Part shown: positions 1 through 64,000 of the stretch, in pieces | How the letters are laid out: each line of letters begins with the position of its first letter | Position numbering within the stretch: position 1 is the stretch's first letter | Assembly (NCBI RefSeq): GCF_030717995.2 | Contig: NZ_CP157743.1 | Location: 3,622,501 to 3,686,500 of the forward strand | Direction of reading: 5' to 3' | DNA length: 64,000 bases | DNA from: Methylomarinum sp. Ch1-1 | GTDB taxonomy: Bacteria > Pseudomonadota > Gammaproteobacteria > Methylococcales > Methylomonadaceae | Program-made: the position numbers and the translations under genes | The notes under the pieces: generated by a model | Seen by the model: the letters and a program-made list of their open reading frames with translations, nothing else | Told to the model about the DNA's origin: nothing | Databases searched by the model: none

Positions 1-462
1 GCCGATAACGTCCTCGATTTCGGCCATGACTCTTTCCGGTTCCGCCGACGGCAGATCGATCTTATTCAGCACCGGCACTACTTCCAGGCCCTGCTCGATC
101 GCGGTATAACAGTTTGCGACACTTTGCGCCTCGACGCCCTGGGCGGCGTCAACGATCAATAACGCTCCCTCACAGGCGGCCAAAGAACGCGACACCTCAT
201 AGGAAAAATCCACATGTCCCGGGGTGTCGATAAAATTCAGCTGATAAATTTCTCCATCGCTGGCCTTATAGTTCAAGGTCACGCTTTGCGCCTTGATGGT
301 AATACCGCGTTCTCGTTCCAAATCCATCGAATCCAATACCTGAGACGCCATTTCCCGTTCGGTCAATCCCCCACAGATCTGAATAAAGCGGTCCGCCAGC
401 GTTGATTTGCCATGATCGATATGCGCGATAATGGAGAAATTTCTAATATTTTTTTGATCCAC
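1..462 (-). CDS. lepA: Elongation factor 4 (LepA), N-terminal part, cut by window edge
   Basis: Translating the minus strand from a GTG at 462-460 gives an N-terminus with the G1 loop AHIDHGKST, the G3 motif DTPGHVDF and the G4 motif NKIDLP, in the order and spacing of LepA. LepA is a ribosome-bound GTPase that promotes back-translocation and influences initiation. Only about 154 residues of the roughly 600 are inside the window; the rest lies beyond position 1. The GTG is the only reasonable start because an in-frame TAA lies eight codons upstream and there is no ATG between. In many gammaproteobacteria lepA precedes lepB and rnc; that cannot be checked here. Confidence 0.95.
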
Positions 463-609
463 GAAATATTTACTGCTAAAAATTTAGGTTAAAATCATGC
501 CCCGAATTCGAGCCATAGTCGACCGGGACCGGAGCAGTGTCGACGTAGACACAGTAATCCAGCTATTGTATCAGATAGCTATGATATAAAAATATATGGC
601 TATTAACCC

Positions 610-800
610 CAGCAATTCCCACTTTGGCGTTCAAAAAGGGCATGGGGTGTGTTTGGCGTGGATGTCGGCAGCAAGGATGCTGCCGTCAAGCCCCCAGGGA
701 TGGGTTTACCCAGCACCTAAATTCCATGGCTAATGGACTATAATTTACATTCCAGGATAATTTAGCGGTTGGATGAACGGCGTTCCTCGCCCAGGCATAA
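610..800 (+). repeat. Repeat family A, copy 1, interrupted by element B
   Basis: The segment starts with CAGCAATTCCCACTTTGGCG, continues through GGGCATGGGGTGTGTTTGGC and the inner hairpin GGCAGCAAGGATGCTGCC, and reaches GGGTTTAC at about 708. It is then broken by the 63-bp element B. A degenerate right arm resumes at about 779 with GGCGTTCCTCG. The same about 165-bp sequence occurs at 8618-8783 (inverted), 15687-15850 and 18301-18448. It encodes no protein, so it is probably a MITE- or REP-like element mobilised in trans. Confidence 0.8.
710..772 (+). repeat. Repeat element B (63 bp palindrome), inside repeat A
   Basis: The left end CCAGCACCTAAATTCC is shared with copies at 18331-18393 and 33948-34009. 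The right end here is degenerate (TTTAGCGGTTGG against TTTAGGTGCTGG in the copy at 18393). It lies exactly between two segments of repeat A, so it is most simply read as an insertion. Confidence 0.7.
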
Positions 801-944
801 CATTCTCCCTCTTCGCTCCTCACATTGGGCGTTGCCGCCTTCTGTCGGTCAGTGACCCAGCCGGGCGGGGGGTAAACGCGCAGAATGCAGAGAAAGGAAG
901 ACTGCCACGACGGTCCCTCGCGTCGTAAGCCCACAGGAGAGACA

Positions 945-1643
945 TCAGGCCAGAATCCGCCTGAATTCCTGAATGGTTTCGTCGGACAAGGGTTGGCGCT
1001 GATGATCCCATTTCACGCCGTCGAGTTCGGTCGCCAACATATCGATGGTTTGTACAAAATCCTCGAAAACGGCCGAGGGATCATCGACCTCTCTGGGCTG
1101 CATGAAGAACACGATGCCGGGACAATAAAATTCCTCTACATTAGTATCCGGAAACGTGCCCGGCTCGACCATGCTGGCGACGGTAAAATCGACCATTCTA
1201 TTGTCATCGACCCGCTCATAGACTTTTATGCTCGCATATTCCAATCCGACTCTTTCGAACGCCTGGACCAGATCGGCGCCGTTAAAGCCTTCATCGGCCG
1301 TAGCGACCAGACTGAACTGAATCAGCTGCGGAATTTCTGCGCCGTGTTGCTGATCTCGCTCCCGTTCGGAGGCCTGCTCCTGCTCGGATTCACTCATCGC
1401 GGTAATCGGATCGACGCCATACTCTTGTTCATCCAATGCCGAGCCTAACGGCACCACATCAAAATCGTCATTCTCCGTGTGCATCATCAACGACTCGTCT
1501 ACATTGTCGAGTGGATTGCCACGATCATAAAAATTGATTCCGCCGCGCCTGCGTTTGTTCTTGAACACGCTCCACAAGATCATACCCACGATAACAAGCG
1601 CGCCTACCGCAATAATGACTATTCTCAAAATCTCTTTATCCAT
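945..1643 (-). CDS. zipA: Cell division protein ZipA
   Basis: This 232-aa protein has the ZipA architecture: an N-terminal membrane segment (about residues 6-26, rich in I, V, G and L), a basic KNKRRRGG stretch just after it, a charged Gln/Glu-rich linker (about 60-105), and a C-terminal FtsZ-binding domain from about residue 107. ZipA tethers the FtsZ ring to the inner membrane. The linker is shorter than in E. coli ZipA (328 aa). The start ATG overlaps the smc stop as TGATG, implying translational coupling; the smc-zipA(-ligA) order is usual in gammaproteobacteria. Confidence 0.9.
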   Translation of the reverse strand: MDKEILRIVIIAVGALVIVGMILWSVFKNKRRRGGINFYDRGNPLDNVDESLMMHTENDDFDVVPLGSALDEQEYGVDPITAMSESEQEQASERERDQQHGAEIPQLIQFSLVATADEGFNGADLVQAFERVGLEYASIKVYERVDDNRMVDFTVASMVEPGTFPDTNVEEFYCPGIVFFMQPREVDDPSAVFEDFVQTIDMLATELDGVKWDHQRQPLSDETIQEFRRILA

Positions 1644-4600
1644 CAGCTTTCCGCCATAATGACCGCTTCTTCAATATCAACCGCAACCATCCGGGAAACC
1701 CCGGGTTCCTTCATGGTAACACCTGCCAATTGTTTTGCAATTTCCATCGTCACCTTGTTATGGGAAATGTATAAAAACTGTACCGTCTTAGACATATCCT
1801 CCACCATTTGTGAAAACCTGACCACATTGGCGTCATCTAGCGGCGCATCGACCTCGTCTAACAGACAGAACGGCGCCGGATTGAGCTCGAAAATCGAAAA
1901 CACCAGGGCGACCGCAGTCAAGGCCTTTTCTCCGCCGGACAATAAATGAATCGAGCTGTTTCGTTTTCCGGGAGGACGAGCGATGATATTGACGCCGGCC
2001 TCCAATAAATCCTGATCGGTCAGCTCCAAATAAGCCTGCCCCCCGCCGAACAGACGCGGAAACTTCTCCTGTAAGCCGCTATTGATCTTGTCGAAGGTCT
2101 CCTTGAAGCGATGACGGCTTTCCTTGTCGATTTTACTGATGGCCTGATCCAACGTGTTCAACGCCTCCATCAAATCGTCATGCTGCTCGTTGAGAAAATT
2201 CATTCGCTCGGATTGTGCTTGATATTCCTCAATCGCAGTCAGGTTGATGGAGCCGAGACGCTCGATTTGTGCGCCCAAGTCATCGACCTTGCGTTTCCAT
2301 GCCTGCTCATCGGCCTCGTCAGACAATGACTGCAATATCTTTTCAGGATCGGCGTCTACCTCCTCCAGCTGTTCGGTCAGGGTTTGCTGCCTGACATTGC
2401 TGTCTTGCTGCTGAAACCTGACCTTGTCCAACGCTTCTTTTTGCCGCTCCATTTCACGTTGCGTGCGACTATGCCGCTCCGCCAGCTCGGCTATGATGTT
2501 TTCGTTTTCCTGCTGGACTTCTCGTTCCTGTTTCAGTTGCCGCTCCAACAACTGTTTCTTGTCGCTGTAACCTTGCAAAGCCATTTTTTCATCGTCCATC
2601 GGCGACAAGGTGCTCTGCAGCTTTTGCTCCAGTTCCTCGATACGTTCCGCCGCCTGCCGATTCTGTAATTGCAGTCTTTCGATTTGTCTGGCGGTCAATT
2701 GCTCCGACGATCTCAGCGAATCGATTTGCGCCTGTAAGGTATGAACCTGTCTGCGCGCCTCATTGACGGTTCGATCATTATCGTGCTGCTGCGCCTGCAA
2801 TTCCTCGTTCATCTGCTCCAAGTCCATTTTTTGCGACTCCAGTCGCTCCAACCGTTGCTCCGCTTCCTGCTTCAAGTGTTCGGCCTCGGCAACGGCTTCT
2901 GCATTATCGGTCAATTCGGCGACAATTTCATCAATCTCTTGGGAGACCTGTTGCAAACGCCGCTGCTGTTGTTCGTGGCGAGCCGACTGGGCGCTGAATT
3001 CGGCGTTTTTGCTCGATAATTCGCCGCCCAGCTGCTTATCCTGCTGCTGGATCGACTCACGCTGGCTTTCGCTGTGCTTTAACGCCTGCTCGGTATCCTC
3101 AAGACGTTGCTCGGACTCTTCGATCAGCGCCTGCAACTCCAGTTGCCGCTGCTTCAGTTCACGCAATTCCTTTTCCCGATGCAACACGCCAGTTTTACTG
3201 TCGCTGCCGCGCGTCACCTTGATCCAGTTTTTACCCAGCCAGGTGCCGTCAGGCAACACCACCGACTCATAATCATGCAGCTGCGCCAACATGTTGCGCG
3301 CGGCGGCGATGTCTTCGGCGCAATGGATGCCGCTCAGCAAGGTCGACAAGTTCCAATCGGAGCGTATTTTCGTCAACAGCAGCGAATCCTCATCGCCGCC
3401 GCCAGTGGCTTGTTCGGTCTCGAACAAGATCAGCGATTGTGCGCCCAATGATTGCAAGCCGGGCACGATCCGCTCGACATTCTCGACGCAAACCGCTTCC
3501 AGATAGCTGCTTAACACGGTTTCCACCGCGGTTTCCCAATGCGCATCGGCCTCGAGAAATTCCGCCAAACGCCGCTGGCCGCTCAAATGCATCTGTTCCA
3601 GCCAGGGGGCCAGATCCTTTTTATCTTTACCCATCGCATGCTGTTGCAACAGCTCCAGCGAGGTGATTTTACCGCTGACGCCGTGCAGTTCCGCGCGCTG
3701 GTCGTGCAACTGATCGTGCAACTGCTTGACTTGCTGGCGCTGTTCGCCGATCCGCTGATGTTGCTGCTCCAGTTGCTGGTGCAGACTGTCGCGTTCCGAC
3801 TCGAGCAGATCGATACTGCTCTCCAGTGCCTCCATATCGGCTTGCAATTGGGTGTTGGTCAATTCGCTTTGTTCTCCTTGCAATTTGTCGACCCGCATCT
3901 GCAGCTGCCGGCGCTGGTTTTCCAGTTGACTCAACTTGGCCCGCTGCACCTCGCTTTGTTCGCGATAACGGGCGTTTTCGGCCAAAAACGTCTCCCAGCG
4001 CTGTTGCCATTCGAACTTCTGTTGCTGCGATTCCTGTTGAATAACCTCCGTCTCCTCCTCTCGTTCCCGAGCGATGACCAGGGTCTCTTCGGCCTCCAGC
4101 AACGCCTGCCTGATTTCCTCCAGCTGCTGCATGTCCTGCTGATATTCGGCGACGGATTGCTCGCTTTGCTGTTTCAGACGATTGATTTCAACCAGCGTTT
4201 CTTCATGGCTTTGTTCATTATGGCGTATCGTCTGTTCGAGGCGGCTGACTTCCGAAACGACATGATAATAGTCGCCTTGCGCCTGATCGAGTTTCTGCTG
4301 TTGCCGTTTTTGCTCGTTCCTTTTAGCCTCGATATTTTGATCGGTTTCTCTAAGCAATACGAACAGCCGATTATGTTCGGCGGCAATGTCCTGCAATTTG
4401 TTTTCCAGTTGCTGGGATGTCTGGTGATAACTGTTCCAGCGCATCGCCAGCAGTTCCTGCTTGAACCGCCGTTCCAGCTTTTTCAGTTCGGTGTATTTTT
4501 CCGCCTTTTCCGCCTGTTTTTGCAAATGCTTCAGCTGCTTCTCGACTTCCTCGCGCAAATCATCCAGACGTTCCAGATTTTCCCGAGTATGACGCATCCG

Positions 4601-5146
4601 CGTTTCGGTTTCATGACGGCGCTCCTTATACTTGGAAATGCCGGCCGCTTCTTCGATATGCACGCGCAAATCATCCGGCTTGGCCTCGACCATCCGTGAA
4701 ATCGTGCCCTGCTCGATAATCGCATAGCTGCGCGCACCCAGACCGGTGCCCAAAAACAAGTCGGTGATATCCTTGCGCCGGCAACGAGAACCGTTTAACT
4801 GGTAAAGCGACTGGCCATCGCGGCTGACCTGACGCTTGATGGAAATGGTGTTGTATTTGGCATACTCGCCACCGGCCTTGCCTTCACTATTATCGAATAC
4901 CAGTTCGACAAAGGCCGTGCTGACCGGTTTGCGCGTCGAGGAACCATTGAATACCACATCGGCCATGCTGCCGCCGCGCAAGTGTTTGGCCGAACTCTCC
5001 CCCATCACCCAGCGCACGGCATCGATAATATTCGACTTGCCGCAGCCGTTCGGCCCGACTACCGCAGTCAAATTGCCGCTAATCGGGATCGTGGTCGGGT
5101 CGACAAATGATTTAAAACCTGAAAGTTTGATTTTTTCCAGCTTCAT
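1643..5146 (-). CDS. smc: Chromosome segregation ATPase SMC
   Basis: The 1167-aa length is standard for bacterial SMC. Walker A GPNGCGKS is at residues 31-38. Two very long Gln/Glu-rich coiled coils flank a hinge at about 510-640, and the C-terminal head has the signature LLSGGEKALTAVALVFSIF followed by Walker B LLDEVDAPLDD. SMC dimers compact and segregate chromosomes by loop extrusion, normally with ScpA and ScpB, which are not in this window. The ATG is followed by the typical MKLEKIKLSGFKSF start. Its presence instead of MukB fits a gammaproteobacterium outside the Enterobacterales/Vibrionales group. Confidence 0.97.
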   Translation of the reverse strand: MKLEKIKLSGFKSFVDPTTIPISGNLTAVVGPNGCGKSNIIDAVRWVMGESSAKHLRGGSMADVVFNGSSTRKPVSTAFVELVFDNSEGKAGGEYAKYNTISIKRQVSRDGQSLYQLNGSRCRRKDITDLFLGTGLGARSYAIIEQGTISRMVEAKPDDLRVHIEEAAGISKYKERRHETETRMRHTRENLERLDDLREEVEKQLKHLQKQAEKAEKYTELKKLERRFKQELLAMRWNSYHQTSQQLENKLQDIAAEHNRLFVLLRETDQNIEAKRNEQKRQQQKLDQAQGDYYHVVSEVSRLEQTIRHNEQSHEETLVEINRLKQQSEQSVAEYQQDMQQLEEIRQALLEAEETLVIAREREEETEVIQQESQQQKFEWQQRWETFLAENARYREQSEVQRAKLSQLENQRRQLQMRVDKLQGEQSELTNTQLQADMEALESSIDLLESERDSLHQQLEQQHQRIGEQRQQVKQLHDQLHDQRAELHGVSGKITSLELLQQHAMGKDKKDLAPWLEQMHLSGQRRLAEFLEADAHWETAVETVLSSYLEAVCVENVERIVPGLQSLGAQSLILFETEQATGGGDEDSLLLTKIRSDWNLSTLLSGIHCAEDIAAARNMLAQLHDYESVVLPDGTWLGKNWIKVTRGSDSKTGVLHREKELRELKQRQLELQALIEESEQRLEDTEQALKHSESQRESIQQQDKQLGGELSSKNAEFSAQSARHEQQQRRLQQVSQEIDEIVAELTDNAEAVAEAEHLKQEAEQRLERLESQKMDLEQMNEELQAQQHDNDRTVNEARRQVHTLQAQIDSLRSSEQLTARQIERLQLQNRQAAERIEELEQKLQSTLSPMDDEKMALQGYSDKKQLLERQLKQEREVQQENENIIAELAERHSRTQREMERQKEALDKVRFQQQDSNVRQQTLTEQLEEVDADPEKILQSLSDEADEQAWKRKVDDLGAQIERLGSINLTAIEEYQAQSERMNFLNEQHDDLMEALNTLDQAISKIDKESRHRFKETFDKINSGLQEKFPRLFGGGQAYLELTDQDLLEAGVNIIARPPGKRNSSIHLLSGGEKALTAVALVFSIFELNPAPFCLLDEVDAPLDDANVVRFSQMVEDMSKTVQFLYISHNKVTMEIAKQLAGVTMKEPGVSRMVAVDIEEAVIMAES

Positions 5147-5396
5147 AACTGGTAGAATATTCCACCTGATGTTTTAAAGAACCGTGTATTATTACACGAG
5201 TTTTGCTTAATTTTTGTTTTTTTGTAATTATTGAAAATTTTTTTTGTTAAGAGGTAGGTTATTGATTTAGCAGGCTGCCGCGACCGGCCTTAGAACCTAG
5301 CCGATATAAAAATGTCGAACGCCGGACTAAACCTGTCAATAATTTATACACTCAGTCTTAAAAACCGCTGAATAATACTTCACTTATAGAACCCTA

Positions 5397-5786
5397 ATGA
5401 CTACGAAACCGAGTAAAGACCTGGAAACTTTTGTCAACCCGAACCCCGGCCGTGATTACACGATACACATCGAGATCCCCGAGTTTACCTGCCTGTGCCC
5501 AAAAACCGGGCAGCCCGATTTTGCCACGATCAACATCGAATATGTCCCCGATCAGCTGTGCGTGGAGTTGAAGGCGCTGAAGTTATACATGTGGTCATTC
5601 CGCGAACAAGGCGCCTTTCATGAGGCCGTCACCAACGAAATCCTCGATGATATCGTTAAGGCCACCCAACCCAACTTCATGCGCATCCGCGCCGAATTCA
5701 ACGTCCGCGGCGGCATTTATACCACCGTGGTGGCCGAGCACCGCAATCCAAGCTGGCAAGCGCCGGAAACAGTCACGCTGCCATAA
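5397..5786 (+). CDS. queF: NADPH-dependent 7-cyano-7-deazaguanine reductase QueF (short form)
   Basis: QueF reduces preQ0 to preQ1, the only known nitrile-to-amine reduction in biology, in queuosine tRNA modification. The 129-aa protein is the unimodular (B. subtilis-like) form rather than the about 280-aa E. coli type. The nucleophile region reads [10 protein letters not shown], placing the catalytic Cys at 34 and the conserved Asp at 41 with the expected spacing of seven. The QueF motif [16 protein letters not shown], linked to NADPH binding, begins at about residue 58. It is the first gene of a tight cluster with the FlhB-like gene (6-bp gap) and psd. Confidence 0.95.
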
Positions 5787-5792
5787 ATCTTT

Positions 5793-6083
5793 ATGAGCGG
5801 TCACACCTACTACACTAGCGATCTGGCGGTCGCCCTGAAATACGACGGTGAAAACGCCCCCAAGGTCACCGCCAAGGGGGAAGGCGTGACTGCTCAACAG
5901 ATTCTGGAACTCGCCGAACAACACGGCGTACCGTTACAAAACCAACCGGAACTTGCCAGGATACTGGCCCAGGTTCCGCTGGGCGATGAAATCCCGCAGC
6001 AACTCTATGTCGCCGTCGCCGAAGTCATCGCCTTCGCCTATTTTCTGAGCGGCAAAACCGCCGCCGACGACACCGAATCATGA
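5793..6083 (+). CDS. Orphan FlhB/EscU-type cytoplasmic-domain protein
   Basis: The 96-aa protein resembles only the C-terminal cytoplasmic domain of the export switch protein FlhB: AVALKYD, a central AKGEGV, and the end segment IPQQLYVAVAEVIAFAYFL match the family. The transmembrane part is absent, and the NPTH autocleavage site that precedes this region in FlhB is replaced by YTSD. No other flagellar or secretion gene is nearby. Such standalone proteins are annotated as FlhB-domain or FlhX-like; in flagellated bacteria some can partially substitute for the FlhB C-domain. Its role here is unknown. It overlaps the psd start by ATGA. Confidence 0.8.
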   Translation: MSGHTYYTSDLAVALKYDGENAPKVTAKGEGVTAQQILELAEQHGVPLQNQPELARILAQVPLGDEIPQQLYVAVAEVIAFAYFLSGKTAADDTES

Positions 6084-6940
6084 CCATCAAAGAAGCACTA
6101 ACCACCTACCCGCAATATATCCTGCCGCACCATTTTTTATCCAAGCTAATGGCAAAGCTGACGCATGCGGAATGCAAAATTTGGAAAAACCTGTTTATTC
6201 GACTGGTGATTAAGCTTTACCACGTCGACATGAACGATGCGAAAGAGCAGAATCTGGACCATTTCGCCAGCTTCAATCATTTTTTCACTCGTGAACTAAA
6301 ACCAGGCGCCCGCACGTTTCCAAGCGAGACCAACGCCATTGCCTGTCCGGCCGACGGCGCCGTGAGTCAGGCCGGCATCATCAGCGATGGGCAAATTTTC
6401 CAGGCTAAAGGCAAAAGTTTCTCTGCGATCGACCTGCTCGGCGGCGACGAACAACGCGCCGAAGCATTTGCCGACGGTGTTTTTTCGACGATCTATCTGT
6501 CGCCTAAGGATTACCACCGCCTGCATATGCCATTGACGGGCACGCTGAAGGAAATGGTGCATATCCCCGGCCGTCTATTCAGCGTCAACAACGCAACGAC
6601 CAATACGGTGCCGGGACTGTTTGCCCGCAATGAACGCGTCGCCTGTATTTTCGATACCGATGCCGGGCCGATGGCGCTAGTCTTGGTCGGCGCGATTTTT
6701 GTTTCCAGCGTGGAAACGGTCTGGCACGGCGTCGTGACGCCGCCGACCCTCTCTTCGGTGCGTCACTGGGACTATCAAGATGACGCCCCGACGCTGGAAA
6801 AAGGCCAGGAAATGGGACGCTTCAACATGGGTTCGACCATTATTGTCTTATTCGGCAAAGACGTCGCGAAATGGAAGGAAGAGTTTGTCGCCGGCAAAGA
6901 AGTCAAGCTGGGCGAAACGATCGGGTCCCTCGCTCAATAG
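6080..6940 (+). CDS. psd: Phosphatidylserine decarboxylase proenzyme
   Basis: Psd converts phosphatidylserine to phosphatidylethanolamine at the inner membrane. The 286-aa protein has the GST self-cleavage motif near the C-terminus (Gly251-Ser252-Thr253, within MGSTIIVLFG); cleavage there leaves a pyruvoyl group on the small alpha chain of about 35 residues. Other family signatures are the CPADGAVSQ region (about 92-100) and the catalytic-site HRLHMPLTG segment (about 145-155). Its start overlaps the upstream gene by 4 nt, so the two are translationally coupled. Confidence 0.97.
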   Translation: MTIKEALTTYPQYILPHHFLSKLMAKLTHAECKIWKNLFIRLVIKLYHVDMNDAKEQNLDHFASFNHFFTRELKPGARTFPSETNAIACPADGAVSQAGIISDGQIFQAKGKSFSAIDLLGGDEQRAEAFADGVFSTIYLSPKDYHRLHMPLTGTLKEMVHIPGRLFSVNNATTNTVPGLFARNERVACIFDTDAGPMALVLVGAIFVSSVETVWHGVVTPPTLSSVRHWDYQDDAPTLEKGQEMGRFNMGSTIIVLFGKDVAKWKEEFVAGKEVKLGETIGSLAQ

Positions 6941-6947
6941 CCTTAAC

Positions 6948-7012
6948 AGAACCCGGACAAGCCAGCGCCTGGCTGGTCCGGGTTCTATCCGTTCCAGGCA
7001 TTCCTAGCCTGG
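6948..7012 (+). terminator. Two consecutive hairpins after psd
   Basis: A strong stem pairs AGAACCCGGAC (6948-6958) with GTCCGGGTTCT (6976-6986). A second small stem pairs CCAGGC (6994-6999) with GCCTGG (7007-7012) and is followed by a run of seven T at 7021. Together they probably terminate the queF-psd transcript; the T-run lies some bases after the second stem, so efficiency is uncertain. Confidence 0.6.
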
Positions 7013-7157
7013 GCGTCAACTTTTTTTACATCCTTTGCTCGCGCTTCAGCTTTAAGTCTAATTCGGCGCGGCAAGCTTATGATTATTTTTTCTTTTTCCA
7101 ATCGGGCACTTTTTATGCATGATTGAAATTAAAGAATGAATTAGGAGGTTTACGATC

Positions 7158-7376
7158 ATGAAACTTCTCAACCAACCAGAAGAACTTAGCGATGCCCGCA
7201 CGGCATTTATTGAAACGTTAAGCGATGAATTTATCGCGACTACCGGCTACGGCGTCTATGCTTATTTAAACCCCTTAGACATCAATCGTCTATTCAGACA
7301 ATATCTACAACACGGCACCCCCCTGAGGGAGTTTGCCAGAGTTTACGTCAGAAACGCCCAGTTTGCGACTATGTAA
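7158..7376 (+). CDS. Small conserved-looking protein of unknown function (72 aa)
   Basis: I do not recognise the family. It is a real-gene candidate because TAGGAGGT, a near-perfect Shine-Dalgarno sequence, lies at 7142-7149, eight bases before the ATG. The protein is soluble, mixed alpha/beta in appearance, with no signal peptide or membrane segment, and contains YGVYAYLNPLDINRLFRQYL and a Tyr/Arg-rich C-terminus. It stands alone between a terminator upstream and an unrelated hydrolase downstream, so it has its own promoter, probably within the AT-rich 7020-7140. Confidence 0.65.
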   Translation: MKLLNQPEELSDARTAFIETLSDEFIATTGYGVYAYLNPLDINRLFRQYLQHGTPLREFARVYVRNAQFATM

Positions 7377-7530
7377 AAACTGTTAGTAAACGATTACCGC
7401 CCTATGCCGGGTCGACGACATGAAGACATCGAAATCGATGTAAACCACAATGCAGAGGTCGAATATCACCTATGCACGGGGCGGGCCGCTTACGCTTCAT
7501 CACAGATCAACATGTCGTACTCGATTATTG

Positions 7531-8361
7531 ATGCGCATCAAACAGAAGGTCGGAAGATTTTGCCTGATTTTATTCTGCGCTAGCCTAACGACCACTTGCA
7601 GCATCCCCGCGCGAGAGTTTAGCCTCGCCGCCGCTGAATATGGCATTAGCCAACAAACGGTTCAAGGACTAACATTTCGACATCGCGTGTTTATCAATGC
7701 GGCGGCCCAGCAGCCCAGTCATCAGGACAACCTGCATATCTACATCGACGGCGATGGCACACCTTGGATGCGAGGTCGCTGGCCGACCAGCGACCCCACA
7801 GCTCGCAACCCGATGATCCTGAAGATACTGCAAGCCGATCCGTCACCGGCGATATTGCTGGGCCGCCCTTGCTATCATGGCCTCGGCGAAAGCAACGCTT
7901 GCGATGTTCGCTACTGGACCTCTCATCGCTATGCGCAAGCTGTCGTCGACAGCATGAAGACGGCGCTGCGACGCTGGGCGGCAAAAACCTCCCACCCTAA
8001 ACTGACTTTAATCGGCTTCAGTGGCGGCGGAGTGCTATCGGTACTGATGTCGTATGATTTAAAGGAAGTCGAGACGCTCATCACCGTGGCCGCGAACCTC
8101 GATGTCGCCGCCTGGAGCCGGCAGCACAACTACCGCCCCTTGCCACAGTCGCTGAACCCGGTCGATTCTCCCCCCCTCCCCGCGCGCATCAGACAAATCC
8201 ATTTTGCCGGCTTGCGCGACCAAAATGTGCCGGCGGCAATCATCAAACACTACTCCGAACGCCAGCATAGCGCCCAGTTTCACCCTCTGCCCGAATTTGA
8301 CCACCATTGTTGCTGGGCCGAAAACTGGAGCGACTTACTTAAAGAAATTAACATCAACTGA
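7531..8361 (+). CDS. Exported alpha/beta-hydrolase-like protein
   Basis: I chose the ATG at 7531, which gives 276 aa starting MRIKQKVGRFCLILFCASL, a good signal sequence; a longer frame begins at 7450 but adds a non-signal-like leader. A Cys follows LTTT at about residue 23, so a lipoprotein is possible although the lipobox is poor. The nucleophile elbow is GFSGGG, preceded by KLTLIGF, and the C-terminal histidine is probably within the EFDHHCCW motif. Substrate is unknown. It is neither tightly linked to nor co-oriented with a pathway gene nearby. Confidence 0.7.
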   Translation: MRIKQKVGRFCLILFCASLTTTCSIPAREFSLAAAEYGISQQTVQGLTFRHRVFINAAAQQPSHQDNLHIYIDGDGTPWMRGRWPTSDPTARNPMILKILQADPSPAILLGRPCYHGLGESNACDVRYWTSHRYAQAVVDSMKTALRRWAAKTSHPKLTLIGFSGGGVLSVLMSYDLKEVETLITVAANLDVAAWSRQHNYRPLPQSLNPVDSPPLPARIRQIHFAGLRDQNVPAAIIKHYSERQHSAQFHPLPEFDHHCCWAENWSDLLKEININ

Positions 8362-8436
8362 CCGCAAGAAAATCTGACCCGAAACGCCCAGTCTAAATTA
8401 TCTAAAATCTCAAGGGCGAAAGATCGTTGTATACCA

Positions 8437-8490
8437 ACAATTCACAGTTTAGAGTTCAAAAAGGGCATGGGGTGTGTTTGGCATTGCTGG
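8437..8490 (+). repeat. Fragment of repeat A
   Basis: The bases TTCAAAAAGGGCATGGGGTG at 8455-8474 and the following TGTTTGGC reproduce the left arm of repeat A, ending abruptly in ATTGCTGG. It lies about 130 bp before a complete inverted copy. Confidence 0.65.
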
Positions 8491-8617
8491 TTGTATACGC
8501 GATAGAACGCTGCCGAAGAACTAGGCGCAACGGTCGCGCTCGCTGCTCTTCCCCCTGATATATGCTATTGCCGACGATGCCAAGCCAGTTTACGGAGCCG
8601 CCCGTTCAAGAAACCAG

Positions 8618-8783
8618 CAGCAATTCCCAGTTTGAGCATTTTTGCTGTGTTTAGGGCATGGGATGTATCTGTCGAGGAGCGCCGTAAACCCATCCCTGGG
8701 GGCTTGACGGCAGCATCCTTGCTGCCGACATCCTCGCCAAACACACCCCATGCCCTTTTTGAACGCCAAAGTGGGAATTGCTG
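8618..8783 (-). repeat. Repeat family A, copy 2 (complete)
   Basis: This 166-bp copy is bounded by CAGCAATTCCCA and TGGGAATTGCTG. Inner arms AGGGCATGGGATGT and ACACACCCCATGCCC pair with one another, and the centre carries GGCAGCATCCTTGCTGCC, which is itself a hairpin. The orientation is inverted relative to copies 1 and 3. If transcribed it would fold into one long imperfect stem. Confidence 0.85.
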
Positions 8784-8891
8784 AGAAACCAGGCGAGCGC
8801 TGCAAAGAGCACTATTAGTTGATAAAATGCTGAACTTTTTCGCTCGGCTCCAAACTTACTCAGAGCGCATTTCTATTGCCGGAGAAAATTA

Positions 8892-9455
8892 ATGATTAGG
8901 GAGAATTTGTTGAAGGCTTTGCTGAGTCTCTTAATTATCCTCATCGTGATGGGTGGGCTTGGTTTTTGGCTCGAGGAAGAAATGAGCATGCTGACGAATT
9001 GGGTGGTTGATCGCATCGGTTTTACAGGACTCTGCCTAATATTGCTGATAACCGACACCTTTGTAACGCCTTTCCTGCCGGATATCCTATTACTCGTGAT
9101 TGCCAAGAGCGATCTTGCCGAGCATTGGCTAGCCTATGTTTTCATTCTTGGCGCCGTGTCTGTATGCGCCGGCATGTTAGGTTGGTCCATCGGCCGTTGG
9201 CTAGGTCATTTCAGCCTCACCCAACGCCTCTATGGGCCAATCACTGCCGAGCAGCAAGATTTTGTGCGCAAATACGGATTCTGGGGCGTCGCCTTGGGCG
9301 CCATCACGCCGCTGCCTTATTCGTTCACCTGCTGGACCGCCGGCGTCATAGGACTCCGATGGCCGAAAGTGCTCGCAGCTTCGCTGCTTTTTCGTATTCC
9401 GCGCATGATCCTTTATTATCTGCTAATTGCATCAACGGGCGGCTTATTCGCCTAA
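8892..9455 (+). CDS. YqaA/DedA-like VTT-domain membrane protein
   Basis: The 187-aa protein has an N-terminal membrane helix, a hydrophobic block around 44-95, and the VTT-domain pattern: a G-rich GMLGWSIGRWLG segment (about 94-106) and ALGAITPLPYSFTCWTAGV (about 136-155). VTT proteins are putative lipid scramblases or transporters; the YqaA branch is functionally unassigned. It appears monocistronic and faces a convergent lipoprotein gene. Confidence 0.75.
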   Translation: MIRENLLKALLSLLIILIVMGGLGFWLEEEMSMLTNWVVDRIGFTGLCLILLITDTFVTPFLPDILLLVIAKSDLAEHWLAYVFILGAVSVCAGMLGWSIGRWLGHFSLTQRLYGPITAEQQDFVRKYGFWGVALGAITPLPYSFTCWTAGVIGLRWPKVLAASLLFRIPRMILYYLLIASTGGLFA

Positions 9456-9497
9456 ATGCCCTATACTCGTCAGCCAAAATAAGGCCATAATTGGCAA

Positions 9498-9866
9498 TTA
9501 ATATTTCTGCAGAATTTTCTCGACCCGCTTGATGCTGTCGTCACAGCCTTTAATACTGGCCCTGACCTTACGCTTGAACAACACATCCATCGGCTCTCCA
9601 TCCATTTCTCTGGAACTGTATTCATTAAGTAGCTTACAAGCGTCATACATCGCCATTTCGGCCTGATGCAAGCGCTCATCCTCGAGTAAGGCCTCATTCG
9701 TCGACATCATAATCCGGCCGGTGATTGCATTTTGACGGCGAAACACCGCTTCGGCATATTCGGCTATTTCATCGTTGCCGCCAAGGGTTTTAATCTCGGC
9801 GCATCCTTGACACACGAATAGCGACAAAATGGCTGCGAGGTTTTTTACATGTTTTTGCAGGGTCAT
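9498..9866 (-). CDS. Putative small lipoprotein of unknown function
   Basis: The ATG at 9866 gives 122 aa beginning MTLQKHVKNLAAILSLFVCQ; a TTG nine codons earlier is less likely. The first 20 residues look like a lipoprotein signal with Cys at about 22 (VCQGC), though the lipobox is atypical. The mature part is a charged helical domain with a C-terminal pair of Cys-containing helices and no recognised family. It lies immediately downstream of the BASS transporter and probably shares its transcript. Confidence 0.55.
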   Translation of the reverse strand: MTLQKHVKNLAAILSLFVCQGCAEIKTLGGNDEIAEYAEAVFRRQNAITGRIMMSTNEALLEDERLHQAEMAMYDACKLLNEYSSREMDGEPMDVLFKRKVRASIKGCDDSIKRVEKILQKY

Positions 9867-9889
9867 CAGGGGAATTGTTGGATAAAAAA

Positions 9890-10819
9890 TCAATATGGCC
9901 GCGAATGGCCGTTGTTTTTGTCTTTATATCGCCAATAATAGGCCAGCATGCTGCCGGACACATTATGCCAGATACTGAATAAGGCGCCGGGCAACGCCGC
10001 GAGGGCCGAAAAATATTGCACCGCAAGCGCGACACTGAGACCTGAATTTTGCATGCCCACTTCGATAGCGACGGTACGGGCGATGTGTCGATCATAATTT
10101 AACAAACGCGCCAGCCAGTAACCACAGGCCAATCCCGATAAATTATGCAAACAAACCGCCGCCAATGCCGGCAAGGCCACACCGCTCAACTGATGCTGGT
10201 TCAAGCCGATGATGATCGCAATAACCACGACGATGGACAGACTGGACAACAATGGAAAAATCTTTCGCATTCTGCTCAAGCGCCGATCAAAAAAACTGTT
10301 GATCAGTGTGCCGGACAATACCGGCAGCAAGACGATTAACAGTATGCTCCTCAGCATATCCACGACCGGCACCGTCACCACCTGATTCAGATATAGCCAC
10401 GACAGCAACGGCATCATGATCAGCGCGCACAGCGTCGAAAAAGTCGTCATCAGCACCGACAAGGCTACGTTTCCGTTGGCCAGATAACACACGACATTGG
10501 ACGCCGTTCCGCCTGCGCTGGCGCCTACCAGCACCATGCCGGTCATCAGTTCCGGCGGCAATGCCAACGCGTGCGAAATCAGCCAGGCAAACAACGGCAT
10601 GCAGCCGAATTGTATCGACGCCGCGATAACAATGATCAGGGGCCGGGTCAACACGGCGGCAAAATCGCGCCAGCTCAGCGTCATGCCCATGCTGAACATC
10701 ACCATCGCCAACAACGGAATAATGCCGTCTTTCAGCTCGGCGAACGGCTGCGGACGAACATAGGCCAGCAGAGCCAAGGTTACAGCCCAGAGCGGAAACA
10801 GATTGATCAGGCGTTGCAT
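9890..10819 (-). CDS. Bile acid:sodium symporter (BASS) family transporter
   Basis: The 309-aa protein has about ten hydrophobic segments and the two crossover motifs of the BASS fold: GASAGGTASNVVCYLANGN (about 98-116) and EVGMQNSGLSVALA (about 251-264), which form the sodium sites. Bacterial members import organic anions such as pantoate or 2-keto acids with Na+; the substrate here cannot be inferred. Its start follows the methyltransferase stop by 8 bp, so the methyltransferase, transporter and lipoprotein genes probably form an operon. Confidence 0.9.
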   Translation of the reverse strand: MQRLINLFPLWAVTLALLAYVRPQPFAELKDGIIPLLAMVMFSMGMTLSWRDFAAVLTRPLIIVIAASIQFGCMPLFAWLISHALALPPELMTGMVLVGASAGGTASNVVCYLANGNVALSVLMTTFSTLCALIMMPLLSWLYLNQVVTVPVVDMLRSILLIVLLPVLSGTLINSFFDRRLSRMRKIFPLLSSLSIVVVIAIIIGLNQHQLSGVALPALAAVCLHNLSGLACGYWLARLLNYDRHIARTVAIEVGMQNSGLSVALAVQYFSALAALPGALFSIWHNVSGSMLAYYWRYKDKNNGHSRPY

Positions 10820-10827
10820 GACTTGCG

Positions 10828-11748
10828 TTATTTGGCGGCGGTAAATATGCAGTATTCGGTCAGATTCTCGGCGAATAACTGATGTTGCGCCAACCCCACA
10901 TAATAATTAGCCGTTTGCGCCTTGGAACGCAAACCCAGCCACTGACTGATTTTCTGCACCGGATATAAACGCTTGGCGACTTTATACATATGCTCGGCCG
11001 AAGGCAGCGTCTGTGCGGTAATATCATGCACTTGGATATCCTGAAATTGGCTGTCTTGCAGCAAACCGGTAAATTCATCGCGAGCGCACAGATTCGGCAC
11101 CGCCCAGCCATTCAGGCAGGTCACTACCGCCTGCCACTGGTTTTCATTGAATTGCCGTTGCAACAAAAAACCGTCACAAACCACCAACCGACCGCCCTTG
11201 CGTAACAACCGGTAAGCTTCTTGCAGAAATTCACCCTTGTTCAACGCATGACAGGAGCTTTCCAAGGCCCAGACCACATCAAACGATTCATCGGCGAAAG
11301 GCGTTCGGCAAAAGTCGGCGACCTCAAAATCGACCTTATCGGCGACACCGTGGCGCTTGGCGTGGCTGCGCGCATAATCGGCCTGCTTGGCGCTGATGGT
11401 GATGCCGGTGACTCGATTTCCGTGCTCTCGGGCCATCCAGATTGAGCTGCCGCCGATGCCGCAGCCGGCATCCAAGACATGATCGTCAGCTTTGATGCCG
11501 GCTTTGTCGTATAACTGCTGATTCTTGTTCAACAGCGCCTGATGATGAGCATAAGGCTGGTCTTCATCCCAATAACCGTAATGCAAGGCCAAATTATCGC
11601 GGTTACACCAAGCCGCCAGATAATCGCGATAACAATCATCGTAATGTTTGGCGGTATCCTGCTGCAATTCCTCGCTAAATATTTCCGAGCTCTGTCTTAA
11701 ACTTTGGTCGCGGTAATCCTGGTTCGGTTCTATCGTGTAGTTTTTCAT
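10828..11748 (-). CDS. Class I SAM-dependent methyltransferase, sterol/tocopherol methyltransferase-like
   Basis: The 306-aa protein has SAM motif I VLDAGCGIGGSS at about residues 90-101, the acidic post-I region, and motif IV-like DVVWALESSCH at about 160-170. The arrangement HYGYWDEDQPYAHHQALL before motif I and the long C-terminal extension resemble the gamma-tocopherol/sterol C-methyltransferase group. The substrate is unknown; neighbouring a BASS transporter suggests a small organic acid or isoprenoid product, which is an inference. Start ATG at 11748. Confidence 0.75.
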   Translation of the reverse strand: MKNYTIEPNQDYRDQSLRQSSEIFSEELQQDTAKHYDDCYRDYLAAWCNRDNLALHYGYWDEDQPYAHHQALLNKNQQLYDKAGIKADDHVLDAGCGIGGSSIWMAREHGNRVTGITISAKQADYARSHAKRHGVADKVDFEVADFCRTPFADESFDVVWALESSCHALNKGEFLQEAYRLLRKGGRLVVCDGFLLQRQFNENQWQAVVTCLNGWAVPNLCARDEFTGLLQDSQFQDIQVHDITAQTLPSAEHMYKVAKRLYPVQKISQWLGLRSKAQTANYYVGLAQHQLFAENLTEYCIFTAAK

Positions 11749-11775
11749 GAGTGTTTGAAACGGTGTGGGCCATCA

Positions 11776-12186
11776 TTAATCGGCCCGATTGCTAGTCGGC
11801 CGGCCATTATAATCCAGATCGACTATCTCCTTCATGTCCGCTAAGCGATTTTGTTTGAGCTTTAGTAAGGTCAGGATGTCCTTGATCGGCAATTCCTTCA
11901 GCTGCTCGGGCGAGAGGCCGAAACGAATCCGGAAAAAACGCCGTTGCTTGTCAGCAGGATAAGCGCTCAAGATTTGCTTCAGACGCTGATCGATCATTTT
12001 TCTGGCCAGCGTCAGTTCGGCCTCGACCGCTTTCTCGCGTACGACATGATCTTTCGGAACTGATGTTTCTTGCCCTTCGATACCCAGCGCCTTGCGCCGC
12101 ATTTGCAGCAAACGCGTGCTTTTACCTTGATCGAGCAAGGAATGACTGGTCATACTTGCGCCCGGTTTTAAATCCGATTTCTTCAT
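11776..12186 (-). CDS. Uncharacterised charged protein downstream of cydC
   Basis: I use the ATG at 12186, giving 136 aa (MKKSDLKPGAS); an upstream TTG at 12216 would overlap cydC. It is soluble, rich in Lys, Arg, Leu and Gln, with predicted helices through most of its length and no known motif. It starts 20 bp after cydC and may be co-transcribed with cydDC. I do not recognise the family. Confidence 0.55.
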   Translation of the reverse strand: MKKSDLKPGASMTSHSLLDQGKSTRLLQMRRKALGIEGQETSVPKDHVVREKAVEAELTLARKMIDQRLKQILSAYPADKQRRFFRIRFGLSPEQLKELPIKDILTLLKLKQNRLADMKEIVDLDYNGRPTSNRAD

Positions 12187-12205
12187 ATTTCGTCTTTCGT
12201 CTGCA

Positions 12206-13885
12206 TTAAACCTCAATCAGCTCTCCCGCTTCCATCCGATAAACTCGCTGCGCCAGCCTAAATCCCGCGGCCCTGTGGGTCACCATCAACAAGGTCTTGT
12301 TTTCGCTGATCTGCTGCAATGCGCTCAGCACATCGTCTTCCGTCTCCGCATCCAATCCTTCGGTCGGCTCATCCAACAGCAAGATCGGCGCGTTTTTCAA
12401 ATACACCCGCGCCAATGCGATACGCCGGGCTTCGCCGCCGGAAACCTTGGCCCCCTGCTCGCCAACCAGGGTGTCGATGCCGGCCGGCAGTCTGCTCAGC
12501 ATTGCCGACAAACCGGCCAATTTTATCGCGTCCATCAGCTCGCCGTCATCGGCCTCCCTATCGCCCAATAACAAATTGTCGCGAATACTGCCGTTAAATA
12601 GATGACTGCGCTGCGATAACAGAGCCATGCGACTGAGCAACCGCTCACTGCGGATTTGACTGATATCGACGCCGTCCAACAGGATGCGCCCTTGCTGCGG
12701 GTCAAAAAAACGCATTAACAAATGTAATAAGGTCGATTTGCCGGCGCCGCTGGGACCGCTGATGGCGATTTTATCGCCTTCCGCCAAACTTAGATCGATA
12801 TGCTGCAATACCCAATCGCCGTCCTGCCGATAGCGGAAACTGACTTGCTCCAACGCTAAACGATTGCCGGGCGGCAAAGGTCTGGCGTTTGACGGTTCGC
12901 CAATCGCCGGCTCCGATTCGGCCAATGTACGAATACGCCGCGCCGCATTTCGGGTTTTGCCGAGCATTTGCGTGGCCTGGGCTAAGGGATTGAGCCATTC
13001 GAACAACGCCAATATCGCGAAAACCAACAATGCCACCACCGGACCGGAAAGCGTTTGCCGCTCCATTAATGAGGCGCCGACAATCACCATGATGATCACG
13101 GTCAACTGCGCCAACACCTGCATCGAGGCGGCCGACAACGACGCCAGCCTTTCATTATCGGCTTGGACGATCAACAATTTTTCCGAGACTGTCAACAAGC
13201 GGTCCTTAAAGCGGTTATAAGCCTGAAACGCGCTCAAGTCATTGAAACCCTGCAGGATTTCAATCTGGCGCCCCTTGAACTCCGCGGTATATTCCGACTC
13301 CTGCTCCGCACCTTTATTGCCCAGTCGGTTAAACAGCCATGGCACAAAAACCGCGGCAATCAACAGCATGCCCATCAGCAATGTCGCCAACAGCGGCGAA
13401 TAAGCACCAATAAAGGCTGTCAGCGCTAAACTCGCCAGCAGCGCAACCGCTAGCGGCGCCAACAGGCGCAGATACAGCGCATCCAACGCATCGATATCGC
13501 CGGTCATCCGGTTCAGCAAATCGCCGCTGCGCTGCATAGCCAAACGCCCCGGCGCCAGCGGAATCATCTTGGCGAAAAACCAGCAGCGGATTTTCGCCAA
13601 TACTCGGAATGTCGCTTCATGGGTCAGCAGACGTTCGCCGTAACGCGCCAGGGTGCGAATAATCGCCAGGGCGCGAATTTGCGCGGCCGGCTGCATAAAA
13701 TTAAAGGTGACGGCCACACCGTCCGGCGCCAGCACACCGGCGACGGCAGCGGCGCAGATGAACCAGCCGGACAGTCCCAGCAAGGCGATCGATGCCAGCG
13801 CGGTCAGCAACGACAAAATGAGGCCGGCAAGCAGCCAGAGCCGGTAAGGCTTGAACAAACGCAGAAAAAACCACAAATCCTTCAT
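12206..13885 (-). CDS. cydC: Thiol reductant ABC exporter subunit CydC
   Basis: This is a fused permease-ATPase half transporter of 559 aa: six membrane helices in about 1-310, then Walker A GPSGAGKST, the signature VSGGEARRIALARVY and Walker B ILLLDEPTEGLD in the C-terminal domain. CydDC exports cysteine and glutathione to the periplasm and is needed for cytochrome bd assembly and heme protein maturation. It overlaps cydD by ATGA, consistent with obligate heterodimer formation. The cydAB oxidase genes are not in the window. Confidence 0.93.
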   Translation of the reverse strand: MKDLWFFLRLFKPYRLWLLAGLILSLLTALASIALLGLSGWFICAAAVAGVLAPDGVAVTFNFMQPAAQIRALAIIRTLARYGERLLTHEATFRVLAKIRCWFFAKMIPLAPGRLAMQRSGDLLNRMTGDIDALDALYLRLLAPLAVALLASLALTAFIGAYSPLLATLLMGMLLIAAVFVPWLFNRLGNKGAEQESEYTAEFKGRQIEILQGFNDLSAFQAYNRFKDRLLTVSEKLLIVQADNERLASLSAASMQVLAQLTVIIMVIVGASLMERQTLSGPVVALLVFAILALFEWLNPLAQATQMLGKTRNAARRIRTLAESEPAIGEPSNARPLPPGNRLALEQVSFRYRQDGDWVLQHIDLSLAEGDKIAISGPSGAGKSTLLHLLMRFFDPQQGRILLDGVDISQIRSERLLSRMALLSQRSHLFNGSIRDNLLLGDREADDGELMDAIKLAGLSAMLSRLPAGIDTLVGEQGAKVSGGEARRIALARVYLKNAPILLLDEPTEGLDAETEDDVLSALQQISENKTLLMVTHRAAGFRLAQRVYRMEAGELIEV

Positions 13886-15588
13886 CGTATCGCTCCGTTA
13901 ACCAGTTTAACCTGGCGGCCCATGCGTTCTACCACCTCCGGGTCATGGCTGGCGATGATGACGGTTTTTTGTTTGAACACTCGGTCTATGCTGTCCAGCA
14001 ATTGCCTCTTGGTCTGCCGGTCCAGATTGGCGGTAGGCTCATCGAGCAACACGATCGGCGCATCTTTCAACAATGCCCTGGCCATGGCGATACGCTGAAC
14101 CTGTCCGCCGGACAATCCATAGCCTTGCTCACCGATCAGCGTGTCCAATCCTTGTTCCAGCGTTTCCGCAAACGACATGACGCCAGCCGCCCGCGCCGCT
14201 TCGATCACCTGCTGCCGGGCAATGTCCGGATCGAACAAACGAATATTATCGATAATGCTGCCGTAAAAAACAGTCGTTCGCTGACCGAGCCAGCAAAGTT
14301 GTTGCGCCGCCGTTTCCCGGGTCGGCGTACAGCCGTTGATCAGCACCTGGCCGCTGGACGGCGACTCGAATCCCAACAGCAGATTCAGCAACGTCGACTT
14401 TCCGGCCCCGGTTTCCCCGACCAATACCAGCTTCTCCCCGGCCTGAATACGCAGATTGATTTTTTCCAGAACCCGCCTTTGCCGATAATGCTTACTGACT
14501 TCGATCAATTCGATACAGTAATCGGACTTGACATATTTCGACTGATCGACGAAACCAACTTCATGGTCGAGGATTTCCAGAAGATGGTCGGCGGCCGCCA
14601 ACGCAGCGGCGCGGTCGTGATAATTGGCCGCCAATTGTCTTAGCGGCAAAAAAAACTCCGGCGCCAACAACAACACGAACAAGGCGTTCTGCAAACTGAT
14701 ATCCCGGGCCGGACCGAAATGGATCAGCCCCAGCAATCCCAACCCGACATAGACCGCGACCAGCGCCACGGCCACCGCGCTGAAAAACTCCAGCACGGCC
14801 GACGACATAAAGGCGATGCGCAGCACCGCCATGGTTTTTTCTCTAAAACTGTCGGCAATATCGCCGATAGCGTCTAATTCCTTATACGCTTGACCGAATA
14901 GTTTCAGCGTCGTCAGGCCCTGCAGACGATCTAGATAATATCCTCCCATCCATGCCAGCTCCAGAAACTGTTTACGATTCGCCGCCGCGGCGCCCATGCC
15001 GATCAAGGCCATAAATAAAGGCACCAGCGGCCCGGTAACCAAGAATATGACGCCGACTACCCAGTTCACAGGAAAAACAGCCAGCATAATCAATAACGGC
15101 ACGATCACGGCAATCGACTTCTGCGGCGCATAACGACAAAAATATTTTTCCATCGCCTCGCAATGTTCCAGTGTCGCCGTCGCCAATTGACCACTGTGAT
15201 GCTGTTTCAGGTAAGCCGGCCCCAACAACGACAGATGGTTCAATAATTGTCGGCGCAACTTTTGTTTAATCTTGGTCGCAGCGGAAAAAGCGCAGACCCG
15301 AACATAGTAGACCGCTATGCCGCGCAGCAATACAACCGCCAACAGCAACAACAAATTAAGCTGCAACTCTGGCCAATGGCGCTGATCGATAATCAACCGA
15401 TGCAGTATCGACGCCAGCAGCGCGGCCTGAGCAATAATCAACAAGCCGTTGCCGCCGCCCGCCAAAACCGCTAACCTAAGCGCACTGCGCACCGGCTCAT
15501 GCAACGACTTCAGCCATTGCGCGCAATGCTGCTCTCTTTGTTTGCTGGCGTCAAACGCCGCTTGATTGACGGACTGCTTCAGTTTCAC
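13882..15588 (-). CDS. cydD: Thiol reductant ABC exporter subunit CydD
   Basis: The partner half transporter of CydC has 568 aa, with a transmembrane domain to about 330 and an ATPase domain with GETGAGKST, LSGGQVQRIAMARALLK and IVLLDEPTANLD. The only in-frame start is a GTG at 15588; a TAG lies nine codons upstream. As the first gene of the cydDC pair it should carry the promoter in the adjacent intergenic region, which also holds repeat A copy 3. Confidence 0.93.
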   Translation of the reverse strand: MKLKQSVNQAAFDASKQREQHCAQWLKSLHEPVRSALRLAVLAGGGNGLLIIAQAALLASILHRLIIDQRHWPELQLNLLLLLAVVLLRGIAVYYVRVCAFSAATKIKQKLRRQLLNHLSLLGPAYLKQHHSGQLATATLEHCEAMEKYFCRYAPQKSIAVIVPLLIMLAVFPVNWVVGVIFLVTGPLVPLFMALIGMGAAAANRKQFLELAWMGGYYLDRLQGLTTLKLFGQAYKELDAIGDIADSFREKTMAVLRIAFMSSAVLEFFSAVAVALVAVYVGLGLLGLIHFGPARDISLQNALFVLLLAPEFFLPLRQLAANYHDRAAALAAADHLLEILDHEVGFVDQSKYVKSDYCIELIEVSKHYRQRRVLEKINLRIQAGEKLVLVGETGAGKSTLLNLLLGFESPSSGQVLINGCTPTRETAAQQLCWLGQRTTVFYGSIIDNIRLFDPDIARQQVIEAARAAGVMSFAETLEQGLDTLIGEQGYGLSGGQVQRIAMARALLKDAPIVLLDEPTANLDRQTKRQLLDSIDRVFKQKTVIIASHDPEVVERMGRQVKLVNGAIR

Positions 15589-16129
15589 GAGATTGTTGGC
15601 CTTATATGGTTGTAACTATTCAGTATCTTTCAGGCTTTAGGGAGTAGTCCATTGATAAAAATACTACATATGGTGTAACTACTCACCAGCAATTCACTTT
15701 GGCGTTCAAAAAGGGCATGGGGTGTGTTTGGCGAGGATGTCGGCAGCAAGGATGCGGCCGTCAAGCCCCCAGGGATGGGTTTACGGCGCTCCTCGACAGA
15801 CACACCCCATGCCCTAAACACCGCAAAAATACTCAAATTGGGAATTGCTGAACTACTCACCCTACATGCCCTGCCGCGTTCGATAATCAGTTAATTACCA
15901 TTTTATCTTAACCTGAATTCGGGGAAACAATCGCCCTACGGCTTCAGATCAGCAATTCCCAGATAGATGAATATCAACCCGAAATGAGATTATCGTACTA
16001 TGCTCCTTCCCCAAGCGCAGATCAATATTCCCATAGACGACCTTGCATCGAAGCGATGCCTGACCGATACTTTAGCCATCATCCGGACGACTTGTTAAAC
16101 CCTACCCTACAACTTGCTGAGCTTGCCGC
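15589..16129. other. Divergent intergenic region with repeat A
   Basis: The 541-bp gap between divergent cydD and the SRPBCC gene holds a complete repeat A (15687-15850), a 24-bp sequence shared in inverted form with 35719-35742 (15860-15883), and an isolated repeat A terminus at 15950-15961. No gene is apparent. Promoters for both neighbours must lie here. Confidence 0.7.
15687..15850 (+). repeat. Repeat family A, copy 3 (complete)
   Basis: This 164-bp copy runs from CAGCAATTCACTTTGG to TTGGGAATTGCTG. The inner arms AGGGCATGGGGTGTGT and ACACACCCCATGCCCT are perfect inverted repeats. The central hairpin is mutated here (GGCAGCAAGGATGCGGCC). Confidence 0.85.
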
Positions 16130-16591
16130 ATGGCTGATTTTGCCTTGACTTCAATCTGGACTATACCCGCCCCCATTGAACGTTGCTGGTTCTGCCTGCT
16201 GGAAAAGGAACGCTGGCCGGATTGGTGGCCCTATGTCGACAAGGTGGAACAATTACGCCTAGGCGAAGCCAATGGCGTCGGCAATGTCTGCCGCTATTAC
16301 TGGCATACTTGCCTGCCCTATCGATTAGTCGTCGACATCACCGTCACCGAACTGGTCCCTTTTCAATATATCGGCTTTAGCGTCGACGGAGATGTACGCG
16401 GACACGGCGCCTGTCGCTTACACATTGACCGTCAACACACCCTATTGCAATTCGACTGGCGCGTCAGCACCAACAAAGCCTGGATGAACAAAATAGCCGT
16501 CATCGCTCGCCCGGTTTTCAGCTGGAATCACCGCCGCGTGATGAAAAAAGGCGAACAAAGTTTCATTAAGAGATTAAATTCGGAGCCATAA
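16130..16591 (+). CDS. SRPBCC-fold (polyketide cyclase/START-like) protein
   Basis: The 153-aa protein opens with the hallmark of SRPBCC proteins, a beta strand followed by APIERCWFCLLEKERWPDWWPYV, in which a helix-loop segment closes over the ligand cavity. The later strands include FQYIGFSVDGDVRGHGACRLHI. The family binds hydrophobic ligands such as lipids or polyketides; the ligand here is unknown. It lies 40 bp upstream of ettA in the same orientation. Confidence 0.75.
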   Translation: MADFALTSIWTIPAPIERCWFCLLEKERWPDWWPYVDKVEQLRLGEANGVGNVCRYYWHTCLPYRLVVDITVTELVPFQYIGFSVDGDVRGHGACRLHIDRQHTLLQFDWRVSTNKAWMNKIAVIARPVFSWNHRRVMKKGEQSFIKRLNSEP

Positions 16592-16631
16592 CATGAAATA
16601 ATAGTCTGTTTTCCGTTTCCGTAACAAAACT

Positions 16632-18296
16632 ATGGCGCAATATATCTATTCAATGAATCGGGTGGGGAAAATTGTCCCCCCCAAAAAACATATCCTGAAA
16701 GATATTTCCCTGTCGTTCTTTCCCGGCGCCAAAATCGGCGTTCTGGGCCTGAATGGTTCGGGTAAATCGACTTTACTGAGAATCATGGCCGGCATCGACC
16801 AGGAAATCGAAGGCGAAGCGATCCCGCAAAAAGGCATTAACATCGGTTACCTGCCTCAGGAACCGCAACTCGACCCTGACAAGGACGTGCGCGGCAATGT
16901 CGAAGAAGGCGTCGCCGAAATCAAAGCGGTATTGAATCGCTTCAATGAAGTCAATAACGCCTTCGCCGATCCCGATGCCGATTTCGACGCCCTGCTAGCC
17001 GAACAAGCCGAATTGCAGGACAAAATCGAGGCCGCGGGCGCCTGGGAATTGGAAAGAACGCTGGAAATCGCCGCCGACGCCCTGCGCCTGCCTCCTTGGG
17101 AAGCCGATGTCACTAAATTATCCGGCGGCGAAAAACGCCGCGTGGCGCTATGCCGGTTGTTGTTGTCGAAACCCGACATGTTGCTGCTCGACGAACCGAC
17201 CAACCACCTGGATGCGGAATCGGTCGCTTGGTTGGAAAGATTCCTGCACGACTATAGCGGCACCGTCGTCGCCGTCACTCACGACCGTTATTTCCTGGAC
17301 AACGTCGCCGGCTGGATCCTGGAGCTGGATCGCGGCATGGGCATACCCTGGGAAGGCAACTATTCTTCTTGGCTGGAGCAAAAAGAGCAACGTCTGGAAC
17401 AGGAAGAAAAACAGGAAACCTCCCGCCAAAAAGCCATGAAGGCCGAGCTGGAATGGGTGCGCTCCAACCCCAAAGGCCGCCATGTGAAAAGCAAGGCCCG
17501 TTTGGCGAGGTTCGAGGAACTTTCTTCCCAAGAGGTTCAGCAACGCAACGAAACCCAGGAAATCTATATTCCGCCCGGCCCACGCCTCGGCGACGTGGTC
17601 GTTGAAGCCGACAACATCAGCAAGGGCTTCAACGATCGCTTGCTAATCGATAACCTCAGTTTCAAACTGCCGCCGGGCGGCATTGTCGGCATCATCGGCC
17701 CGAACGGCGCCGGTAAAACCACGCTGTTCCGGATGATGGCGGGTTTCGAACAGCCTGATGCCGGCACCGTAACACTCGGTCAAACCGTACAACTGGCCTA
17801 TGTCGATCAGCTGCGCGATGACATGGACCCGAACAAAACGGTTTGGGAAGAGATTTCCGATGGTTTGGACATCATCACCGTCGGCAAATATGAAACGCCA
17901 TCGAGAGCCTATGTCGGCCGCTTTAACTTCAAAGGTTCCGACCAACAAAAACGCATCGGCGACTTATCCGGCGGCGAACGCAATCGTGTCCATTTGGCGA
18001 AGCTGCTGAAAAGCGGCGGCAACCTGTTGCTATTGGATGAACCGACCAACGATCTCGATGTGGAAACACTGCGGGCCCTGGAAGAGGCATTGCTGGCTTT
18101 CCCAGGCTGTGCGGTAGTAATCTCGCATGATCGCTGGTTCCTGGACCGAATCGCAACCCATATGCTGGCGTTTGAAGGCGATAGCGAGGTGGTCTGGTTT
18201 GAAGGAAACTATGCCGATTACGAGGAGGACCGTCATCGCAGACTCGGCACCGATGCCGACAATCCTCACCGGATCAAGTATAAGAAGATCGGCTAA
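16632..18296 (+). CDS. ettA: Energy-dependent translational throttle protein EttA
   Basis: This ABC-F protein (554 aa) carries two ATPase domains and no membrane segment. The first has GLNGSGKST (about 41-49), [15 protein letters not shown] and [14 protein letters not shown]; the second has [24 protein letters not shown] and [14 protein letters not shown]. The interdomain PtIM linker, rich in Glu and Gln (about 250-300), is as in EttA. It gates ribosome entry into the elongation cycle according to ATP level by binding the E site. Confidence 0.97.
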
Positions 18297-18300
18297 CGTC

Positions 18301-18448
18301 GTCTTCAGCAGTGAGACTGCCGTCAAGTCCCCAGCACCTAAATTCCATGGCTACTGGACGATATTTTACATTCCAGGATAATTTAGGTGCTGGGCTCCTC
18401 GACAGACACGCCCCATCCCCTTTTTGAACGCCAAATTGAGAATTGCTG
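18301..18448 (+). repeat. Repeat family A, copy 4, interrupted by element B
   Basis: The left arm remnant CAGTGAGACTGCCGTCAAG is followed by element B and then CTCCTCGACAGACACGCCCC and TTTTTGAACGCCAAATTGAG ending AATTGCTG. Relative to the complete copies, the segment between CAAGTCC and GCTCCTCG (including CAGGGATGGGTTTACGG) is missing, so element B either replaced it or was followed by a deletion. Confidence 0.75.
18331..18393 (+). repeat. Repeat element B (63 bp), best copy
   Basis: Perfect terminal inverted repeats CCAGCACCTAAATT and AATTTAGGTGCTGG enclose a short AT-rich core with ATTCCATGGCTACTGG. Copies of 63 and 62 bp lie at 710-772 and 33948-34009. There is no coding capacity. Confidence 0.8.
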
Positions 18449-18555
18449 GCCGCATATAGACCGACGATCACTCAAACTGGACAGCGCAAAGATTAATCAC
18501 TAGAATCCAAACTGATGGTTTTGATGAATAATCCCTTTTCTGTCCGGACTTTACG

Positions 18556-19254
18556 ATGTGGAACACTGCTTCATTATTCAGGCGAAGTCTGATCCCACTG
18601 TTATGCCTATTGCACACGGCAAATCTCGATGCGGCGACGGCGCCCCTTGAAGACGCTGTTTTTTCAGACGACTCGACGACGGCGCTGGTTTTCAAGTCCG
18701 AAGATAGCGTCGAGCGATTAAACGAACCATTTCCCAGCAGCAATCATCACCGCATTTCCAATTCCCTACCCCAGTCTTCTTCATTTTCTCGAAAAACGAT
18801 CCCACCGCCTTCCGCCGATGTCGTCAAACATGGTTATGAAAAGCTCAATGCACTATTCGCAGATGATACTTTGGATGAGGCGGTATTGATCGTGAAAGAG
18901 GTCAATGAGGATTTAAACCGCCTGAACCAAAACATAGAACAGCAACTCGCACCGGCGATGGGACAACTCTTCATTATACAAGACTTGTTTGCCGCAACCG
19001 GCGAAGACAATCTTATGCCCTCATCATTTCAAGCCCCGTCGACAGCGAACATCGGACTGTCGGCAGGCGACCCTCTCGAAAGCCTCGATTTGGAGGACAT
19101 CGCTTACGATGAATCGGACAGTTTTTTTGCCTGGTTATTGAAGTTGCCGAGCTACCTGTTCGACATCGAGAACCTGATCATCCTCGGCATTTCGTTGTTC
19201 TTATTAACGGGTTTTTTCAAGGTCGTCCATTATGTCGTCAACAGAATCTATTGA
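18556..19254 (+). CDS. Bitopic envelope protein of unknown function
   Basis: The 232-aa product has an N-terminal signal sequence (cleavage plausible near NLDAATA, about residue 26), a periplasmic Ser/Pro-rich and then helical Asp/Glu-rich region, and a C-terminal membrane helix LIILGISLFLLTGFF (about 207-222) with a short basic tail. I do not recognise the family. It ends 7 bp inside the Wzz-like gene on the opposite strand, so the two overlap tail to tail. Together with its neighbours it suggests a small cell-surface locus, an inference. Confidence 0.7.
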   Translation: MWNTASLFRRSLIPLLCLLHTANLDAATAPLEDAVFSDDSTTALVFKSEDSVERLNEPFPSSNHHRISNSLPQSSSFSRKTIPPPSADVVKHGYEKLNALFADDTLDEAVLIVKEVNEDLNRLNQNIEQQLAPAMGQLFIIQDLFAATGEDNLMPSSFQAPSTANIGLSAGDPLESLDLEDIAYDESDSFFAWLLKLPSYLFDIENLIILGISLFLLTGFFKVVHYVVNRIY

Positions 19255-21221
19255 GGACCGCAGACCGGATGGACCAACTGAACATCACCCAGCTCGCAAC
19301 CTGTTCCGGACGGTGAAAACTCTCCGTACGCGGCCAGTTCCAGCGGCGCTAGCGGGCCGACGACTTTCGCCAGCAAGCTCAGCCGCAAACCCTGCTCAAC
19401 CAGAAAAATTATATAAGACTGTCTTAGCGTCTCGGCCAATTCATCCCCCATTTCACTAAAACCGGAATCGACGCTGACACAATAAAGCATCGCCTTCAGG
19501 TCATCGACCTCGAGATAGTGCCGCAAGGCCCATAGCGTTCCCGACTCGACCGCCTTGCGCATCACCTCTTGCAAACGTTTGCCGATCTTGATGACTCTGG
19601 CTTTTTTTCCGCCGACCACAATTTTTGCTCGTTCCAGATCGACTCGCGCGTAGGTCAGATCGACGATTTCATCCAGTGTCAAACCGCTTAACAGCAACAA
19701 GATCAATTGTTCGCTGTCTTCATCGGCATGCTCCAATAGCCTTTCAATTTGTTGATTGGACAATGGCTGGTAATGGGGAACCTGGGGCAAAGCGGTGCGA
19801 GGTCTTTGTTCGACGATCTTATCCTGCTGATAATTATCAAGATTTTCTTTAGGCGGCGTATAGCCGAACCAGGCTTGCAGCGGAAAAACAAAATGACTCT
19901 GCTCAGGCTGCCCCCGACTGAGAAACTCGACCAGCCAAACGGTGAAAAACGCGATCAGCAACGCGGCGATAAAAGCAATCAACGCGCCCAGTTGATAATC
20001 GGGACTAATCGCCTGCCAATTGACGCTGGCCCGTTCCACGATGTCAACCTGAGGGTATTTCTCATACTGTTTGCTTTCGATTTTGACCAAGCGGTCCCGC
20101 GTTTCCCGTTGCAGCTCTTCCAGCGCGGTCAAGTCTTCCATCAATTTTTCATGACGCGAAAACAAACTGGTGAATTCCGCCGCTTTCGTTTTATGTTCGT
20201 CTAGTTGCTGCCTGAGATCTTTGACGACTTGTTGGGCCGCATAATAATCCTGTTTCGCCTCGGTCCAAACCACTTTTTTTCCGACCTGCCGTTTGTTGTT
20301 GATCTCGGCTTCCAACTGCTTGATTTGTTCGGGAATGAATTTCAACGACGGCTGCAACGCCAAATATTCACGCGTATAGCGTTTATCGAATTCGGCTAGC
20401 TTCTCTTTAAGCTCTTGATAACGACGCTCGAGGTTGCTTAAGCTACGCTGCTCCTGTTCCGGGACCACGGCCTCGCCATTAGAGATCGCCTGATTAACGG
20501 CTTCAAGTCTGGCCTTGGCCTTGACCACCTCTTCATTAGCGTTATTTAAGGCTTGGGTCAAGCCATTCAGTTTCGTTAATGATTCGTTTTCCTCCCGGGC
20601 GATCGAACTGATATCGTGAGCTTTTCTGAATTGATCCAGATCCGCTCTGGCCTGTTCGACCTTCGAGTCTAATTCTTCCAGTTCGCTGCCGACCAAGGTC
20701 TTGGTATTATGAGTCGCATTTTCAACGCTCAACGCACGCGCCTCGAGATAGACGTCAATCCAGGTATTGATCACCATTGGCAGAACTTCCGGCTGCGCGC
20801 CCCGGGCCAGCATGCTCAATAAATTAGTCTGTTCGATAGGTTCGACGGTCAACATCGTGCGAATATCGGCTAATGTCAATTCCGCTAATTGCGGATCTTT
20901 CGTTTGATGCAGACGGTTCAGCGTTTCGTTGAGCAACTCGTGACCCAGCAGCTTCTGTTTCTGGATCGCGACATGTTGAAAATCGACATCGCGACTGACT
21001 TGATCGATCGCCGTGGCCGCCGAAGTCAATAGCGTTGCGCTGCTTTGATACTGTGCCGGGCGAGCGAAATTGATCAACATGCCGAATGCCAGACATATGA
21101 CAAAGGTCGGCACGAATATTTTCAGTCTAGAGCTTATCCTATGGTTATCGGATGGCGTTTCGGGCCCGCTAAACTGTCGTTCTTGTTGAGATAAATACTC
21201 AATTTGTGGCTGCTGTTTCAT
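19248..21221 (-). CDS. Wzz/GumC-type chain-length regulator with degenerate tyrosine-recombinase-like C-terminus
   Basis: The 657-aa protein has the polysaccharide co-polymerase architecture: TM1 at about 34-52, a periplasmic Wzz domain with coiled coils (about 170-390) and TM2 at about 410-432. Instead of the usual short tail or BY-kinase, the cytoplasmic portion (434-657) contains a region that follows the catalytic domain of XerC/D: SGLTLDEIVDLT at 512-523, VGGKKARVIKIGK at 536-548, ETLRQS at 597-602, LLAKVVGP at 616-623 and Tyr632. The Arg-I, HxxR histidine and final His/Trp positions are replaced by Thr515, Glu597 and Pro623, so catalysis is unlikely; Arg600 and Tyr632 remain. Known Wzz proteins set polysaccharide length; the extra domain is unexplained. 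Confidence 0.8.
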   Translation of the reverse strand: MKQQPQIEYLSQQERQFSGPETPSDNHRISSRLKIFVPTFVICLAFGMLINFARPAQYQSSATLLTSAATAIDQVSRDVDFQHVAIQKQKLLGHELLNETLNRLHQTKDPQLAELTLADIRTMLTVEPIEQTNLLSMLARGAQPEVLPMVINTWIDVYLEARALSVENATHNTKTLVGSELEELDSKVEQARADLDQFRKAHDISSIAREENESLTKLNGLTQALNNANEEVVKAKARLEAVNQAISNGEAVVPEQEQRSLSNLERRYQELKEKLAEFDKRYTREYLALQPSLKFIPEQIKQLEAEINNKRQVGKKVVWTEAKQDYYAAQQVVKDLRQQLDEHKTKAAEFTSLFSRHEKLMEDLTALEELQRETRDRLVKIESKQYEKYPQVDIVERASVNWQAISPDYQLGALIAFIAALLIAFFTVWLVEFLSRGQPEQSHFVFPLQAWFGYTPPKENLDNYQQDKIVEQRPRTALPQVPHYQPLSNQQIERLLEHADEDSEQLILLLLSGLTLDEIVDLTYARVDLERAKIVVGGKKARVIKIGKRLQEVMRKAVESGTLWALRHYLEVDDLKAMLYCVSVDSGFSEMGDELAETLRQSYIIFLVEQGLRLSLLAKVVGPLAPLELAAYGEFSPSGTGCELGDVQLVHPVCGPQ

Positions 21222-21523
21222 AGTCTATCCCCGGTTGCGGGCATGTTGGACGCTACACGACTCAAGCACAGTAACTATTCAGCATTCGGAACGCTTCCTT
21301 GCCCTGCCTCATTCGCACGGTCCATGCCCGACGCACAAATAGCGTCTGCGACAACAGAGCCACCGCGTGGGTGGAAATGCCGGTTCTGCAATCAGCTCAA
21401 TAAGTCAGCGATCAAACTGCTGTTAAATCATTTTGCTAAATAGCTACTCAAAACAAGTTGACCAGTGCGTTTATAGTCAGTTGTGAAATCTATTATGATA
21501 GTGTATTGCTTACGATAACCTTT
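21222..21523. other. Divergent intergenic region
   Basis: About 300 bp separates the divergent Wzz-like and sulfatase-modifying-factor-like genes. I see no gene, repeat or convincing operator; it should hold both promoters, the stretch from 21420 to 21500 being AT-rich. Confidence 0.5.
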
Positions 21524-22537
21524 ATGACATCAATGCACTCTCACCGTCAAATCCTGGTTTTGTTCTGTTGTACTGTAGCATCGATCTCGGCGGTTGCGAA
21601 ACAACAAATCACGCAACCCGATGAGGTTTTTGATACCGCAACGAGAGATTTTAGCCCGCCAAAGCGAGCAAGAAGACCGGTCGCCATCAATCCACTCATC
21701 CCCAAAACGGTAGCGATCCCTGGCGGCTGTTTCCAAATGGGCAGCCCGGACTATGAGCACCATCGCAGCAACAACGAAAAACGTCATAGAGTCTGCGTCA
21801 AAGGTTTCAGCATGGCGACTCACGAGGCCACCCTCGCCGAATTCAAGGCCTTTGTCGCCGACACCGGTTATGTGACCGATGCGGAAATCGACTATCAAGC
21901 CCGGGGTTGCTGGTCCTTTGATCATGAACAAAAAAAGAGCTGGGCTTGGCGAGCTTGGGCCGATTGGCGCAAGCCTGTGAAAAAAGAAGTCCGCGACGAC
22001 GAACCGGTAACCTGTGTCAGTTTCTATGACATCAATCAATATATCGCCTGGCTGAATCAAACTACCGGCCAACATTATCGTCTGCCTACCGAAGCGGAAT
22101 GGGAATATGCCGCCCGAGCGGGCCGCAACACGAGTTATTTTTGGGGCAACAATGCCGACCTGTCCTGTCGTTACGCCAATGCCGCGGATTTATCCGAGTT
22201 TTCCGGCGTCGGCTGGCCGATCCCCCATCAATGTATAGATCAATATTTTTTCGCCGCGCCGGTTAAACAGTTTTTACCCAATCAGTTCGGCTTATATGAC
22301 ATGTTAGGCAATGTCTGGGAATGGACCTGTTCGCAATTTCTCAACGACTATCAAGGCCAGGAACAACGCTGTCTTAACGGCGACGAGAATAACAACGCGC
22401 TGTTTATCGCCGTCAGAGGCGGCGGCTGGAATGCGGACCCCGCCCGTGTTCGCGCCGCTTACCGGAACTGGCACAGTCCCTGGGTGCGTCTGGCGACCTG
22501 GGGTTTCCGCCTGGTCAAAGATAATGATCGGCGTTAG
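21524..22537 (+). CDS. Exported FGE-sulfatase-fold protein without the catalytic cysteines
   Basis: I start at the ATG at 21524 (337 aa, MTSMHSHRQILVLFCC...); an upstream TTG at 21458 makes a poorer N-terminus. The leader is a signal peptide ending near AVAKQQ. From about residue 60 the protein is a sulfatase-modifying-factor fold: VAIPGGCFQMGS, YRLPTEAEWEYAARAG (about 186-201), GLYDMLGNVWEW (256-267) and a final VRGGGWNADPARVRAAYRNW (298-317) then TWGFRLV. The copper-binding Cys pair of true FGE, expected within the RGGSW-like region, is absent (Asn303, Ala304, Asp305). It may be a binding or structural relative. Confidence 0.75.
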   Translation: MTSMHSHRQILVLFCCTVASISAVAKQQITQPDEVFDTATRDFSPPKRARRPVAINPLIPKTVAIPGGCFQMGSPDYEHHRSNNEKRHRVCVKGFSMATHEATLAEFKAFVADTGYVTDAEIDYQARGCWSFDHEQKKSWAWRAWADWRKPVKKEVRDDEPVTCVSFYDINQYIAWLNQTTGQHYRLPTEAEWEYAARAGRNTSYFWGNNADLSCRYANAADLSEFSGVGWPIPHQCIDQYFFAAPVKQFLPNQFGLYDMLGNVWEWTCSQFLNDYQGQEQRCLNGDENNNALFIAVRGGGWNADPARVRAAYRNWHSPWVRLATWGFRLVKDNDRR

Positions 22538-22554
22538 CTAACCCAGATATATCA

Positions 22555-22617
22555 CAAAGGCCTAGGCCTTTGAGATAAGTTAGAAGCGTCACGTAACCGC
22601 TAACGCGGCAACGTGAC
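22555..22617. terminator. Palindrome and hairpin between convergent genes
   Basis: CAAAGGCCTAGGCCTTTG at 22555-22572 is a perfect 18-bp palindrome. A second stem pairs GTCACGT (22588-22594) with ACGTGAC (22611-22617). The position between convergent stops suggests bidirectional termination or a regulatory site; there is no good T-run. Confidence 0.4.
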
Positions 22618-22663
22618 CTACGACTATGAACAAACCACAAGTGAATTTGACTTGGGCTGTTTC

Positions 22664-25166
<2,503 letters not shown>

Positions 25167-25256
25167 TTTTGTCTGTCTCTCTCGCACAAAACGCCCCACA
25201 AGGTGGAGCGTTTCAGTCACTGCTTAATATGAATGGTTTAAACCATTCCCGCGCTA

Positions 25257-26114
25257 TTATTTCTGATTCTTGAAATACCTGAAGAAATCAGAATCAGGTT
25301 CAAGCACCAGCATATCGCCAGAACCTCTGAAGGTCTGCTTATAGGCCTCCATGCTGCGATAGAAGCTATAGAACTCGGCATCCTCGCCATAGGCTGTGGC
25401 GTAAATATCGGCCGCTTTCGCATCGCCTTGACCGCGCAGGATCTCGGCGTCGCGGAAGGCGTTCGCCAGAATGATTTCGCGTTGCTTGTCGGCGTCGGCG
25501 CGGACGCGTTCGGCCGCTTCAGCCCCTTGAGAGCGGAATTCGCTCGCGACTCTTTCCCGCTCCGCTTCCATCCTTCTGTACACCGAGGAACTGACATCGG
25601 GCGGCAAATCAATGCGTTTCACCTGGACGTCGATAATGTCTATGCCGTAGTTTCTTGCGACCGGTTCCACACTGTCAATCAAGGTTTGACTGATAAGTTG
25701 ACGATCGGTGGACACCAATTGCTTGATCTCGCGTTTACCGAACTCGCTGCGGCTGGCGTCCTTGACGATCTGGTCCAGGCGGATATTCGCCTGATTGATG
25801 TCGCCGGCGACCGAGGTGTAAAACTTTTTCACATCGTCGATGCGCCATTTGACGAAAGAGTCCACCATGACGTTTTTCTTTTCCGCGGTCAAAAAACGCT
25901 CCGCTTTCGAATCCATCGTCAAGATGCGGGCATCGAACTTCTTAACATTGTTGATGAATGGAATCTTGGTATGTAGCCCCGGTTTGAAATCCACTTCGAC
26001 AATCTCACCAAGACGGAACTTGATCGCTCTCTCGGTTTCCTTCACGGTGAATACCGACATTGACAACAAGATAATCAATGCGGCAGCAATCACTAAAATT
26101 TTATTAAATCCCAT
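25257..26114 (-). CDS. hflC: Membrane protease modulator HflC
   Basis: A stomatin/prohibitin (SPFH) family protein of 285 aa with one N-terminal membrane anchor (about 6-22) followed by the SPFH domain and a helical region. With HflK it forms a large cage around FtsH, restricting its access to membrane substrates. A single base separates it from hflK, so the two are translated together. Confidence 0.95.
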   Translation of the reverse strand: MGFNKILVIAAALIILLSMSVFTVKETERAIKFRLGEIVEVDFKPGLHTKIPFINNVKKFDARILTMDSKAERFLTAEKKNVMVDSFVKWRIDDVKKFYTSVAGDINQANIRLDQIVKDASRSEFGKREIKQLVSTDRQLISQTLIDSVEPVARNYGIDIIDVQVKRIDLPPDVSSSVYRRMEAERERVASEFRSQGAEAAERVRADADKQREIILANAFRDAEILRGQGDAKAADIYATAYGEDAEFYSFYRSMEAYKQTFRGSGDMLVLEPDSDFFRYFKNQK

Positions 26115-26115
26115 A

Positions 26116-27306
26116 TCAGCGCCCTCTCACATCACGACCCCGACTCGAGGTTCTCAGGTTATTGTTCACTATCTGTGTCGATTTTGGCGTAAAACTACTC
26201 GCCGGCTCGACACTGGATGATTGCGCCTGCACATTGGGTCGCTTGCTCATTTTATCCAAGGGCAAATAAAGCAAGTTGTTTCCACCTTTAACATCGACCA
26301 TGACCGTATCGGTATTGGCCAGTACATGTTCCATCGATTCTAGATAGATCCGCTGCCGGGTCACTTTCGGCGCTTTTTTGTATTCCTCCAGTATCTGGGT
26401 GAAACGGCTCACTTCACCAGTAGCCTCGGCGACCACCTGGCTTAGATAACCTTCGGCTTCCTGAACTCTACGTGAAGCGGCGCCGCGGGCCTTAGGGATC
26501 ACGTCATTGGAATAGGCTTCGGCTTCATTGATCAGGCGCTGTTTGTCTTCCCGCGCCTTGATGGCGTCTTCGAAAGCGCTCTGGACCTGTTCGGGCGGCT
26601 GGGCATCTTGCAGGTTGACACTGGTGATCAACACCCCGGCCTTGTAGGCATCCATGACTTCCTGAATTTCTTTCTTGATTTCCAAAACGACTTCGCTGCG
26701 CCCCTCCGTCAACACAAAATCCATGTTATTGTTGCCGACGACGCCACGCTCGACGCTTTCGGTCACTTGTTTCAAGGTCGCCAACGGATTCAGCACATTG
26801 AAGGCAAAATCCTTGGCGTCTTTAACCTGATACTGAACGGCAAGGCGCACATCGACGATATTTTCATCTTTGGTCAGCATCAAGGCTTCCCTGGGCACTG
26901 ACCCCATGCCCTGGCGGCCGCCGGAACGGTAACCGACTTCGATAAAGCGTTGCTTCATGATATCGATGACCTGCACCTGTTCTATCGGCGCCGGCAAATG
27001 CCAGTTCAAACCCGACTGCGTCGTCTCCGTATAAGCGCCGAAACGCGTCACGACGCCCTGGGTTCCCTCATCGACTATGTAAAAACCGCTTAAGCCCCAT
27101 ATCGCGAGTACGGCGGCGATAATAAAACCCAAACCTTTCATCGATGAACCGCCAGCGGGACCGCCACCGCCGGAACCGCCGCCAAATATTCCGCCTAATT
27201 TTTCTTGTAAAGAACGAATTGCTTCATCAAGGTCTGGCGGGCCATTCTTATCGTTACGACCACTCCAGGGATCTTTATTGCCGCCACCGGGCTCATTCCA
27301 GGACAT
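26116..27306 (-). CDS. hflK: Membrane protease modulator HflK
   Basis: The start is taken as the ATG at 27306 (MSWNEPGGGNKDPWSG), giving 396 aa; a TTG two codons earlier is weaker. The Gly-rich cytoplasmic N-terminus with GGGSGGGGPAGG, a membrane segment (about 60-80) and the SPFH domain starting VVTRFGAY are typical. The C-terminus beyond the SPFH domain contains a Ser-rich disordered tail. HflK and HflC are stoichiometric partners. Confidence 0.95.
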   Translation of the reverse strand: MSWNEPGGGNKDPWSGRNDKNGPPDLDEAIRSLQEKLGGIFGGGSGGGGPAGGSSMKGLGFIIAAVLAIWGLSGFYIVDEGTQGVVTRFGAYTETTQSGLNWHLPAPIEQVQVIDIMKQRFIEVGYRSGGRQGMGSVPREALMLTKDENIVDVRLAVQYQVKDAKDFAFNVLNPLATLKQVTESVERGVVGNNNMDFVLTEGRSEVVLEIKKEIQEVMDAYKAGVLITSVNLQDAQPPEQVQSAFEDAIKAREDKQRLINEAEAYSNDVIPKARGAASRRVQEAEGYLSQVVAEATGEVSRFTQILEEYKKAPKVTRQRIYLESMEHVLANTDTVMVDVKGGNNLLYLPLDKMSKRPNVQAQSSSVEPASSFTPKSTQIVNNNLRTSSRGRDVRGR

Positions 27307-27461
27307 ACTCAATGCTCCAATTGGATGTTTTATAAAATATCATTATGATTTTTTCCCTATCGCGTTAGTCATATTGACTTTCCCGTCAATAAAACAGGCC
27401 TCGGCCTAAAAAGCTTTATTCTATCGCAAATTAACAATTTCTTATCAATTAACTGAGAAAT

Positions 27462-28727
27462 TTAACCGATCTTTTCAATTCTGACGTCTTTTAGCAAGCC
27501 TAAATGCTTTTTATCGATTTCCACCGCCAATTCCCAGCCACCGTGTTCGTTGACCTTTTCATTTATGATGCGCGCGAAATTAAACAGTTTCGCCCGGATC
27601 GCGGCTTGTTCCGGCATCAAATAACATCGTCTTTTCACTCGGCTGTCGGCGAAAATTTGCCCCAAGGCCCGATCGAGCAGCTCGCAACCGGCCCCGGTTT
27701 GAGCCGACATCCAAACTCTCACCGGTTTAGCGTTATCGTCATAGTCTATATGAGGCTCAACGCCGTCCAGCAAGTCTATTTTATTGAAAACTTGTAACTG
27801 TGGAATTTCATCTGCGCCGATGTCTTCCAACACTTGGTTGACCTGAAAAATCGTTTCGTCGCGATCCTCGGCATTGGCATCGACCACATGTAATAATAAA
27901 TCGGCTTCGCTCGCCTCCTGCAGCGTCGATTTAAAGGCGGCAACCAATTCATGAGGTAAATGGCGAATAAACCCTACCGTATCGACCAGAACCAGTTCAT
28001 TACCGCTACTGGCGGTGTAATGGCGCAACGTCGGATCCAAGGTCGCAAACAACTGATCTGCCGCATAGATGTCCGCTTGGGTCAAGGTATTGAATAACGT
28101 CGATTTCCCGGCATTGGTGTACCCGACTAGAGAAACCGAGGGAATTTCCGCCTTCTTGCGTTTACTGCGCCCCTGATGGCGTTGCTTTTCCACCTTTTCC
28201 AAGCGACGTTGAATCTGCTTGATGCGCATCCCCAATAACCGCCTATCGGTTTCCAACTGTGTTTCACCGGGCCCCCGCAAACCTATGCCGCCCTTTTGTC
28301 TTTCCAAGTGAGTCCAGCCCCGCACCAGGCGCGTGGACAGGTGCTTTAGCTGGGCAAGTTCGACCTGCAACTTACCTTCGAAGGTCTTCGCCCGTTGCGC
28401 GAAAATATCCAAAATCAGACCGTTTCTATCAACCACCCTGACGTCTAAGGCCTGTTCCAAATTTCGTTCCTGACTCGGCGATAACGGATGGTTCACTAAT
28501 ACGATATCGGCTTGCTGCGATTCGATCTCCGCCTTGAGCTCCTCCACTTTACCGGAGCCTATGAAATACTTAGGGTCGGGACGATAACGACTGCCGCTCA
28601 ATACATAAACGGGCTCTGCACCGGCGGATTTGGCTAATTCTTTAAGTTCATAAAGATCTTCCTGCCCGGCATGCAGGTTAAGGTGAACGAGTATCGCCCG
28701 CTCACCGGCATCAGGACGTTCAAACAA
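27462..28727 (-). CDS. hflX: Ribosome-associated GTPase HflX
   Basis: HflX splits stalled or stress-inactivated ribosomes. The 421-aa protein has the N-terminal glycine-rich-loop domain, the conserved GGIGLRGPGETQLETDRR connecting segment, then G1 GYTNAGKST, G2/G3 DTVGFIRHLP and G4 NKIDLLDG. The start is a TTG at 28727 (MFERPDAGERA...), aligned with the E. coli start MFDRYDAGEQA. It is preceded by hfq with a 26-bp gap, the usual order. Confidence 0.95.
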   Translation of the reverse strand: MFERPDAGERAILVHLNLHAGQEDLYELKELAKSAGAEPVYVLSGSRYRPDPKYFIGSGKVEELKAEIESQQADIVLVNHPLSPSQERNLEQALDVRVVDRNGLILDIFAQRAKTFEGKLQVELAQLKHLSTRLVRGWTHLERQKGGIGLRGPGETQLETDRRLLGMRIKQIQRRLEKVEKQRHQGRSKRKKAEIPSVSLVGYTNAGKSTLFNTLTQADIYAADQLFATLDPTLRHYTASSGNELVLVDTVGFIRHLPHELVAAFKSTLQEASEADLLLHVVDANAEDRDETIFQVNQVLEDIGADEIPQLQVFNKIDLLDGVEPHIDYDDNAKPVRVWMSAQTGAGCELLDRALGQIFADSRVKRRCYLMPEQAAIRAKLFNFARIINEKVNEHGGWELAVEIDKKHLGLLKDVRIEKIG

Positions 28728-28753
28728 AAAAACACCCCTTTCTATCAGTAATA

Positions 28754-28993
28754 TTAGTCTTCAATGAGTTCGCTATCTCGGCTTAATTTGACCGGCTTCC
28801 CCGGCACGATGGTTGATATGGCGTGTTTATACACCATCTGACTGACGGTATTTTTCAGCATGATGACATATTGATCAAAGGAATCCACGCGCCCTTGCAA
28901 TTTAATGCCATTAACGAGGAAGATAGAGACGGGCGTATGCTCTTTTCTAAGCGTATTTAAAAAATTGTCCTGCAGATTTTGACCTTTTGACAT
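28754..28993 (-). CDS. hfq: RNA chaperone Hfq
   Basis: At 79 aa it contains the Sm1 region ([20 protein letters not shown]) and the Sm2 motif [10 protein letters not shown], both diagnostic of Hfq. The homohexamer pairs sRNAs with mRNAs. The C-terminal tail is short ([12 protein letters not shown]), unlike the longer tail of E. coli Hfq. It lies between miaA and hflX as in enterobacteria. Confidence 0.98.
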
Positions 28994-29134
28994 CCGATTT
29001 CTCCTTATTATTTTCAGCCTGTGGATACATTACCCGCTTAATTTTTATATTTCAACTGAGCATAAAATAATATTTCTGGCTCAGAACTATTGTTGGGACA
29101 AATCAATTGTTTTCAAGTTCATCGCCACATTTTT

Positions 29135-30067
29135 TTAAATTCGGATGCATTCTAAAGCCCTAGAGAGCAAATCGCTGTCTCCACTCGCCAGCTTCGCCGC
29201 ATCTTTTTCCCTGCGCAACCAAGTAAACTGTCTTTTCGCCAATTGCCGGGTGGCGGCGACCGCCTTGTCGGTCATCGTCTCGAAATCTAGCTCACCACAC
29301 AAATAGGACCAAACCTGGCGATAACCAACCGCCCGAATCGACGGCATCGATACGTCGACATCCCCTCGCCGATAAAGCGCTTCGACTTCGGCGACCAAAC
29401 CTTGCTCCAACATCAGCTTGAAACGCCGAGCTATTTGATCATGCAGTATTTTGCGATCCTCCGGCGCCACCATCAGCTTGATTTGTCGATAAGGAATCTG
29501 CTGCTGCTCGGCTTGGGTAAAAAAACTGCTAATGGGTTTACCACTAATTTCGTAAACTTCAAGTGCGCGCTGAATTCTTTGCGGATCATTGGGGTGTATG
29601 CGGGCGGCCGCCTGCGGATCAACTTGCTGTAAACGCCGATGCATGGCTTGTTTTCCCATTTGCGCCAACTCGCGGTCGAGTTTTTTTCTGATTTCTTCGT
29701 CTGCCTGCGGCAATTCGGCCAAACCGTGCAGCAAGGCGTTGAAATAAAGCATCGTTCCGCCGACCAACAACGGCAGCTTACCACGTCGCGTGATATCATC
29801 CATCAACTGCAACGCCTGTTTCCTGAATTGTCCGGTGGAAAACGATTCCGTCGGCTCCAGAATATCGATCAGATGATGAGGCACCCCTGCCCGTTCCTCC
29901 AAAGTGGGCTTGGCGGTGCCGATATCCATGCCTTTATAGACCAGCGCCGAATCGACACTGATGATTTCCGCGTCCAGCGTCTGAGCCAGTTGCACGGCCA
30001 ACGCCGTTTTACCCGAGGCCGTCGGCCCCATCAAGAAAATGGCCGGCGGCCATTGAGAATTTTGCAT
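29135..30067 (-). CDS. miaA: tRNA dimethylallyltransferase MiaA
   Basis: MiaA adds a dimethylallyl group to A37 of tRNAs reading UNN codons. Starting at the ATG at 30067 gives 310 aa with P-loop GPTASGKT at residues 13-20 and DSALVYKGMDIGTAKP. A longer frame to 30106 lies within the mutL 3' end and is rejected. With this start only one base separates it from the mutL stop. Confidence 0.96.
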   Translation of the reverse strand: MQNSQWPPAIFLMGPTASGKTALAVQLAQTLDAEIISVDSALVYKGMDIGTAKPTLEERAGVPHHLIDILEPTESFSTGQFRKQALQLMDDITRRGKLPLLVGGTMLYFNALLHGLAELPQADEEIRKKLDRELAQMGKQAMHRRLQQVDPQAAARIHPNDPQRIQRALEVYEISGKPISSFFTQAEQQQIPYRQIKLMVAPEDRKILHDQIARRFKLMLEQGLVAEVEALYRRGDVDVSMPSIRAVGYRQVWSYLCGELDFETMTDKAVAATRQLAKRQFTWLRREKDAAKLASGDSDLLSRALECIRI

Positions 30068-30068
30068 A

Positions 30069-31877
30069 CTACTGTCCACGCATAAAAAACTTATCCAGGT
30101 CGGCATGACTCAATGCAACCCAAGTGGGGCGGCCATGATTGCACTGCCCGATTCTTTCCGTTTGTTCCATCTCTCTCAACAATGCATTCATCTCATCTAT
30201 CGTCAATTTTCTCCGCGCCCTAACCGAACCATGACAGGCCATCGTCGCCAAAATTTCATTCGATTTCTCTTCCACTCTTCGGCTCATGCCGTTGGTGAGG
30301 ATATCGGCCAGGATATCCCGGACCAGGCTATCCATATCGGCCTTGCCCAAAATCGCAGGCGTTGCGCGCAAGACCAGGGTTTCTGGCCCCGAACGATTGA
30401 TTTCAAAGCCTAACGAAGCAAAAAAGCCCTGCTCCTGCTCCGCCAAATCGGCTTCCGCCGTCGACACCTGAATTTTAAGAGGCAACAATAACGGTTGGGT
30501 CGGCACATCGCCCTGATGGTATTGTTTTTTAAGACGCTCATAAGTGACCCGCTCATGAGCCGCATGAGCGTCGACCAAGATGACGCCATTGGGGGTTTCG
30601 GAGAGAATATAAATGCTATGAATATGGGCGACGGCAAATCCTAATGGCGGTATCTGTTGTCTATGCGCAGACTGTACCGGCGCCGGTTCGACAATGGCGG
30701 GTTCTGTCTGTGGATATAACGAGGCATAAGCCTTGATTTCCTCTTCCACCGACAGCGGCAGATTCGATTGTTGCGGAGGACGCGGATCATGGGTTCGACT
30801 CCGAACCGCCGTTTGCGCTTCGGCCTGTGGCGGCGCAAATGCCTCAACCTCTAAGACCTCGGCTTGAGCGGGCTCGGGCCTTTGCTCGGCCAACGAACGA
30901 TGCAAGGCGCTGAACAGAAAATCATGAACCAAGCGGCCTTCGCGAAAACGCACCTCCAGTTTAGCCGGATGTGCGTTAACGTCGACCAGTTTAGGGTCCA
31001 AGGCCAAATACAGCACAAACACCGGGTGCCGGCCGTGGTACAACACATCCTGATAAGCTTGTTTGACCGCATGCGAAACCAAACGATCCTTGATCAATCG
31101 AGCATTGACATAAAAAAACTGCATATCCGGCTGACTGCGCGAAAAGGTCGGCAAACCCACCCAGCCAGTCAAATGCAGGCCTGATGAGGCGAAATCGATT
31201 CTGACTGCGTTTTCGATAAAGGCCGAACCACAGATCTTGGCTATGCGCTTTTCCTGTTCCGCCGGCGAACTAGCCGGTTTCAGATTCACGATTTCGCGCT
31301 GATTATGAGTCAGCACGAAACCGATATCAAAATGACTTAACGCCATCTTTTTGATCAGGTTTTCTATATGAGAAAACTCGGTTTTCTCGCTTTTCAGGAA
31401 TTTGCGCCTAGCCGGGGTATTGTAAAACAGATCGCGCACTTCGATCGTCGTGCCCTGCGGATGTGGATCGGGTTGCGGGTCGAAGTCTTTTTCCGTGCCA
31501 TCGGCGCCGACCTTCCAGGCGCACTCTGCGTTCTCGGTCCGTGAGATCAAGGTCAACCTTGCCACCGAGCTGATGCTAGGCAAGGCTTCGCCACGAAACC
31601 CCATGCTGGCGACCTGTTCCAAGTCCTTCAAACTACTGATCTTACTGGTCGCATGTCGTGACAGCGCCAAACCCAAATCCTCATTGATAATGCCGCAGCC
31701 ATTATCGCGTATTCTGATCAAACGAGCGCCGCCCTGCTCGATATCGATTTGGATTTGCGTGGCGCCGGCGTCGAAACAGTTTTCCACCAATTCCTTGACC
31801 ACCGAAGCGGGTCTTTCCACCACTTCGCCAGCCGCAATCTGATTGACTAATTGAGTCGGTAAGGAATGTATGCGCAT
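30069..31877 (-). CDS. mutL: DNA mismatch repair protein MutL, endonuclease-type
   Basis: The 602-aa protein has an N-terminal GHKL ATPase domain with ELVENCFDAGA, DNGCGI and GFRGEALPSISSV, a Pro/Gln-rich linker at about 350-420 and a C-terminal dimerisation domain. The C-domain carries DAHAAHERVTYE (matching the DQHAx2Ex4E endonuclease motif), ACHGSVRARRKL and CNHGRPT, so strand nicking by MutL, as in Pseudomonas, is expected and a MutH would not be required. The last is inference. Confidence 0.96.
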   Translation of the reverse strand: MRIHSLPTQLVNQIAAGEVVERPASVVKELVENCFDAGATQIQIDIEQGGARLIRIRDNGCGIINEDLGLALSRHATSKISSLKDLEQVASMGFRGEALPSISSVARLTLISRTENAECAWKVGADGTEKDFDPQPDPHPQGTTIEVRDLFYNTPARRKFLKSEKTEFSHIENLIKKMALSHFDIGFVLTHNQREIVNLKPASSPAEQEKRIAKICGSAFIENAVRIDFASSGLHLTGWVGLPTFSRSQPDMQFFYVNARLIKDRLVSHAVKQAYQDVLYHGRHPVFVLYLALDPKLVDVNAHPAKLEVRFREGRLVHDFLFSALHRSLAEQRPEPAQAEVLEVEAFAPPQAEAQTAVRSRTHDPRPPQQSNLPLSVEEEIKAYASLYPQTEPAIVEPAPVQSAHRQQIPPLGFAVAHIHSIYILSETPNGVILVDAHAAHERVTYERLKKQYHQGDVPTQPLLLPLKIQVSTAEADLAEQEQGFFASLGFEINRSGPETLVLRATPAILGKADMDSLVRDILADILTNGMSRRVEEKSNEILATMACHGSVRARRKLTIDEMNALLREMEQTERIGQCNHGRPTWVALSHADLDKFFMRGQ

Positions 31878-31954
31878 GAAACAGCCAAAAGGCCCTATTC
31901 TACTGAACGGCGAAGCAACTGAAAACCTTACCGGGCAAAACCCTTGAAAAAGAA

Positions 31955-33295
31955 CTAACTATCGGCCGGAATTTTCAACACCTGGCCTATGCGAATCACA
32001 TTATTGCCCAATGCATTCGCCGCCTTCAGGGAACGCATGCTGACGCCATAACGCTGGGCGATGCCTGACAGCGTTTCACCGCGGGTAATGACATGCTTGG
32101 CCTGACGACCGGCAGAGACCGATGCCATCAAGGTGTCGGCCGGCGCATAATCTTTGAAATAACTGAGGATTCCGTTAAAGATCGCTTGCGCCATTTTCTG
32201 CTGATGAGTCCGACTGCGCAGTTTTCTCTCTTCGGTCGGATTGGAAATAAAGGCGGTCTCCACCAAAATCGACGGAATATCGGGGGACTTCAGCACCATG
32301 AAGCCGGCTTTTTGCACGGTGTTTTTATGCAGATGACCTATGCGCTTGAAATTGTTCAATACATTGGCGCCGACTTTACGACTGGCTTCCTTGGTCGCCG
32401 TCTGCGACAAATCCAACAACACCGAAGCCAGCATTTCGTCTTTATCGTCGAGACTGACCCCACCGGCCAGCTCCAAATCGGCGGAATTCTCATGATAGGC
32501 CAACCAACGCGCCGCTTCACTAGAGGCGCCGCGCCTGGATAAGGTAAAGACCGAAGCCCCTTTAACCCTGGAACTCTTGAAGGCGTCGGCGTGTATTGAT
32601 ACAAAAAGATCGGCTCGGGCCTGACGGGCGATTTCCATCCGCTTCCTCAGTTTGATGTAATAATCGCCTTTGCGCACCATCACCGCCTTCATGCCGGGCT
32701 GACGATCGATTAACTCAGCCAGCTTTTGCGCTATCGAAAAAACGACCTTCTTTTCCTGTGTGCCTCTTGGGCCATGGGCGCCTGGATCCTCACCACCATG
32801 ACCGGCATCGACGGCGACGATAATATCCCGGGCTTTGTTTTTTACCGTTTTGATGGCGGCGTTTCTCTGTCCCCCATTAGCGACGACCGCCTGATTGCCT
32901 TTGGGAAATAAATCGATCACCAGGCGATTGCCGTATTTATGACTGGGCTTCAAGGCAAAGCTTTTGGTCGTGACATCGCCATTCAAGTCAAGTACGACCC
33001 TTAAATCGGTTTTATTCCTAACCCCGGCGCGCACCTTGGTAAACAACGGATGGTCATGCGGAGGCTGTTGCAAGGGCTGATTCAGTTTGGCATTGCTGAT
33101 ATCGATCACCAGCCGTGACGGATTATGCAGCGGAAATATCGTGTGCATTGGGGCTTGCGACACATCGAACACCAAACGGGTATGATCCGGCGCGGTCCAG
33201 AGACGTAACGAATCGACTTTAATCTGTTCTGCTCCCCAGGCCACCGACATCGCCAGTAACAGAGAAAATGCAAAAAATAACCGGAATCGAATCAT
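31955..33295 (-). CDS. amiB: N-acetylmuramoyl-L-alanine amidase with AMIN and LysM domains
   Basis: The 446-aa protein has a signal peptide (about 1-21), an AMIN domain that targets the septum (about 25-125), an Amidase_3 zinc domain with VAVDAGHGGEDPGA, VSIHADAF and VETAFISNP, and a C-terminal LysM repeat (VITRGETLSGIAQRYGVS). It hydrolyses peptidoglycan stem peptides for daughter-cell separation. The gene symbol follows the conserved location tsaE-amiB-mutL; the AmiB versus AmiC name is partly convention. Confidence 0.93.
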   Translation of the reverse strand: MIRFRLFFAFSLLLAMSVAWGAEQIKVDSLRLWTAPDHTRLVFDVSQAPMHTIFPLHNPSRLVIDISNAKLNQPLQQPPHDHPLFTKVRAGVRNKTDLRVVLDLNGDVTTKSFALKPSHKYGNRLVIDLFPKGNQAVVANGGQRNAAIKTVKNKARDIIVAVDAGHGGEDPGAHGPRGTQEKKVVFSIAQKLAELIDRQPGMKAVMVRKGDYYIKLRKRMEIARQARADLFVSIHADAFKSSRVKGASVFTLSRRGASSEAARWLAYHENSADLELAGGVSLDDKDEMLASVLLDLSQTATKEASRKVGANVLNNFKRIGHLHKNTVQKAGFMVLKSPDIPSILVETAFISNPTEERKLRSRTHQQKMAQAIFNGILSYFKDYAPADTLMASVSAGRQAKHVITRGETLSGIAQRYGVSMRSLKAANALGNNVIRIGQVLKIPADS

Positions 33296-33328
33296 GACTG
33301 AACAACCAAAGCAACATTTTTGTTTAAA

Positions 33329-33796
33329 TTATAACAGTATGTCCTTGTTTTTCCAGTTCAGAATAACATTTTTCATCAGTCGCTCGGACAAGCCCTTGAT
33401 TTCCATCACCCGCCCCTGACCGGCAACTTGCAAAGTCAGCTCAATATCTGCCGGCGGCAAAAAGCCTACGCCCATTTCCGGCCACTCGATAAAACAGATT
33501 CCCTGTTGCATATAATCCCTGATCCCGATCCACTCCAATTCCTCTGGGTCTTTTATGCGGTAAAGATCAAAATGAAACAGCGCCCGACCATTTAAGCAGT
33601 ATTCCTCCACCAAGGTATAAGTCGGACTTTTGACCGCCCCGCGATGCCCTGCAGCCCTCAACACACCACGCACCAAGGTGGTTTTACCGGCGCCTAGATC
33701 ACCCCGTAGGAATATCAGGCAGCGCTCGGGCAGCATCCGCCATAATTGGGCGCCAAATTGTTCGGTATCTTCGGTTGTCTCTAACGTTATCTTCAT
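33329..33796 (-). CDS. tsaE: tRNA threonylcarbamoyladenosine biosynthesis ATPase TsaE
   Basis: TsaE works with TsaB and TsaD in t6A synthesis on ANN-decoding tRNAs. The 155-aa protein has P-loop GDLGAGKTT, SPTYTLVEEY and the conserved FHFDLYRIKDPEELEWIGIRDY and FIEWPEMG motifs. The start ATG is at 33796. It is followed by the amidase after 33 bp. Confidence 0.95.
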   Translation of the reverse strand: MKITLETTEDTEQFGAQLWRMLPERCLIFLRGDLGAGKTTLVRGVLRAAGHRGAVKSPTYTLVEEYCLNGRALFHFDLYRIKDPEELEWIGIRDYMQQGICFIEWPEMGVGFLPPADIELTLQVAGQGRVMEIKGLSERLMKNVILNWKNKDILL

Positions 33797-33837
33797 TAAT
33801 TGTAATTATTCAACGTAGTATTATCAAAGGGAATCGA

Positions 33838-33890
33838 TTATTGATTTATCGGGCTGTCTGCAACAGGCAGATTTTTGCTGAAAAATCGGC
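33838..33890 (+). repeat. Repeat E, copy 1
   Basis: TTGATTTATCGGGCTGTCTG followed by CAACAGGCAGATTTT recurs in inverted form at 45308-45360, with C/A and A/G substitutions. Internal CTGTCTG and CAGGCAG can pair. Confidence 0.6.
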
Positions 33891-33943
33891 ATTTTCATCC
33901 TCCCTGGCGATCAGATTCCTCGCTCAAGCCTACCTGGACGTAT

Positions 33944-34013
33944 TCACCCAGCACCTAAATTCCATAGGCTAATGGCTGCGATAAATCATCTTCGTTTATT
34001 TAGTGCTGGGTGA
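33944..34013 (+). repeat. Element B, standalone copy
   Basis: TTCACCCAGCACCTAAAT and ATTTAGTGCTGGGTGAA form terminal inverted repeats with one bulged base. Here no repeat A sequence flanks it, so it shows the element's limits independent of the nested copies. Confidence 0.75.
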
Positions 34014-34158
34014 ACGCGTCCCGAGAAATCAATGACCGACTGCCTAACCCTGAAAGATACTGAATACACCATTAATTCAACCTCAGTTCGGGATAAAATA
34101 ATCATATATTCCAAAGAGTTAAGACAGTATCAGGCTGGCTTCTTAACCCGAACTCAGG

Positions 34159-35622
34159 TTAATTTAACACCGTTCGGATATGCGCCAGCAAATCGCTAGC
34201 CAATAAACCTCTTTCGCCCCCATTAGCGGCGGCGATATCGGCCGCCTGGCCATGGGCATGGACGGCCAACCTCGTGGCCATGGCCATCGCCATTCCCTGA
34301 GCGAGCAGGCCACCAATCAAGCCGGACAACACATCCCCCATTCCTCCCGAAGCCATGCCCGGATTGCCGGTGGTCGACAGATAAATATCTTGGCTGTCCT
34401 TGACCAGGGTTCCCGCCCCTTTCAATAAGGCGACCCCGCCATAGCGTCGCTGCAATTCCGTCACCGCGGCAAAACGGTCGGCGGCGATTTCGGCGCTTGA
34501 ACAGCCGAGTAAGCGGCTCGCCTCACCAGGATGCGGGGTGATCACGCGATTATGTTTCAAAGCCGGCTGTTTGGCCAACAGATTGAGCGCATCGGCATCG
34601 GCCACGCACAACACGTCTTCAGCCATGGCCCGGGAAAAAAGCGCCTGAGCCCAGGAACTCTGCCCCAAACCGGGTCCGATGACGACCACATTCGCTTTGT
34701 CCAGCAAGGCATTTAATTGCTCCACCGTTTCGACGGCATGACTCATGATTTCCGGTCGACCGATATTGATCGCATGACTGTGATCGGCGCGGGTGGCGAC
34801 ACTGACCAAACCGGCCCCACTCCGCAGCGCAGCCTCCGCCGCCATTCTGATCGCCCCGCTATAACCGCAATCGCCGCCAACCAGCAACACATGGCCGTAA
34901 TGTCCCTTATGCGCGCAACGATTACGCCGCGGCAACACCGGTTTGCGTATCAGCTTCGCGGCATGCGCCTGGGTCGCCGCGACATCCGCCGGAACCAACA
35001 GACTGGAATACACCAGTTCACCGCGATACTCGTTCGCCTCCCCGGTAAAGAGCCCCCGTTTCAGGGCGATGAAGGAAACCGTGCAATCCGCCTTCACCGC
35101 GCAACCCATCACCTGCCCACTGTCGGCATTTAGGCCTGACGGAATATCGACGGCGATGACCGGCCAATCGCAAGCATTGATCGCCTGTATCGCTTCGGCA
35201 AATGCGCCGACGACTTCGCGATCCAGGCCGGTACCCAATAAGGCATCGACGACGACGCACGGTTCCGCCAGAGTCTGCGCTCGCAAGGAATCGATAGGGC
35301 CGCCGTTCTGAAGATAATCCCGACACGCGGTCAAGGCGTCGCCGCGCAGCTTGTCGATCCCTGTCAAAGAAACCAGCTCAATCTGGCAGCCGGCGGCTAA
35401 CGCGAGCCTGGCAAGCACATAGCCGTCACCGCCGTTGTTGCCGCCGCCGCAAAAGACCACCAGCTTGTTAAGTTCCGGCCAACGCAAACGGATTTGCTCG
35501 AATACCGCGCCCGCGGCCTTAGCCATCAAGCCGATGCCTGGAATGCCTTTTTCTTCGATGGCGATACGATCCATTTCACGAACCTGAGCCGCCGTATATA
35601 AGTTTTCCGGTAGTGCTTGCAT
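34159..35622 (-). CDS. nnrD: Bifunctional NAD(P)H-hydrate epimerase/dehydratase
   Basis: This 487-aa fusion repairs hydrated NAD(P)H. The N-terminal epimerase domain (NnrE/YjeF_N, about 1-215) contains FCGGGNNGGDGYVLARLA and VDALLGTGLDR; the C-terminal ATP/ADP-dependent dehydratase domain (NnrD/carbohydrate kinase fold) has GDCGYSGAIRMA, VITPHPGEASRLLG and NPGMASGGMGDVLSGLIG. ATG at 35622. It starts the conserved nnrD-tsaE-ami-mutL-miaA-hfq series. Confidence 0.96.
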   Translation of the reverse strand: MQALPENLYTAAQVREMDRIAIEEKGIPGIGLMAKAAGAVFEQIRLRWPELNKLVVFCGGGNNGGDGYVLARLALAAGCQIELVSLTGIDKLRGDALTACRDYLQNGGPIDSLRAQTLAEPCVVVDALLGTGLDREVVGAFAEAIQAINACDWPVIAVDIPSGLNADSGQVMGCAVKADCTVSFIALKRGLFTGEANEYRGELVYSSLLVPADVAATQAHAAKLIRKPVLPRRNRCAHKGHYGHVLLVGGDCGYSGAIRMAAEAALRSGAGLVSVATRADHSHAINIGRPEIMSHAVETVEQLNALLDKANVVVIGPGLGQSSWAQALFSRAMAEDVLCVADADALNLLAKQPALKHNRVITPHPGEASRLLGCSSAEIAADRFAAVTELQRRYGGVALLKGAGTLVKDSQDIYLSTTGNPGMASGGMGDVLSGLIGGLLAQGMAMAMATRLAVHAHGQAADIAAANGGERGLLASDLLAHIRTVLN

Positions 35623-35738
35623 GATCCAATCGGTTGTTTATAAAGCCCAACAGCGCAATGCCAAAGCGCATCGCGAAAGGTGCTTAATTTAAAGTTCAGG
35701 GTAACTGCTCGCCCCACTTATCGAACGCGGCAGGGCAT

Positions 35739-35806
35739 GTAGGGTGGATAAGCCTGAAGGGCGCATCCACCAAAGATGCCGACCCGGTGGATGCGCTCCG
35801 CTTATC
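35739..35806. repeat. Repeat C inverted pair, interrupted by the group II intron
   Basis: GTAGGGTGGATAAG...GCGCATCCACC (35735-35768 area) and GGTGGATGCGCTCCGCTTATC (35786-35806) are inverted copies of one palindromic unit. The second stops exactly at the intron boundary and its missing end, CACCCTAC, resumes at 37844. An uninterrupted unit lies at 45216-45244. Confidence 0.8.
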
Positions 35807-35843
35807 ATCGGGTCAGAGGGAGCCGCAGCTCCCGTCTGCCCAC

Positions 35844-35874
35844 AGAACCGTGCGTACGGGTCCGTACACGGCTC
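35844..35874 (-). ncRNA. Group II intron domain V
   Basis: On the minus strand GAGCCGTGTACGGACCC and GTACGCACGGTTC form the typical domain V hairpin with a GAGCCGT...ACGGTTC base and central catalytic-triad-like pairs. Domain VI would be the following GGGAGCTGCGGCTCCC stem. Confidence 0.8.
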
Positions 35875-35875
35875 C

Positions 35876-37186
35876 TCACGTAAGACGAATCCATTGAGAT
35901 ACCTCAAACCAATGCGCTAACTGTCGGTCGGATCGTATTTCCTGTCCCATCAGGTTGATAAACCAACTGTTCGGATAGGCTCTCGTCACCGCTCGGGTTG
36001 CGGAAAGCGCCCACCGTTTCTTGTTGGAAAAGACCGTCTGGGCGGCTTGCTTTCGCGGTACGCCCCGTTTGACCAGGTTTCGATACAGATGCTGTTTCCG
36101 CTTCTGCTGACTCACCAGCCTCGCTCGTAATCGTCGCCGGATATGGGCTTCGATTTTCCTCAGCTGGGACGGGTATTGGGTCAAGCTGTAGTAGTTGGCC
36201 CAGCCCACGTACCACTGATTAAGGTCGGCCAGGGTGTGATTCAGCGTCTGATGGGTGCCTCGCGGCGTTAAGGCTTTGACTTTACTCATGGCCGTTTGCA
36301 GGGCTTTGTGCGCAATCGCCACCGTCCGTCGACCACGGTAAAGCCTAAGAACTTTACCGCATCGGATTTAGCCACTTGGCTTTTCTCCCGGTTCACCTTC
36401 AGTTTCAGCTTGTTTTCGATGAATTGGCTGACTTTCTCCATCACTCGCTCCGCCGCCTTTTGCGACCCAACGAAAATGTTGCAGTCATCGGCAAACCGAC
36501 AAAATTCCAGTCCGCGCTTTTCCAATTCCTGATCCAGTTCGTCCAGAACAATGTTGCTCAGCAAGGGCTTAACGGTCCGCCCTGCATCGCACCTTCCTTG
36601 CTGGGGTTGACGACGCCGTTGATCATCACGCCACTGCGCAGCATCATGCCGATCAAGCGCAAGATGCGTTTGTCGGCGATCCGTTGCCCCATCCGGCCAA
36701 TCAGCCGGTCGTGGTGAATACGATCGAAGAACTTCGATAAGTCGATGTCCACCACATAGGGTTTACCGCTTTCCACGATCCGTTGCGCCGCTTGCACCGC
36801 TTGGTGTTGACTCCGTCCCGGACGAAAGCCATAGCTGTGCCCTGAAAATGCGGATCAAAGATCGGTTCCAGCAACAATTTCAGGGTCGTCTGTACCACAC
36901 GATCCCGCACCGTCGGTATGCCGAGCAGACGTACGCCCTTGCCGCCAGGCTTAGGTATTTCCACTCGGCGAACCGGCGAGGGTTGGTAAGTCCAATCCTG
37001 CAATTCCTGTTGCAGACGACTTAGCTCTTCGTCTAAACGGGCTTCAAAGTCGGCTATCGTGACCCCGTCAATGCCGGGTTTGCCTTTGTTCTTCTTCACC
37101 TGTTCAAATCCCGCACTCAAATACAACGTTGAGCACAGTTGGTCAAAGAGTCTTGGTTCCTCAATCAATCGGTCATGTTCGTTCAT
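35876..37186 (-). pseudogene. ltrA: Intron-encoded reverse transcriptase/maturase, three frameshifts
   Basis: Reading from the ATG at 37186 (MNEHDRLIEEPRL) gives reverse-transcriptase blocks in order across three frame changes. The first frame runs to about 36850 (PIFDPHF); the second resumes at GHSYGFRPGRSQHQA and holds YVVDIDLSKFFDRIHHD and MQGGPLSP to about 36565; the third holds LLSNIVLDELDQELEKRG and CRFADDCNIFVGS (FADD in place of YADD) to about 36320; the fourth holds the maturase X domain, WYVGWANYYSLTQYPSQLRK, to 35876. Each break can be repaired by a single-base indel. Family: bacterial group II intron RT. Sequencing error is a possible alternative. Confidence 0.88.
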
Positions 37187-37992
37187 TTCACTTTTTTCTC
37201 TCTCTTGCAATGGCCTTTCTTCAATCTCGCGCAATCGATTCGTTCACTGTTTACGACGCGAATAGTCGATTGCTCCTGTCAGGCTGATCTCAGACCCTCA
37301 GTTTATAATCAACGGCCATGGCCGCTTACGTGTTCCACCCTTCACCTCCAACTTCCTGTCACTGGTTCGATGTTTTTCCCTCAGCTATGTCACCATAACC
37401 TCATCGGCATCGAACTTTACGATTACTACGGCTTCATCTGCAGACCCTCGGTTCATCACGTCAGCATTACTGCTGCGCTTAGGGCTTAAGGTGTCGCAGT
37501 TACACCGACCCGAAGCCGACGGCCCTTCACTGGGTAAGATAGTCAACTTTATCTCGGTCCACCTACCTTCAATACAACAGCAAGTTACGGTGAGAATATC
37601 GGACTTCGGTGGACGCGGGCACCTCATCCTCTTGCTGCCGCCTTACGAAGGTTCACTCTCGTTTAGGTGACCGATTCGGCTAGAGCTTCTTTCAGATTCC
37701 GCATTGGCTCTCGGTAACCGTGCTTCCCTGTTGGGTAGCTACCGGGAGTTTCTTTGGACACCCTTGCTTTCGCCTACTTCTTCCCTTCTCACAGGGCAAA
37801 GGCTGGACTTTCACCAGCTAGCTGACTACCATGCCAGTCACACCACCCTACAAATGGGGGTGAGTAGTTACAGTTCAGGATAAAAATCCCCCAACTCTGA
37901 GCCGGCCGGGGTTTGCAACCCCGTCCTGAATCTTTTTAACCTAAATAAAAATAATTTACCACGATTTCGGCGGAATAGGGTTGTTTTGGCGA

Positions 37993-38025
37993 TAAAAAAA
38001 AGGCAGGTGCAACAGCGCCTGCCTT
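37993..38025 (-). terminator. Rho-independent terminator of the glutamate dehydrogenase gene
   Basis: On the minus strand AAGGCAGGCGC, loop TGTT, GCACCTGCCTT is followed by a run of T (seven A on the plus strand at 37994-38000). It lies about 100 bp past the stop codon. Confidence 0.85.
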
Positions 38026-38126
38026 ACAGAATATCTTCAAAGAGGAGTATGTCCGAACTGTCAGTTAAACATTCGATAACATGGGTTTCATTATAATGAG
38101 ACGCACTCCCGCCATCTTGACCTATA

Positions 38127-41100
38127 TCAATTTTTACCGGCTTTTTTGGAACTGCTGGCGATATCCTGCAGCTCTTTCAGTAGCACCGTCACCTTCTCCA
38201 ACTCAATCACAGGCTCCGATTTGACCATTGCCAATAACTTACGATAACGCTGTATAGAATCTTCATAACAAGCAAGCCAGCTTTCCAGTTTGTCGGTCAT
38301 ACTATTATCCGGCTGCTGTAATGCCGACAGCGACAAAGCGCAACACACGGCATTGAATTCTTCTCGGCTGGTCCTGCGCGCCAAAGCTTGCCAGATCGTT
38401 CCTCCCGGCAACTGATAAATTTGTTCGCGCAACCACAACAGTTCCAAAGACTCTATCAGCTGAAAGAAAATTTGGCCGCATTCCTGTAACGTGCTGTTGC
38501 TATTTTTATGCAGCCAAATCACATTGAGAGATAAATACATCATATCCATCATGACGATATTCAACGCCAAACCGGCCGGCACCCCTTGTTGAATATAGTG
38601 ATCGACCTCTTGATCGATGCGTTGGTTAGACTGATCGGAGATAATCTCCGGCAGAGATTCTTTCAGCTGAGCAATGCCCTGTAGGTAGGATTTGACCTCC
38701 TCTTCGCCTTGCAAGCGATCGTCGATACTCAAGTACCATTGCATCGCTCTTTCCGCCAACTCCCTGAGGCGAGCATACAATTCTTCGACGACCTCATCGG
38801 CCAACTGTAATTGCAGATGTTGAATTTCCGACCACAACGCGTCGATGACAAAAATATGACAAACACGTTTATACACGGCGACAATCGCGCTGATCGAATA
38901 ACCGGTTTCATCGATCACCTGGAATGGGAACACGATACCCATCCGGTTAACCAAGGCATTGACCATGCAGTTGGCCACGATGCCCTGAGCCAGATAATGC
39001 TGTTGAATCTGATTGGGAAAATTTTGCCGCAACGGCTCCGGGAAATACGCACTTAATTCCTGTTGCAACAAGGCCTCATCCAAACTCGGCAGGTCGTCCA
39101 ATAATCGCTGTTTCAGCAACTGCTTGCTGTAGGCCAGTAGCACACTGATCTCCGGCCGGTACAAGCCTTTGCCCTTGCTCTGGCGATCAACCAACATCTC
39201 TTTGGAAGGAATGCCCTCTAGCGCCCTATTTAAATGGCCTTCTTTTTCCAAAATTTCAATCAACCATTGCACGCCCTGCAATTCGCCGACCGAAGTCCGC
39301 TCAATCATGCTGATCGCCCGATTCTGCAACGCATTATTGACCAACACCAATTCGGCGACGGCATCGGTCATGCTTTCGAGCTGCCGATTACGTTGTTTAA
39401 CGGTCAAATCGCCCTGAGCGACCAGACTATCCAACAGAATCTTGATATTGACCTCATGATCCGAACAATCGACGCCGGCCGAGTTATCGATCGAATCGGT
39501 ATTAATCAGGCCGCCTTTGCGCGCATATTCGATGCGTCCGGCTTGGGTGAAGCCCAAGTTTCCGCCCTCCGCCACCGCCTTGCAATTCAGCTCCCTGCCA
39601 TTAACCCGCACCGCATCGTTAGCCCTGTCTCCCACATCCCCGTTGCTTTCTCGACTCGCCTTAACAAAAGTGCCTATGCCGCCGTTCCATAACAAGTCCA
39701 CCGGCGCGCGCAGCAGACTCTTGATCAACTCATTCGGGGTCATACGATCGTGATTGATATTCAGGCGCTCTTTCATCGTCTCGCTCAATGGAATCGATTT
39801 TAACTGCCGCGAATAGACCCCTCCGCCCTTGGAAATCAAGTTCCGGTCATAATCGGACCAAGACGCCCCCGGCAAGGCGAACAGGCGTTTGCGCTCCTCG
39901 AAACTGACTTCCGGATCGGGATCGGGATCCAACAAGATATATTCATGGTCGAAGGCGCCAATCAGTTTGATTTGATCGGACAACAACATGCCATTGCCGA
40001 ATACATCACCAGCCATACCGCCGATGCCGATGACGCTAAACGGCTTCTTCATATACTTAATCGCCAAGCGATCGAAATGATGTTTGACCGATTCCCATGC
40101 TCCGCGAGCGGTAATACCCATCATCTTATGATCATAGCCATACGATCCGCCCGAGGCAAAGGCATCGCCGAGCCAAAAACCATATTGCTTGGACAAACCA
40201 TTAGCATAATCGGAGAAAGTAGCGGTCCCCTTGTCGGCGGCGACCACTAAATAAGTATCGTCATCGTCATAACAATTGACGGCATTGGGCTTAATAACCC
40301 GACCGTTTTGCAGATTGTCGGTCAAATCCAATAACCCCTTAATCAGAATCCGATAACAACTGACGACTTCCTGTTTACGCGCCTCCGCGGCCTCCAACTT
40401 ACCGAGGTTTTTAACGACGAAGCCGCCCTTTGCGCCGGTCGGTACGATCACCGCATTCTTGGTCATCTGCGCCTTCATCAAGCCCAACACTTCGGTGCGA
40501 AAATCCTCGCGGCGATCCGACCAGCGCAAGCCTCCGCGGGCTACCGGCCCCCCGCGCAGATGTATGCCTTCCATGCGCGGCGAATAAACAAAGATTTCGA
40601 AATAAGGCACCGGCTTCGGTATCTCGGCGACTGCCGAGGAGTCAAACTTGATCGCGAAATAAGGAATGCCCTGTTCATCGACCGGCGCCCTGAAATAGTT
40701 AGTGCGCACCGCCGCCTGGATCAGATTTAGATAACGGCGCAGTATCCGGTCTTCATCCAATGATTTAACCTGATCGATTTCCTTGCCTATCGCCGCATAA
40801 AGTTCGGCATTGCTGTCATCATCCTGCTGCAAAGCGGGGTCGAAACGCTGATTAAAGAAATTCACCAGCAGACGCACCACTTCGGGATTATTGGCCAATG
40901 TGGTTTCAACATAGGCTTGGCTGAAGGCGATGCTGATTTGGCGCAGATATAAATAAAAGGCGCGAAAGATATTCACTTGACGCCAACTGATGCCGGCCTT
41001 AATAATGAGCTGGTTAAAACCGTCATTTTCGCTTCTACCGAGCCAGCACTGCTCGAAGGCCTCCTGAAAACGCGGCTTCAGGCTTTCCAGATTCAGACTG

Positions 41101-42971
41101 CCGGTATCGGTATCGATGTGCAAGCCAAAATCATGCATCCACAATTCATCTTGGCAGGATTTTTTACGAATCTCATAAGGCCTTTCATCGCAGACCTTGA
41201 CCCCCATGTTTTCCAACATCGGCAAACTGCTGGACAAGGAAGCCTGTCCCTTGCTGAAGAGTTTGAAGCGCAAACTCTTATTACGCTTCGCGGTCAGCGG
41301 GCTGTACAACAGCGTTTCCACCTGAGCGCCGCTGCTTAGCAAATGCTCGAAACGTTCGATATCGAGTATAGCCGTACGACTGGACATCTCCTCGCGATAT
41401 GCCGCGGTAAAACTGTCTTGATAGTGTTCCAACAACTCGTTGGCCTTGGCTTCACCATGGTAGCCCAACAAGTCATGACGTAGATCATCCTTCCATTCCG
41501 TCAGCACCTCGATAATTTTCTGCTCGATATCCTTGACGTCATAGTCGATGCGACAACCGCTTTCGGTGCGAATAATGAAATGGATGCGGGCCAATATCGA
41601 TTCCGACAATTGGACGCTGAAATCGACGTTCTGAGCCTCGAATGTCTCCAATAAGATCCGTTGGATCTTCTTGCGCGATTCGGTGTGATAGCGCTCCCTG
41701 GGCACAAACACCAGCAGCGAAATAAAATGGCCATAGACATCGTGGCGAGCGAAGACCTTGATGCGCTGTCTTTCCTGTAATTGAATGACTGTGGCCGCAC
41801 ACTGAAACAGCTCTTCCGGTTCGGCCTGGAAAATTTCGTCCCTAGGCAAAGACTGCAAGATGAACATCAATGAACGGGCGCGATGAGAGCTCTTACGAAA
41901 GGCAAAGCGCTGCATGACATAGCTGATTTTATCCCTGACCATCGGAATGGCTTTTAACTCGGTCAGATAAGCCCTAGAGCTATAAAGTCCCAGAAAGCGC
42001 TTTTCTCCGTTCAACTCGCCGTCCGCGCCATATTGCTTAATGCCGATGTAATCCATAAACACCGGCCTATGCACCGTTGCCTTCGAAGTCGCCTTGGTAA
42101 CTAACAAGGGTTCGGCATTATTAATTTTGGCGAAGGCATCGGCGGAGATCGGCAACAAGCCGTTTTCCGGTAACTTGGCGATGCTGTCTCTGAGCACACC
42201 CAGGCCGCTATTGGCGACCGGCTTAAAACTCATTGCCCCCTCCTGTTGCACCAATTCATATTCCCGATAGCCCAGAAATACAAAGTGATCCTGACAAAGC
42301 CATTGTAAAAAAGCGATGATGTCGGCTCCGGCTTCAGATTCGGCCTGCTCGGCTGCGCTCAACGCGTTGATGACCTCCCGCATCTTGCTCAGGCAGGGTT
42401 GCCAGTCCTGAGTTGCCGCACGGACATCAATCAAAATATCCACTAATCGCCGACGCAGAAAATCCAATTGCGCCTGATCCACCTGTCGGTCAATTTCCAA
42501 GTGCAATAAACATTCACTAGAACTCGCTTGATCGGAAGTTTCGGCAAAGCCAACAAACTCGCCCCGCTCGTTCCTCAGCATGTTATAGACGGGATGAATG
42601 ACCAGATGGTTGGTCAAGCCCTGCTGATTGATTTCCATGCTGATCGATTGCAGCAGAAACGGCATATCTTCGATGACGATTTCGACGATAGTATGAGGGG
42701 ACTGCCAGCCATGATCCTCCAGCGTCGGATTGTAGACTTTGACCTTCTGCGTGCCGGCCTGGTACCGCAGCGCCATATTCCAGTGCGACAACACCGCCCC
42801 GTATAAATCAGCCACCTCGATAGTCTCCAGGTCATCAAACGGCACGGCCTCATAATATTGCTGGCAGAAGGCGATGAGCGTCGCCGCCAATTCGGCATCC
42901 AACTTCTCCCTGATATAACGGTTTAAATGATTGAAGACTTTTTCACTGACATTGTTTTCCATGGATTTCAC
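38127..42971 (-). CDS. gdhB: Giant NAD-specific glutamate dehydrogenase (L-GDH180 type)
   Basis: This oxidises glutamate to 2-oxoglutarate, feeding carbon into the TCA cycle. At 1614 aa it belongs to the about 180-kDa class known from Pseudomonas and Streptomyces. The N-terminal half carries ACT-like regulatory segments. The catalytic core, from about residue 800, has GGPVARGGLRWSDRREDFRT, MTKNAVIVPTGAKGGFV and a dinucleotide-binding region. Initiation is by GTG at 42971, or the ATG at 42962 three codons in. In relatives the enzyme is allosterically regulated. It is monocistronic with its own terminator. Confidence 0.95.
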   Translation of the reverse strand: MKSMENNVSEKVFNHLNRYIREKLDAELAATLIAFCQQYYEAVPFDDLETIEVADLYGAVLSHWNMALRYQAGTQKVKVYNPTLEDHGWQSPHTIVEIVIEDMPFLLQSISMEINQQGLTNHLVIHPVYNMLRNERGEFVGFAETSDQASSSECLLHLEIDRQVDQAQLDFLRRRLVDILIDVRAATQDWQPCLSKMREVINALSAAEQAESEAGADIIAFLQWLCQDHFVFLGYREYELVQQEGAMSFKPVANSGLGVLRDSIAKLPENGLLPISADAFAKINNAEPLLVTKATSKATVHRPVFMDYIGIKQYGADGELNGEKRFLGLYSSRAYLTELKAIPMVRDKISYVMQRFAFRKSSHRARSLMFILQSLPRDEIFQAEPEELFQCAATVIQLQERQRIKVFARHDVYGHFISLLVFVPRERYHTESRKKIQRILLETFEAQNVDFSVQLSESILARIHFIIRTESGCRIDYDVKDIEQKIIEVLTEWKDDLRHDLLGYHGEAKANELLEHYQDSFTAAYREEMSSRTAILDIERFEHLLSSGAQVETLLYSPLTAKRNKSLRFKLFSKGQASLSSSLPMLENMGVKVCDERPYEIRKKSCQDELWMHDFGLHIDTDTGSLNLESLKPRFQEAFEQCWLGRSENDGFNQLIIKAGISWRQVNIFRAFYLYLRQISIAFSQAYVETTLANNPEVVRLLVNFFNQRFDPALQQDDDSNAELYAAIGKEIDQVKSLDEDRILRRYLNLIQAAVRTNYFRAPVDEQGIPYFAIKFDSSAVAEIPKPVPYFEIFVYSPRMEGIHLRGGPVARGGLRWSDRREDFRTEVLGLMKAQMTKNAVIVPTGAKGGFVVKNLGKLEAAEARKQEVVSCYRILIKGLLDLTDNLQNGRVIKPNAVNCYDDDDTYLVVAADKGTATFSDYANGLSKQYGFWLGDAFASGGSYGYDHKMMGITARGAWESVKHHFDRLAIKYMKKPFSVIGIGGMAGDVFGNGMLLSDQIKLIGAFDHEYILLDPDPDPEVSFEERKRLFALPGASWSDYDRNLISKGGGVYSRQLKSIPLSETMKERLNINHDRMTPNELIKSLLRAPVDLLWNGGIGTFVKASRESNGDVGDRANDAVRVNGRELNCKAVAEGGNLGFTQAGRIEYARKGGLINTDSIDNSAGVDCSDHEVNIKILLDSLVAQGDLTVKQRNRQLESMTDAVAELVLVNNALQNRAISMIERTSVGELQGVQWLIEILEKEGHLNRALEGIPSKEMLVDRQSKGKGLYRPEISVLLAYSKQLLKQRLLDDLPSLDEALLQQELSAYFPEPLRQNFPNQIQQHYLAQGIVANCMVNALVNRMGIVFPFQVIDETGYSISAIVAVYKRVCHIFVIDALWSEIQHLQLQLADEVVEELYARLRELAERAMQWYLSIDDRLQGEEEVKSYLQGIAQLKESLPEIISDQSNQRIDQEVDHYIQQGVPAGLALNIVMMDMMYLSLNVIWLHKNSNSTLQECGQIFFQLIESLELLWLREQIYQLPGGTIWQALARRTSREEFNAVCCALSLSALQQPDNSMTDKLESWLACYEDSIQRYRKLLAMVKSEPVIELEKVTVLLKELQDIASSSKKAGKN

Positions 42972-43038
42972 TTAACTGCTGCGTTGCTTCCCACTCTAGC
43001 GGGGTCCGGCATAAATTTCCAGGCCCACGGTGGTAACT

Positions 43039-44172
43039 TCATCGTTTGATCGCCGATAAAATAACGAATTTTTTATTCGATGCGACCAGTCGACAGTTTC
43101 CGAATAACTTCTTCAGACTGATGTGATAAGCGAGATGGCGATTGCCAATGACGCGCAATTCCCCACCCTGATGCAATACCTTTCGCGACTGTTTGAACAT
43201 TTGCCAGGCGATATGATCACCGACGGCATGCTGCTGATGAAACGGCGGATTACAGACGATACAGTCGGCAGAATCGTCGTCTATGCCGCTCAGACAATCG
43301 GTCGTAATGAACTCGGCTTGGCGCTGTTGATCGAAAGCGGCGATGAAATTTTCCCGCGCCGACGCCACCGCCATGAAACTTTCATCAATGAAGCGTATGC
43401 AGGCGACCGGGTTTTGCCGAGCCAACATCAAACCGACGACGCCATTGCCGCAGCCGAGATCGATAAAATCGTTGTAATCCGTATTGTCCGGTAAATGTTG
43501 TAGCAACAAACGCGTGCCGATATCCAGACTATCGCGGGAAAAGACATTGGCATGATTGACCAGGGTAAAAGAACTGTTTTCCAGACGATACCTGACCGGA
43601 TAAGGATTGTCCTCGACCTTTCTGTCCGGCGCCGGTCTCGCATAAAGCAGCCTTGCCTTCTTTCTCGCCAATGAAGTCGTCACCGGGCCCACTAAACGGG
43701 CCATCAATTTCCACAGCGAAGGCGGCAGATTCTTGATCATGCCGGCGACGATCACCTGAGTCCGCTCATTCAGCCACGGTTGCAGATTGATTAACTGATA
43801 CTCCAACAAGGCCAAGGTCTTGGGCGCCTTGATCAGCAAATAATCGATGGGCTGCTCCGGCGCCTGTAGGCTGTTAAGCAGCGTCACGGAAGCTTGGCTC
43901 AAGCCGTTGCCATCCAAATTGCTGCGGGTGGCCTGCTGCGACAGCCAAGAATCCGATATCGCCAGCGGTCGGTAACGATGCAAGGCGACGGCTAAAGCGC
44001 CGAAGCTGTCGTTTAAAATGACGATATTGGCATCGTCCTCTAGTTTTTCCTCGGCCAGCTCATGCAACAGGTATTCATCGGCGGCGTCCCATGCCCGCAG
44101 CACATCATTGACCCGTATCGGCCAGCGCCGTAAGGTAAATTCGCCCTGCGGCGCCCGCATTAATGTTTCCAT
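43039..44172 (-). CDS. rlmG: 23S rRNA (guanine-1835-N2)-methyltransferase RlmG
   Basis: The 377-aa protein has the two tandem Rossmann-like domains of the RsmC/RlmG group. The N-terminal domain is degenerate; the C-terminal one has motif I FIDLGCGNGVVGL (about 239-251) and the catalytic NPPFHQQHAVGD (about 310-321). It aligns closely with E. coli RlmG through HNHANVFSR-type and NRHLAYH sequences. Divergent from the YlqF-like GTPase. Confidence 0.93.
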   Translation of the reverse strand: METLMRAPQGEFTLRRWPIRVNDVLRAWDAADEYLLHELAEEKLEDDANIVILNDSFGALAVALHRYRPLAISDSWLSQQATRSNLDGNGLSQASVTLLNSLQAPEQPIDYLLIKAPKTLALLEYQLINLQPWLNERTQVIVAGMIKNLPPSLWKLMARLVGPVTTSLARKKARLLYARPAPDRKVEDNPYPVRYRLENSSFTLVNHANVFSRDSLDIGTRLLLQHLPDNTDYNDFIDLGCGNGVVGLMLARQNPVACIRFIDESFMAVASARENFIAAFDQQRQAEFITTDCLSGIDDDSADCIVCNPPFHQQHAVGDHIAWQMFKQSRKVLHQGGELRVIGNRHLAYHISLKKLFGNCRLVASNKKFVILSAIKR

Positions 44173-44281
44173 GCCTACTCCAGGTTTGTACAGAGGCGCT
44201 ATTCTAACAAATCACGGGCCGATACAAGAGCGGGGGAAATACGTTAGAATGGTCAATTGTAAACAATTGTCACCCGAAATC

Positions 44282-45202
44282 ATGCAGATACAATGGTATC
44301 CGGGCCACATGCACAAGGCCAGCAAGGAAATCAAACAAGCCCTGCCGAAGATCGATTTGATCATAGAGGTGCTGGACGCACGCATTCCTTTCAGCAGTCA
44401 AAACCCGATGTTATCGACACTGCGCGGCGACAAACCCTGCATCCGCGTGCTGAACAAGCACGACTTGGCCGACCCGGATCGAACCCGGGAATGGCAGGAC
44501 TATCTGGAACAGGAACGCGGCGTCAAGACATTGGCCGCCACCAACCAGCAAGCGGACAAGATCAAGCAAATCATCGAGCTGTGCGGCAAGATGCTGCCGG
44601 AAAAAACCGCCGTGGGCAAGATCATACACACTATGATCATGGGCATACCGAATGTCGGCAAATCCACCCTGATCAACATACTGGCCGACCGAGTCATCGC
44701 CAAGACCGGTAACGAACCGGCCGTCACTAAACGCCAGCAACGCATCACCCTGCCCGGCAACATCGTTCTTTCCGATACCCCGGGCGTACTATGGCCCAAT
44801 GTCGAAAACAAAAACAGCGGTTATCGCTTAGCGGCCACCGGCGCAATCAAAGATACCGCGATCAGTCACGATGACGTCGCCTACTTCACCGCGGAATACT
44901 TGCTGGAAGCCTATCCCGACTTACTCAAACAGCGTTATCAAATAGAACAATTACCGGACAACGAAGCGGACTTAATGGAGACCATCGGCCGAAAACGCGG
45001 CTGTCTGCGCGCCGGCAAGCAGGTCGACCTGGATAAAACGGCAAAGATCTTGATAAATGAATTTCGCAACGGCACGCTCGGCCAGATCACGCTGGAAACC
45101 CCGGCGATGATGGAAGCCGAGCTCATCGAACTGGCGGCGATACGGGAAAAAAAAGCAGCCAAGAAGACGGCCAGAAAACAAAAATGGAAAGCCGCTCGAT
45201 AA
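44282..45202 (+). CDS. ylqF: Ribosome biogenesis GTPase YlqF/RbgA-type
   Basis: I use the ATG at 44282 (306 aa, MQIQWYPGHMHKASKEIK); the open frame extending to 44018 overlaps rlmG and adds no conserved sequence. The G motifs occur in the circularly permuted order G4 NKHDLAD, G5, G1 GIPNVGKST (about 121-129), G3 DTPGVLWP. In B. subtilis RbgA matures the 50S subunit; the gammaproteobacterial relative is less well studied. The C-terminal tail is Lys-rich (EKKAAKKTARKQKWKAAR), suiting RNA contact. Confidence 0.92.
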   Translation: MQIQWYPGHMHKASKEIKQALPKIDLIIEVLDARIPFSSQNPMLSTLRGDKPCIRVLNKHDLADPDRTREWQDYLEQERGVKTLAATNQQADKIKQIIELCGKMLPEKTAVGKIIHTMIMGIPNVGKSTLINILADRVIAKTGNEPAVTKRQQRITLPGNIVLSDTPGVLWPNVENKNSGYRLAATGAIKDTAISHDDVAYFTAEYLLEAYPDLLKQRYQIEQLPDNEADLMETIGRKRGCLRAGKQVDLDKTAKILINEFRNGTLGQITLETPAMMEAELIELAAIREKKAAKKTARKQKWKAAR

Positions 45203-45206
45203 ATAC

Positions 45207-45246
45207 AGCCGAGCCGGTGGATGCGCTCCACTTATCCACCCTACGA
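45207..45246 (+). repeat. Repeat C, uninterrupted copy
   Basis: GGTGGATGCGCTCCACTTAT then CCACCCTAC. GGTGGAT and ATCCACC form the stem. This copy documents the empty target site of the group II intron at 35807. Confidence 0.85.
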
Positions 45247-45307
45247 TTGGAGCGAGTAGTTATCGCTGACTATCAGTTACTTGCGGAATAAGTGTATGGG
45301 GCAAGGC

Positions 45308-45360
45308 AGATTTTGCAGGTAGAAAATTGCCTGTTTCAGACAGCCCGATAAATCAACAGG
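45308..45360 (-). repeat. Repeat E, copy 2 (inverted)
   Basis: The plus-strand sequence GCCTGTTTCAGACAGCCCGA followed by TAAATCAA is the reverse complement of the core of copy 1 at 33838. It sits just after repeat C. Confidence 0.6.
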
Positions 45361-45480
45361 CAACAACGGGGAAAATAACATGATGACAGCATTGCCAGTC
45401 CCTATACCTAGCGGCCTCAATTGCATCGCAAAATATTGACGTTCAACGTCGATATTGAAAAAATCGAACACGAGAGATCG

Positions 45481-45735
45481 ATGCAACCGGTACAGAAAAT
45501 ACTCAGTCGGATTCGTTGGGATGAACATTTAGCCGGCCATGATTTCAAGATCGGCTATTATGACCGAGTCGAACGGCGACTGATCGTCGTCCCCTTCAAG
45601 GAGATCATTTTCCCCAAGAACGAGCATTTTTCCTTCGAGGTGGTCGACCAAGAGGGACGAGTACATTCGGTACCCTATCACCGAGTCAAGGCCATTTATC
45701 AGGATGATCGCTTAATCTGGCATCGTGAACATTGA
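45481..45735 (+). CDS. DUF504 (UPF0248) family protein
   Basis: Taking the ATG at 45481 gives 84 aa (MQPVQKILSRIRWDEHL); a frame reaching back to a TTG at 45421 adds non-conserved residues. The motifs GYYDRVERRLIVVPFKEIIF, VPYHRVKAIYQDDRLIWHR match the DUF504 family, which is common in archaea and scattered in bacteria. The function is unknown. A possible RNA-related role is only speculation. Confidence 0.8.
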   Translation: MQPVQKILSRIRWDEHLAGHDFKIGYYDRVERRLIVVPFKEIIFPKNEHFSFEVVDQEGRVHSVPYHRVKAIYQDDRLIWHREH

Positions 45736-45760
45736 AGCATCTCCATCTGATTGAACAGCG

Positions 45761-46621
45761 GTGACTATCGTGAAAAATAAAGAAATTGCCGACAAACTGA
45801 ACGAAATAGGCGAATTGCTTGAACAACAAGGGGCCAATCCGTTTCGCTCGAACGCCTATCTGCGCGCCGCAAAAACCATCGCACAGTTAACGCGGCCTGC
45901 GACCGAAATCATCGATCACCAAGGGGTTGCCGGATTAATCGAACTGCCTGCAATCGGCGAAGGCATCGCGCGATCGATATATGAATACGTCGCCACCGGA
46001 CGCATGAGTCGACTGGAAAGCCTAAAGGCCGGCCACGACCCGATCGAATTGTTCGAACAGATTCCCGGCATCGGCCCAACGTTGGCGCATCGCCTGATCG
46101 AAGTATTGCATATCGACACGCTGGAAGCGCTGGAAGTCGCGGCGCATAATGGACGCTTGTCCGAAGTTCCCGGCTTCAGCGCCAATAAAGTCGAAATGGT
46201 GCAAGCTTGGCTGGACCATGTGTTCGGTTATCGTCGACCCGCGACAAAACGACAGGAAGCGATCGCCGAACCCGAAGTCGCGCTGTTGTTGCAAATCGAT
46301 TTTCTGTATCGCAAAAAAGCCGGCGCCGATGAGTTGCCTAAAATTGCGCCGAAACGCTTTAACCCGAGCAGCCAAGCCTGGCTGCCGATCATGCATGTGA
46401 CTAAAAAAGGCTGGCATTTTACCGCCTTATTTTCCAACACGCCGCGCGCCCATCAATTGCAAAAAACCGACGACTGGGTGGTGTTGTTTTTTTACGATGA
46501 CGAACATCATGAAGGCCAGCATACCGTGGTCACGGAAACGAAAGGCTCGCTGAAGGGACAAAGGGTGGTGCGAGGCCGAGAAGGTGAATGTCGGGACTAC
46601 TATGCGGGGCAGTCACGGTAA
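45761..46621 (+). CDS. Helix-hairpin-helix protein related to PolX N-terminus
   Basis: The 286-aa product begins like family X DNA polymerases: NKEIADKLNEIGELLEQQGANPFRSNAYLRAAKTI (an HHH_8 domain), then ELPAIGEGIARSIYEYVATG and QIPGIGPTLAHRLIE, two HhH motifs. The polymerase palm is absent; the C-terminal part (about 160-286) has alternating beta-strand-like segments ending in GRVV-like RVVRGREGECRDYYAG. It probably binds DNA, perhaps gapped DNA, but no catalytic site is evident. GTG start at 45761 or 45770. The last 22 bp are the left end of the duplicated segment. Confidence 0.75.
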   Translation: MTIVKNKEIADKLNEIGELLEQQGANPFRSNAYLRAAKTIAQLTRPATEIIDHQGVAGLIELPAIGEGIARSIYEYVATGRMSRLESLKAGHDPIELFEQIPGIGPTLAHRLIEVLHIDTLEALEVAAHNGRLSEVPGFSANKVEMVQAWLDHVFGYRRPATKRQEAIAEPEVALLLQIDFLYRKKAGADELPKIAPKRFNPSSQAWLPIMHVTKKGWHFTALFSNTPRAHQLQKTDDWVVLFFYDDEHHEGQHTVVTETKGSLKGQRVVRGREGECRDYYAGQSR

Positions 46622-46811
46622 TCACTAGTCCTAACGATAATTGATTTTATATAGCAATGACGATCTTGATTCAGCCGTTTGTAGACTTCAACGTTTCCTC
46701 TCTGAGTGATAGCAATGGAATATACTTGTCATTCAATTTAACCAGAGACGCTTGATTGCAAGACCTCACACGTACTAACACCGTCTTTTCATTCGCACTT
46801 GTTAGCCCTTT

Positions 46812-46958
46812 AAAAAAAGGGGACAGATTTATTTTTCATGTCTTCAGTTTCTTTTTGCGGCCTTCCCTTCCTCCTGCTCTCGATCCCCATTCCAATAATT
46901 TTTTCTATCTGATCGGTAAAACGACTGGTGCCGGTAAGCAGCTTTCGTTGAACAAAAA
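46812..46958 (-). pseudogene. Remnant resembling the C-terminal tail of a RAYT transposase, copy 1
   Basis: The minus frame reads RKLLTGTSRFTDQIEKIIGM, then ESRRKGRPQKE and MKNKSVPFF, resembling the C-terminus of REP-associated tyrosine transposases (Y1_Tnp), which usually ends in a charged helix and a GRPRK-type tail. Nothing upstream of it encodes the HuH/Tyr catalytic part. The flanking short repeat GGGGACAGATTTATTTTTCA encodes the last residues. The family assignment rests on my recognition and is moderate. Confidence 0.55.
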
Positions 46959-47102
46959 CCCAAAAGGGTCAAACCCAAAAGGGTCAGACACCTTTGAAAC
47001 CCTTTTGGATCCAGACACCTTTGGATCCGTATAACCCTCTGTTCTCTGCATGATATGGCCGACAAGGTTGCCTGAGCAGTATTAACGCCTACGCTGCCGC
47101 TT

Positions 47103-47557
47103 TTATTCATCTCTGGTAAATGCCGAGCGATGGAATTCCGCAGCTTCTGTCACTTCCTTCACGCCGCACTCTTGCAGTTCTGGTGCATCGCCACCGGCCA
47201 GCACTTCCAGCACAGCATGCCCCCCCCGGGAAAGCGACGTCAGATTGTAGCCGCCTTCGAGCACAAGCACGAGTCTGCCATCACAGTACTGGTCGGCGAT
47301 ACCCTGAACGATACTTGTGAGGACCTTGAATCCGTCATAGCTCAGGTTCATTGCCATATCATTGTGATGCGGATCGAAGCCAGCCGAAACCAGAACTAGG
47401 TCGGGTTCAAAATATTCGGCGGCGGGCAGCAATATCTCACGAAAAGCCTTTTCAAAAGCGATGTCACCGGCGGTTTCAGGTAACGGCACGTTAATGGTAT
47501 AGCCCTCGCCGAAGCCGGCACCCACTTCGTGCAGATGGCCGGAACCGGGATAGAAGG
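47103..47557 (-). pseudogene. Truncated HDAC-like gene (3' half)
   Basis: This segment reproduces codons from about 216 to 366 of the full-length gene at 50529 with near identity. It lacks the DWDAHHGNGT zinc-site motif and the HH pair, so it cannot be catalytic. The open frame extends upstream to 47765, reading through two short repeats (KNKSVPFFSLKNKSVPFFSF) and the RAYT-like tail, making a 220-aa chimera starting at a GTG. Confidence 0.85.
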
Positions 47558-47587
47558 AAAAAAAGGGGACAGATTTATTTTTCAAGG

Positions 47588-47737
47588 AAAAAAAGGGGAC
47601 AGATTTATTTTTCATGTCTTCAGCTTCTTTTTGCGGCCTTCCCTTCCTCCTGCTCTCGATCCCCATTCCAATAATTTTTTCTATCTGATCGGTAAAACGA
47701 CTGGTGCCGGTAAGCAGCTTTCGTTGAACAAAAACCC
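47588..47737 (-). pseudogene. Remnant resembling the C-terminal tail of a RAYT transposase, copy 2
   Basis: A second near-identical tail lies in the same orientation just upstream of the truncated HDAC, preceded by two further copies of GGGGACAGATTTATTTTTCA (47565-47584 and 47595-47614). It is in frame with the HDAC fragment. Confidence 0.55.
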
Positions 47738-47800
47738 AAAAGAAACCCCCAAAAGGGTCAGACACCTTAAAAAAAAGGGGACAAAAAAAGGGGACAGATT

Positions 47801-49141
47801 CTGAGGTATCCCCACAAATTACGCTTTTTCCAGGGTGCTGAAATAACCAACTAAGAGAACTTGAGCGTGTTCCAATAAATTTTCCTGCAACTCAAATACC
47901 ACATATTGACAGGCGATACGAGCAAGAAAAATGACCGAATAAGGTGAACGATCACGATTGCTGCAGACTTTGATTTGCCGTTCGATGGCAGTGCCTTTCA
48001 AGCCCAGCCCAATCAGCCAAAGCGCAAAAATGATAAGCGCTGCAATCAATAATAAATTCGCACGTCGTTCGGCGTTTATCCGGCTGTCTTGAGTTAAGTC
48101 GGCGCCGTAATGCGCGCTTTTCGTGTCTCGGAAACCTTCCTCGATTTGCATGCGGGAACGATAATAATTCACGACATCAACCGGCGTATAATCCTTCAAT
48201 GAGGGCGAAACGACCAGTAACCAGGGCTCTTTTTCGCGTGCCGCCTGTTTCCGGCTGGATCTGGATTGAGCGGGGCGGTGTTGAACTGTCAGATCTTTAC
48301 GATGTTTGGGGGCACGGTAAAACGCGACTAAGGTCCCGGTAACGGATTGATGCGAACCCAAAGAGCCTTACCCAGGCATTTGGCTTTGCGTGTAGCGCGA
48401 GCATGCAAGGATTTGGCTGGGAGCCATTGCTTGGGCTCATCGGTCCAAGCGATAAAATCTCGGCCGCGAATCCGACCCAACCAATGCCAATTGAGGGCTT
48501 CGACGGCCCGAAAAAACGGGGTGCGAAACCCGGAGTCGGCGACAATGATGGGGGTAACGCCGGGCGGAAGCAGTTCCTGAAGACGACGCAGAAACTGCTG
48601 TTGAACCTTGGGGTTCCCCAGTTTTTTGCGTGGGTGGACTTCCTCGTATAAGGTAATGGTACGACTGCCGGTCGGTAGCGCCGCGCGTAATAACTGTTGA
48701 CTTTGATCGGCGGTGAGCGGTGACCAGTCGATGAGAATCAAAGGTAAGGACAATGACTGTAATAACCACTGTGTCATGACCCCATAGAGCTTTTGGCGCT
48801 CAGACTTGAGATTGGGATTGCCGAGGAGACGGTCGATGCGCTTGATTTTGTGTTTGATATAGGACGGACCGGAAAGTGCGCGCCCCAGGGCCGTTAGCGA
48901 TACCGAGACGCCTGTCAAGCCAGCCTCTACGGTCGCCATGAGCGATTTAAGCCGGGTTCGATGAAGCTCAGGAAGCGCCAGTTTGATCAAATGATGGAGT
49001 AAACTAATGGTCGACATAGGGCCTTCCCGGCGAAGCTGAAAGATTACGTATTTCAACAATTAGACCCGAAAAAACAATTTATCTATCAATTTTTAGCTAT
49101 AGAAAATTGTTTTATATGACTATTTTGTGGGGATACCTCAG
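47801..49141 (-). mobile_element. IS10-group (IS4 family) insertion sequence, 1341 bp
   Basis: Perfect 18-bp terminal inverted repeats CTGAGGTATCCCCACAAA bound the element, and a 9-bp direct repeat GGACAGATT (47792-47800 and 49142-49150) flanks it. IS10 also has CTGA...ATCCCC ends and 9-bp target duplications. The target was a copy of the short repeat GGGGACAGATTTATTTTTCA. A single transposase gene on the minus strand is interrupted by a frameshift. Confidence 0.93.
47819..49017 (-). pseudogene. IS10-like transposase, one frameshift
   Basis: From the ATG at 49017, preceded by GGGAAGG, the first frame reads MSTISLLHHLIKLALPELHR, IKRIDRLLGNPNL and LILIDWSPL (first Asp), IIVADSGFRTPFF (second Asp). 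It ends at 48328 after INPLPGP. The second frame resumes TLVAFYRAPKHRKDL and holds the YREK-type region YYRSRMQIEEGFRDTK with the catalytic Glu. Alignment with the IS10 transposase places a single-base deletion near 48335; no slippery heptamer is visible, so programmed shifting is unlikely. Confidence 0.88.
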
Positions 49142-49395
49142 GGACAGATTTATTTTTCATGCCAAAAGGGTCAGACACCTTTAGATTCCGTTTCATGCCA
49201 AAAGGGTCAGACACCTTTAGATTCCCCTTTAGATTCCGACAACTACGTTGACATTTTCCGCGTTTTACCGTGCCCCCAAACATCGTAAAGATCTGACAGT
49301 TCAACACCGCCCCGCTCAATCCACGCAAAAGCACGCAAAAGGGTCAGACACCTTTGGATCTCTCAAAAGCACGCAAAAGGGTCAGACACCTTTGG
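49142..49395. repeat. Array of short repeats GGTGTCTGACCC / GGGGACAGATTT
   Basis: Copies of AAAAGGGTCAGACACCTTT occur at 49164, 49200, 49337 and 49375, each as part of two tandem direct repeats: the first pair includes CATGCC...TTTAGATTCC, the second AAAAGCACGC...TTTGGATCTCT. The unit is itself palindromic (AAAGG..CCTTT). Further copies lie at about 46977, 47751 and 50403, adjacent to each RAYT-like tail. Confidence 0.8.
49259..49323 (+). repeat. 65-bp inverted fragment of the IS10-like element
   Basis: This is the reverse complement of 48262-48326, inside the transposase gene (codons for FYRAPKHRKDLTVQHRPAQS). It lies outside the IS right end and among the short repeats, showing a second, inverted copy of the element was once present or was captured during repair. 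Confidence 0.85.
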
Positions 49396-49399
49396 ATCT

Positions 49400-49610
49400 C
49401 TATGCGGGGCAGTCGCGGTAATCCCTAGTCCTAACGATAATTGATTTTATATAGCAATGACGATCTTGATTCAGCCGTTAGTAGACTTCAACGTTTCCTC
49501 TCTGAGTGATAGCAATGGAATATACTTGTCATTCAATTTAACCAGAGACGCTTGATTGCAAGACCTCACACGTACTAACACCGTCTTTTCATTCGCACTT
49601 GTTAGCCCTT
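49400..49610. repeat. Segmental duplication, copy 2, left part
   Basis: Matches 46600-46810, including the final codons of the helix-hairpin-helix gene (TATGCGGGGCAGTC). Copy 2 continues from about 50253 to 50983 after the vapBC block. Confidence 0.85.
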
Positions 49611-49990
49611 TATCCATAAAGTTTAACTCTCAACACCTGATTAAGTAAGCGAAAATGCTTGTCGAGCGAGTAAATCTTATAGCTATTTTGTTTCGCATTT
49701 TGGGCGATGATTAAATCAGGAATGCCCACTCCATTAGCTCCACCTTTTAAACACTTTACTTGATACTCAATTATCTCTTCCCAGTGAATAGAAAGTGAAA
49801 CCTTATTTATCTCGTGAAGAAGCGTAATGACTTTATTCTGCTTTTTAATTTTTAGATACGGGATCAACTCGGCAAGAATAATATCGTTGGTGACTATTAG
49901 ATTCTCATCTATTAGATAATCCAGGTCTTTAGAGTTGCCGCCGTCTCTGAAATAGTCAACCCATATCGAAGTATCAACCAACACTTCCAT
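49610..49990 (-). CDS. vapC: PIN-domain toxin VapC
   Basis: The 126-aa protein begins MEVLVDTSIWVDYFRDG with the first conserved Asp of the PIN ribonuclease site, and later holds the NDIILAELIPYLK acidic segment and GIPDLIIAQNAKQN with a conserved Asp; the final conserved Asp lies in YSLDKHFRLL. VapC toxins cleave specific tRNA or rRNA. It overlaps vapB by one base (TAATG). Base composition is AT-rich relative to its neighbours, suggesting transfer. Confidence 0.88.
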   Translation of the reverse strand: MEVLVDTSIWVDYFRDGGNSKDLDYLIDENLIVTNDIILAELIPYLKIKKQNKVITLLHEINKVSLSIHWEEIIEYQVKCLKGGANGVGIPDLIIAQNAKQNSYKIYSLDKHFRLLNQVLRVKLYG

Positions 49991-50184
49991 TAATGACGGT
50001 CTCTTAATTCATTCAGGTTGATTTCCAAATCAATCTTGCCGCGATATTTCTTTAGACCAGAAATCTTTGATTTTCTGACCAATTCTTCTAATGCCTTGAC
50101 TATAACGGCAGTCTTAGTGTCAGTATTTGTGACTTTCATTGCTTCATTGAGCAAGTTCTCAGGTAGATCCAGTGTCGTTCTCAT
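49990..50184 (-). CDS. vapB: Antitoxin VapB
   Basis: The 64-aa protein opens MRTTLDLPENLLNEAMKVTN, a ribbon-helix-helix-like DNA-binding segment, and a TKTAVIVKALEELV helix, matching the VapB antitoxin (DUF2191-type). VapB neutralises VapC and autoregulates the operon. The promoter is expected just upstream, in the AT-rich 50190-50250. Confidence 0.85.
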   Translation of the reverse strand: MRTTLDLPENLLNEAMKVTNTDTKTAVIVKALEELVRKSKISGLKKYRGKIDLEINLNELRDRH

Positions 50185-50528
50185 TCACCCCCCTATGTTA
50201 TGCATAAAATTATATTTTAGTATGCATACTCTTTCAATAGAAAAAAAAGGTAAAAAAAAGGGGACAGATTTATTTTTCATGTCTTCAGTTTCTTTTTGCG
50301 GCCTTCCCTTCCCCCTGCTCTCGATCCCCATTCCAATAATTTTTTCTATCTGATCGGTAAAACGACTGGTGCCGGTAAGCAGCTTTCGTTGGACAAAAAC
50401 CCAAAAGGGTCAGACACCTTTGAAACCCTTTTGGATCCAGACACCTTTGGATCCGTATAACCCTCTGTTCTCTGCATGATATGGCCGACAAGGTTGCCTG
50501 AGCAGTATTAACGCCTACGCTGCCGCTT
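50185..50528. other. Intergenic region with RAYT-like tail copy 3
   Basis: It contains the vapBC promoter area, the short repeats at 50260-50279 and near 50403-50450, and the third RAYT-like tail (next entry). A frame of 83 aa across it on the minus strand has no independent support. Confidence 0.6.
50253..50402 (-). pseudogene. Remnant resembling the C-terminal tail of a RAYT transposase, copy 3
   Basis: The minus frame reads VFVQRKLLTGTSRFTDQIEK to KGRPQKETED then MKNKSVPFF. It begins just after a GGTGTCTGACCC motif, whose in-frame TGA blocks extension upstream. This is the copy associated with the full-length HDAC gene. Confidence 0.55.
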
Positions 50529-51629
50529 TTATTCATCTCTGGTAAATGCCGAGCGATGGAATTCCGCAGCTTCTGTCACTTCCTTCACGCCGCACTCTTG
50601 CAGTTCTGGTGCATCGCCACCGGCCAGCACTTCCAGCACAGCATGCCCCCCCCGGGAAAGCGACGTCAGATTGTAGCCGCCTTCGAGCACAAGCACGAGT
50701 CTGCCATCACAGTACTGGTCGGCGATACCCTGAACGATACTTGTGAGGACCTTGAATCCGTCATAGCTCAGGTTCATTGCCATATCATTGTGATGCGGAT
50801 CGAAGCCGGCCGAAACCAGAACCAGGTCGGGTTCAAAATATTCGGCGGCGGGCAGCAATATCTCACGAAAAGCCTTTTCAAAAGCGATGTCACCGGCGGT
50901 TTCAGGTAACGGCACGTTAATGGTATAGCCCTCGCCGAAGCCGGCACCCACTTCGTGCAGATGGCCGGAACCGGGATAGAAGGGCGCGGCGCAATGGGTA
51001 TCAAAGAACAGTACATCGGCATCCGCCCAGAATATGCCCTGGGTACCATTACCATGGTGTGCATCCCAGTCCACGATCAGGATACGCTCGCAACCCAGTT
51101 TCGCCTGGGCATGGGCTGCCGCCACGGCGACGTTATTCAACAGACAAAAACCTCGAGCCCTAACCGGCTCGGCGTGATGACCCGGCGGCCGAACCAGGGC
51201 GAATGCACTTTGTGATTGTTTGTTGATGACACTTTCCACTGCCGCGATAGCGTTACCGGCCGCCGCAGTGGCCGCCTGGATACTGTCGGGTGAGACAGCC
51301 GTGGTATCCCTGTCCAGCCAGACACGTTTGCCTGCCAGTGAGAAAATATCGTCCAGGTAGGACGTGGTATGGACGCGGCTTAGTTGTTCGTATGTAGCGC
51401 TGGGACCTGACGTAAAGTGTACGCCCGGAACCGGATTTTCATCCAGATACTTTTTGATAGCCGTCAGCCGCCCGGGGTGTTCGGGGTAGCTCCACTTGAA
51501 ATCCAGAGCCTGCAGGACGGTCCTCACACGTTTTTCCACCCGGCTGGGTATAAAGGGGAGATCCACCTGCGGGTCATGGCCCAGCATCACTTCGTCAAAA
51601 AAGACATTGACCTTCCGATCGCCTATCAC
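50529..51629 (-). CDS. Histone-deacetylase-like amidohydrolase
   Basis: The 366-aa protein has the arginase/deacetylase fold of class II HDACs: paired histidines PPGHHAEP (His151, His152), zinc ligands in DWDAHHGNGT (Asp189, His191) and SAGFDPHH (Asp277), and the transition-state tyrosine in EGGYNL (Tyr319). Bacterial members deacetylate acetylpolyamines or small acetyl compounds; protein substrates are also possible. The GTG start directly follows the GNAT stop (TGAGTG), indicating coupled translation. Its 3' half is duplicated at 47103. Confidence 0.9.
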   Translation of the reverse strand: MIGDRKVNVFFDEVMLGHDPQVDLPFIPSRVEKRVRTVLQALDFKWSYPEHPGRLTAIKKYLDENPVPGVHFTSGPSATYEQLSRVHTTSYLDDIFSLAGKRVWLDRDTTAVSPDSIQAATAAAGNAIAAVESVINKQSQSAFALVRPPGHHAEPVRARGFCLLNNVAVAAAHAQAKLGCERILIVDWDAHHGNGTQGIFWADADVLFFDTHCAAPFYPGSGHLHEVGAGFGEGYTINVPLPETAGDIAFEKAFREILLPAAEYFEPDLVLVSAGFDPHHNDMAMNLSYDGFKVLTSIVQGIADQYCDGRLVLVLEGGYNLTSLSRGGHAVLEVLAGGDAPELQECGVKEVTEAAEFHRSAFTRDE

Positions 51630-52220
51630 TCAATTCCCCTTTGGCTGTTCGATACTGCCTGATTGCAGGTTACGAATTCTTTGCCGCTTTGCCAGGGCAT
51701 TCCGCACATTTGTTGTAAAGGCGGCAGCACGGACCCCGGTTGGTTTGAATCCGAGCCGGGTCCAGGTGGCTGCCGCTTCTTGATTGGAAACGGCGTATTC
51801 GAGAACCAGTTCATCGATATCGTGACTTTCCGCGAATGCCACCAGCTCCCGGAGTATCGCACTGAAAACGCCGATCTTGCGAAAATCCGGCTCTACCCAA
51901 ACATCATCAATGATTCCAGACTTTAATTCAACATCTCCCGCCTGCTCCCAAATACCCTGATTACGCCACGCATACAAATAGCCCATACCCACCAGCCGGG
52001 TACTGGTCGATTCTGCCACAACGATCAGCTTGTCTGGATCTGAAAGGGACGAGCGCAGTGCATCCATAAGTCGTTCCCGCTCTTCTATCTTGAGCGTGTG
52101 CGGGGGTGCTCCCGCGACGTGAAGTGCCAGCTTGGCCAGGAAATCGACAAGCACAGGCAAGTCGGTCTCCGTCGCCTTACGTATGCTGAACTTGCCGGTA
52201 TTCTGTTTGGATGGGACCAT
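51630..52220 (-). CDS. GNAT-family N-acetyltransferase
   Basis: The 196-aa protein has the GNAT fold: RKATETDLPVLVDFLAKLA at the start, then IIDDVWVEPDFRKIGVFSAILREL, a motif A-like acetyl-CoA loop, followed by VLEYAVSNQEAAATWTRLGF. The usual R/Q-x-x-G-x-G/A appears here as R-K-I-G-V-F, somewhat degenerate. The substrate is unknown. It is coupled with the deacetylase gene directly downstream, so an acetylation and deacetylation pair on a common substrate is possible, an inference. Confidence 0.85.
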   Translation of the reverse strand: MVPSKQNTGKFSIRKATETDLPVLVDFLAKLALHVAGAPPHTLKIEERERLMDALRSSLSDPDKLIVVAESTSTRLVGMGYLYAWRNQGIWEQAGDVELKSGIIDDVWVEPDFRKIGVFSAILRELVAFAESHDIDELVLEYAVSNQEAAATWTRLGFKPTGVRAAAFTTNVRNALAKRQRIRNLQSGSIEQPKGN

Positions 52221-52382
52221 TTGTTTAGCCTTGCTGCAGGTTCATCGTGGAGCCACTTGATTGCCAATTGCCAAGGATCGCACGGGATCAGACTCAATTC
52301 AAATCAACATTGACTCATGTTTATTTACCGGAAAAATGTCAAATGTAAGGCCTGCCTTCTTCGGTTTGAAGAGAGCGTATGC

Positions 52383-52646
52383 TCAAACGATCTCGGCGGA
52401 GATGACTTCACCTTGATCATCGAGCGTAAGCATTAACCGTCCGTAGCAGGACTTCTGATCACACTGACACCCGGAGCCCTCCATGATGCTCTCCAGGAAA
52501 GTGACGTAAATCAGTAGGCTTTCTTCTTGTCGTTGCAAAATTTCATAACGGATTGAATCATCGATGATCCAACCGTTCTGACTGCAAAATGCGTTGAGTT
52601 CCTTACAGGTCTTCAAGAAAGCCTGGATGGGATCGGATTTGCACAT
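52383..52646 (-). CDS. Small Cys-containing protein downstream of nadA
   Basis: The 87-aa protein starts 17 bp after nadA and is probably in its transcript. It contains CQCDQKSCYG, a cluster of three Cys suggestive of metal binding, and an acidic C-terminus. No signal or membrane segment. I do not recognise the family. Confidence 0.6.
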   Translation of the reverse strand: MCKSDPIQAFLKTCKELNAFCSQNGWIIDDSIRYEILQRQEESLLIYVTFLESIMEGSGCQCDQKSCYGRLMLTLDDQGEVISAEIV

Positions 52647-52663
52647 GCCAGAAATCGTGACGA

Positions 52664-53764
52664 CTAGCTCGCCTGTAGCATGTTATCCAGTGCCTTTTTA
52701 GCCAAGGCGGCCTCTTCCGCAGGCACGGAAATTTGATTGACGACATGACCCTCCACCAGATTTTCCAGCACCCAGGCCAGATGTTGGGAGTCGGTTCTGA
52801 ACATCGTCGAACACATGCTCAAGGTAGGCGCCATGAAATGGACGTTCTTGCCCTCAGCCTGACATTCCTCATGCAGACGATTGACCAGATTCAGCTCGGT
52901 CGCAACCAGCCAACGCGTGTTCGGTTCGGCTTCGCGGACGATTTTCAAGATATTTTCCGTCGAACCGATGTAATCCGATTTTTGACACACTTCGAAACAG
53001 GCTTCCGGATGGGAGATGACCTTGGTTTCCGGATATTTTTTCTTGAATTCATCGATATGTTCGGGTTTGAACGCCTGATGCACGGAGCAATAACCCTTCC
53101 AAAGAATGATTTTGGCGTCGCGAATTTGCTGCTCAGTCAAACCGCCCAGAGGCTGGGTGAAATCCCAGGTCACCATCTGTTCCAGCGGAATTCCCATGCT
53201 GTAGCCGGTATTCCTGCCCAGATGCTGGTCCGGGAAAAACAACACTTTTTCCTTTCTGGCGAAACTCCAGTTAAGAATTTTCTCGGCATTCGACGAGGTG
53301 CAGACGATTCCGTCATGCTTGCCGCAAAACGCCTTCAGATCGGCCGCCGAATTAATATAAGTGACCGGCGTGACCACATTTTCGACATCGATCACCCGAG
53401 CCAGCTCATCCCAACATTTTTGCACCTTGACCTGATTGGCCATGTCGGCCATCGAACAACCCGCCGCCATATCCGGCAAGATGGCGATCTGTTCTGGACG
53501 GGACAGGATATCGGCGACTTCCGCCATGAAATGGACACCGCAAAAGACGATATATTCGGCATCGGACTGAGCGGCTTCCCGGGATAGCTTCAATGAGTCG
53601 CCGGTGATATCGGCATGCTTAAAGACTTCATTACGCTGATAATGGTGTCCTAGTACGATACAACGACTACCCAATTTTTCCTTGGCCGCGACAATGCGCG
53701 CCTCGCACTCAGCGTCATCAAGTAAGGCATAATTTTGTATCGGTATTGTTGTAGTTGAATTCAT
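52664..53764 (-). CDS. nadA: Quinolinate synthase NadA
   Basis: NadA condenses iminoaspartate with dihydroxyacetone phosphate to quinolinate, the de novo NAD precursor, using a 4Fe-4S cluster. The 366-aa length fits the family. Conserved segments include IVLGHHYQRNEV, GDSLKLSREA, YIVFCGVHFMAE and HPEACFEVCQKSDYIGST; the cluster cysteines are among those of FCGVHFMAE, VCTSSNAE and the ACFEVC area. nadB and nadC are not in the window. Confidence 0.95.
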   Translation of the reverse strand: MNSTTTIPIQNYALLDDAECEARIVAAKEKLGSRCIVLGHHYQRNEVFKHADITGDSLKLSREAAQSDAEYIVFCGVHFMAEVADILSRPEQIAILPDMAAGCSMADMANQVKVQKCWDELARVIDVENVVTPVTYINSAADLKAFCGKHDGIVCTSSNAEKILNWSFARKEKVLFFPDQHLGRNTGYSMGIPLEQMVTWDFTQPLGGLTEQQIRDAKIILWKGYCSVHQAFKPEHIDEFKKKYPETKVISHPEACFEVCQKSDYIGSTENILKIVREAEPNTRWLVATELNLVNRLHEECQAEGKNVHFMAPTLSMCSTMFRTDSQHLAWVLENLVEGHVVNQISVPAEEAALAKKALDNMLQAS

Positions 53765-54070
53765 TTCGGACCTGCCAATAAATTAAAATGGTCATTAACG
53801 TGTCACGGTTTGGCATTGCCTGAAAAACCAGCATCTTATACCGTTCAGCTTAGCAACCGGAAGGTTAACGACCCTATAAATCAATAGAATAAACGCTAAA
53901 ACAATGCTATTTAAGGACGATTCCCGCCGCTATACGCAGCATTGTTGATGGAGAGCGTTTAAGGTATGACAAGCAATGCGGCGATTTATTCCCCAAAGGC
54001 GGCATTGTCATCAAAAAGGCCACAGTCTCGCTATCGAGGCCGTGGCCGCTTGCCGTGACGAACAGCGTGA
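53765..54070. other. Intergenic region with aspS terminator
   Basis: The 306-bp gap holds the nadA promoter area at its left and the aspS terminator at its right (54013-54047). Nothing else is apparent. Confidence 0.6.
54013..54047 (-). terminator. Rho-independent terminator after aspS
   Basis: On the minus strand GGCCACGGCCTCG pairs with CGAGACTGTGGCC across an ATAG loop, followed by TTTTT (54013-54017). It lies 24 bp past the aspS stop. Confidence 0.85.
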
Positions 54071-55864
54071 TTAGCTGTTTTTGGGTTCTTCCTTGACCGC
54101 TTTCTTACGCAACCGGATCCCCAGTTCCCTCAACTGAGCATCGTTGACCATCGCCGGCGCATCGATCAACGGACATGCCGCGGTCTGCGTTTTCGGGAAA
54201 GCGATTACATCGCGGATCGATGTGGCGCCGGTCATCAACATGACCAGACGATCCAAGCCGAAGGCGACGCCGCCATGCGGAGGACATCCGTACTTCAGCG
54301 CATCCAACAGGAAGCCGAATTTTTCTCGCGCTTCTTGTTCGTCGATGCCGAGAATTCTGAACACCTTATGCTGCATGGTCGTGCGGTTGATACGAATCGA
54401 GCCGCCGCCCACTTCCAGTCCGTTCAACACCAGGTCGTAGGCGCGCGACAAGGCGGCGCCTGGATTCGCTTCCAATTCTTCAATGGTGCAGCTGGGCGCG
54501 GTGAACGGATGGTGAATGGCGTTCCAACGCTGGCTTTTGTCGTCCCATTCGAACATCGGGAAGTCAACCACCCACAACGGCTTCCATTTACCTTCCAATA
54601 GATTCCGGTCTATGCCGAGCTTGACCCGCAATGCCCCCATCGATTCGTTGACGACATGGGTTTTATCGGCGCCGAAGAAAATCAGATCGCCCGTCTGTGC
54701 GCCTGTTTTAGTCAACACTTTTTCCCAGACTTCATCCGGGGCGAATTTGACGATCGGCGACTGCAGGCCTTCGACTCCGGCATCGCGGTCGTTGACTTTG
54801 ATATAGGCCAAACCCTTGGCGCCATAGATGGAGACGTATTTGGTCAGGTCGTCGATTTCCTTACGGCTCATTTCGCTGCCATTCGGCACCCGCATCGCGA
54901 CCACCCGGCCATTCGGGTCTTTGGCCGGTCCCGAGAACACCTTGAAATCGACCTCCATCATTTCGTCGGCGATATCGACCAATTCCAGCGGAATTCTGAG
55001 ATCGGGACGATCCGAACCATAGCGGTTCATCGCTTCCTGATAAGTCATCACCGGAAATTTGTCATCCAACTTAACATCCAGGATCTCCGCGAACAGGCCT
55101 CGAATCATCTCCTCCATCAATTCCATGATCTGATCTTCGTTCATGAACGATGTTTCGATATCCAGCTGGGTAAACTCCGGCTGTCTGTCGGCGCGCAGAT
55201 CTTCGTCACGGAAACAACGCACCACCTGATAATAACGATCCATGCCAGAAATCATCAGCAGCTGTTTGTACAATTGCGGCGATTGCGGCAAGGCGAAGAA
55301 GGCATTTTCATGAGTTCTACTCGGCACGATGTAATCGCGAGCGCCTTCCGGCGTCGCCTTGGTCAAATAAGGCGTTTCGATTTCATAAAACTCATGCTCA
55401 TCGAGGAAATGACGTAAATGACGGGTGACATCACGACGCACACGCATTTTTTTCTGCATGTCGGCGCGACGCAGGTCGATATACCGATAGCGCAGCCGCG
55501 TTTCTTCGTTGACGTCGATTTCACTTTCCAGCGGAAACGGCGGCGTTTCGGACTCGTTTAACACCTCGACCTGCTTTACCAGCACTTCGATTTCGCCGGT
55601 TTCCATATTTTTATTGATCGTTCCTTCTGGGCGTGGTCTGACCACCCCTTCGACACGGAGAACATATTCGCTGCGGACACTTTCGGCGATTGCGAACGTG
55701 TCGGGTGAATCGGGATCAAAAACCACCTGCGTCAAGCCGGTGCGATCGCGCAAATCGATAAAAATCACGCCGCCATGATCCCTGCGACGATGTACCCAGC
55801 CGCATAATGAAACCTCTTCACCTAAATGTTTTGTATTTAATTCTCCGCACTTGTGGGTACGCAT
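54071..55864 (-). CDS. aspS: Aspartyl-tRNA synthetase
   Basis: The 597-aa bacterial-type class II enzyme has an N-terminal OB-fold anticodon-binding domain beginning [20 protein letters not shown], motif 2 [20 protein letters not shown], a GAD insertion domain and motif 3 [26 protein letters not shown] at 55864. A bacterial enzyme of this form may be discriminating or not depending on tRNA-Asn; this cannot be decided here. Confidence 0.97.
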
Positions 55865-55929
55865 ACTCTGTTCTCTGTTTACTCAAAAAAAGTTGTCGAT
55901 ATTACGTGTTTATCGCCATCGCTGCAAGG

Positions 55930-56199
55930 TTAGTGGCTGGAGCAAGTCCCGCCCGAACAGCAGCTACCGCCTGACTTGGCGGGCGTTGAACTCTCTCCGG
56001 CAATGTTTTTCTTGGCGCCGCTTTTGAAGTCGGTTTCATACCAACCGCTGCCTTTCAGCCTGAAGCCCGCCGCCGATATTTTCTTTTTCAATTCCGGCTC
56101 ATTGCAGGCCGGGCAAATCATTAACGGTGCATCGCTTAATTTTTGCAACGCTTCATGCGCGTGACCACAAGCATCACATTGATATTCATAAATTGGCAT
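55930..56199 (-). CDS. FmdB-family zinc ribbon protein
   Basis: The 89-aa protein begins MPIYEYQCDACGHAHEALQK with CxxC and a second CPAC pair (about 34-37), the putative regulatory zinc ribbon of FmdB. The C-terminus ends in a Ser/Gly/Cys-rich GGSCCSGGTCSSH tail that could bind metal. It is adjacent to aspS, as in many proteobacteria. Function unproven. Confidence 0.9.
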   Translation of the reverse strand: MPIYEYQCDACGHAHEALQKLSDAPLMICPACNEPELKKKISAAGFRLKGSGWYETDFKSGAKKNIAGESSTPAKSGGSCCSGGTCSSH

Positions 56200-56306
56200 G
56201 TGCCTCTCCGAAAAAATACAAACAAATCTGTTAATAAGGACATAATTTGTTTTTTCAAGTCCCTACTATAGAATAACGAGGTTATTTTAATAGAAAACGC
56301 GACAGA

Positions 56307-57341
56307 ATGGATAAAATAACGTTCACTCAGCCGGATGACTGGCATTTGCATGTCAGAAACGGGGCGATTTTAAAAACGGTTATCGCTCATAGCGCGCGAC
56401 AATTTGGTCGGGCCATCATCATGCCCAACCTGAAACCGCCGGTGACCAACGTCAACGAAGCCCTGACTTATCGGCAGGAAATATTAGCGGCGCTGCCGGC
56501 GGGCAGCACATTCAAGCCATTGATGACGCTTTACCTGACCGACAACACTACGGCCACGGAGGTCAAAAAAGCGGCCGAATCGGAACATGTTTACGCCTTT
56601 AAATTGTATCCGGCCGGGGCCACGACCAATTCCGATTCGGGCGTATCGAATTTAGAGCATATTTTTCCGACGCTGGAGCAGATGGAAAAACATCAGTTGC
56701 CGTTATTGATTCACGGAGAAGTGACGGAGGAACGTTATGACATCTTCGATCGGGAAAAAATCTTTCTGGAGCAAAAGCTAAGCCGTATCGTACAACGATT
56801 TCCAGACTTGCGGATCGTCGTGGAGCATTTAACCACTGAGGAGGCGGTGAAATTCGTGGAAACAGCCTCCAACCGGGTCGCCGCGACGATCACCCCGCAA
56901 CACTTGATGTTCAACCGCAACGCAATGCTGGCCGGGGGGCTACGCCCGCACCATTACTGTCTGCCGATACTGAAACGAGAACATCATCGCCAGGCCTTGG
57001 TCAAAGCGGCCACCAGCGGCAATCCGAAATTTTTTCTCGGCACCGACAGCGCCCCGCATCCGACCCATTTGAAGGAAAATGCCTGCGGCTGCGCTGGCTG
57101 CTATAGCGCCCACGCCGCCTTGGAGCTTTATGCCGAAGTCTTCGAACGAGAAAATGCGCTAGACAAGTTGGAGGGGTTCGCCAGCTTCCATGGCGCGGAT
57201 TTCTACCGCCTACCCAGAAACAGTAAAACGGTCACCTTGCAAAAAAACACATGGCGGGTGCCGGCTTATTACGGACACGATGATTTCCGCATCACGCCAC
57301 TGAAGGCGCAAGAAACGCTGAACTGGAAGCTGGTCGATTAA
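56307..57341 (+). CDS. pyrC: Dihydroorotase (class II, PyrC)
   Basis: PyrC cyclises carbamoyl-aspartate to dihydroorotate in pyrimidine synthesis. The 344-aa protein has the metal-binding DDWHLHVRNG (His13, His15), the N-terminal NLKPPVT, the carboxylated lysine within AFKLYPAGATTNSDSGV (Lys96 by count), and the HGEVTEE and GTDSAPHPTHLKE motifs, typical of E. coli-like class II enzymes. Confidence 0.97.
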   Translation: MDKITFTQPDDWHLHVRNGAILKTVIAHSARQFGRAIIMPNLKPPVTNVNEALTYRQEILAALPAGSTFKPLMTLYLTDNTTATEVKKAAESEHVYAFKLYPAGATTNSDSGVSNLEHIFPTLEQMEKHQLPLLIHGEVTEERYDIFDREKIFLEQKLSRIVQRFPDLRIVVEHLTTEEAVKFVETASNRVAATITPQHLMFNRNAMLAGGLRPHHYCLPILKREHHRQALVKAATSGNPKFFLGTDSAPHPTHLKENACGCAGCYSAHAALELYAEVFERENALDKLEGFASFHGADFYRLPRNSKTVTLQKNTWRVPAYYGHDDFRITPLKAQETLNWKLVD

Positions 57342-57347
57342 GAGATC

Positions 57348-57379
57348 CCCGACCTTGGCGGCATGCCGCCAGGATCGGG
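57348..57379. terminator. Bidirectional hairpin between pyrC and a convergent gene
   Basis: CCCGACCTTGGCGGC and GCCGCCAGGATCGGG form a 15-bp imperfect stem with an AT loop. No T-run follows. Confidence 0.5.
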
Positions 57380-57381
57380 TG

Positions 57382-57693
57382 TTAATTCAAGCCTTCATTG
57401 TAGTCATAATCGCCCACGGGCCTGACGAAAGTATATTTGGCCGGCTTCACCACGATGGTGTCGGCCAACAATTCAAAGGCATCATGTGGCGCCGGGATCG
57501 AGGCGATCGCAGTCAACGGGCTTAAACCGACGAACAATGCGGAACCAGTCACCAGACCAACGAACGATAACGGTCTGACGATGACGGCATCCAACATCAC
57601 ATCATAGCCATCGGCCTCCCTGTCCTGTTCCGCAAAACTCGCGCTTGATGACAGCATTGCACCGGCCAGAAAAATCACTTTTAAAAACTTCAT
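57382..57693 (-). CDS. Small exported protein of unknown function
   Basis: The 103-aa protein has a clean signal peptide MKFLKVIFLAGAMLSSSASFA (cleavage after about residue 21). The mature part has DVMLDAVIVRPLSFVGLVTGSALFVGLSPL, with a hydrophobic stretch of about 20, and DTIVVKPAKYTFVRPVGDY. Similar small proteins occur in gammaproteobacteria and are loosely called multidrug transporter-like, without evidence. Function unknown. Confidence 0.65.
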   Translation of the reverse strand: MKFLKVIFLAGAMLSSSASFAEQDREADGYDVMLDAVIVRPLSFVGLVTGSALFVGLSPLTAIASIPAPHDAFELLADTIVVKPAKYTFVRPVGDYDYNEGLN

Positions 57694-57768
57694 ATAAACG
57701 TCCCATATTTAAATAATGATGGCTTTAAGCTAGTCAAAAACCGCCATTTTGTCCAGGCATTTATTTCA

Positions 57769-58494
57769 TTATTCCTGGTCTAAATATTCATGGACATAGA
57801 CAGTCGCGCCGATCACCGCGGCCGGAGAAACGATCAGATTAAACAGCGGCACCGATAATCCCATGACCGTCAAGCCGCCAAAACTCAGCCCGGCAACCCC
57901 AACATCTTTCAACATTTGCTTTTGTTCGGCAAACAACAGTCCCCGATTTTCCAGCGGATAAGCCATGAATTCCAGCGCCATGCTCCAGGCTCCGAACAAA
58001 GCCCAGACGATCGGCGCGATCACATTGACCACCGGTATGATGAACAAGATCAACAATGGAATCATCCGACTCACCATATAGCCTGCGCGTTTAAGTTCTG
58101 CCGACATAACCTTCATCAGCGGCGGCTCGACCGCGTCCGACGCTTGTCCCGACAACAGCTCGACGGTTTTCGCCGACAGCCGATTGTAAAACGGCGCGGC
58201 AATCAGGTTGGCCAGCACTGTGAAGGTGAAAAAACCGGTAATCAAGAAGCTGACAAAAAACAGCGGCCATAACAACCATTCCAGCCAGGACAGCCAGCCG
58301 GGGATGAAATGGTCGATCAGATCCGACAGGTAGTAATAACCCAAAACCAACACCGCGCTGTATAGCACAATATTGATCAACAACGGCATCAATAAATATT
58401 TGCGCAATTCTTTGCGCGGCAAGAATGTGAATCCTTTGAACAGGCAATTGATCGCATTCAGTGGATTTTTGCCTTTATCGGCCAGCTTCATCAT
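57769..58494 (-). CDS. cysZ: CysZ/EI24-family membrane protein
   Basis: The 241-aa protein has four main hydrophobic segments (about 35-55, 72-96, 145-172 and 203-228) and the CysZ pattern: APFYNRLSAKTVELL (about 99-113), a loop with PPLMKVMSAELKR, and FGAWSMALEFMAYP. CysZ is a sulfate permease in E. coli. Overlapping mtnA by 4 nt suggests co-expression in a sulfur-related context, an inference. Confidence 0.8.
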   Translation of the reverse strand: MMKLADKGKNPLNAINCLFKGFTFLPRKELRKYLLMPLLINIVLYSAVLVLGYYYLSDLIDHFIPGWLSWLEWLLWPLFFVSFLITGFFTFTVLANLIAAPFYNRLSAKTVELLSGQASDAVEPPLMKVMSAELKRAGYMVSRMIPLLILFIIPVVNVIAPIVWALFGAWSMALEFMAYPLENRGLLFAEQKQMLKDVGVAGLSFGGLTVMGLSVPLFNLIVSPAAVIGATVYVHEYLDQE

Positions 58495-59531
58495 GTTTTT
58501 AAACTCCTCACCCCGCCTTGTTGCGCCGGGTTCATCACGACACCCCGCTCTGTCACGATTGCCGTGATCAGTTCCGCCGGCGTCACATCAAAAACAGGAT
58601 TCCAGGCATGCACCAGAGAATCCTCCCTCAAATAACAATCCGGCAACAATTCTGCCTGATTGCGTTGTTCTATTTCGATACCGTCGCCTGTTTCGATGGC
58701 AAAATCGATCGTCGACATCGGGGCGACCACCATCATCTTGACGCCATGCTGCTTGGCCAGCACCGCCAGCGAATAAGTGCCTATTTTATTGGCCACATCG
58801 CCGTTAGCGGCAATTCGGTCGGCCCCGACCACGACCCAGTCCAGCTTGCCATTTTTCATCAGCCAGGCTGCCGCCGAATCGGCAATTAGCGTCGCTTCAA
58901 TGCCATCCTGCGCCAGCTCCCAGACGGTCAAGCGCGCACCCTGCAGCCAAGGGCGGGTTTCACAGGCGTAAACGCGTTTCAAACCACGTCTATGGGCGCT
59001 TCTAATCACCCCCAAGGCGGTGCCATAGCCGCCGGTCGCCAATGCCCCGGCATTGCAATGCGTCATCACGCTATTAGCATCGCCTAACACCTCTGCGCCT
59101 AGCTCCCCCATACGCAGATTACCTTCCAAGTCATCATCATGAATCTGCTCGGCGGTGGCTACCGCGGAGGCAACCGGATCGACATTTTCGTAATCCAGGG
59201 CTTGCCGCATTTTATCCAATGCCCAGAACAAATTGACCGCCGTCGGTCGGGAAGCCGCTAACGCCTCGAAATCATGCTCGACCTCCACGCGCCAATCGGC
59301 CGCACCATCCTGGCAGTGGCGCATCACCGATAACGCCACGGCATAAGCGGCGGCAATGCCGATCGCTGGAGCCCCCCTGACCTGCATGACCTTGATCGCT
59401 TCGGCGATGCCGCCGGCATCGCGATATTCGTGATAACTGACTTGTTCGGGCAGCAGACGCTGATCCAATACCTGCAAACTACTTCCCGTCCATTTCAGCG
59501 CCTGTACACCGATTTCATTTTTCACATTCAT
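58491..59531 (-). CDS. mtnA: S-methyl-5-thioribose-1-phosphate isomerase
   Basis: MtnA isomerises methylthioribose-1-phosphate to methylthioribulose-1-phosphate in methionine salvage. The 346-aa protein has the conserved RGAPAIG (about 52-58), the catalytic-Cys segment THCNAGALATGGYGTALGVI and GADRIAANGDVANKIGTYSLA with the conserved Asp. Divergent from mtaD across a 550-bp gap, together covering two steps of the deaminase branch of salvage. Confidence 0.93.
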   Translation of the reverse strand: MNVKNEIGVQALKWTGSSLQVLDQRLLPEQVSYHEYRDAGGIAEAIKVMQVRGAPAIGIAAAYAVALSVMRHCQDGAADWRVEVEHDFEALAASRPTAVNLFWALDKMRQALDYENVDPVASAVATAEQIHDDDLEGNLRMGELGAEVLGDANSVMTHCNAGALATGGYGTALGVIRSAHRRGLKRVYACETRPWLQGARLTVWELAQDGIEATLIADSAAAWLMKNGKLDWVVVGADRIAANGDVANKIGTYSLAVLAKQHGVKMMVVAPMSTIDFAIETGDGIEIEQRNQAELLPDCYLREDSLVHAWNPVFDVTPAELITAIVTERGVVMNPAQQGGVRSLKT

Positions 59532-59722
59532 GACTTAAGAAACTTATATTAATACTGATACGCACGAGCAAACCATGCTCCGAACGTTTTCATTGTTACT
59601 CAAGGGTTGCCATCACCCTATTCAGGGCTCCCTCATTAAAAAATACCTGAACCAACACATTGGTTAATATCGCCTCATCCCTCTGGGCGGGGCGGGTTAT
59701 TTAACCCGCTCCGAACATTTGT

Positions 59723-59788
59723 GATGTGCTGAGCAGCGTGAAGCGCATCAACACACGGTGCGCTTCCTATCGTCAGCACACCCTACCC
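59723..59788 (+). repeat. 66-bp direct repeat, copy 1
   Basis: Starts GATGTGCTGA and ends TCAGCACACCCTACCC; GTGCTGA and TCAGCAC are inverted. About six differences from copy 2 at 59915. Confidence 0.75.
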
Positions 59789-59914
59789 GCACCGTAGGGC
59801 GGAGCAAGCGCCGCGGCTCCGCCAAAGTCTACCCGTAGGCGGCCCGCCCTCGGGCCGAATGGTTCTTTTCGCGCCGAGGTCGGCGCTCCTATGCAAAGCA
59901 CCGTCTTGCCTTCG

Positions 59915-59980
59915 GATGTGCTGAACTGCGTGAAACGCATCAAAAATCGGTGCGCTTCCTATCGTCAGCACACCCTACCC
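59915..59980 (+). repeat. 66-bp direct repeat, copy 2
   Basis: Matches 59723-59788 with about six substitutions concentrated around positions 10-36. The right 35 bases, from CGGTGCGCTTCC onward, are identical. Confidence 0.75.
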
Positions 59981-60081
59981 ACATTTTTAAACCTTGCTTC
60001 AGCACGAAATAGCTTTGCAGAAAATCCGCAAACGAGGTCATTCGAAGTATAATTCCGTCCATCTTAATTCAGGAAGAAATT

Positions 60082-61404
60082 ATGCAAGTTGATCTCATTA
60101 TCGAAGCCCGGTGGATTATACCCGTTGAGCCGGAATCCGTAATCCATGAAAACCACAGCTTGATCGTCAACGACGGCAAAATCATCGATCTGTTACCGCA
60201 GCATACGGCAAGACATCAATACCAAGCCCACACCTTGAGAGAGCTGCATAATCATGCGCTGATTCCGGGCCTGATCAATTGCCACACCCATGCCAGCATG
60301 ACGCTGTTGCGCGGCATCGCCGATGATTTACCGTTGATGGAGTGGCTGCAAAAGCATATCTGGCCACTGGAACAGAAATGGGTCGGCGAGGCCTTTGTCA
60401 GAGACGGCACCGATCTCGCCATCGCCGAAATGATACGCGGCGGCACGACTTGTTTCAATGATATGTATTTTTTTCCGGAAATCACTGCCCATCAGGCCAT
60501 AAAACACGGCATTCGCGCCGGCATCGGCCTGATCGCGATAGATTTTCCCTCGGCCTGGGCCGAAGATAGCGACGCTTATCTGGAAAAAGGCCTGGCCTTG
60601 CATGAACGACTAAGGCATGAGCCGTTGATCACCACGCCCTTCGCCCCCCATGCGCCGTATACGATTTCCGATGAACCATTGAGCAAGATCCGCATGCTGG
60701 CCGATGAGCTCGACCTGCCCGTGCATATGCATGTGCATGAAACCCGCCACGAGGTCGACGAGCAACGCCAAAAAACCGGACAAACGCCTCTACAGCGCCT
60801 GGATGAACTCGGCTTGCTGTCGCCTGCCTTCATCGCGGTGCACATGACTCAGCTCTCCGACGCCGAAATCGATGATTACGCCAGAACCGGCGGCCACATC
60901 GTTCATTGCCCTGAATCCAACCTCAAGCTGGCCAGCGGCTTCTGCCCGGTGGCGCAGTGCCTGAACGCAGGCATCAATGTCGCCTTGGGCACGGACGGCG
61001 CCGCCAGCAATAATGACCTGGATATGCTGGCGGAAATGCGCAGCGCCGCCCTGTTGGGCAAAGGCGTCAGCGGCGACGCTTCCGCAGTGCCGGCAATGAC
61101 CGCGCTGCAAATGGCGACCCTCAACGGCGCCAAAGCCTTGGGCATCGACCAGCAAACCGGCTCGTTGACGATCGGTAAGGCGGCCGACGTGGTGGCGATC
61201 GAATTTTCCGAGGTGGAAACCCAGCCTCTATATCACCCGCTGTCGCAGATTGTTTATTCGGCGAGCCGCAACCAGGTCACCGATGTCTGGGTGGGCGGCA
61301 GGCAGTTGCTGAAACAACGCCAGCTGACCACGATCAATCTGAGCGATTTACACGAAAGAATCGGCATTTGGCGGGAACGTCTGTATGCCGATGACAACAA
61401 ATGA
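60082..61404 (+). CDS. mtaD: 5'-methylthioadenosine/S-adenosylhomocysteine deaminase
   Basis: The 440-aa amidohydrolase has PGLINCHTHASMTLLRG (metal-binding HxH), HMHVHETRHEVDEQ, the HCPESNLKLASG and GTDGAASNNDLDML motifs of the TRZ/ATZ-SAH deaminase family. AGGAA precedes the ATG. In Pseudomonas the homologue deaminates methylthioadenosine to methylthioinosine, which suits mtnA next door and ubiG downstream. The exact substrate is inferred. Confidence 0.88.
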   Translation: MQVDLIIEARWIIPVEPESVIHENHSLIVNDGKIIDLLPQHTARHQYQAHTLRELHNHALIPGLINCHTHASMTLLRGIADDLPLMEWLQKHIWPLEQKWVGEAFVRDGTDLAIAEMIRGGTTCFNDMYFFPEITAHQAIKHGIRAGIGLIAIDFPSAWAEDSDAYLEKGLALHERLRHEPLITTPFAPHAPYTISDEPLSKIRMLADELDLPVHMHVHETRHEVDEQRQKTGQTPLQRLDELGLLSPAFIAVHMTQLSDAEIDDYARTGGHIVHCPESNLKLASGFCPVAQCLNAGINVALGTDGAASNNDLDMLAEMRSAALLGKGVSGDASAVPAMTALQMATLNGAKALGIDQQTGSLTIGKAADVVAIEFSEVETQPLYHPLSQIVYSASRNQVTDVWVGGRQLLKQRQLTTINLSDLHERIGIWRERLYADDNK

Positions 61405-61456
61405 CTAATAACCTAGTAATATAGTACACTATATCCAATTCAACGGAATCAACACG

Positions 61457-62167
61457 ATGACAGTGACAGAAAACGTACACGCCCATGAAATTCACAAATT
61501 TGGCTCCCAAGCCGAGCGTTGGTGGGATCCACAGGGTGAATTCAAAACCCTGCACGATGTTAATCCATTGCGCCTGCGTTTCATTCAGGAGCATGCCGAA
61601 TTAGCGGGCAAGAAGATTGTCGACGTCGGTTGCGGCGGCGGCATCCTGACCGAAGGCCTGGCCAAACTGGGCGCCGATGCGCTCGGCATCGACCTCAGTG
61701 AAGAACTGATCGATATCGCCGACCTGCATAGCCTGGAATCCGGCGTCAAAGCCCGTTACCAGAAAATCAGCGTGGAAGCGCTAGCCGAGCAACAACCGGC
61801 CGGCTTCGATCACGTCACCTGCATGGAAATGCTGGAGCATGTTCCCGATCCCGGCTCCATCATCGGCGCCTGCGCCAAGCTGGTCAAGCCAGGCGGCATG
61901 GTTTTTTTCTCCACGTTGAATCGCGTTCCGAAAGCCTACCTGCTGGCCATCGTCGCCGCCGAATACTTACTGAAGATGGTGCCTAAGGGAACGCATGACT
62001 ACAAAACCTTTATCAAACCTTCCGAACTGAGTCAGTCGGCCAGGGATGCCGGCCTCGAGCTGCAGTCCTTGGTCGGCATCGAATATAATCCGTTCAGCAA
62101 ACGCTTCTATCTGGGTAAAGATATCGACGTCAATTACATCGCCGCTTTCAAACGCCCTGAAAAATAA
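61457..62167 (+). CDS. ubiG: 3-demethylubiquinone-9 3-methyltransferase UbiG
   Basis: UbiG carries out both O-methylations of ubiquinone synthesis. The 236-aa protein has the WWDPQGEFKTLHDVNPLRL start, SAM motif I VDVGCGGGILTEGLAKLGA and the VTCMEMLEHVPDP motif. A membrane-binding region around KAYLLAIVAAEYLLKMVPKG fits the E. coli enzyme. Follows mtaD by 52 bp. Confidence 0.96.
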   Translation: MTVTENVHAHEIHKFGSQAERWWDPQGEFKTLHDVNPLRLRFIQEHAELAGKKIVDVGCGGGILTEGLAKLGADALGIDLSEELIDIADLHSLESGVKARYQKISVEALAEQQPAGFDHVTCMEMLEHVPDPGSIIGACAKLVKPGGMVFFSTLNRVPKAYLLAIVAAEYLLKMVPKGTHDYKTFIKPSELSQSARDAGLELQSLVGIEYNPFSKRFYLGKDIDVNYIAAFKRPEK

Positions 62168-62169
62168 GC

Positions 62170-62847
62170 ATGAACGGTAAATTTAAACTGGCCTGCGTGT
62201 TATTTGACCTGGACGGCACCCTGGTCGATACGGCGCCCGACCTGGTCGCCTGTCTGAACCGAGCCATCGGCAAACACGGCTACCCCAGCTTCGAGGTCGA
62301 ACAGATCAGGGCCTATATTTCCTATGGCGCCGCAGCGATGATAGCGTGGGCCACCAAGGGGGCCGGCGAGGATTTGCAGAAGCAGATGCTGACCGATATG
62401 TTGAACGATTATCAAAACAATCTAGTGGCCCACAGCCGGTTCTTTGCCGGCATGCCCGAAGCTCTCAGTTTCATCGAAAATCAGGGCCTGAAATGGGGCG
62501 TGGTCACCAACAAACGGGAACGCTTCACGCTGCCCTTGATGACGGCGTTGAAGCTGACCGAGCGGGCCGCCTGCATCGTCAGCGGCGACACCACAGCCAA
62601 CAGCAAACCCCACCCCGAACCGATGCTGGCTGCCTGCCGACAGGCCAACGTGAAACCGGAAAACTGTGTCTATATCGGTGACGCCGCACATGACATTACC
62701 GCCGGCAAGTGCGCCAACATGAAAACGCTGGCTGCGTTATACGGATATTTAAAAAATGATGATCAGCCGGACGCATGGGGCGCCGACGGTTTAATTTCAT
62801 CCCCCGAACAACTGACTTCCTGGATTCAATCATCAGCATGTTATTAA
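62170..62847 (+). CDS. mupP: HAD phosphatase, MupP or Gph type
   Basis: The 225-aa protein has HAD motif I DLDGTLVDTAPD (Asp14 by count), motif II near VVTNKRERF, and motif III/IV near KPHPEP and YIGDAAHDI. Similar proteins include phosphoglycolate phosphatase Gph and, at this position downstream of ubiG in Pseudomonas (PA3172), MupP, an N-acetylmuramic-acid 6-phosphate phosphatase in cell-wall recycling. The context favours MupP, but sequence alone does not decide. Start is 2 bp after ubiG. Confidence 0.75.
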   Translation: MNGKFKLACVLFDLDGTLVDTAPDLVACLNRAIGKHGYPSFEVEQIRAYISYGAAAMIAWATKGAGEDLQKQMLTDMLNDYQNNLVAHSRFFAGMPEALSFIENQGLKWGVVTNKRERFTLPLMTALKLTERAACIVSGDTTANSKPHPEPMLAACRQANVKPENCVYIGDAAHDITAGKCANMKTLAALYGYLKNDDQPDAWGADGLISSPEQLTSWIQSSACY

Positions 62848-63569
62848 ACGATCAAGTCATACTCATTACCGGCGCCGGTGGCGGCCTGGGCGGCACCGCG
62901 GCCATTGCGCTGGCCAAACAGGGGGCGCACATTATCCTGCTGGACAAGAATATTGCCAAGATGGAGAAGGTTTACGACGCCATCGTCGAGCATGGCGGTC
63001 CGGAACCGACCATGTACCCGTTTGACTTGGCCGGCGCCAATGAAAATGACTACCAGGAACTGGCCGATGTGGTCGATCGGCAATACGGTTCACTGCAAGG
63101 TTTGCTGCATTCGGCGGTGGATCTGAGCGCCTACAGCCCGGTCGCCAACATCAGGACTCAGGAATGGGGCCATACCCTGAACGTCAACTTGAATGCGCCT
63201 TTTTTATTGACACGGGTATTGTTGCCGGTGCTGCAGAAAAGTCAGCACGCCTCCATCGTCTTTACCTCCGATTCCTCGGCCAGAAATGCGCGCGCCTACA
63301 GCGCCGCTTACGGTGTCTCCAAGATCGCCTTGGAAGGCTTTGCCAAAATTCTCGCCGAAGAAGTGGAAGCCGGACAAAAAATCCGCGTCAATACTTTGGT
63401 TCCCGGCCCCATCGATTCTCCGCTGCGCAAAAAACTCTATCCGGCCGAGGATAAGAGCCGGCTGGCGGCGATGAATTCGCTGGATGAGGTCTATCAGTAT
63501 TTATTTACTGACGACAGTCTGGGTCTTAACGGCCAGACCATTGATGCACAAACATTTCAACGTAGATAA
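62838..63569 (+). CDS. YciK-like short-chain dehydrogenase
   Basis: Starting at the ATG at 62838 gives 243 aa (MLLNDQVILITGAGGGLGGTAA), overlapping the phosphatase gene by 10 bp. The Rossmann motif TGAGGGLGG, the Ser of FTSDSSARN, and YGVSK (Tyr/Lys catalytic pair) are present. The C-terminus resembles E. coli YciK, whose substrate is unknown. The order matches Pseudomonas (PA3173). Confidence 0.85.
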   Translation: MLLNDQVILITGAGGGLGGTAAIALAKQGAHIILLDKNIAKMEKVYDAIVEHGGPEPTMYPFDLAGANENDYQELADVVDRQYGSLQGLLHSAVDLSAYSPVANIRTQEWGHTLNVNLNAPFLLTRVLLPVLQKSQHASIVFTSDSSARNARAYSAAYGVSKIALEGFAKILAEEVEAGQKIRVNTLVPGPIDSPLRKKLYPAEDKSRLAAMNSLDEVYQYLFTDDSLGLNGQTIDAQTFQRR

Positions 63570-63574
63570 TTCTT

Positions 63575-64000
63575 ATGTCAGAAAGAGAAGTAGTTACATT
63601 GACCCGAGATGTCAATATCATCACCGTCCCCGACGGCAATCACGGCACGCTGAGCAAGGGCCATGAAGTGACCATACATCAGGCCCTAGGCTCCAGCTAT
63701 ACGGTCGTGACCGAACACGGCCACATGGTTCGCATCGCCAACAGTGACGCCGATGCCCTGGGCAAAGAAACCCACGAACTGCATACCCTGGTTTCGGAAA
63801 CCGATCCGGAAGCGGTCGAAAAAAACTGCTGGGAAGTGATGAAGACCGTCTATGACCCGGAAATTCCGGTCAATATCGTCGATTTGGGACTGGTTTACCA
63901 TTGCAATGTCACCCCGAATGAAGAAGGCGGCAATGACGTGCACATCATGATGACGCTGACCGCGCCGGGTTGCGGCATGGGACCGGTCATTCAAAGCGAT
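63575..64000 (+). CDS. sufT: SufT-type Fe-S maturation protein (3' end outside the window)
   Basis: From the ATG at 63575 an open frame of 142 codons reaches the window edge without a stop. It contains the N-terminal extension REVVTLTRDVNIITVPDG and the DUF59/MIP18 domain with DPEIPVNIVDLGLVY (about 98-112) and TAPGCGMG, whose Cys is conserved in SufT and PaaD-like proteins. SufT assists Fe-S cluster assembly or maturation. The frame starts 5 bp after the SDR stop. Confidence 0.9.
   Translation, partial: MSEREVVTLTRDVNIITVPDGNHGTLSKGHEVTIHQALGSSYTVVTEHGHMVRIANSDADALGKETHELHTLVSETDPEAVEKNCWEVMKTVYDPEIPVNIVDLGLVYHCNVTPNEEGGNDVHIMMTLTAPGCGMGPVIQSD

What the first reader, a model, noticed from the sequence alone, without database searches (positions are those of the whole stretch)
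19248..21221. Polysaccharide co-polymerase fused to a catalytically dead tyrosine-recombinase-like domain
The protein has a normal Wzz/GumC architecture up to TM2 (about 432), then a cytoplasmic region whose motifs follow the XerC/D catalytic domain in order and spacing: GLTLDEIVDLT (box I), VGGKKARVIKIGK (beta-hairpin lysine), ETLRQS (box II), LLAKVVGP and a terminal Tyr632. The 19 positions LSLLAKVVGPLAPLELAAY match the XerC pattern ending in the nucleophile. Arg-I, the box II His and the final His/Trp are lost (Thr515, Glu597, Pro623). A recombinase fold recruited to the cytosolic face of a sugar-chain-length regulator, in the place of a BY-kinase, is to my knowledge unreported. It might bind DNA, or be an adapter that lost DNA binding.
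Basis: partly seen in the sequence, partly recalled or inferred. Interest (0 to 1): 0.78.

Follow-up and report, generated by a model that had tools for sequence, protein, structure and literature searches.

The report
Sugar-chain regulator with dead recombinase tail
A bacterial membrane protein of the kind that controls how long surface sugar chains grow carries, inside the cell, a domain descended from a DNA-cutting recombinase that has lost its catalytic residues and its positive charge and seems to have been reused for another job, in many methane- and ammonia-oxidising bacteria.

Summary
Observation and fold assignment hold. The 657-aa ORF (minus strand, 21221..19248) is a two-TM, Wzc/GumC-like polysaccharide co-polymerase (PCP) followed, after a disordered linker, by a tyrosine-recombinase catalytic fold. 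The AlphaFold model of the tail (pLDDT 91) matches XerA, XerH and IntI4; the family profile hits XerC-like 4a8e at 4e-11; HHalign against 16 XerC/D of kin genomes gives 97%, E 8.6e-11. The fusion is no accident: 78 genomes aligned here carry it, mainly methanotrophs (Methylococcales) and Nitrosomonas/Nitrosospira. The domain is a pseudo-enzyme throughout: box I Arg 0 of 78, box II His 0 of 78; box II Arg (68) and Tyr (65) mostly remain. It is acidic (median pI 4.9 against 9.6 for XerC/D, ranges not overlapping), so DNA binding is unlikely. No match to this genome's Wza or tyrosine kinase lies near it in 100 context loci, though a glycosyltransferase does in ten. Best mechanism, inferred only: a scaffold/oligomerisation module at the cytosolic base of the PCP ring, where Wzc has its kinase. 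Seven literature searches aimed at such a fusion, in open-access text only, found no paper.

The parts
19248..21221 (-). whole fusion gene, 657 aa, ATG start, stop included
   Evidence: full-length homologues
21063..21146 (-). first membrane helix (model helix, residues 26-53)
   Evidence: secondary structure; TM role inferred from the Wzc/WzzE fold match
19998..21062 (-). periplasmic PCP domain with long coiled coil (residues 54-408)
   Evidence: TIGR03007 E 1.5e-18, below equivalog cut-off; Foldseek Wzc, WzzE, KpsE
19917..19997 (-). second membrane helix (residues 409-435)
   Evidence: invariant P407, Y409
19794..19910 (-). disordered linker (residues 438-476, pLDDT under 50)
19251..19772 (-). 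tyrosine-recombinase-fold pseudo-enzyme domain (residues about 484-657)
19677..19679 (-). Thr515 in place of the box I catalytic Arg (0 of 78 family members have Arg)
19431..19433 (-). Glu597 in place of the box II His (0 of 78 have His)
19422..19424 (-). Arg600, the retained box II Arg (68 of 78)
19353..19355 (-). Pro623 at the third catalytic His/Trp place (His in 9 of 78)
19326..19328 (-). Tyr632 at the nucleophile place (Tyr in 65 of 78)

Best explanation
Shown: by fold and family the protein is a polysaccharide co-polymerase whose cytosolic tail is a catalytically dead, acidic tyrosine-recombinase catalytic domain, kept across many genera. Inferred: the domain works as a protein scaffold at the cytosolic base of the PCP ring, where Wzc carries its kinase domain, and controls assembly or partner binding without phosphorylation. 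A recombinase catalytic domain is suited to this because recombinases assemble by passing a C-terminal helix to the neighbour, and XerA is proposed to switch that helix between cis and trans. So the tail would make or break subunit contacts under the membrane ring and so tune a Wzy-type polymerase. Which sugar polymer it serves is not known.
For: PCP part: TIGR03007 and EpsF family matches, below their cut-offs, A3 profile to Wzc 5e-12 over 287-512, full-length model to Wzc, WzzE, KpsE. Recombinase part. Dead in all: 0 of 78 box I Arg, 0 of 78 box II His. Kept by selection: 77 full-length homologues at 34-52% identity to the window protein, with residues nearly fixed in the family but different in XerC/D: Y603 78/78 (Xer Phe 18/18), Q610 77/78, P637 76/78. 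Charge reversal against DNA binding: pI median 4.9 (4.4-6.6) against 9.6 (7.2-10.3) in 18 XerC/D. XerC over its cut-off and a second full-length Xer of 302-317 bits (presumably XerD, not tested with the XerD model) are also present in 10 of 10 fusion genomes tested. Precedents: EcpK, a dead kinase proposed as scaffold for a PCP-2 (PMC12004946, abstract and introduction read); XerA alphaN helix switch (PMC3646895, abstract read). Wzy_C hits, a family that includes O-antigen ligases (recalled), in 10 of 10 fusion genomes tested.
Against: No oligomer was modelled and no partner found. In the monomer models the C-terminal tail is well ordered, which fits cis packing as well as a switch. The recombinase alphaN helix is reduced to short turns in the model, and HHalign stops at residue 625, before the Tyr and tail. 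The gene is not beside an export locus: 0 of 100 context loci match the Wza or kinase of this genome, so even the PCP role rests on fold and family only. One orthologue (G016, L025) lacks the domain, so the domain is not always needed.
Confidence: 0.45

Rival explanations
1. The domain still binds DNA and ties the polysaccharide machine to the chromosome or acts as a membrane-bound DNA-binding regulator.
For: Same fold as MrpR/YopR and SroF, dead recombinases listed in the fold search; MrpR binds DNA (PMC10516654, abstract). Box II Arg (68/78) and Arg542 (78/78) are kept.
Against: All 78 domains are acidic, pI at most 6.6, net charge median -8, against pI 7.2-10.3 for XerC/D. The N-terminal core-binding domain of recombinases is absent: the tail begins near the catalytic domain after TM2 and a disordered linker. 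A hairpin Lys is not conserved.
Confidence: 0.08
2. The old active-site pocket binds a small anionic ligand (nucleotide, sugar nucleotide or phosphorylated partner) through the kept Arg542 and Arg600, making the PCP a sensor.
For: R542 is fixed in 78 of 78 and R600 kept in 68 of 78 although the catalytic set is broken; Y603 and Q610 are family-specific and near-invariant.
Against: R542 is also invariant in the 18 XerC/D and may be structural; ten members lack R600, and the distant L132 lacks R542. No ligand evidence.
Confidence: 0.2
3. The domain is a docking site for a partner that normally meets recombinases, such as FtsK gamma or XerC/D, linking sugar export to cell division.
For: XerD-FtsK gamma (5dcf) is among the fold matches; fusion genomes keep true Xer recombinases.
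Against: 5dcf ranks 16th, and no residue of an FtsK contact was tested. Genome context gives no link.
Confidence: 0.07
4. The tail is a vestigial passenger left after a chance fusion.
For: It can be lost: orthologue L025 ends about 50 residues after TM2, with no domain found in the locus.
Against: 25 of 27 close orthologues in 61 genomes encode it (in G029 behind a stop), one lacks it, one is cut by a contig end. Family-specific residues are nearly fixed. The 78 aligned genes are open throughout.
Confidence: 0.08

Closest known systems
PCP-2a proteins, Wzc type (PCP plus BY-kinase domain in one chain)
   Same: Two membrane helices, long helical periplasmic domain, a folded cytosolic domain after TM2
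   Different: Cytosolic domain is a recombinase fold, not a P-loop kinase; gene is not in an export locus
EpsV-EcpK of Myxococcus xanthus (PCP-2 with a pseudokinase partner; PMC12004946, abstract and introduction read)
   Same: A dead enzyme on the cytosolic side of a PCP, proposed to work as a scaffold
   Different: EcpK is a separate kinase-like protein; here the pseudo-enzyme is in cis and of another fold
XerA / XerC / XerD tyrosine recombinases
   Same: Catalytic-domain fold and box order
   Different: Catalytic residues lost, charge reversed, no core-binding domain, membrane-anchored
MrpR (YopR) of SPbeta, dead recombinase repressor (PMC10516654, abstract read)
   Same: Recombinase fold without recombinase activity
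   Different: MrpR is a DNA-binding repressor of a prophage; this one is acidic and part of a membrane protein

Membership tests
Polysaccharide co-polymerase (PCP) | two TM helices flanking a large helical periplasmic domain | tested here: met
   model; Foldseek to Wzc, WzzE, KpsE; Wzc profile match. No TM predictor was run.
Polysaccharide co-polymerase (PCP) | gene linked to a Wzx/Wzy polysaccharide locus | tested here: not met
   0 of 100 context loci match Wza or BY-kinase of the own genome at 1e-6; Wzx/Wzy themselves were not sought in the flanks; PCPs can be unlinked, so this lowers rather than excludes membership
Polysaccharide co-polymerase (PCP) | controls polymer length | not testable with these tools
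   needs a mutant
PCP-2a | C-terminal BY-kinase domain | tested here: not met
   tail is recombinase fold; no kinase family among the hits for the tail alone
XrtA chain length determinant (TIGR03007) | score over the equivalog cut-off 278.85 | tested here: not met
   66.4 bits; the true one, 434 bits, lies in the XrtA locus of the same genome, L187
Tyrosine recombinase fold superfamily | catalytic-domain fold | tested here: met
Active tyrosine recombinase | R...K...HxxR...H/W...Y catalytic set | tested here: not met
   box I Arg 0/78, box II His 0/78; hairpin Lys not conserved
Active tyrosine recombinase | N-terminal core-binding DNA domain | tested here: not met
   catalytic domain follows TM2 and a disordered linker
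MrpR-like DNA-binding pseudo-recombinase | binds DNA | not testable with these tools
   acidic charge argues against it

The most novel reading that the evidence does not exclude
A kinase-independent class of polysaccharide co-polymerases whose ring is assembled and released by a retired recombinase domain swapping its C-terminal tail between neighbours, the cis-to-trans mechanism proposed for recombinases on DNA, now used to control a sugar polymerase, and passed between methane and ammonia oxidisers.
Probability: 0.2. Interest if true: 0.9.

Novelty: new variant of a known kind. Interest (0 to 1): 0.74.

Why it matters
PCP-2 proteins are thought to need a tyrosine kinase, or a pseudokinase, to cycle between oligomeric states (PMC12004946). 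A conserved family with a wholly different cytosolic domain would show another way to run that cycle and a new use of the recombinase fold: not DNA cutting, probably not DNA binding, and inside a membrane protein. It occurs in Methylotuvimicrobium buryatense and in Nitrosomonas europaea, so it can be tested directly.

Tried and rejected
DNA-binding reading: rejected as leading idea by charge. Chance motif match: rejected by shuffles, fold and profile comparison. Fusion by assembly or frame error: rejected, 78 genomes. XrtA chain-length determinant of this genome: rejected, a separate TIGR03007 protein at 434 bits lies beside Wza and a BY-kinase elsewhere. Replacement of XerC: rejected, XerC over its cut-off in 10 of 10 genomes tested. 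Free-standing copy of the domain in the own genome: none; the three other hits at E up to 0.001 are about 60-residue pieces at 4e-7 or weaker. Strict link with the Wza export pore: not found; 4 of the 27 orthologue genomes have no Poly_export hit (G004, G005, G023, and G037, whose orthologue is cut before the domain). G005 is 99% and G023 98% complete, and these two have no BY-kinase hit over the cut-off. For comparison 8 of the other 34 genomes have no Poly_export hit. A link with hflKC-hisZ-purA was followed and left open. The first genome-contig scan, with the single protein, found nothing.

Full report
What is there. The finding lies on the minus strand: one ORF, 21221..19248, 657 codons. 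In the window it has no operon partner: the neighbours on either side are on the plus strand, a formylglycine-type (PvdO/EgtB-like, below cut-offs) protein at 21458 and an ORF without Pfam match at 18556. The own genome has 4.77 Mb in 3 contigs. Its nearest named row in the tree is the methane-oxidising endosymbiont of Gigantopelta aegis, so it is probably a methanotroph of the Methylococcales (inference).

The PCP part. The N-terminal two thirds match the XrtA chain-length family at 1.5e-18, EpsF and the exopolysaccharide transport family, all below their curated cut-offs. Pfam Wzz is seen in 5 of 22 homologues at E up to 0.01. A profile of 78 full-length proteins hits Wzc at 5.3e-12, residues 287-512 against Wzc 302-533. 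The full-length model (pLDDT 83.6, pTM 0.46, so domain placement is unsure) gives Wzc as its first ten Foldseek matches, and also WzzE and KpsE; XerA is eleventh at 1.2e-5. TM-scores for the PCP matches by query length are low (0.2-0.3), as one may expect of a flexible coiled coil.

The recombinase part. The tail alone matches NCBIfam XerA at 5.7e-8 and XerC/XerD models at about 4e-5 to 1e-4, all below equivalog cut-offs. Pfam Phage_integrase is 0.0015 for the window and reaches 1.1e-8 in the family, 54 of 78 members at E up to 0.01. The family profile hits solved recombinases: XerC-like 4a8e 4.3e-11 over 7-181 of 190, IntI4 1.1e-10, XerD 3.8e-7. The model (pLDDT 91.2, pTM 0.87) matches tyrosine recombinases, or the dead-recombinase repressors MrpR/YopR/SroF, in all 50 listed rows of 226 matches; 13 have E up to 0.001; best XerA E 7e-6, TM 0.67 by query length. 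HHalign against 16 XerC/D of kin genomes: 97%, E 8.6e-11, 146 columns. Shuffle control: best of 1560 shuffles 7.2 bits, family median 12.6, weakest member 4.5.

A pseudo-enzyme. Against 18 XerC/D: box I Arg 18/18 there, 0/78 here (T 46, S 23, D 5, K 2, N 1, L 1). Box II His 18/18 there, 0/78 here. Box II Arg 68/78, third His 9/78, Tyr 65/78. The hairpin Lys column is a gap in all 78 by MAFFT; HHalign instead puts window Lys539 there, but only 15 of 78 have any Lys in the five residues before Arg542. Arg600 and Tyr632 are both kept in 58 of 78 and both lost in 3. Eleven further copies, including two distant ones (L131, L132) and the second copies L050 and L189, also lack box I Arg and box II His (11 of 11); of these L050 and L189 lack Q610, and L012, L050 and L189 lack P637. 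New near-fixed features among the 78 are Y603, Q610, P637. The domain is acidic in all 78.

Spread. Of 61 genomes (own and 60 relatives), 27 have a close orthologue, E under 1e-60; 25 of them encode the recombinase part (G029 split by a stop), G016 lacks it, G037 is cut by its contig end. In a class-wide sample, 4 of 274 genomes at E up to 1e-20: the own genome, one of its family, and two distant ones. So the family is uncommon outside its main groups. In the named collection 117 stretches encoded a relative and 80 were kept: 30 Nitrosomonadaceae, 29 Methylococcales, 4 Chromatiales, 1 Pseudomonadales bin, 1 Acidobacteriota bin, 15 unplaced. The 78 rows of A2/A3 are the window and 77 of these 80. 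In the tree (quick method, SH-aLRT only) Nitrosospira and Nitrosovibrio genes sit inside a clade with Methylobacter genes (100) and Nitrosomonas genes in another place; starred branches force at least 2 changes for Nitrosomonadales. Transfer is the simple reading, but paralogy is not excluded.

Context. In the 100 loci L031-L130 (11 genomes appear twice; 71 of the 99 with a called gene have more than 5 kb on both sides) no match to the Wza or BY-kinase of the own XrtA locus was found at 1e-6; distant forms may be missed. Neighbours differ by lineage: PEP carboxylase and a DUF3482 GTPase in Nitrosomonas, SNF2 helicase and a TIGR04283 glycosyltransferase in Methylobacter kin, an ABC transporter in Methylothermaceae. 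The glycosyltransferase follows the gene on the same strand in 10 loci (7 genomes); among the neighbours that I annotated it is the one sugar-related gene that repeats. About a third of genes have a same-strand neighbour within 150 bases (30 of 92 upstream, 32 of 92 downstream). Wzy_C hits occur in 10 of 10 fusion genomes tested, including G005 and G023, which lack Wza and a kinase over the cut-off. So a Wzy partner is possible and Wza seems not to be required.

How it may work. The introduction of PMC12004946 (read) states that Wzc kinase domains form a ring and that phosphorylation breaks the octamer; its abstract proposes that the dead kinase EcpK is a scaffold for its PCP. The abstract of PMC3646895 (read) says that XerA's C-terminal helix packs in cis and is proposed to switch to trans to hold the dimer. 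Joining these, a retired recombinase domain could supply ring contacts under a PCP. This step is inference and untested.

Print. Ten searches of the open-access library were made. Seven for such a fusion gave 0 papers with all terms. One on PCP and BY-kinase and two on recombinases gave background, seen as listings; none of the listed titles or abstract starts reports this fusion. The recombinase survey PMC8138268 holds none of the six terms I looked for, fusion, membrane and polysaccharide among them (term search only). Subscription papers and domain-architecture databases were not searched, so it may stand in a database unremarked.

Noticed in passing
window 22664-27312 and L192:8825-12862: hflK-hflC-hisZ-purA lie upstream of the fusion on the same strand in the window (also near it in L031); HflC and HflK genes (over cut-off) lie directly upstream of the distant fusion in L192; hflKC is within about 10 kb in L043/L115 (one genome seen twice). 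Loose, could be chance.
   Followed up: partly
L192:13267-14337: Near the distant fusion copy is a gene like the hydroxylase beta subunit of soluble diiron monooxygenases, E 1.9e-44, below the cut-off.
   Followed up: no
L050, L189: Two genomes of one genus (G010, G036) hold a second, divergent fusion copy, 34-35% identical to the window protein.
   Followed up: partly
L025: Orthologue in G016 ends about 50 residues after TM2: a natural PCP without the recombinase domain.
   Followed up: partly
L026: Copy in G029 is split by one TAA; described only.
   Followed up: no
L107 and L111: A Sedimenticola bin and an Acidobacteriota bin carry closely related copies with short branches (0.048 and 0.033), which may mean a mis-binned contig.
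   Followed up: no
window 18556-19254: Convergent 232-aa ORF beside the fusion, overlapping its end by 7 bases, has no Pfam match at 0.001.
   Followed up: no
G001: One relative has 15 equal-scoring places of a recombinase-like ORF of 250 aa, most followed by an equal second piece: likely a mobile element.
   Followed up: no
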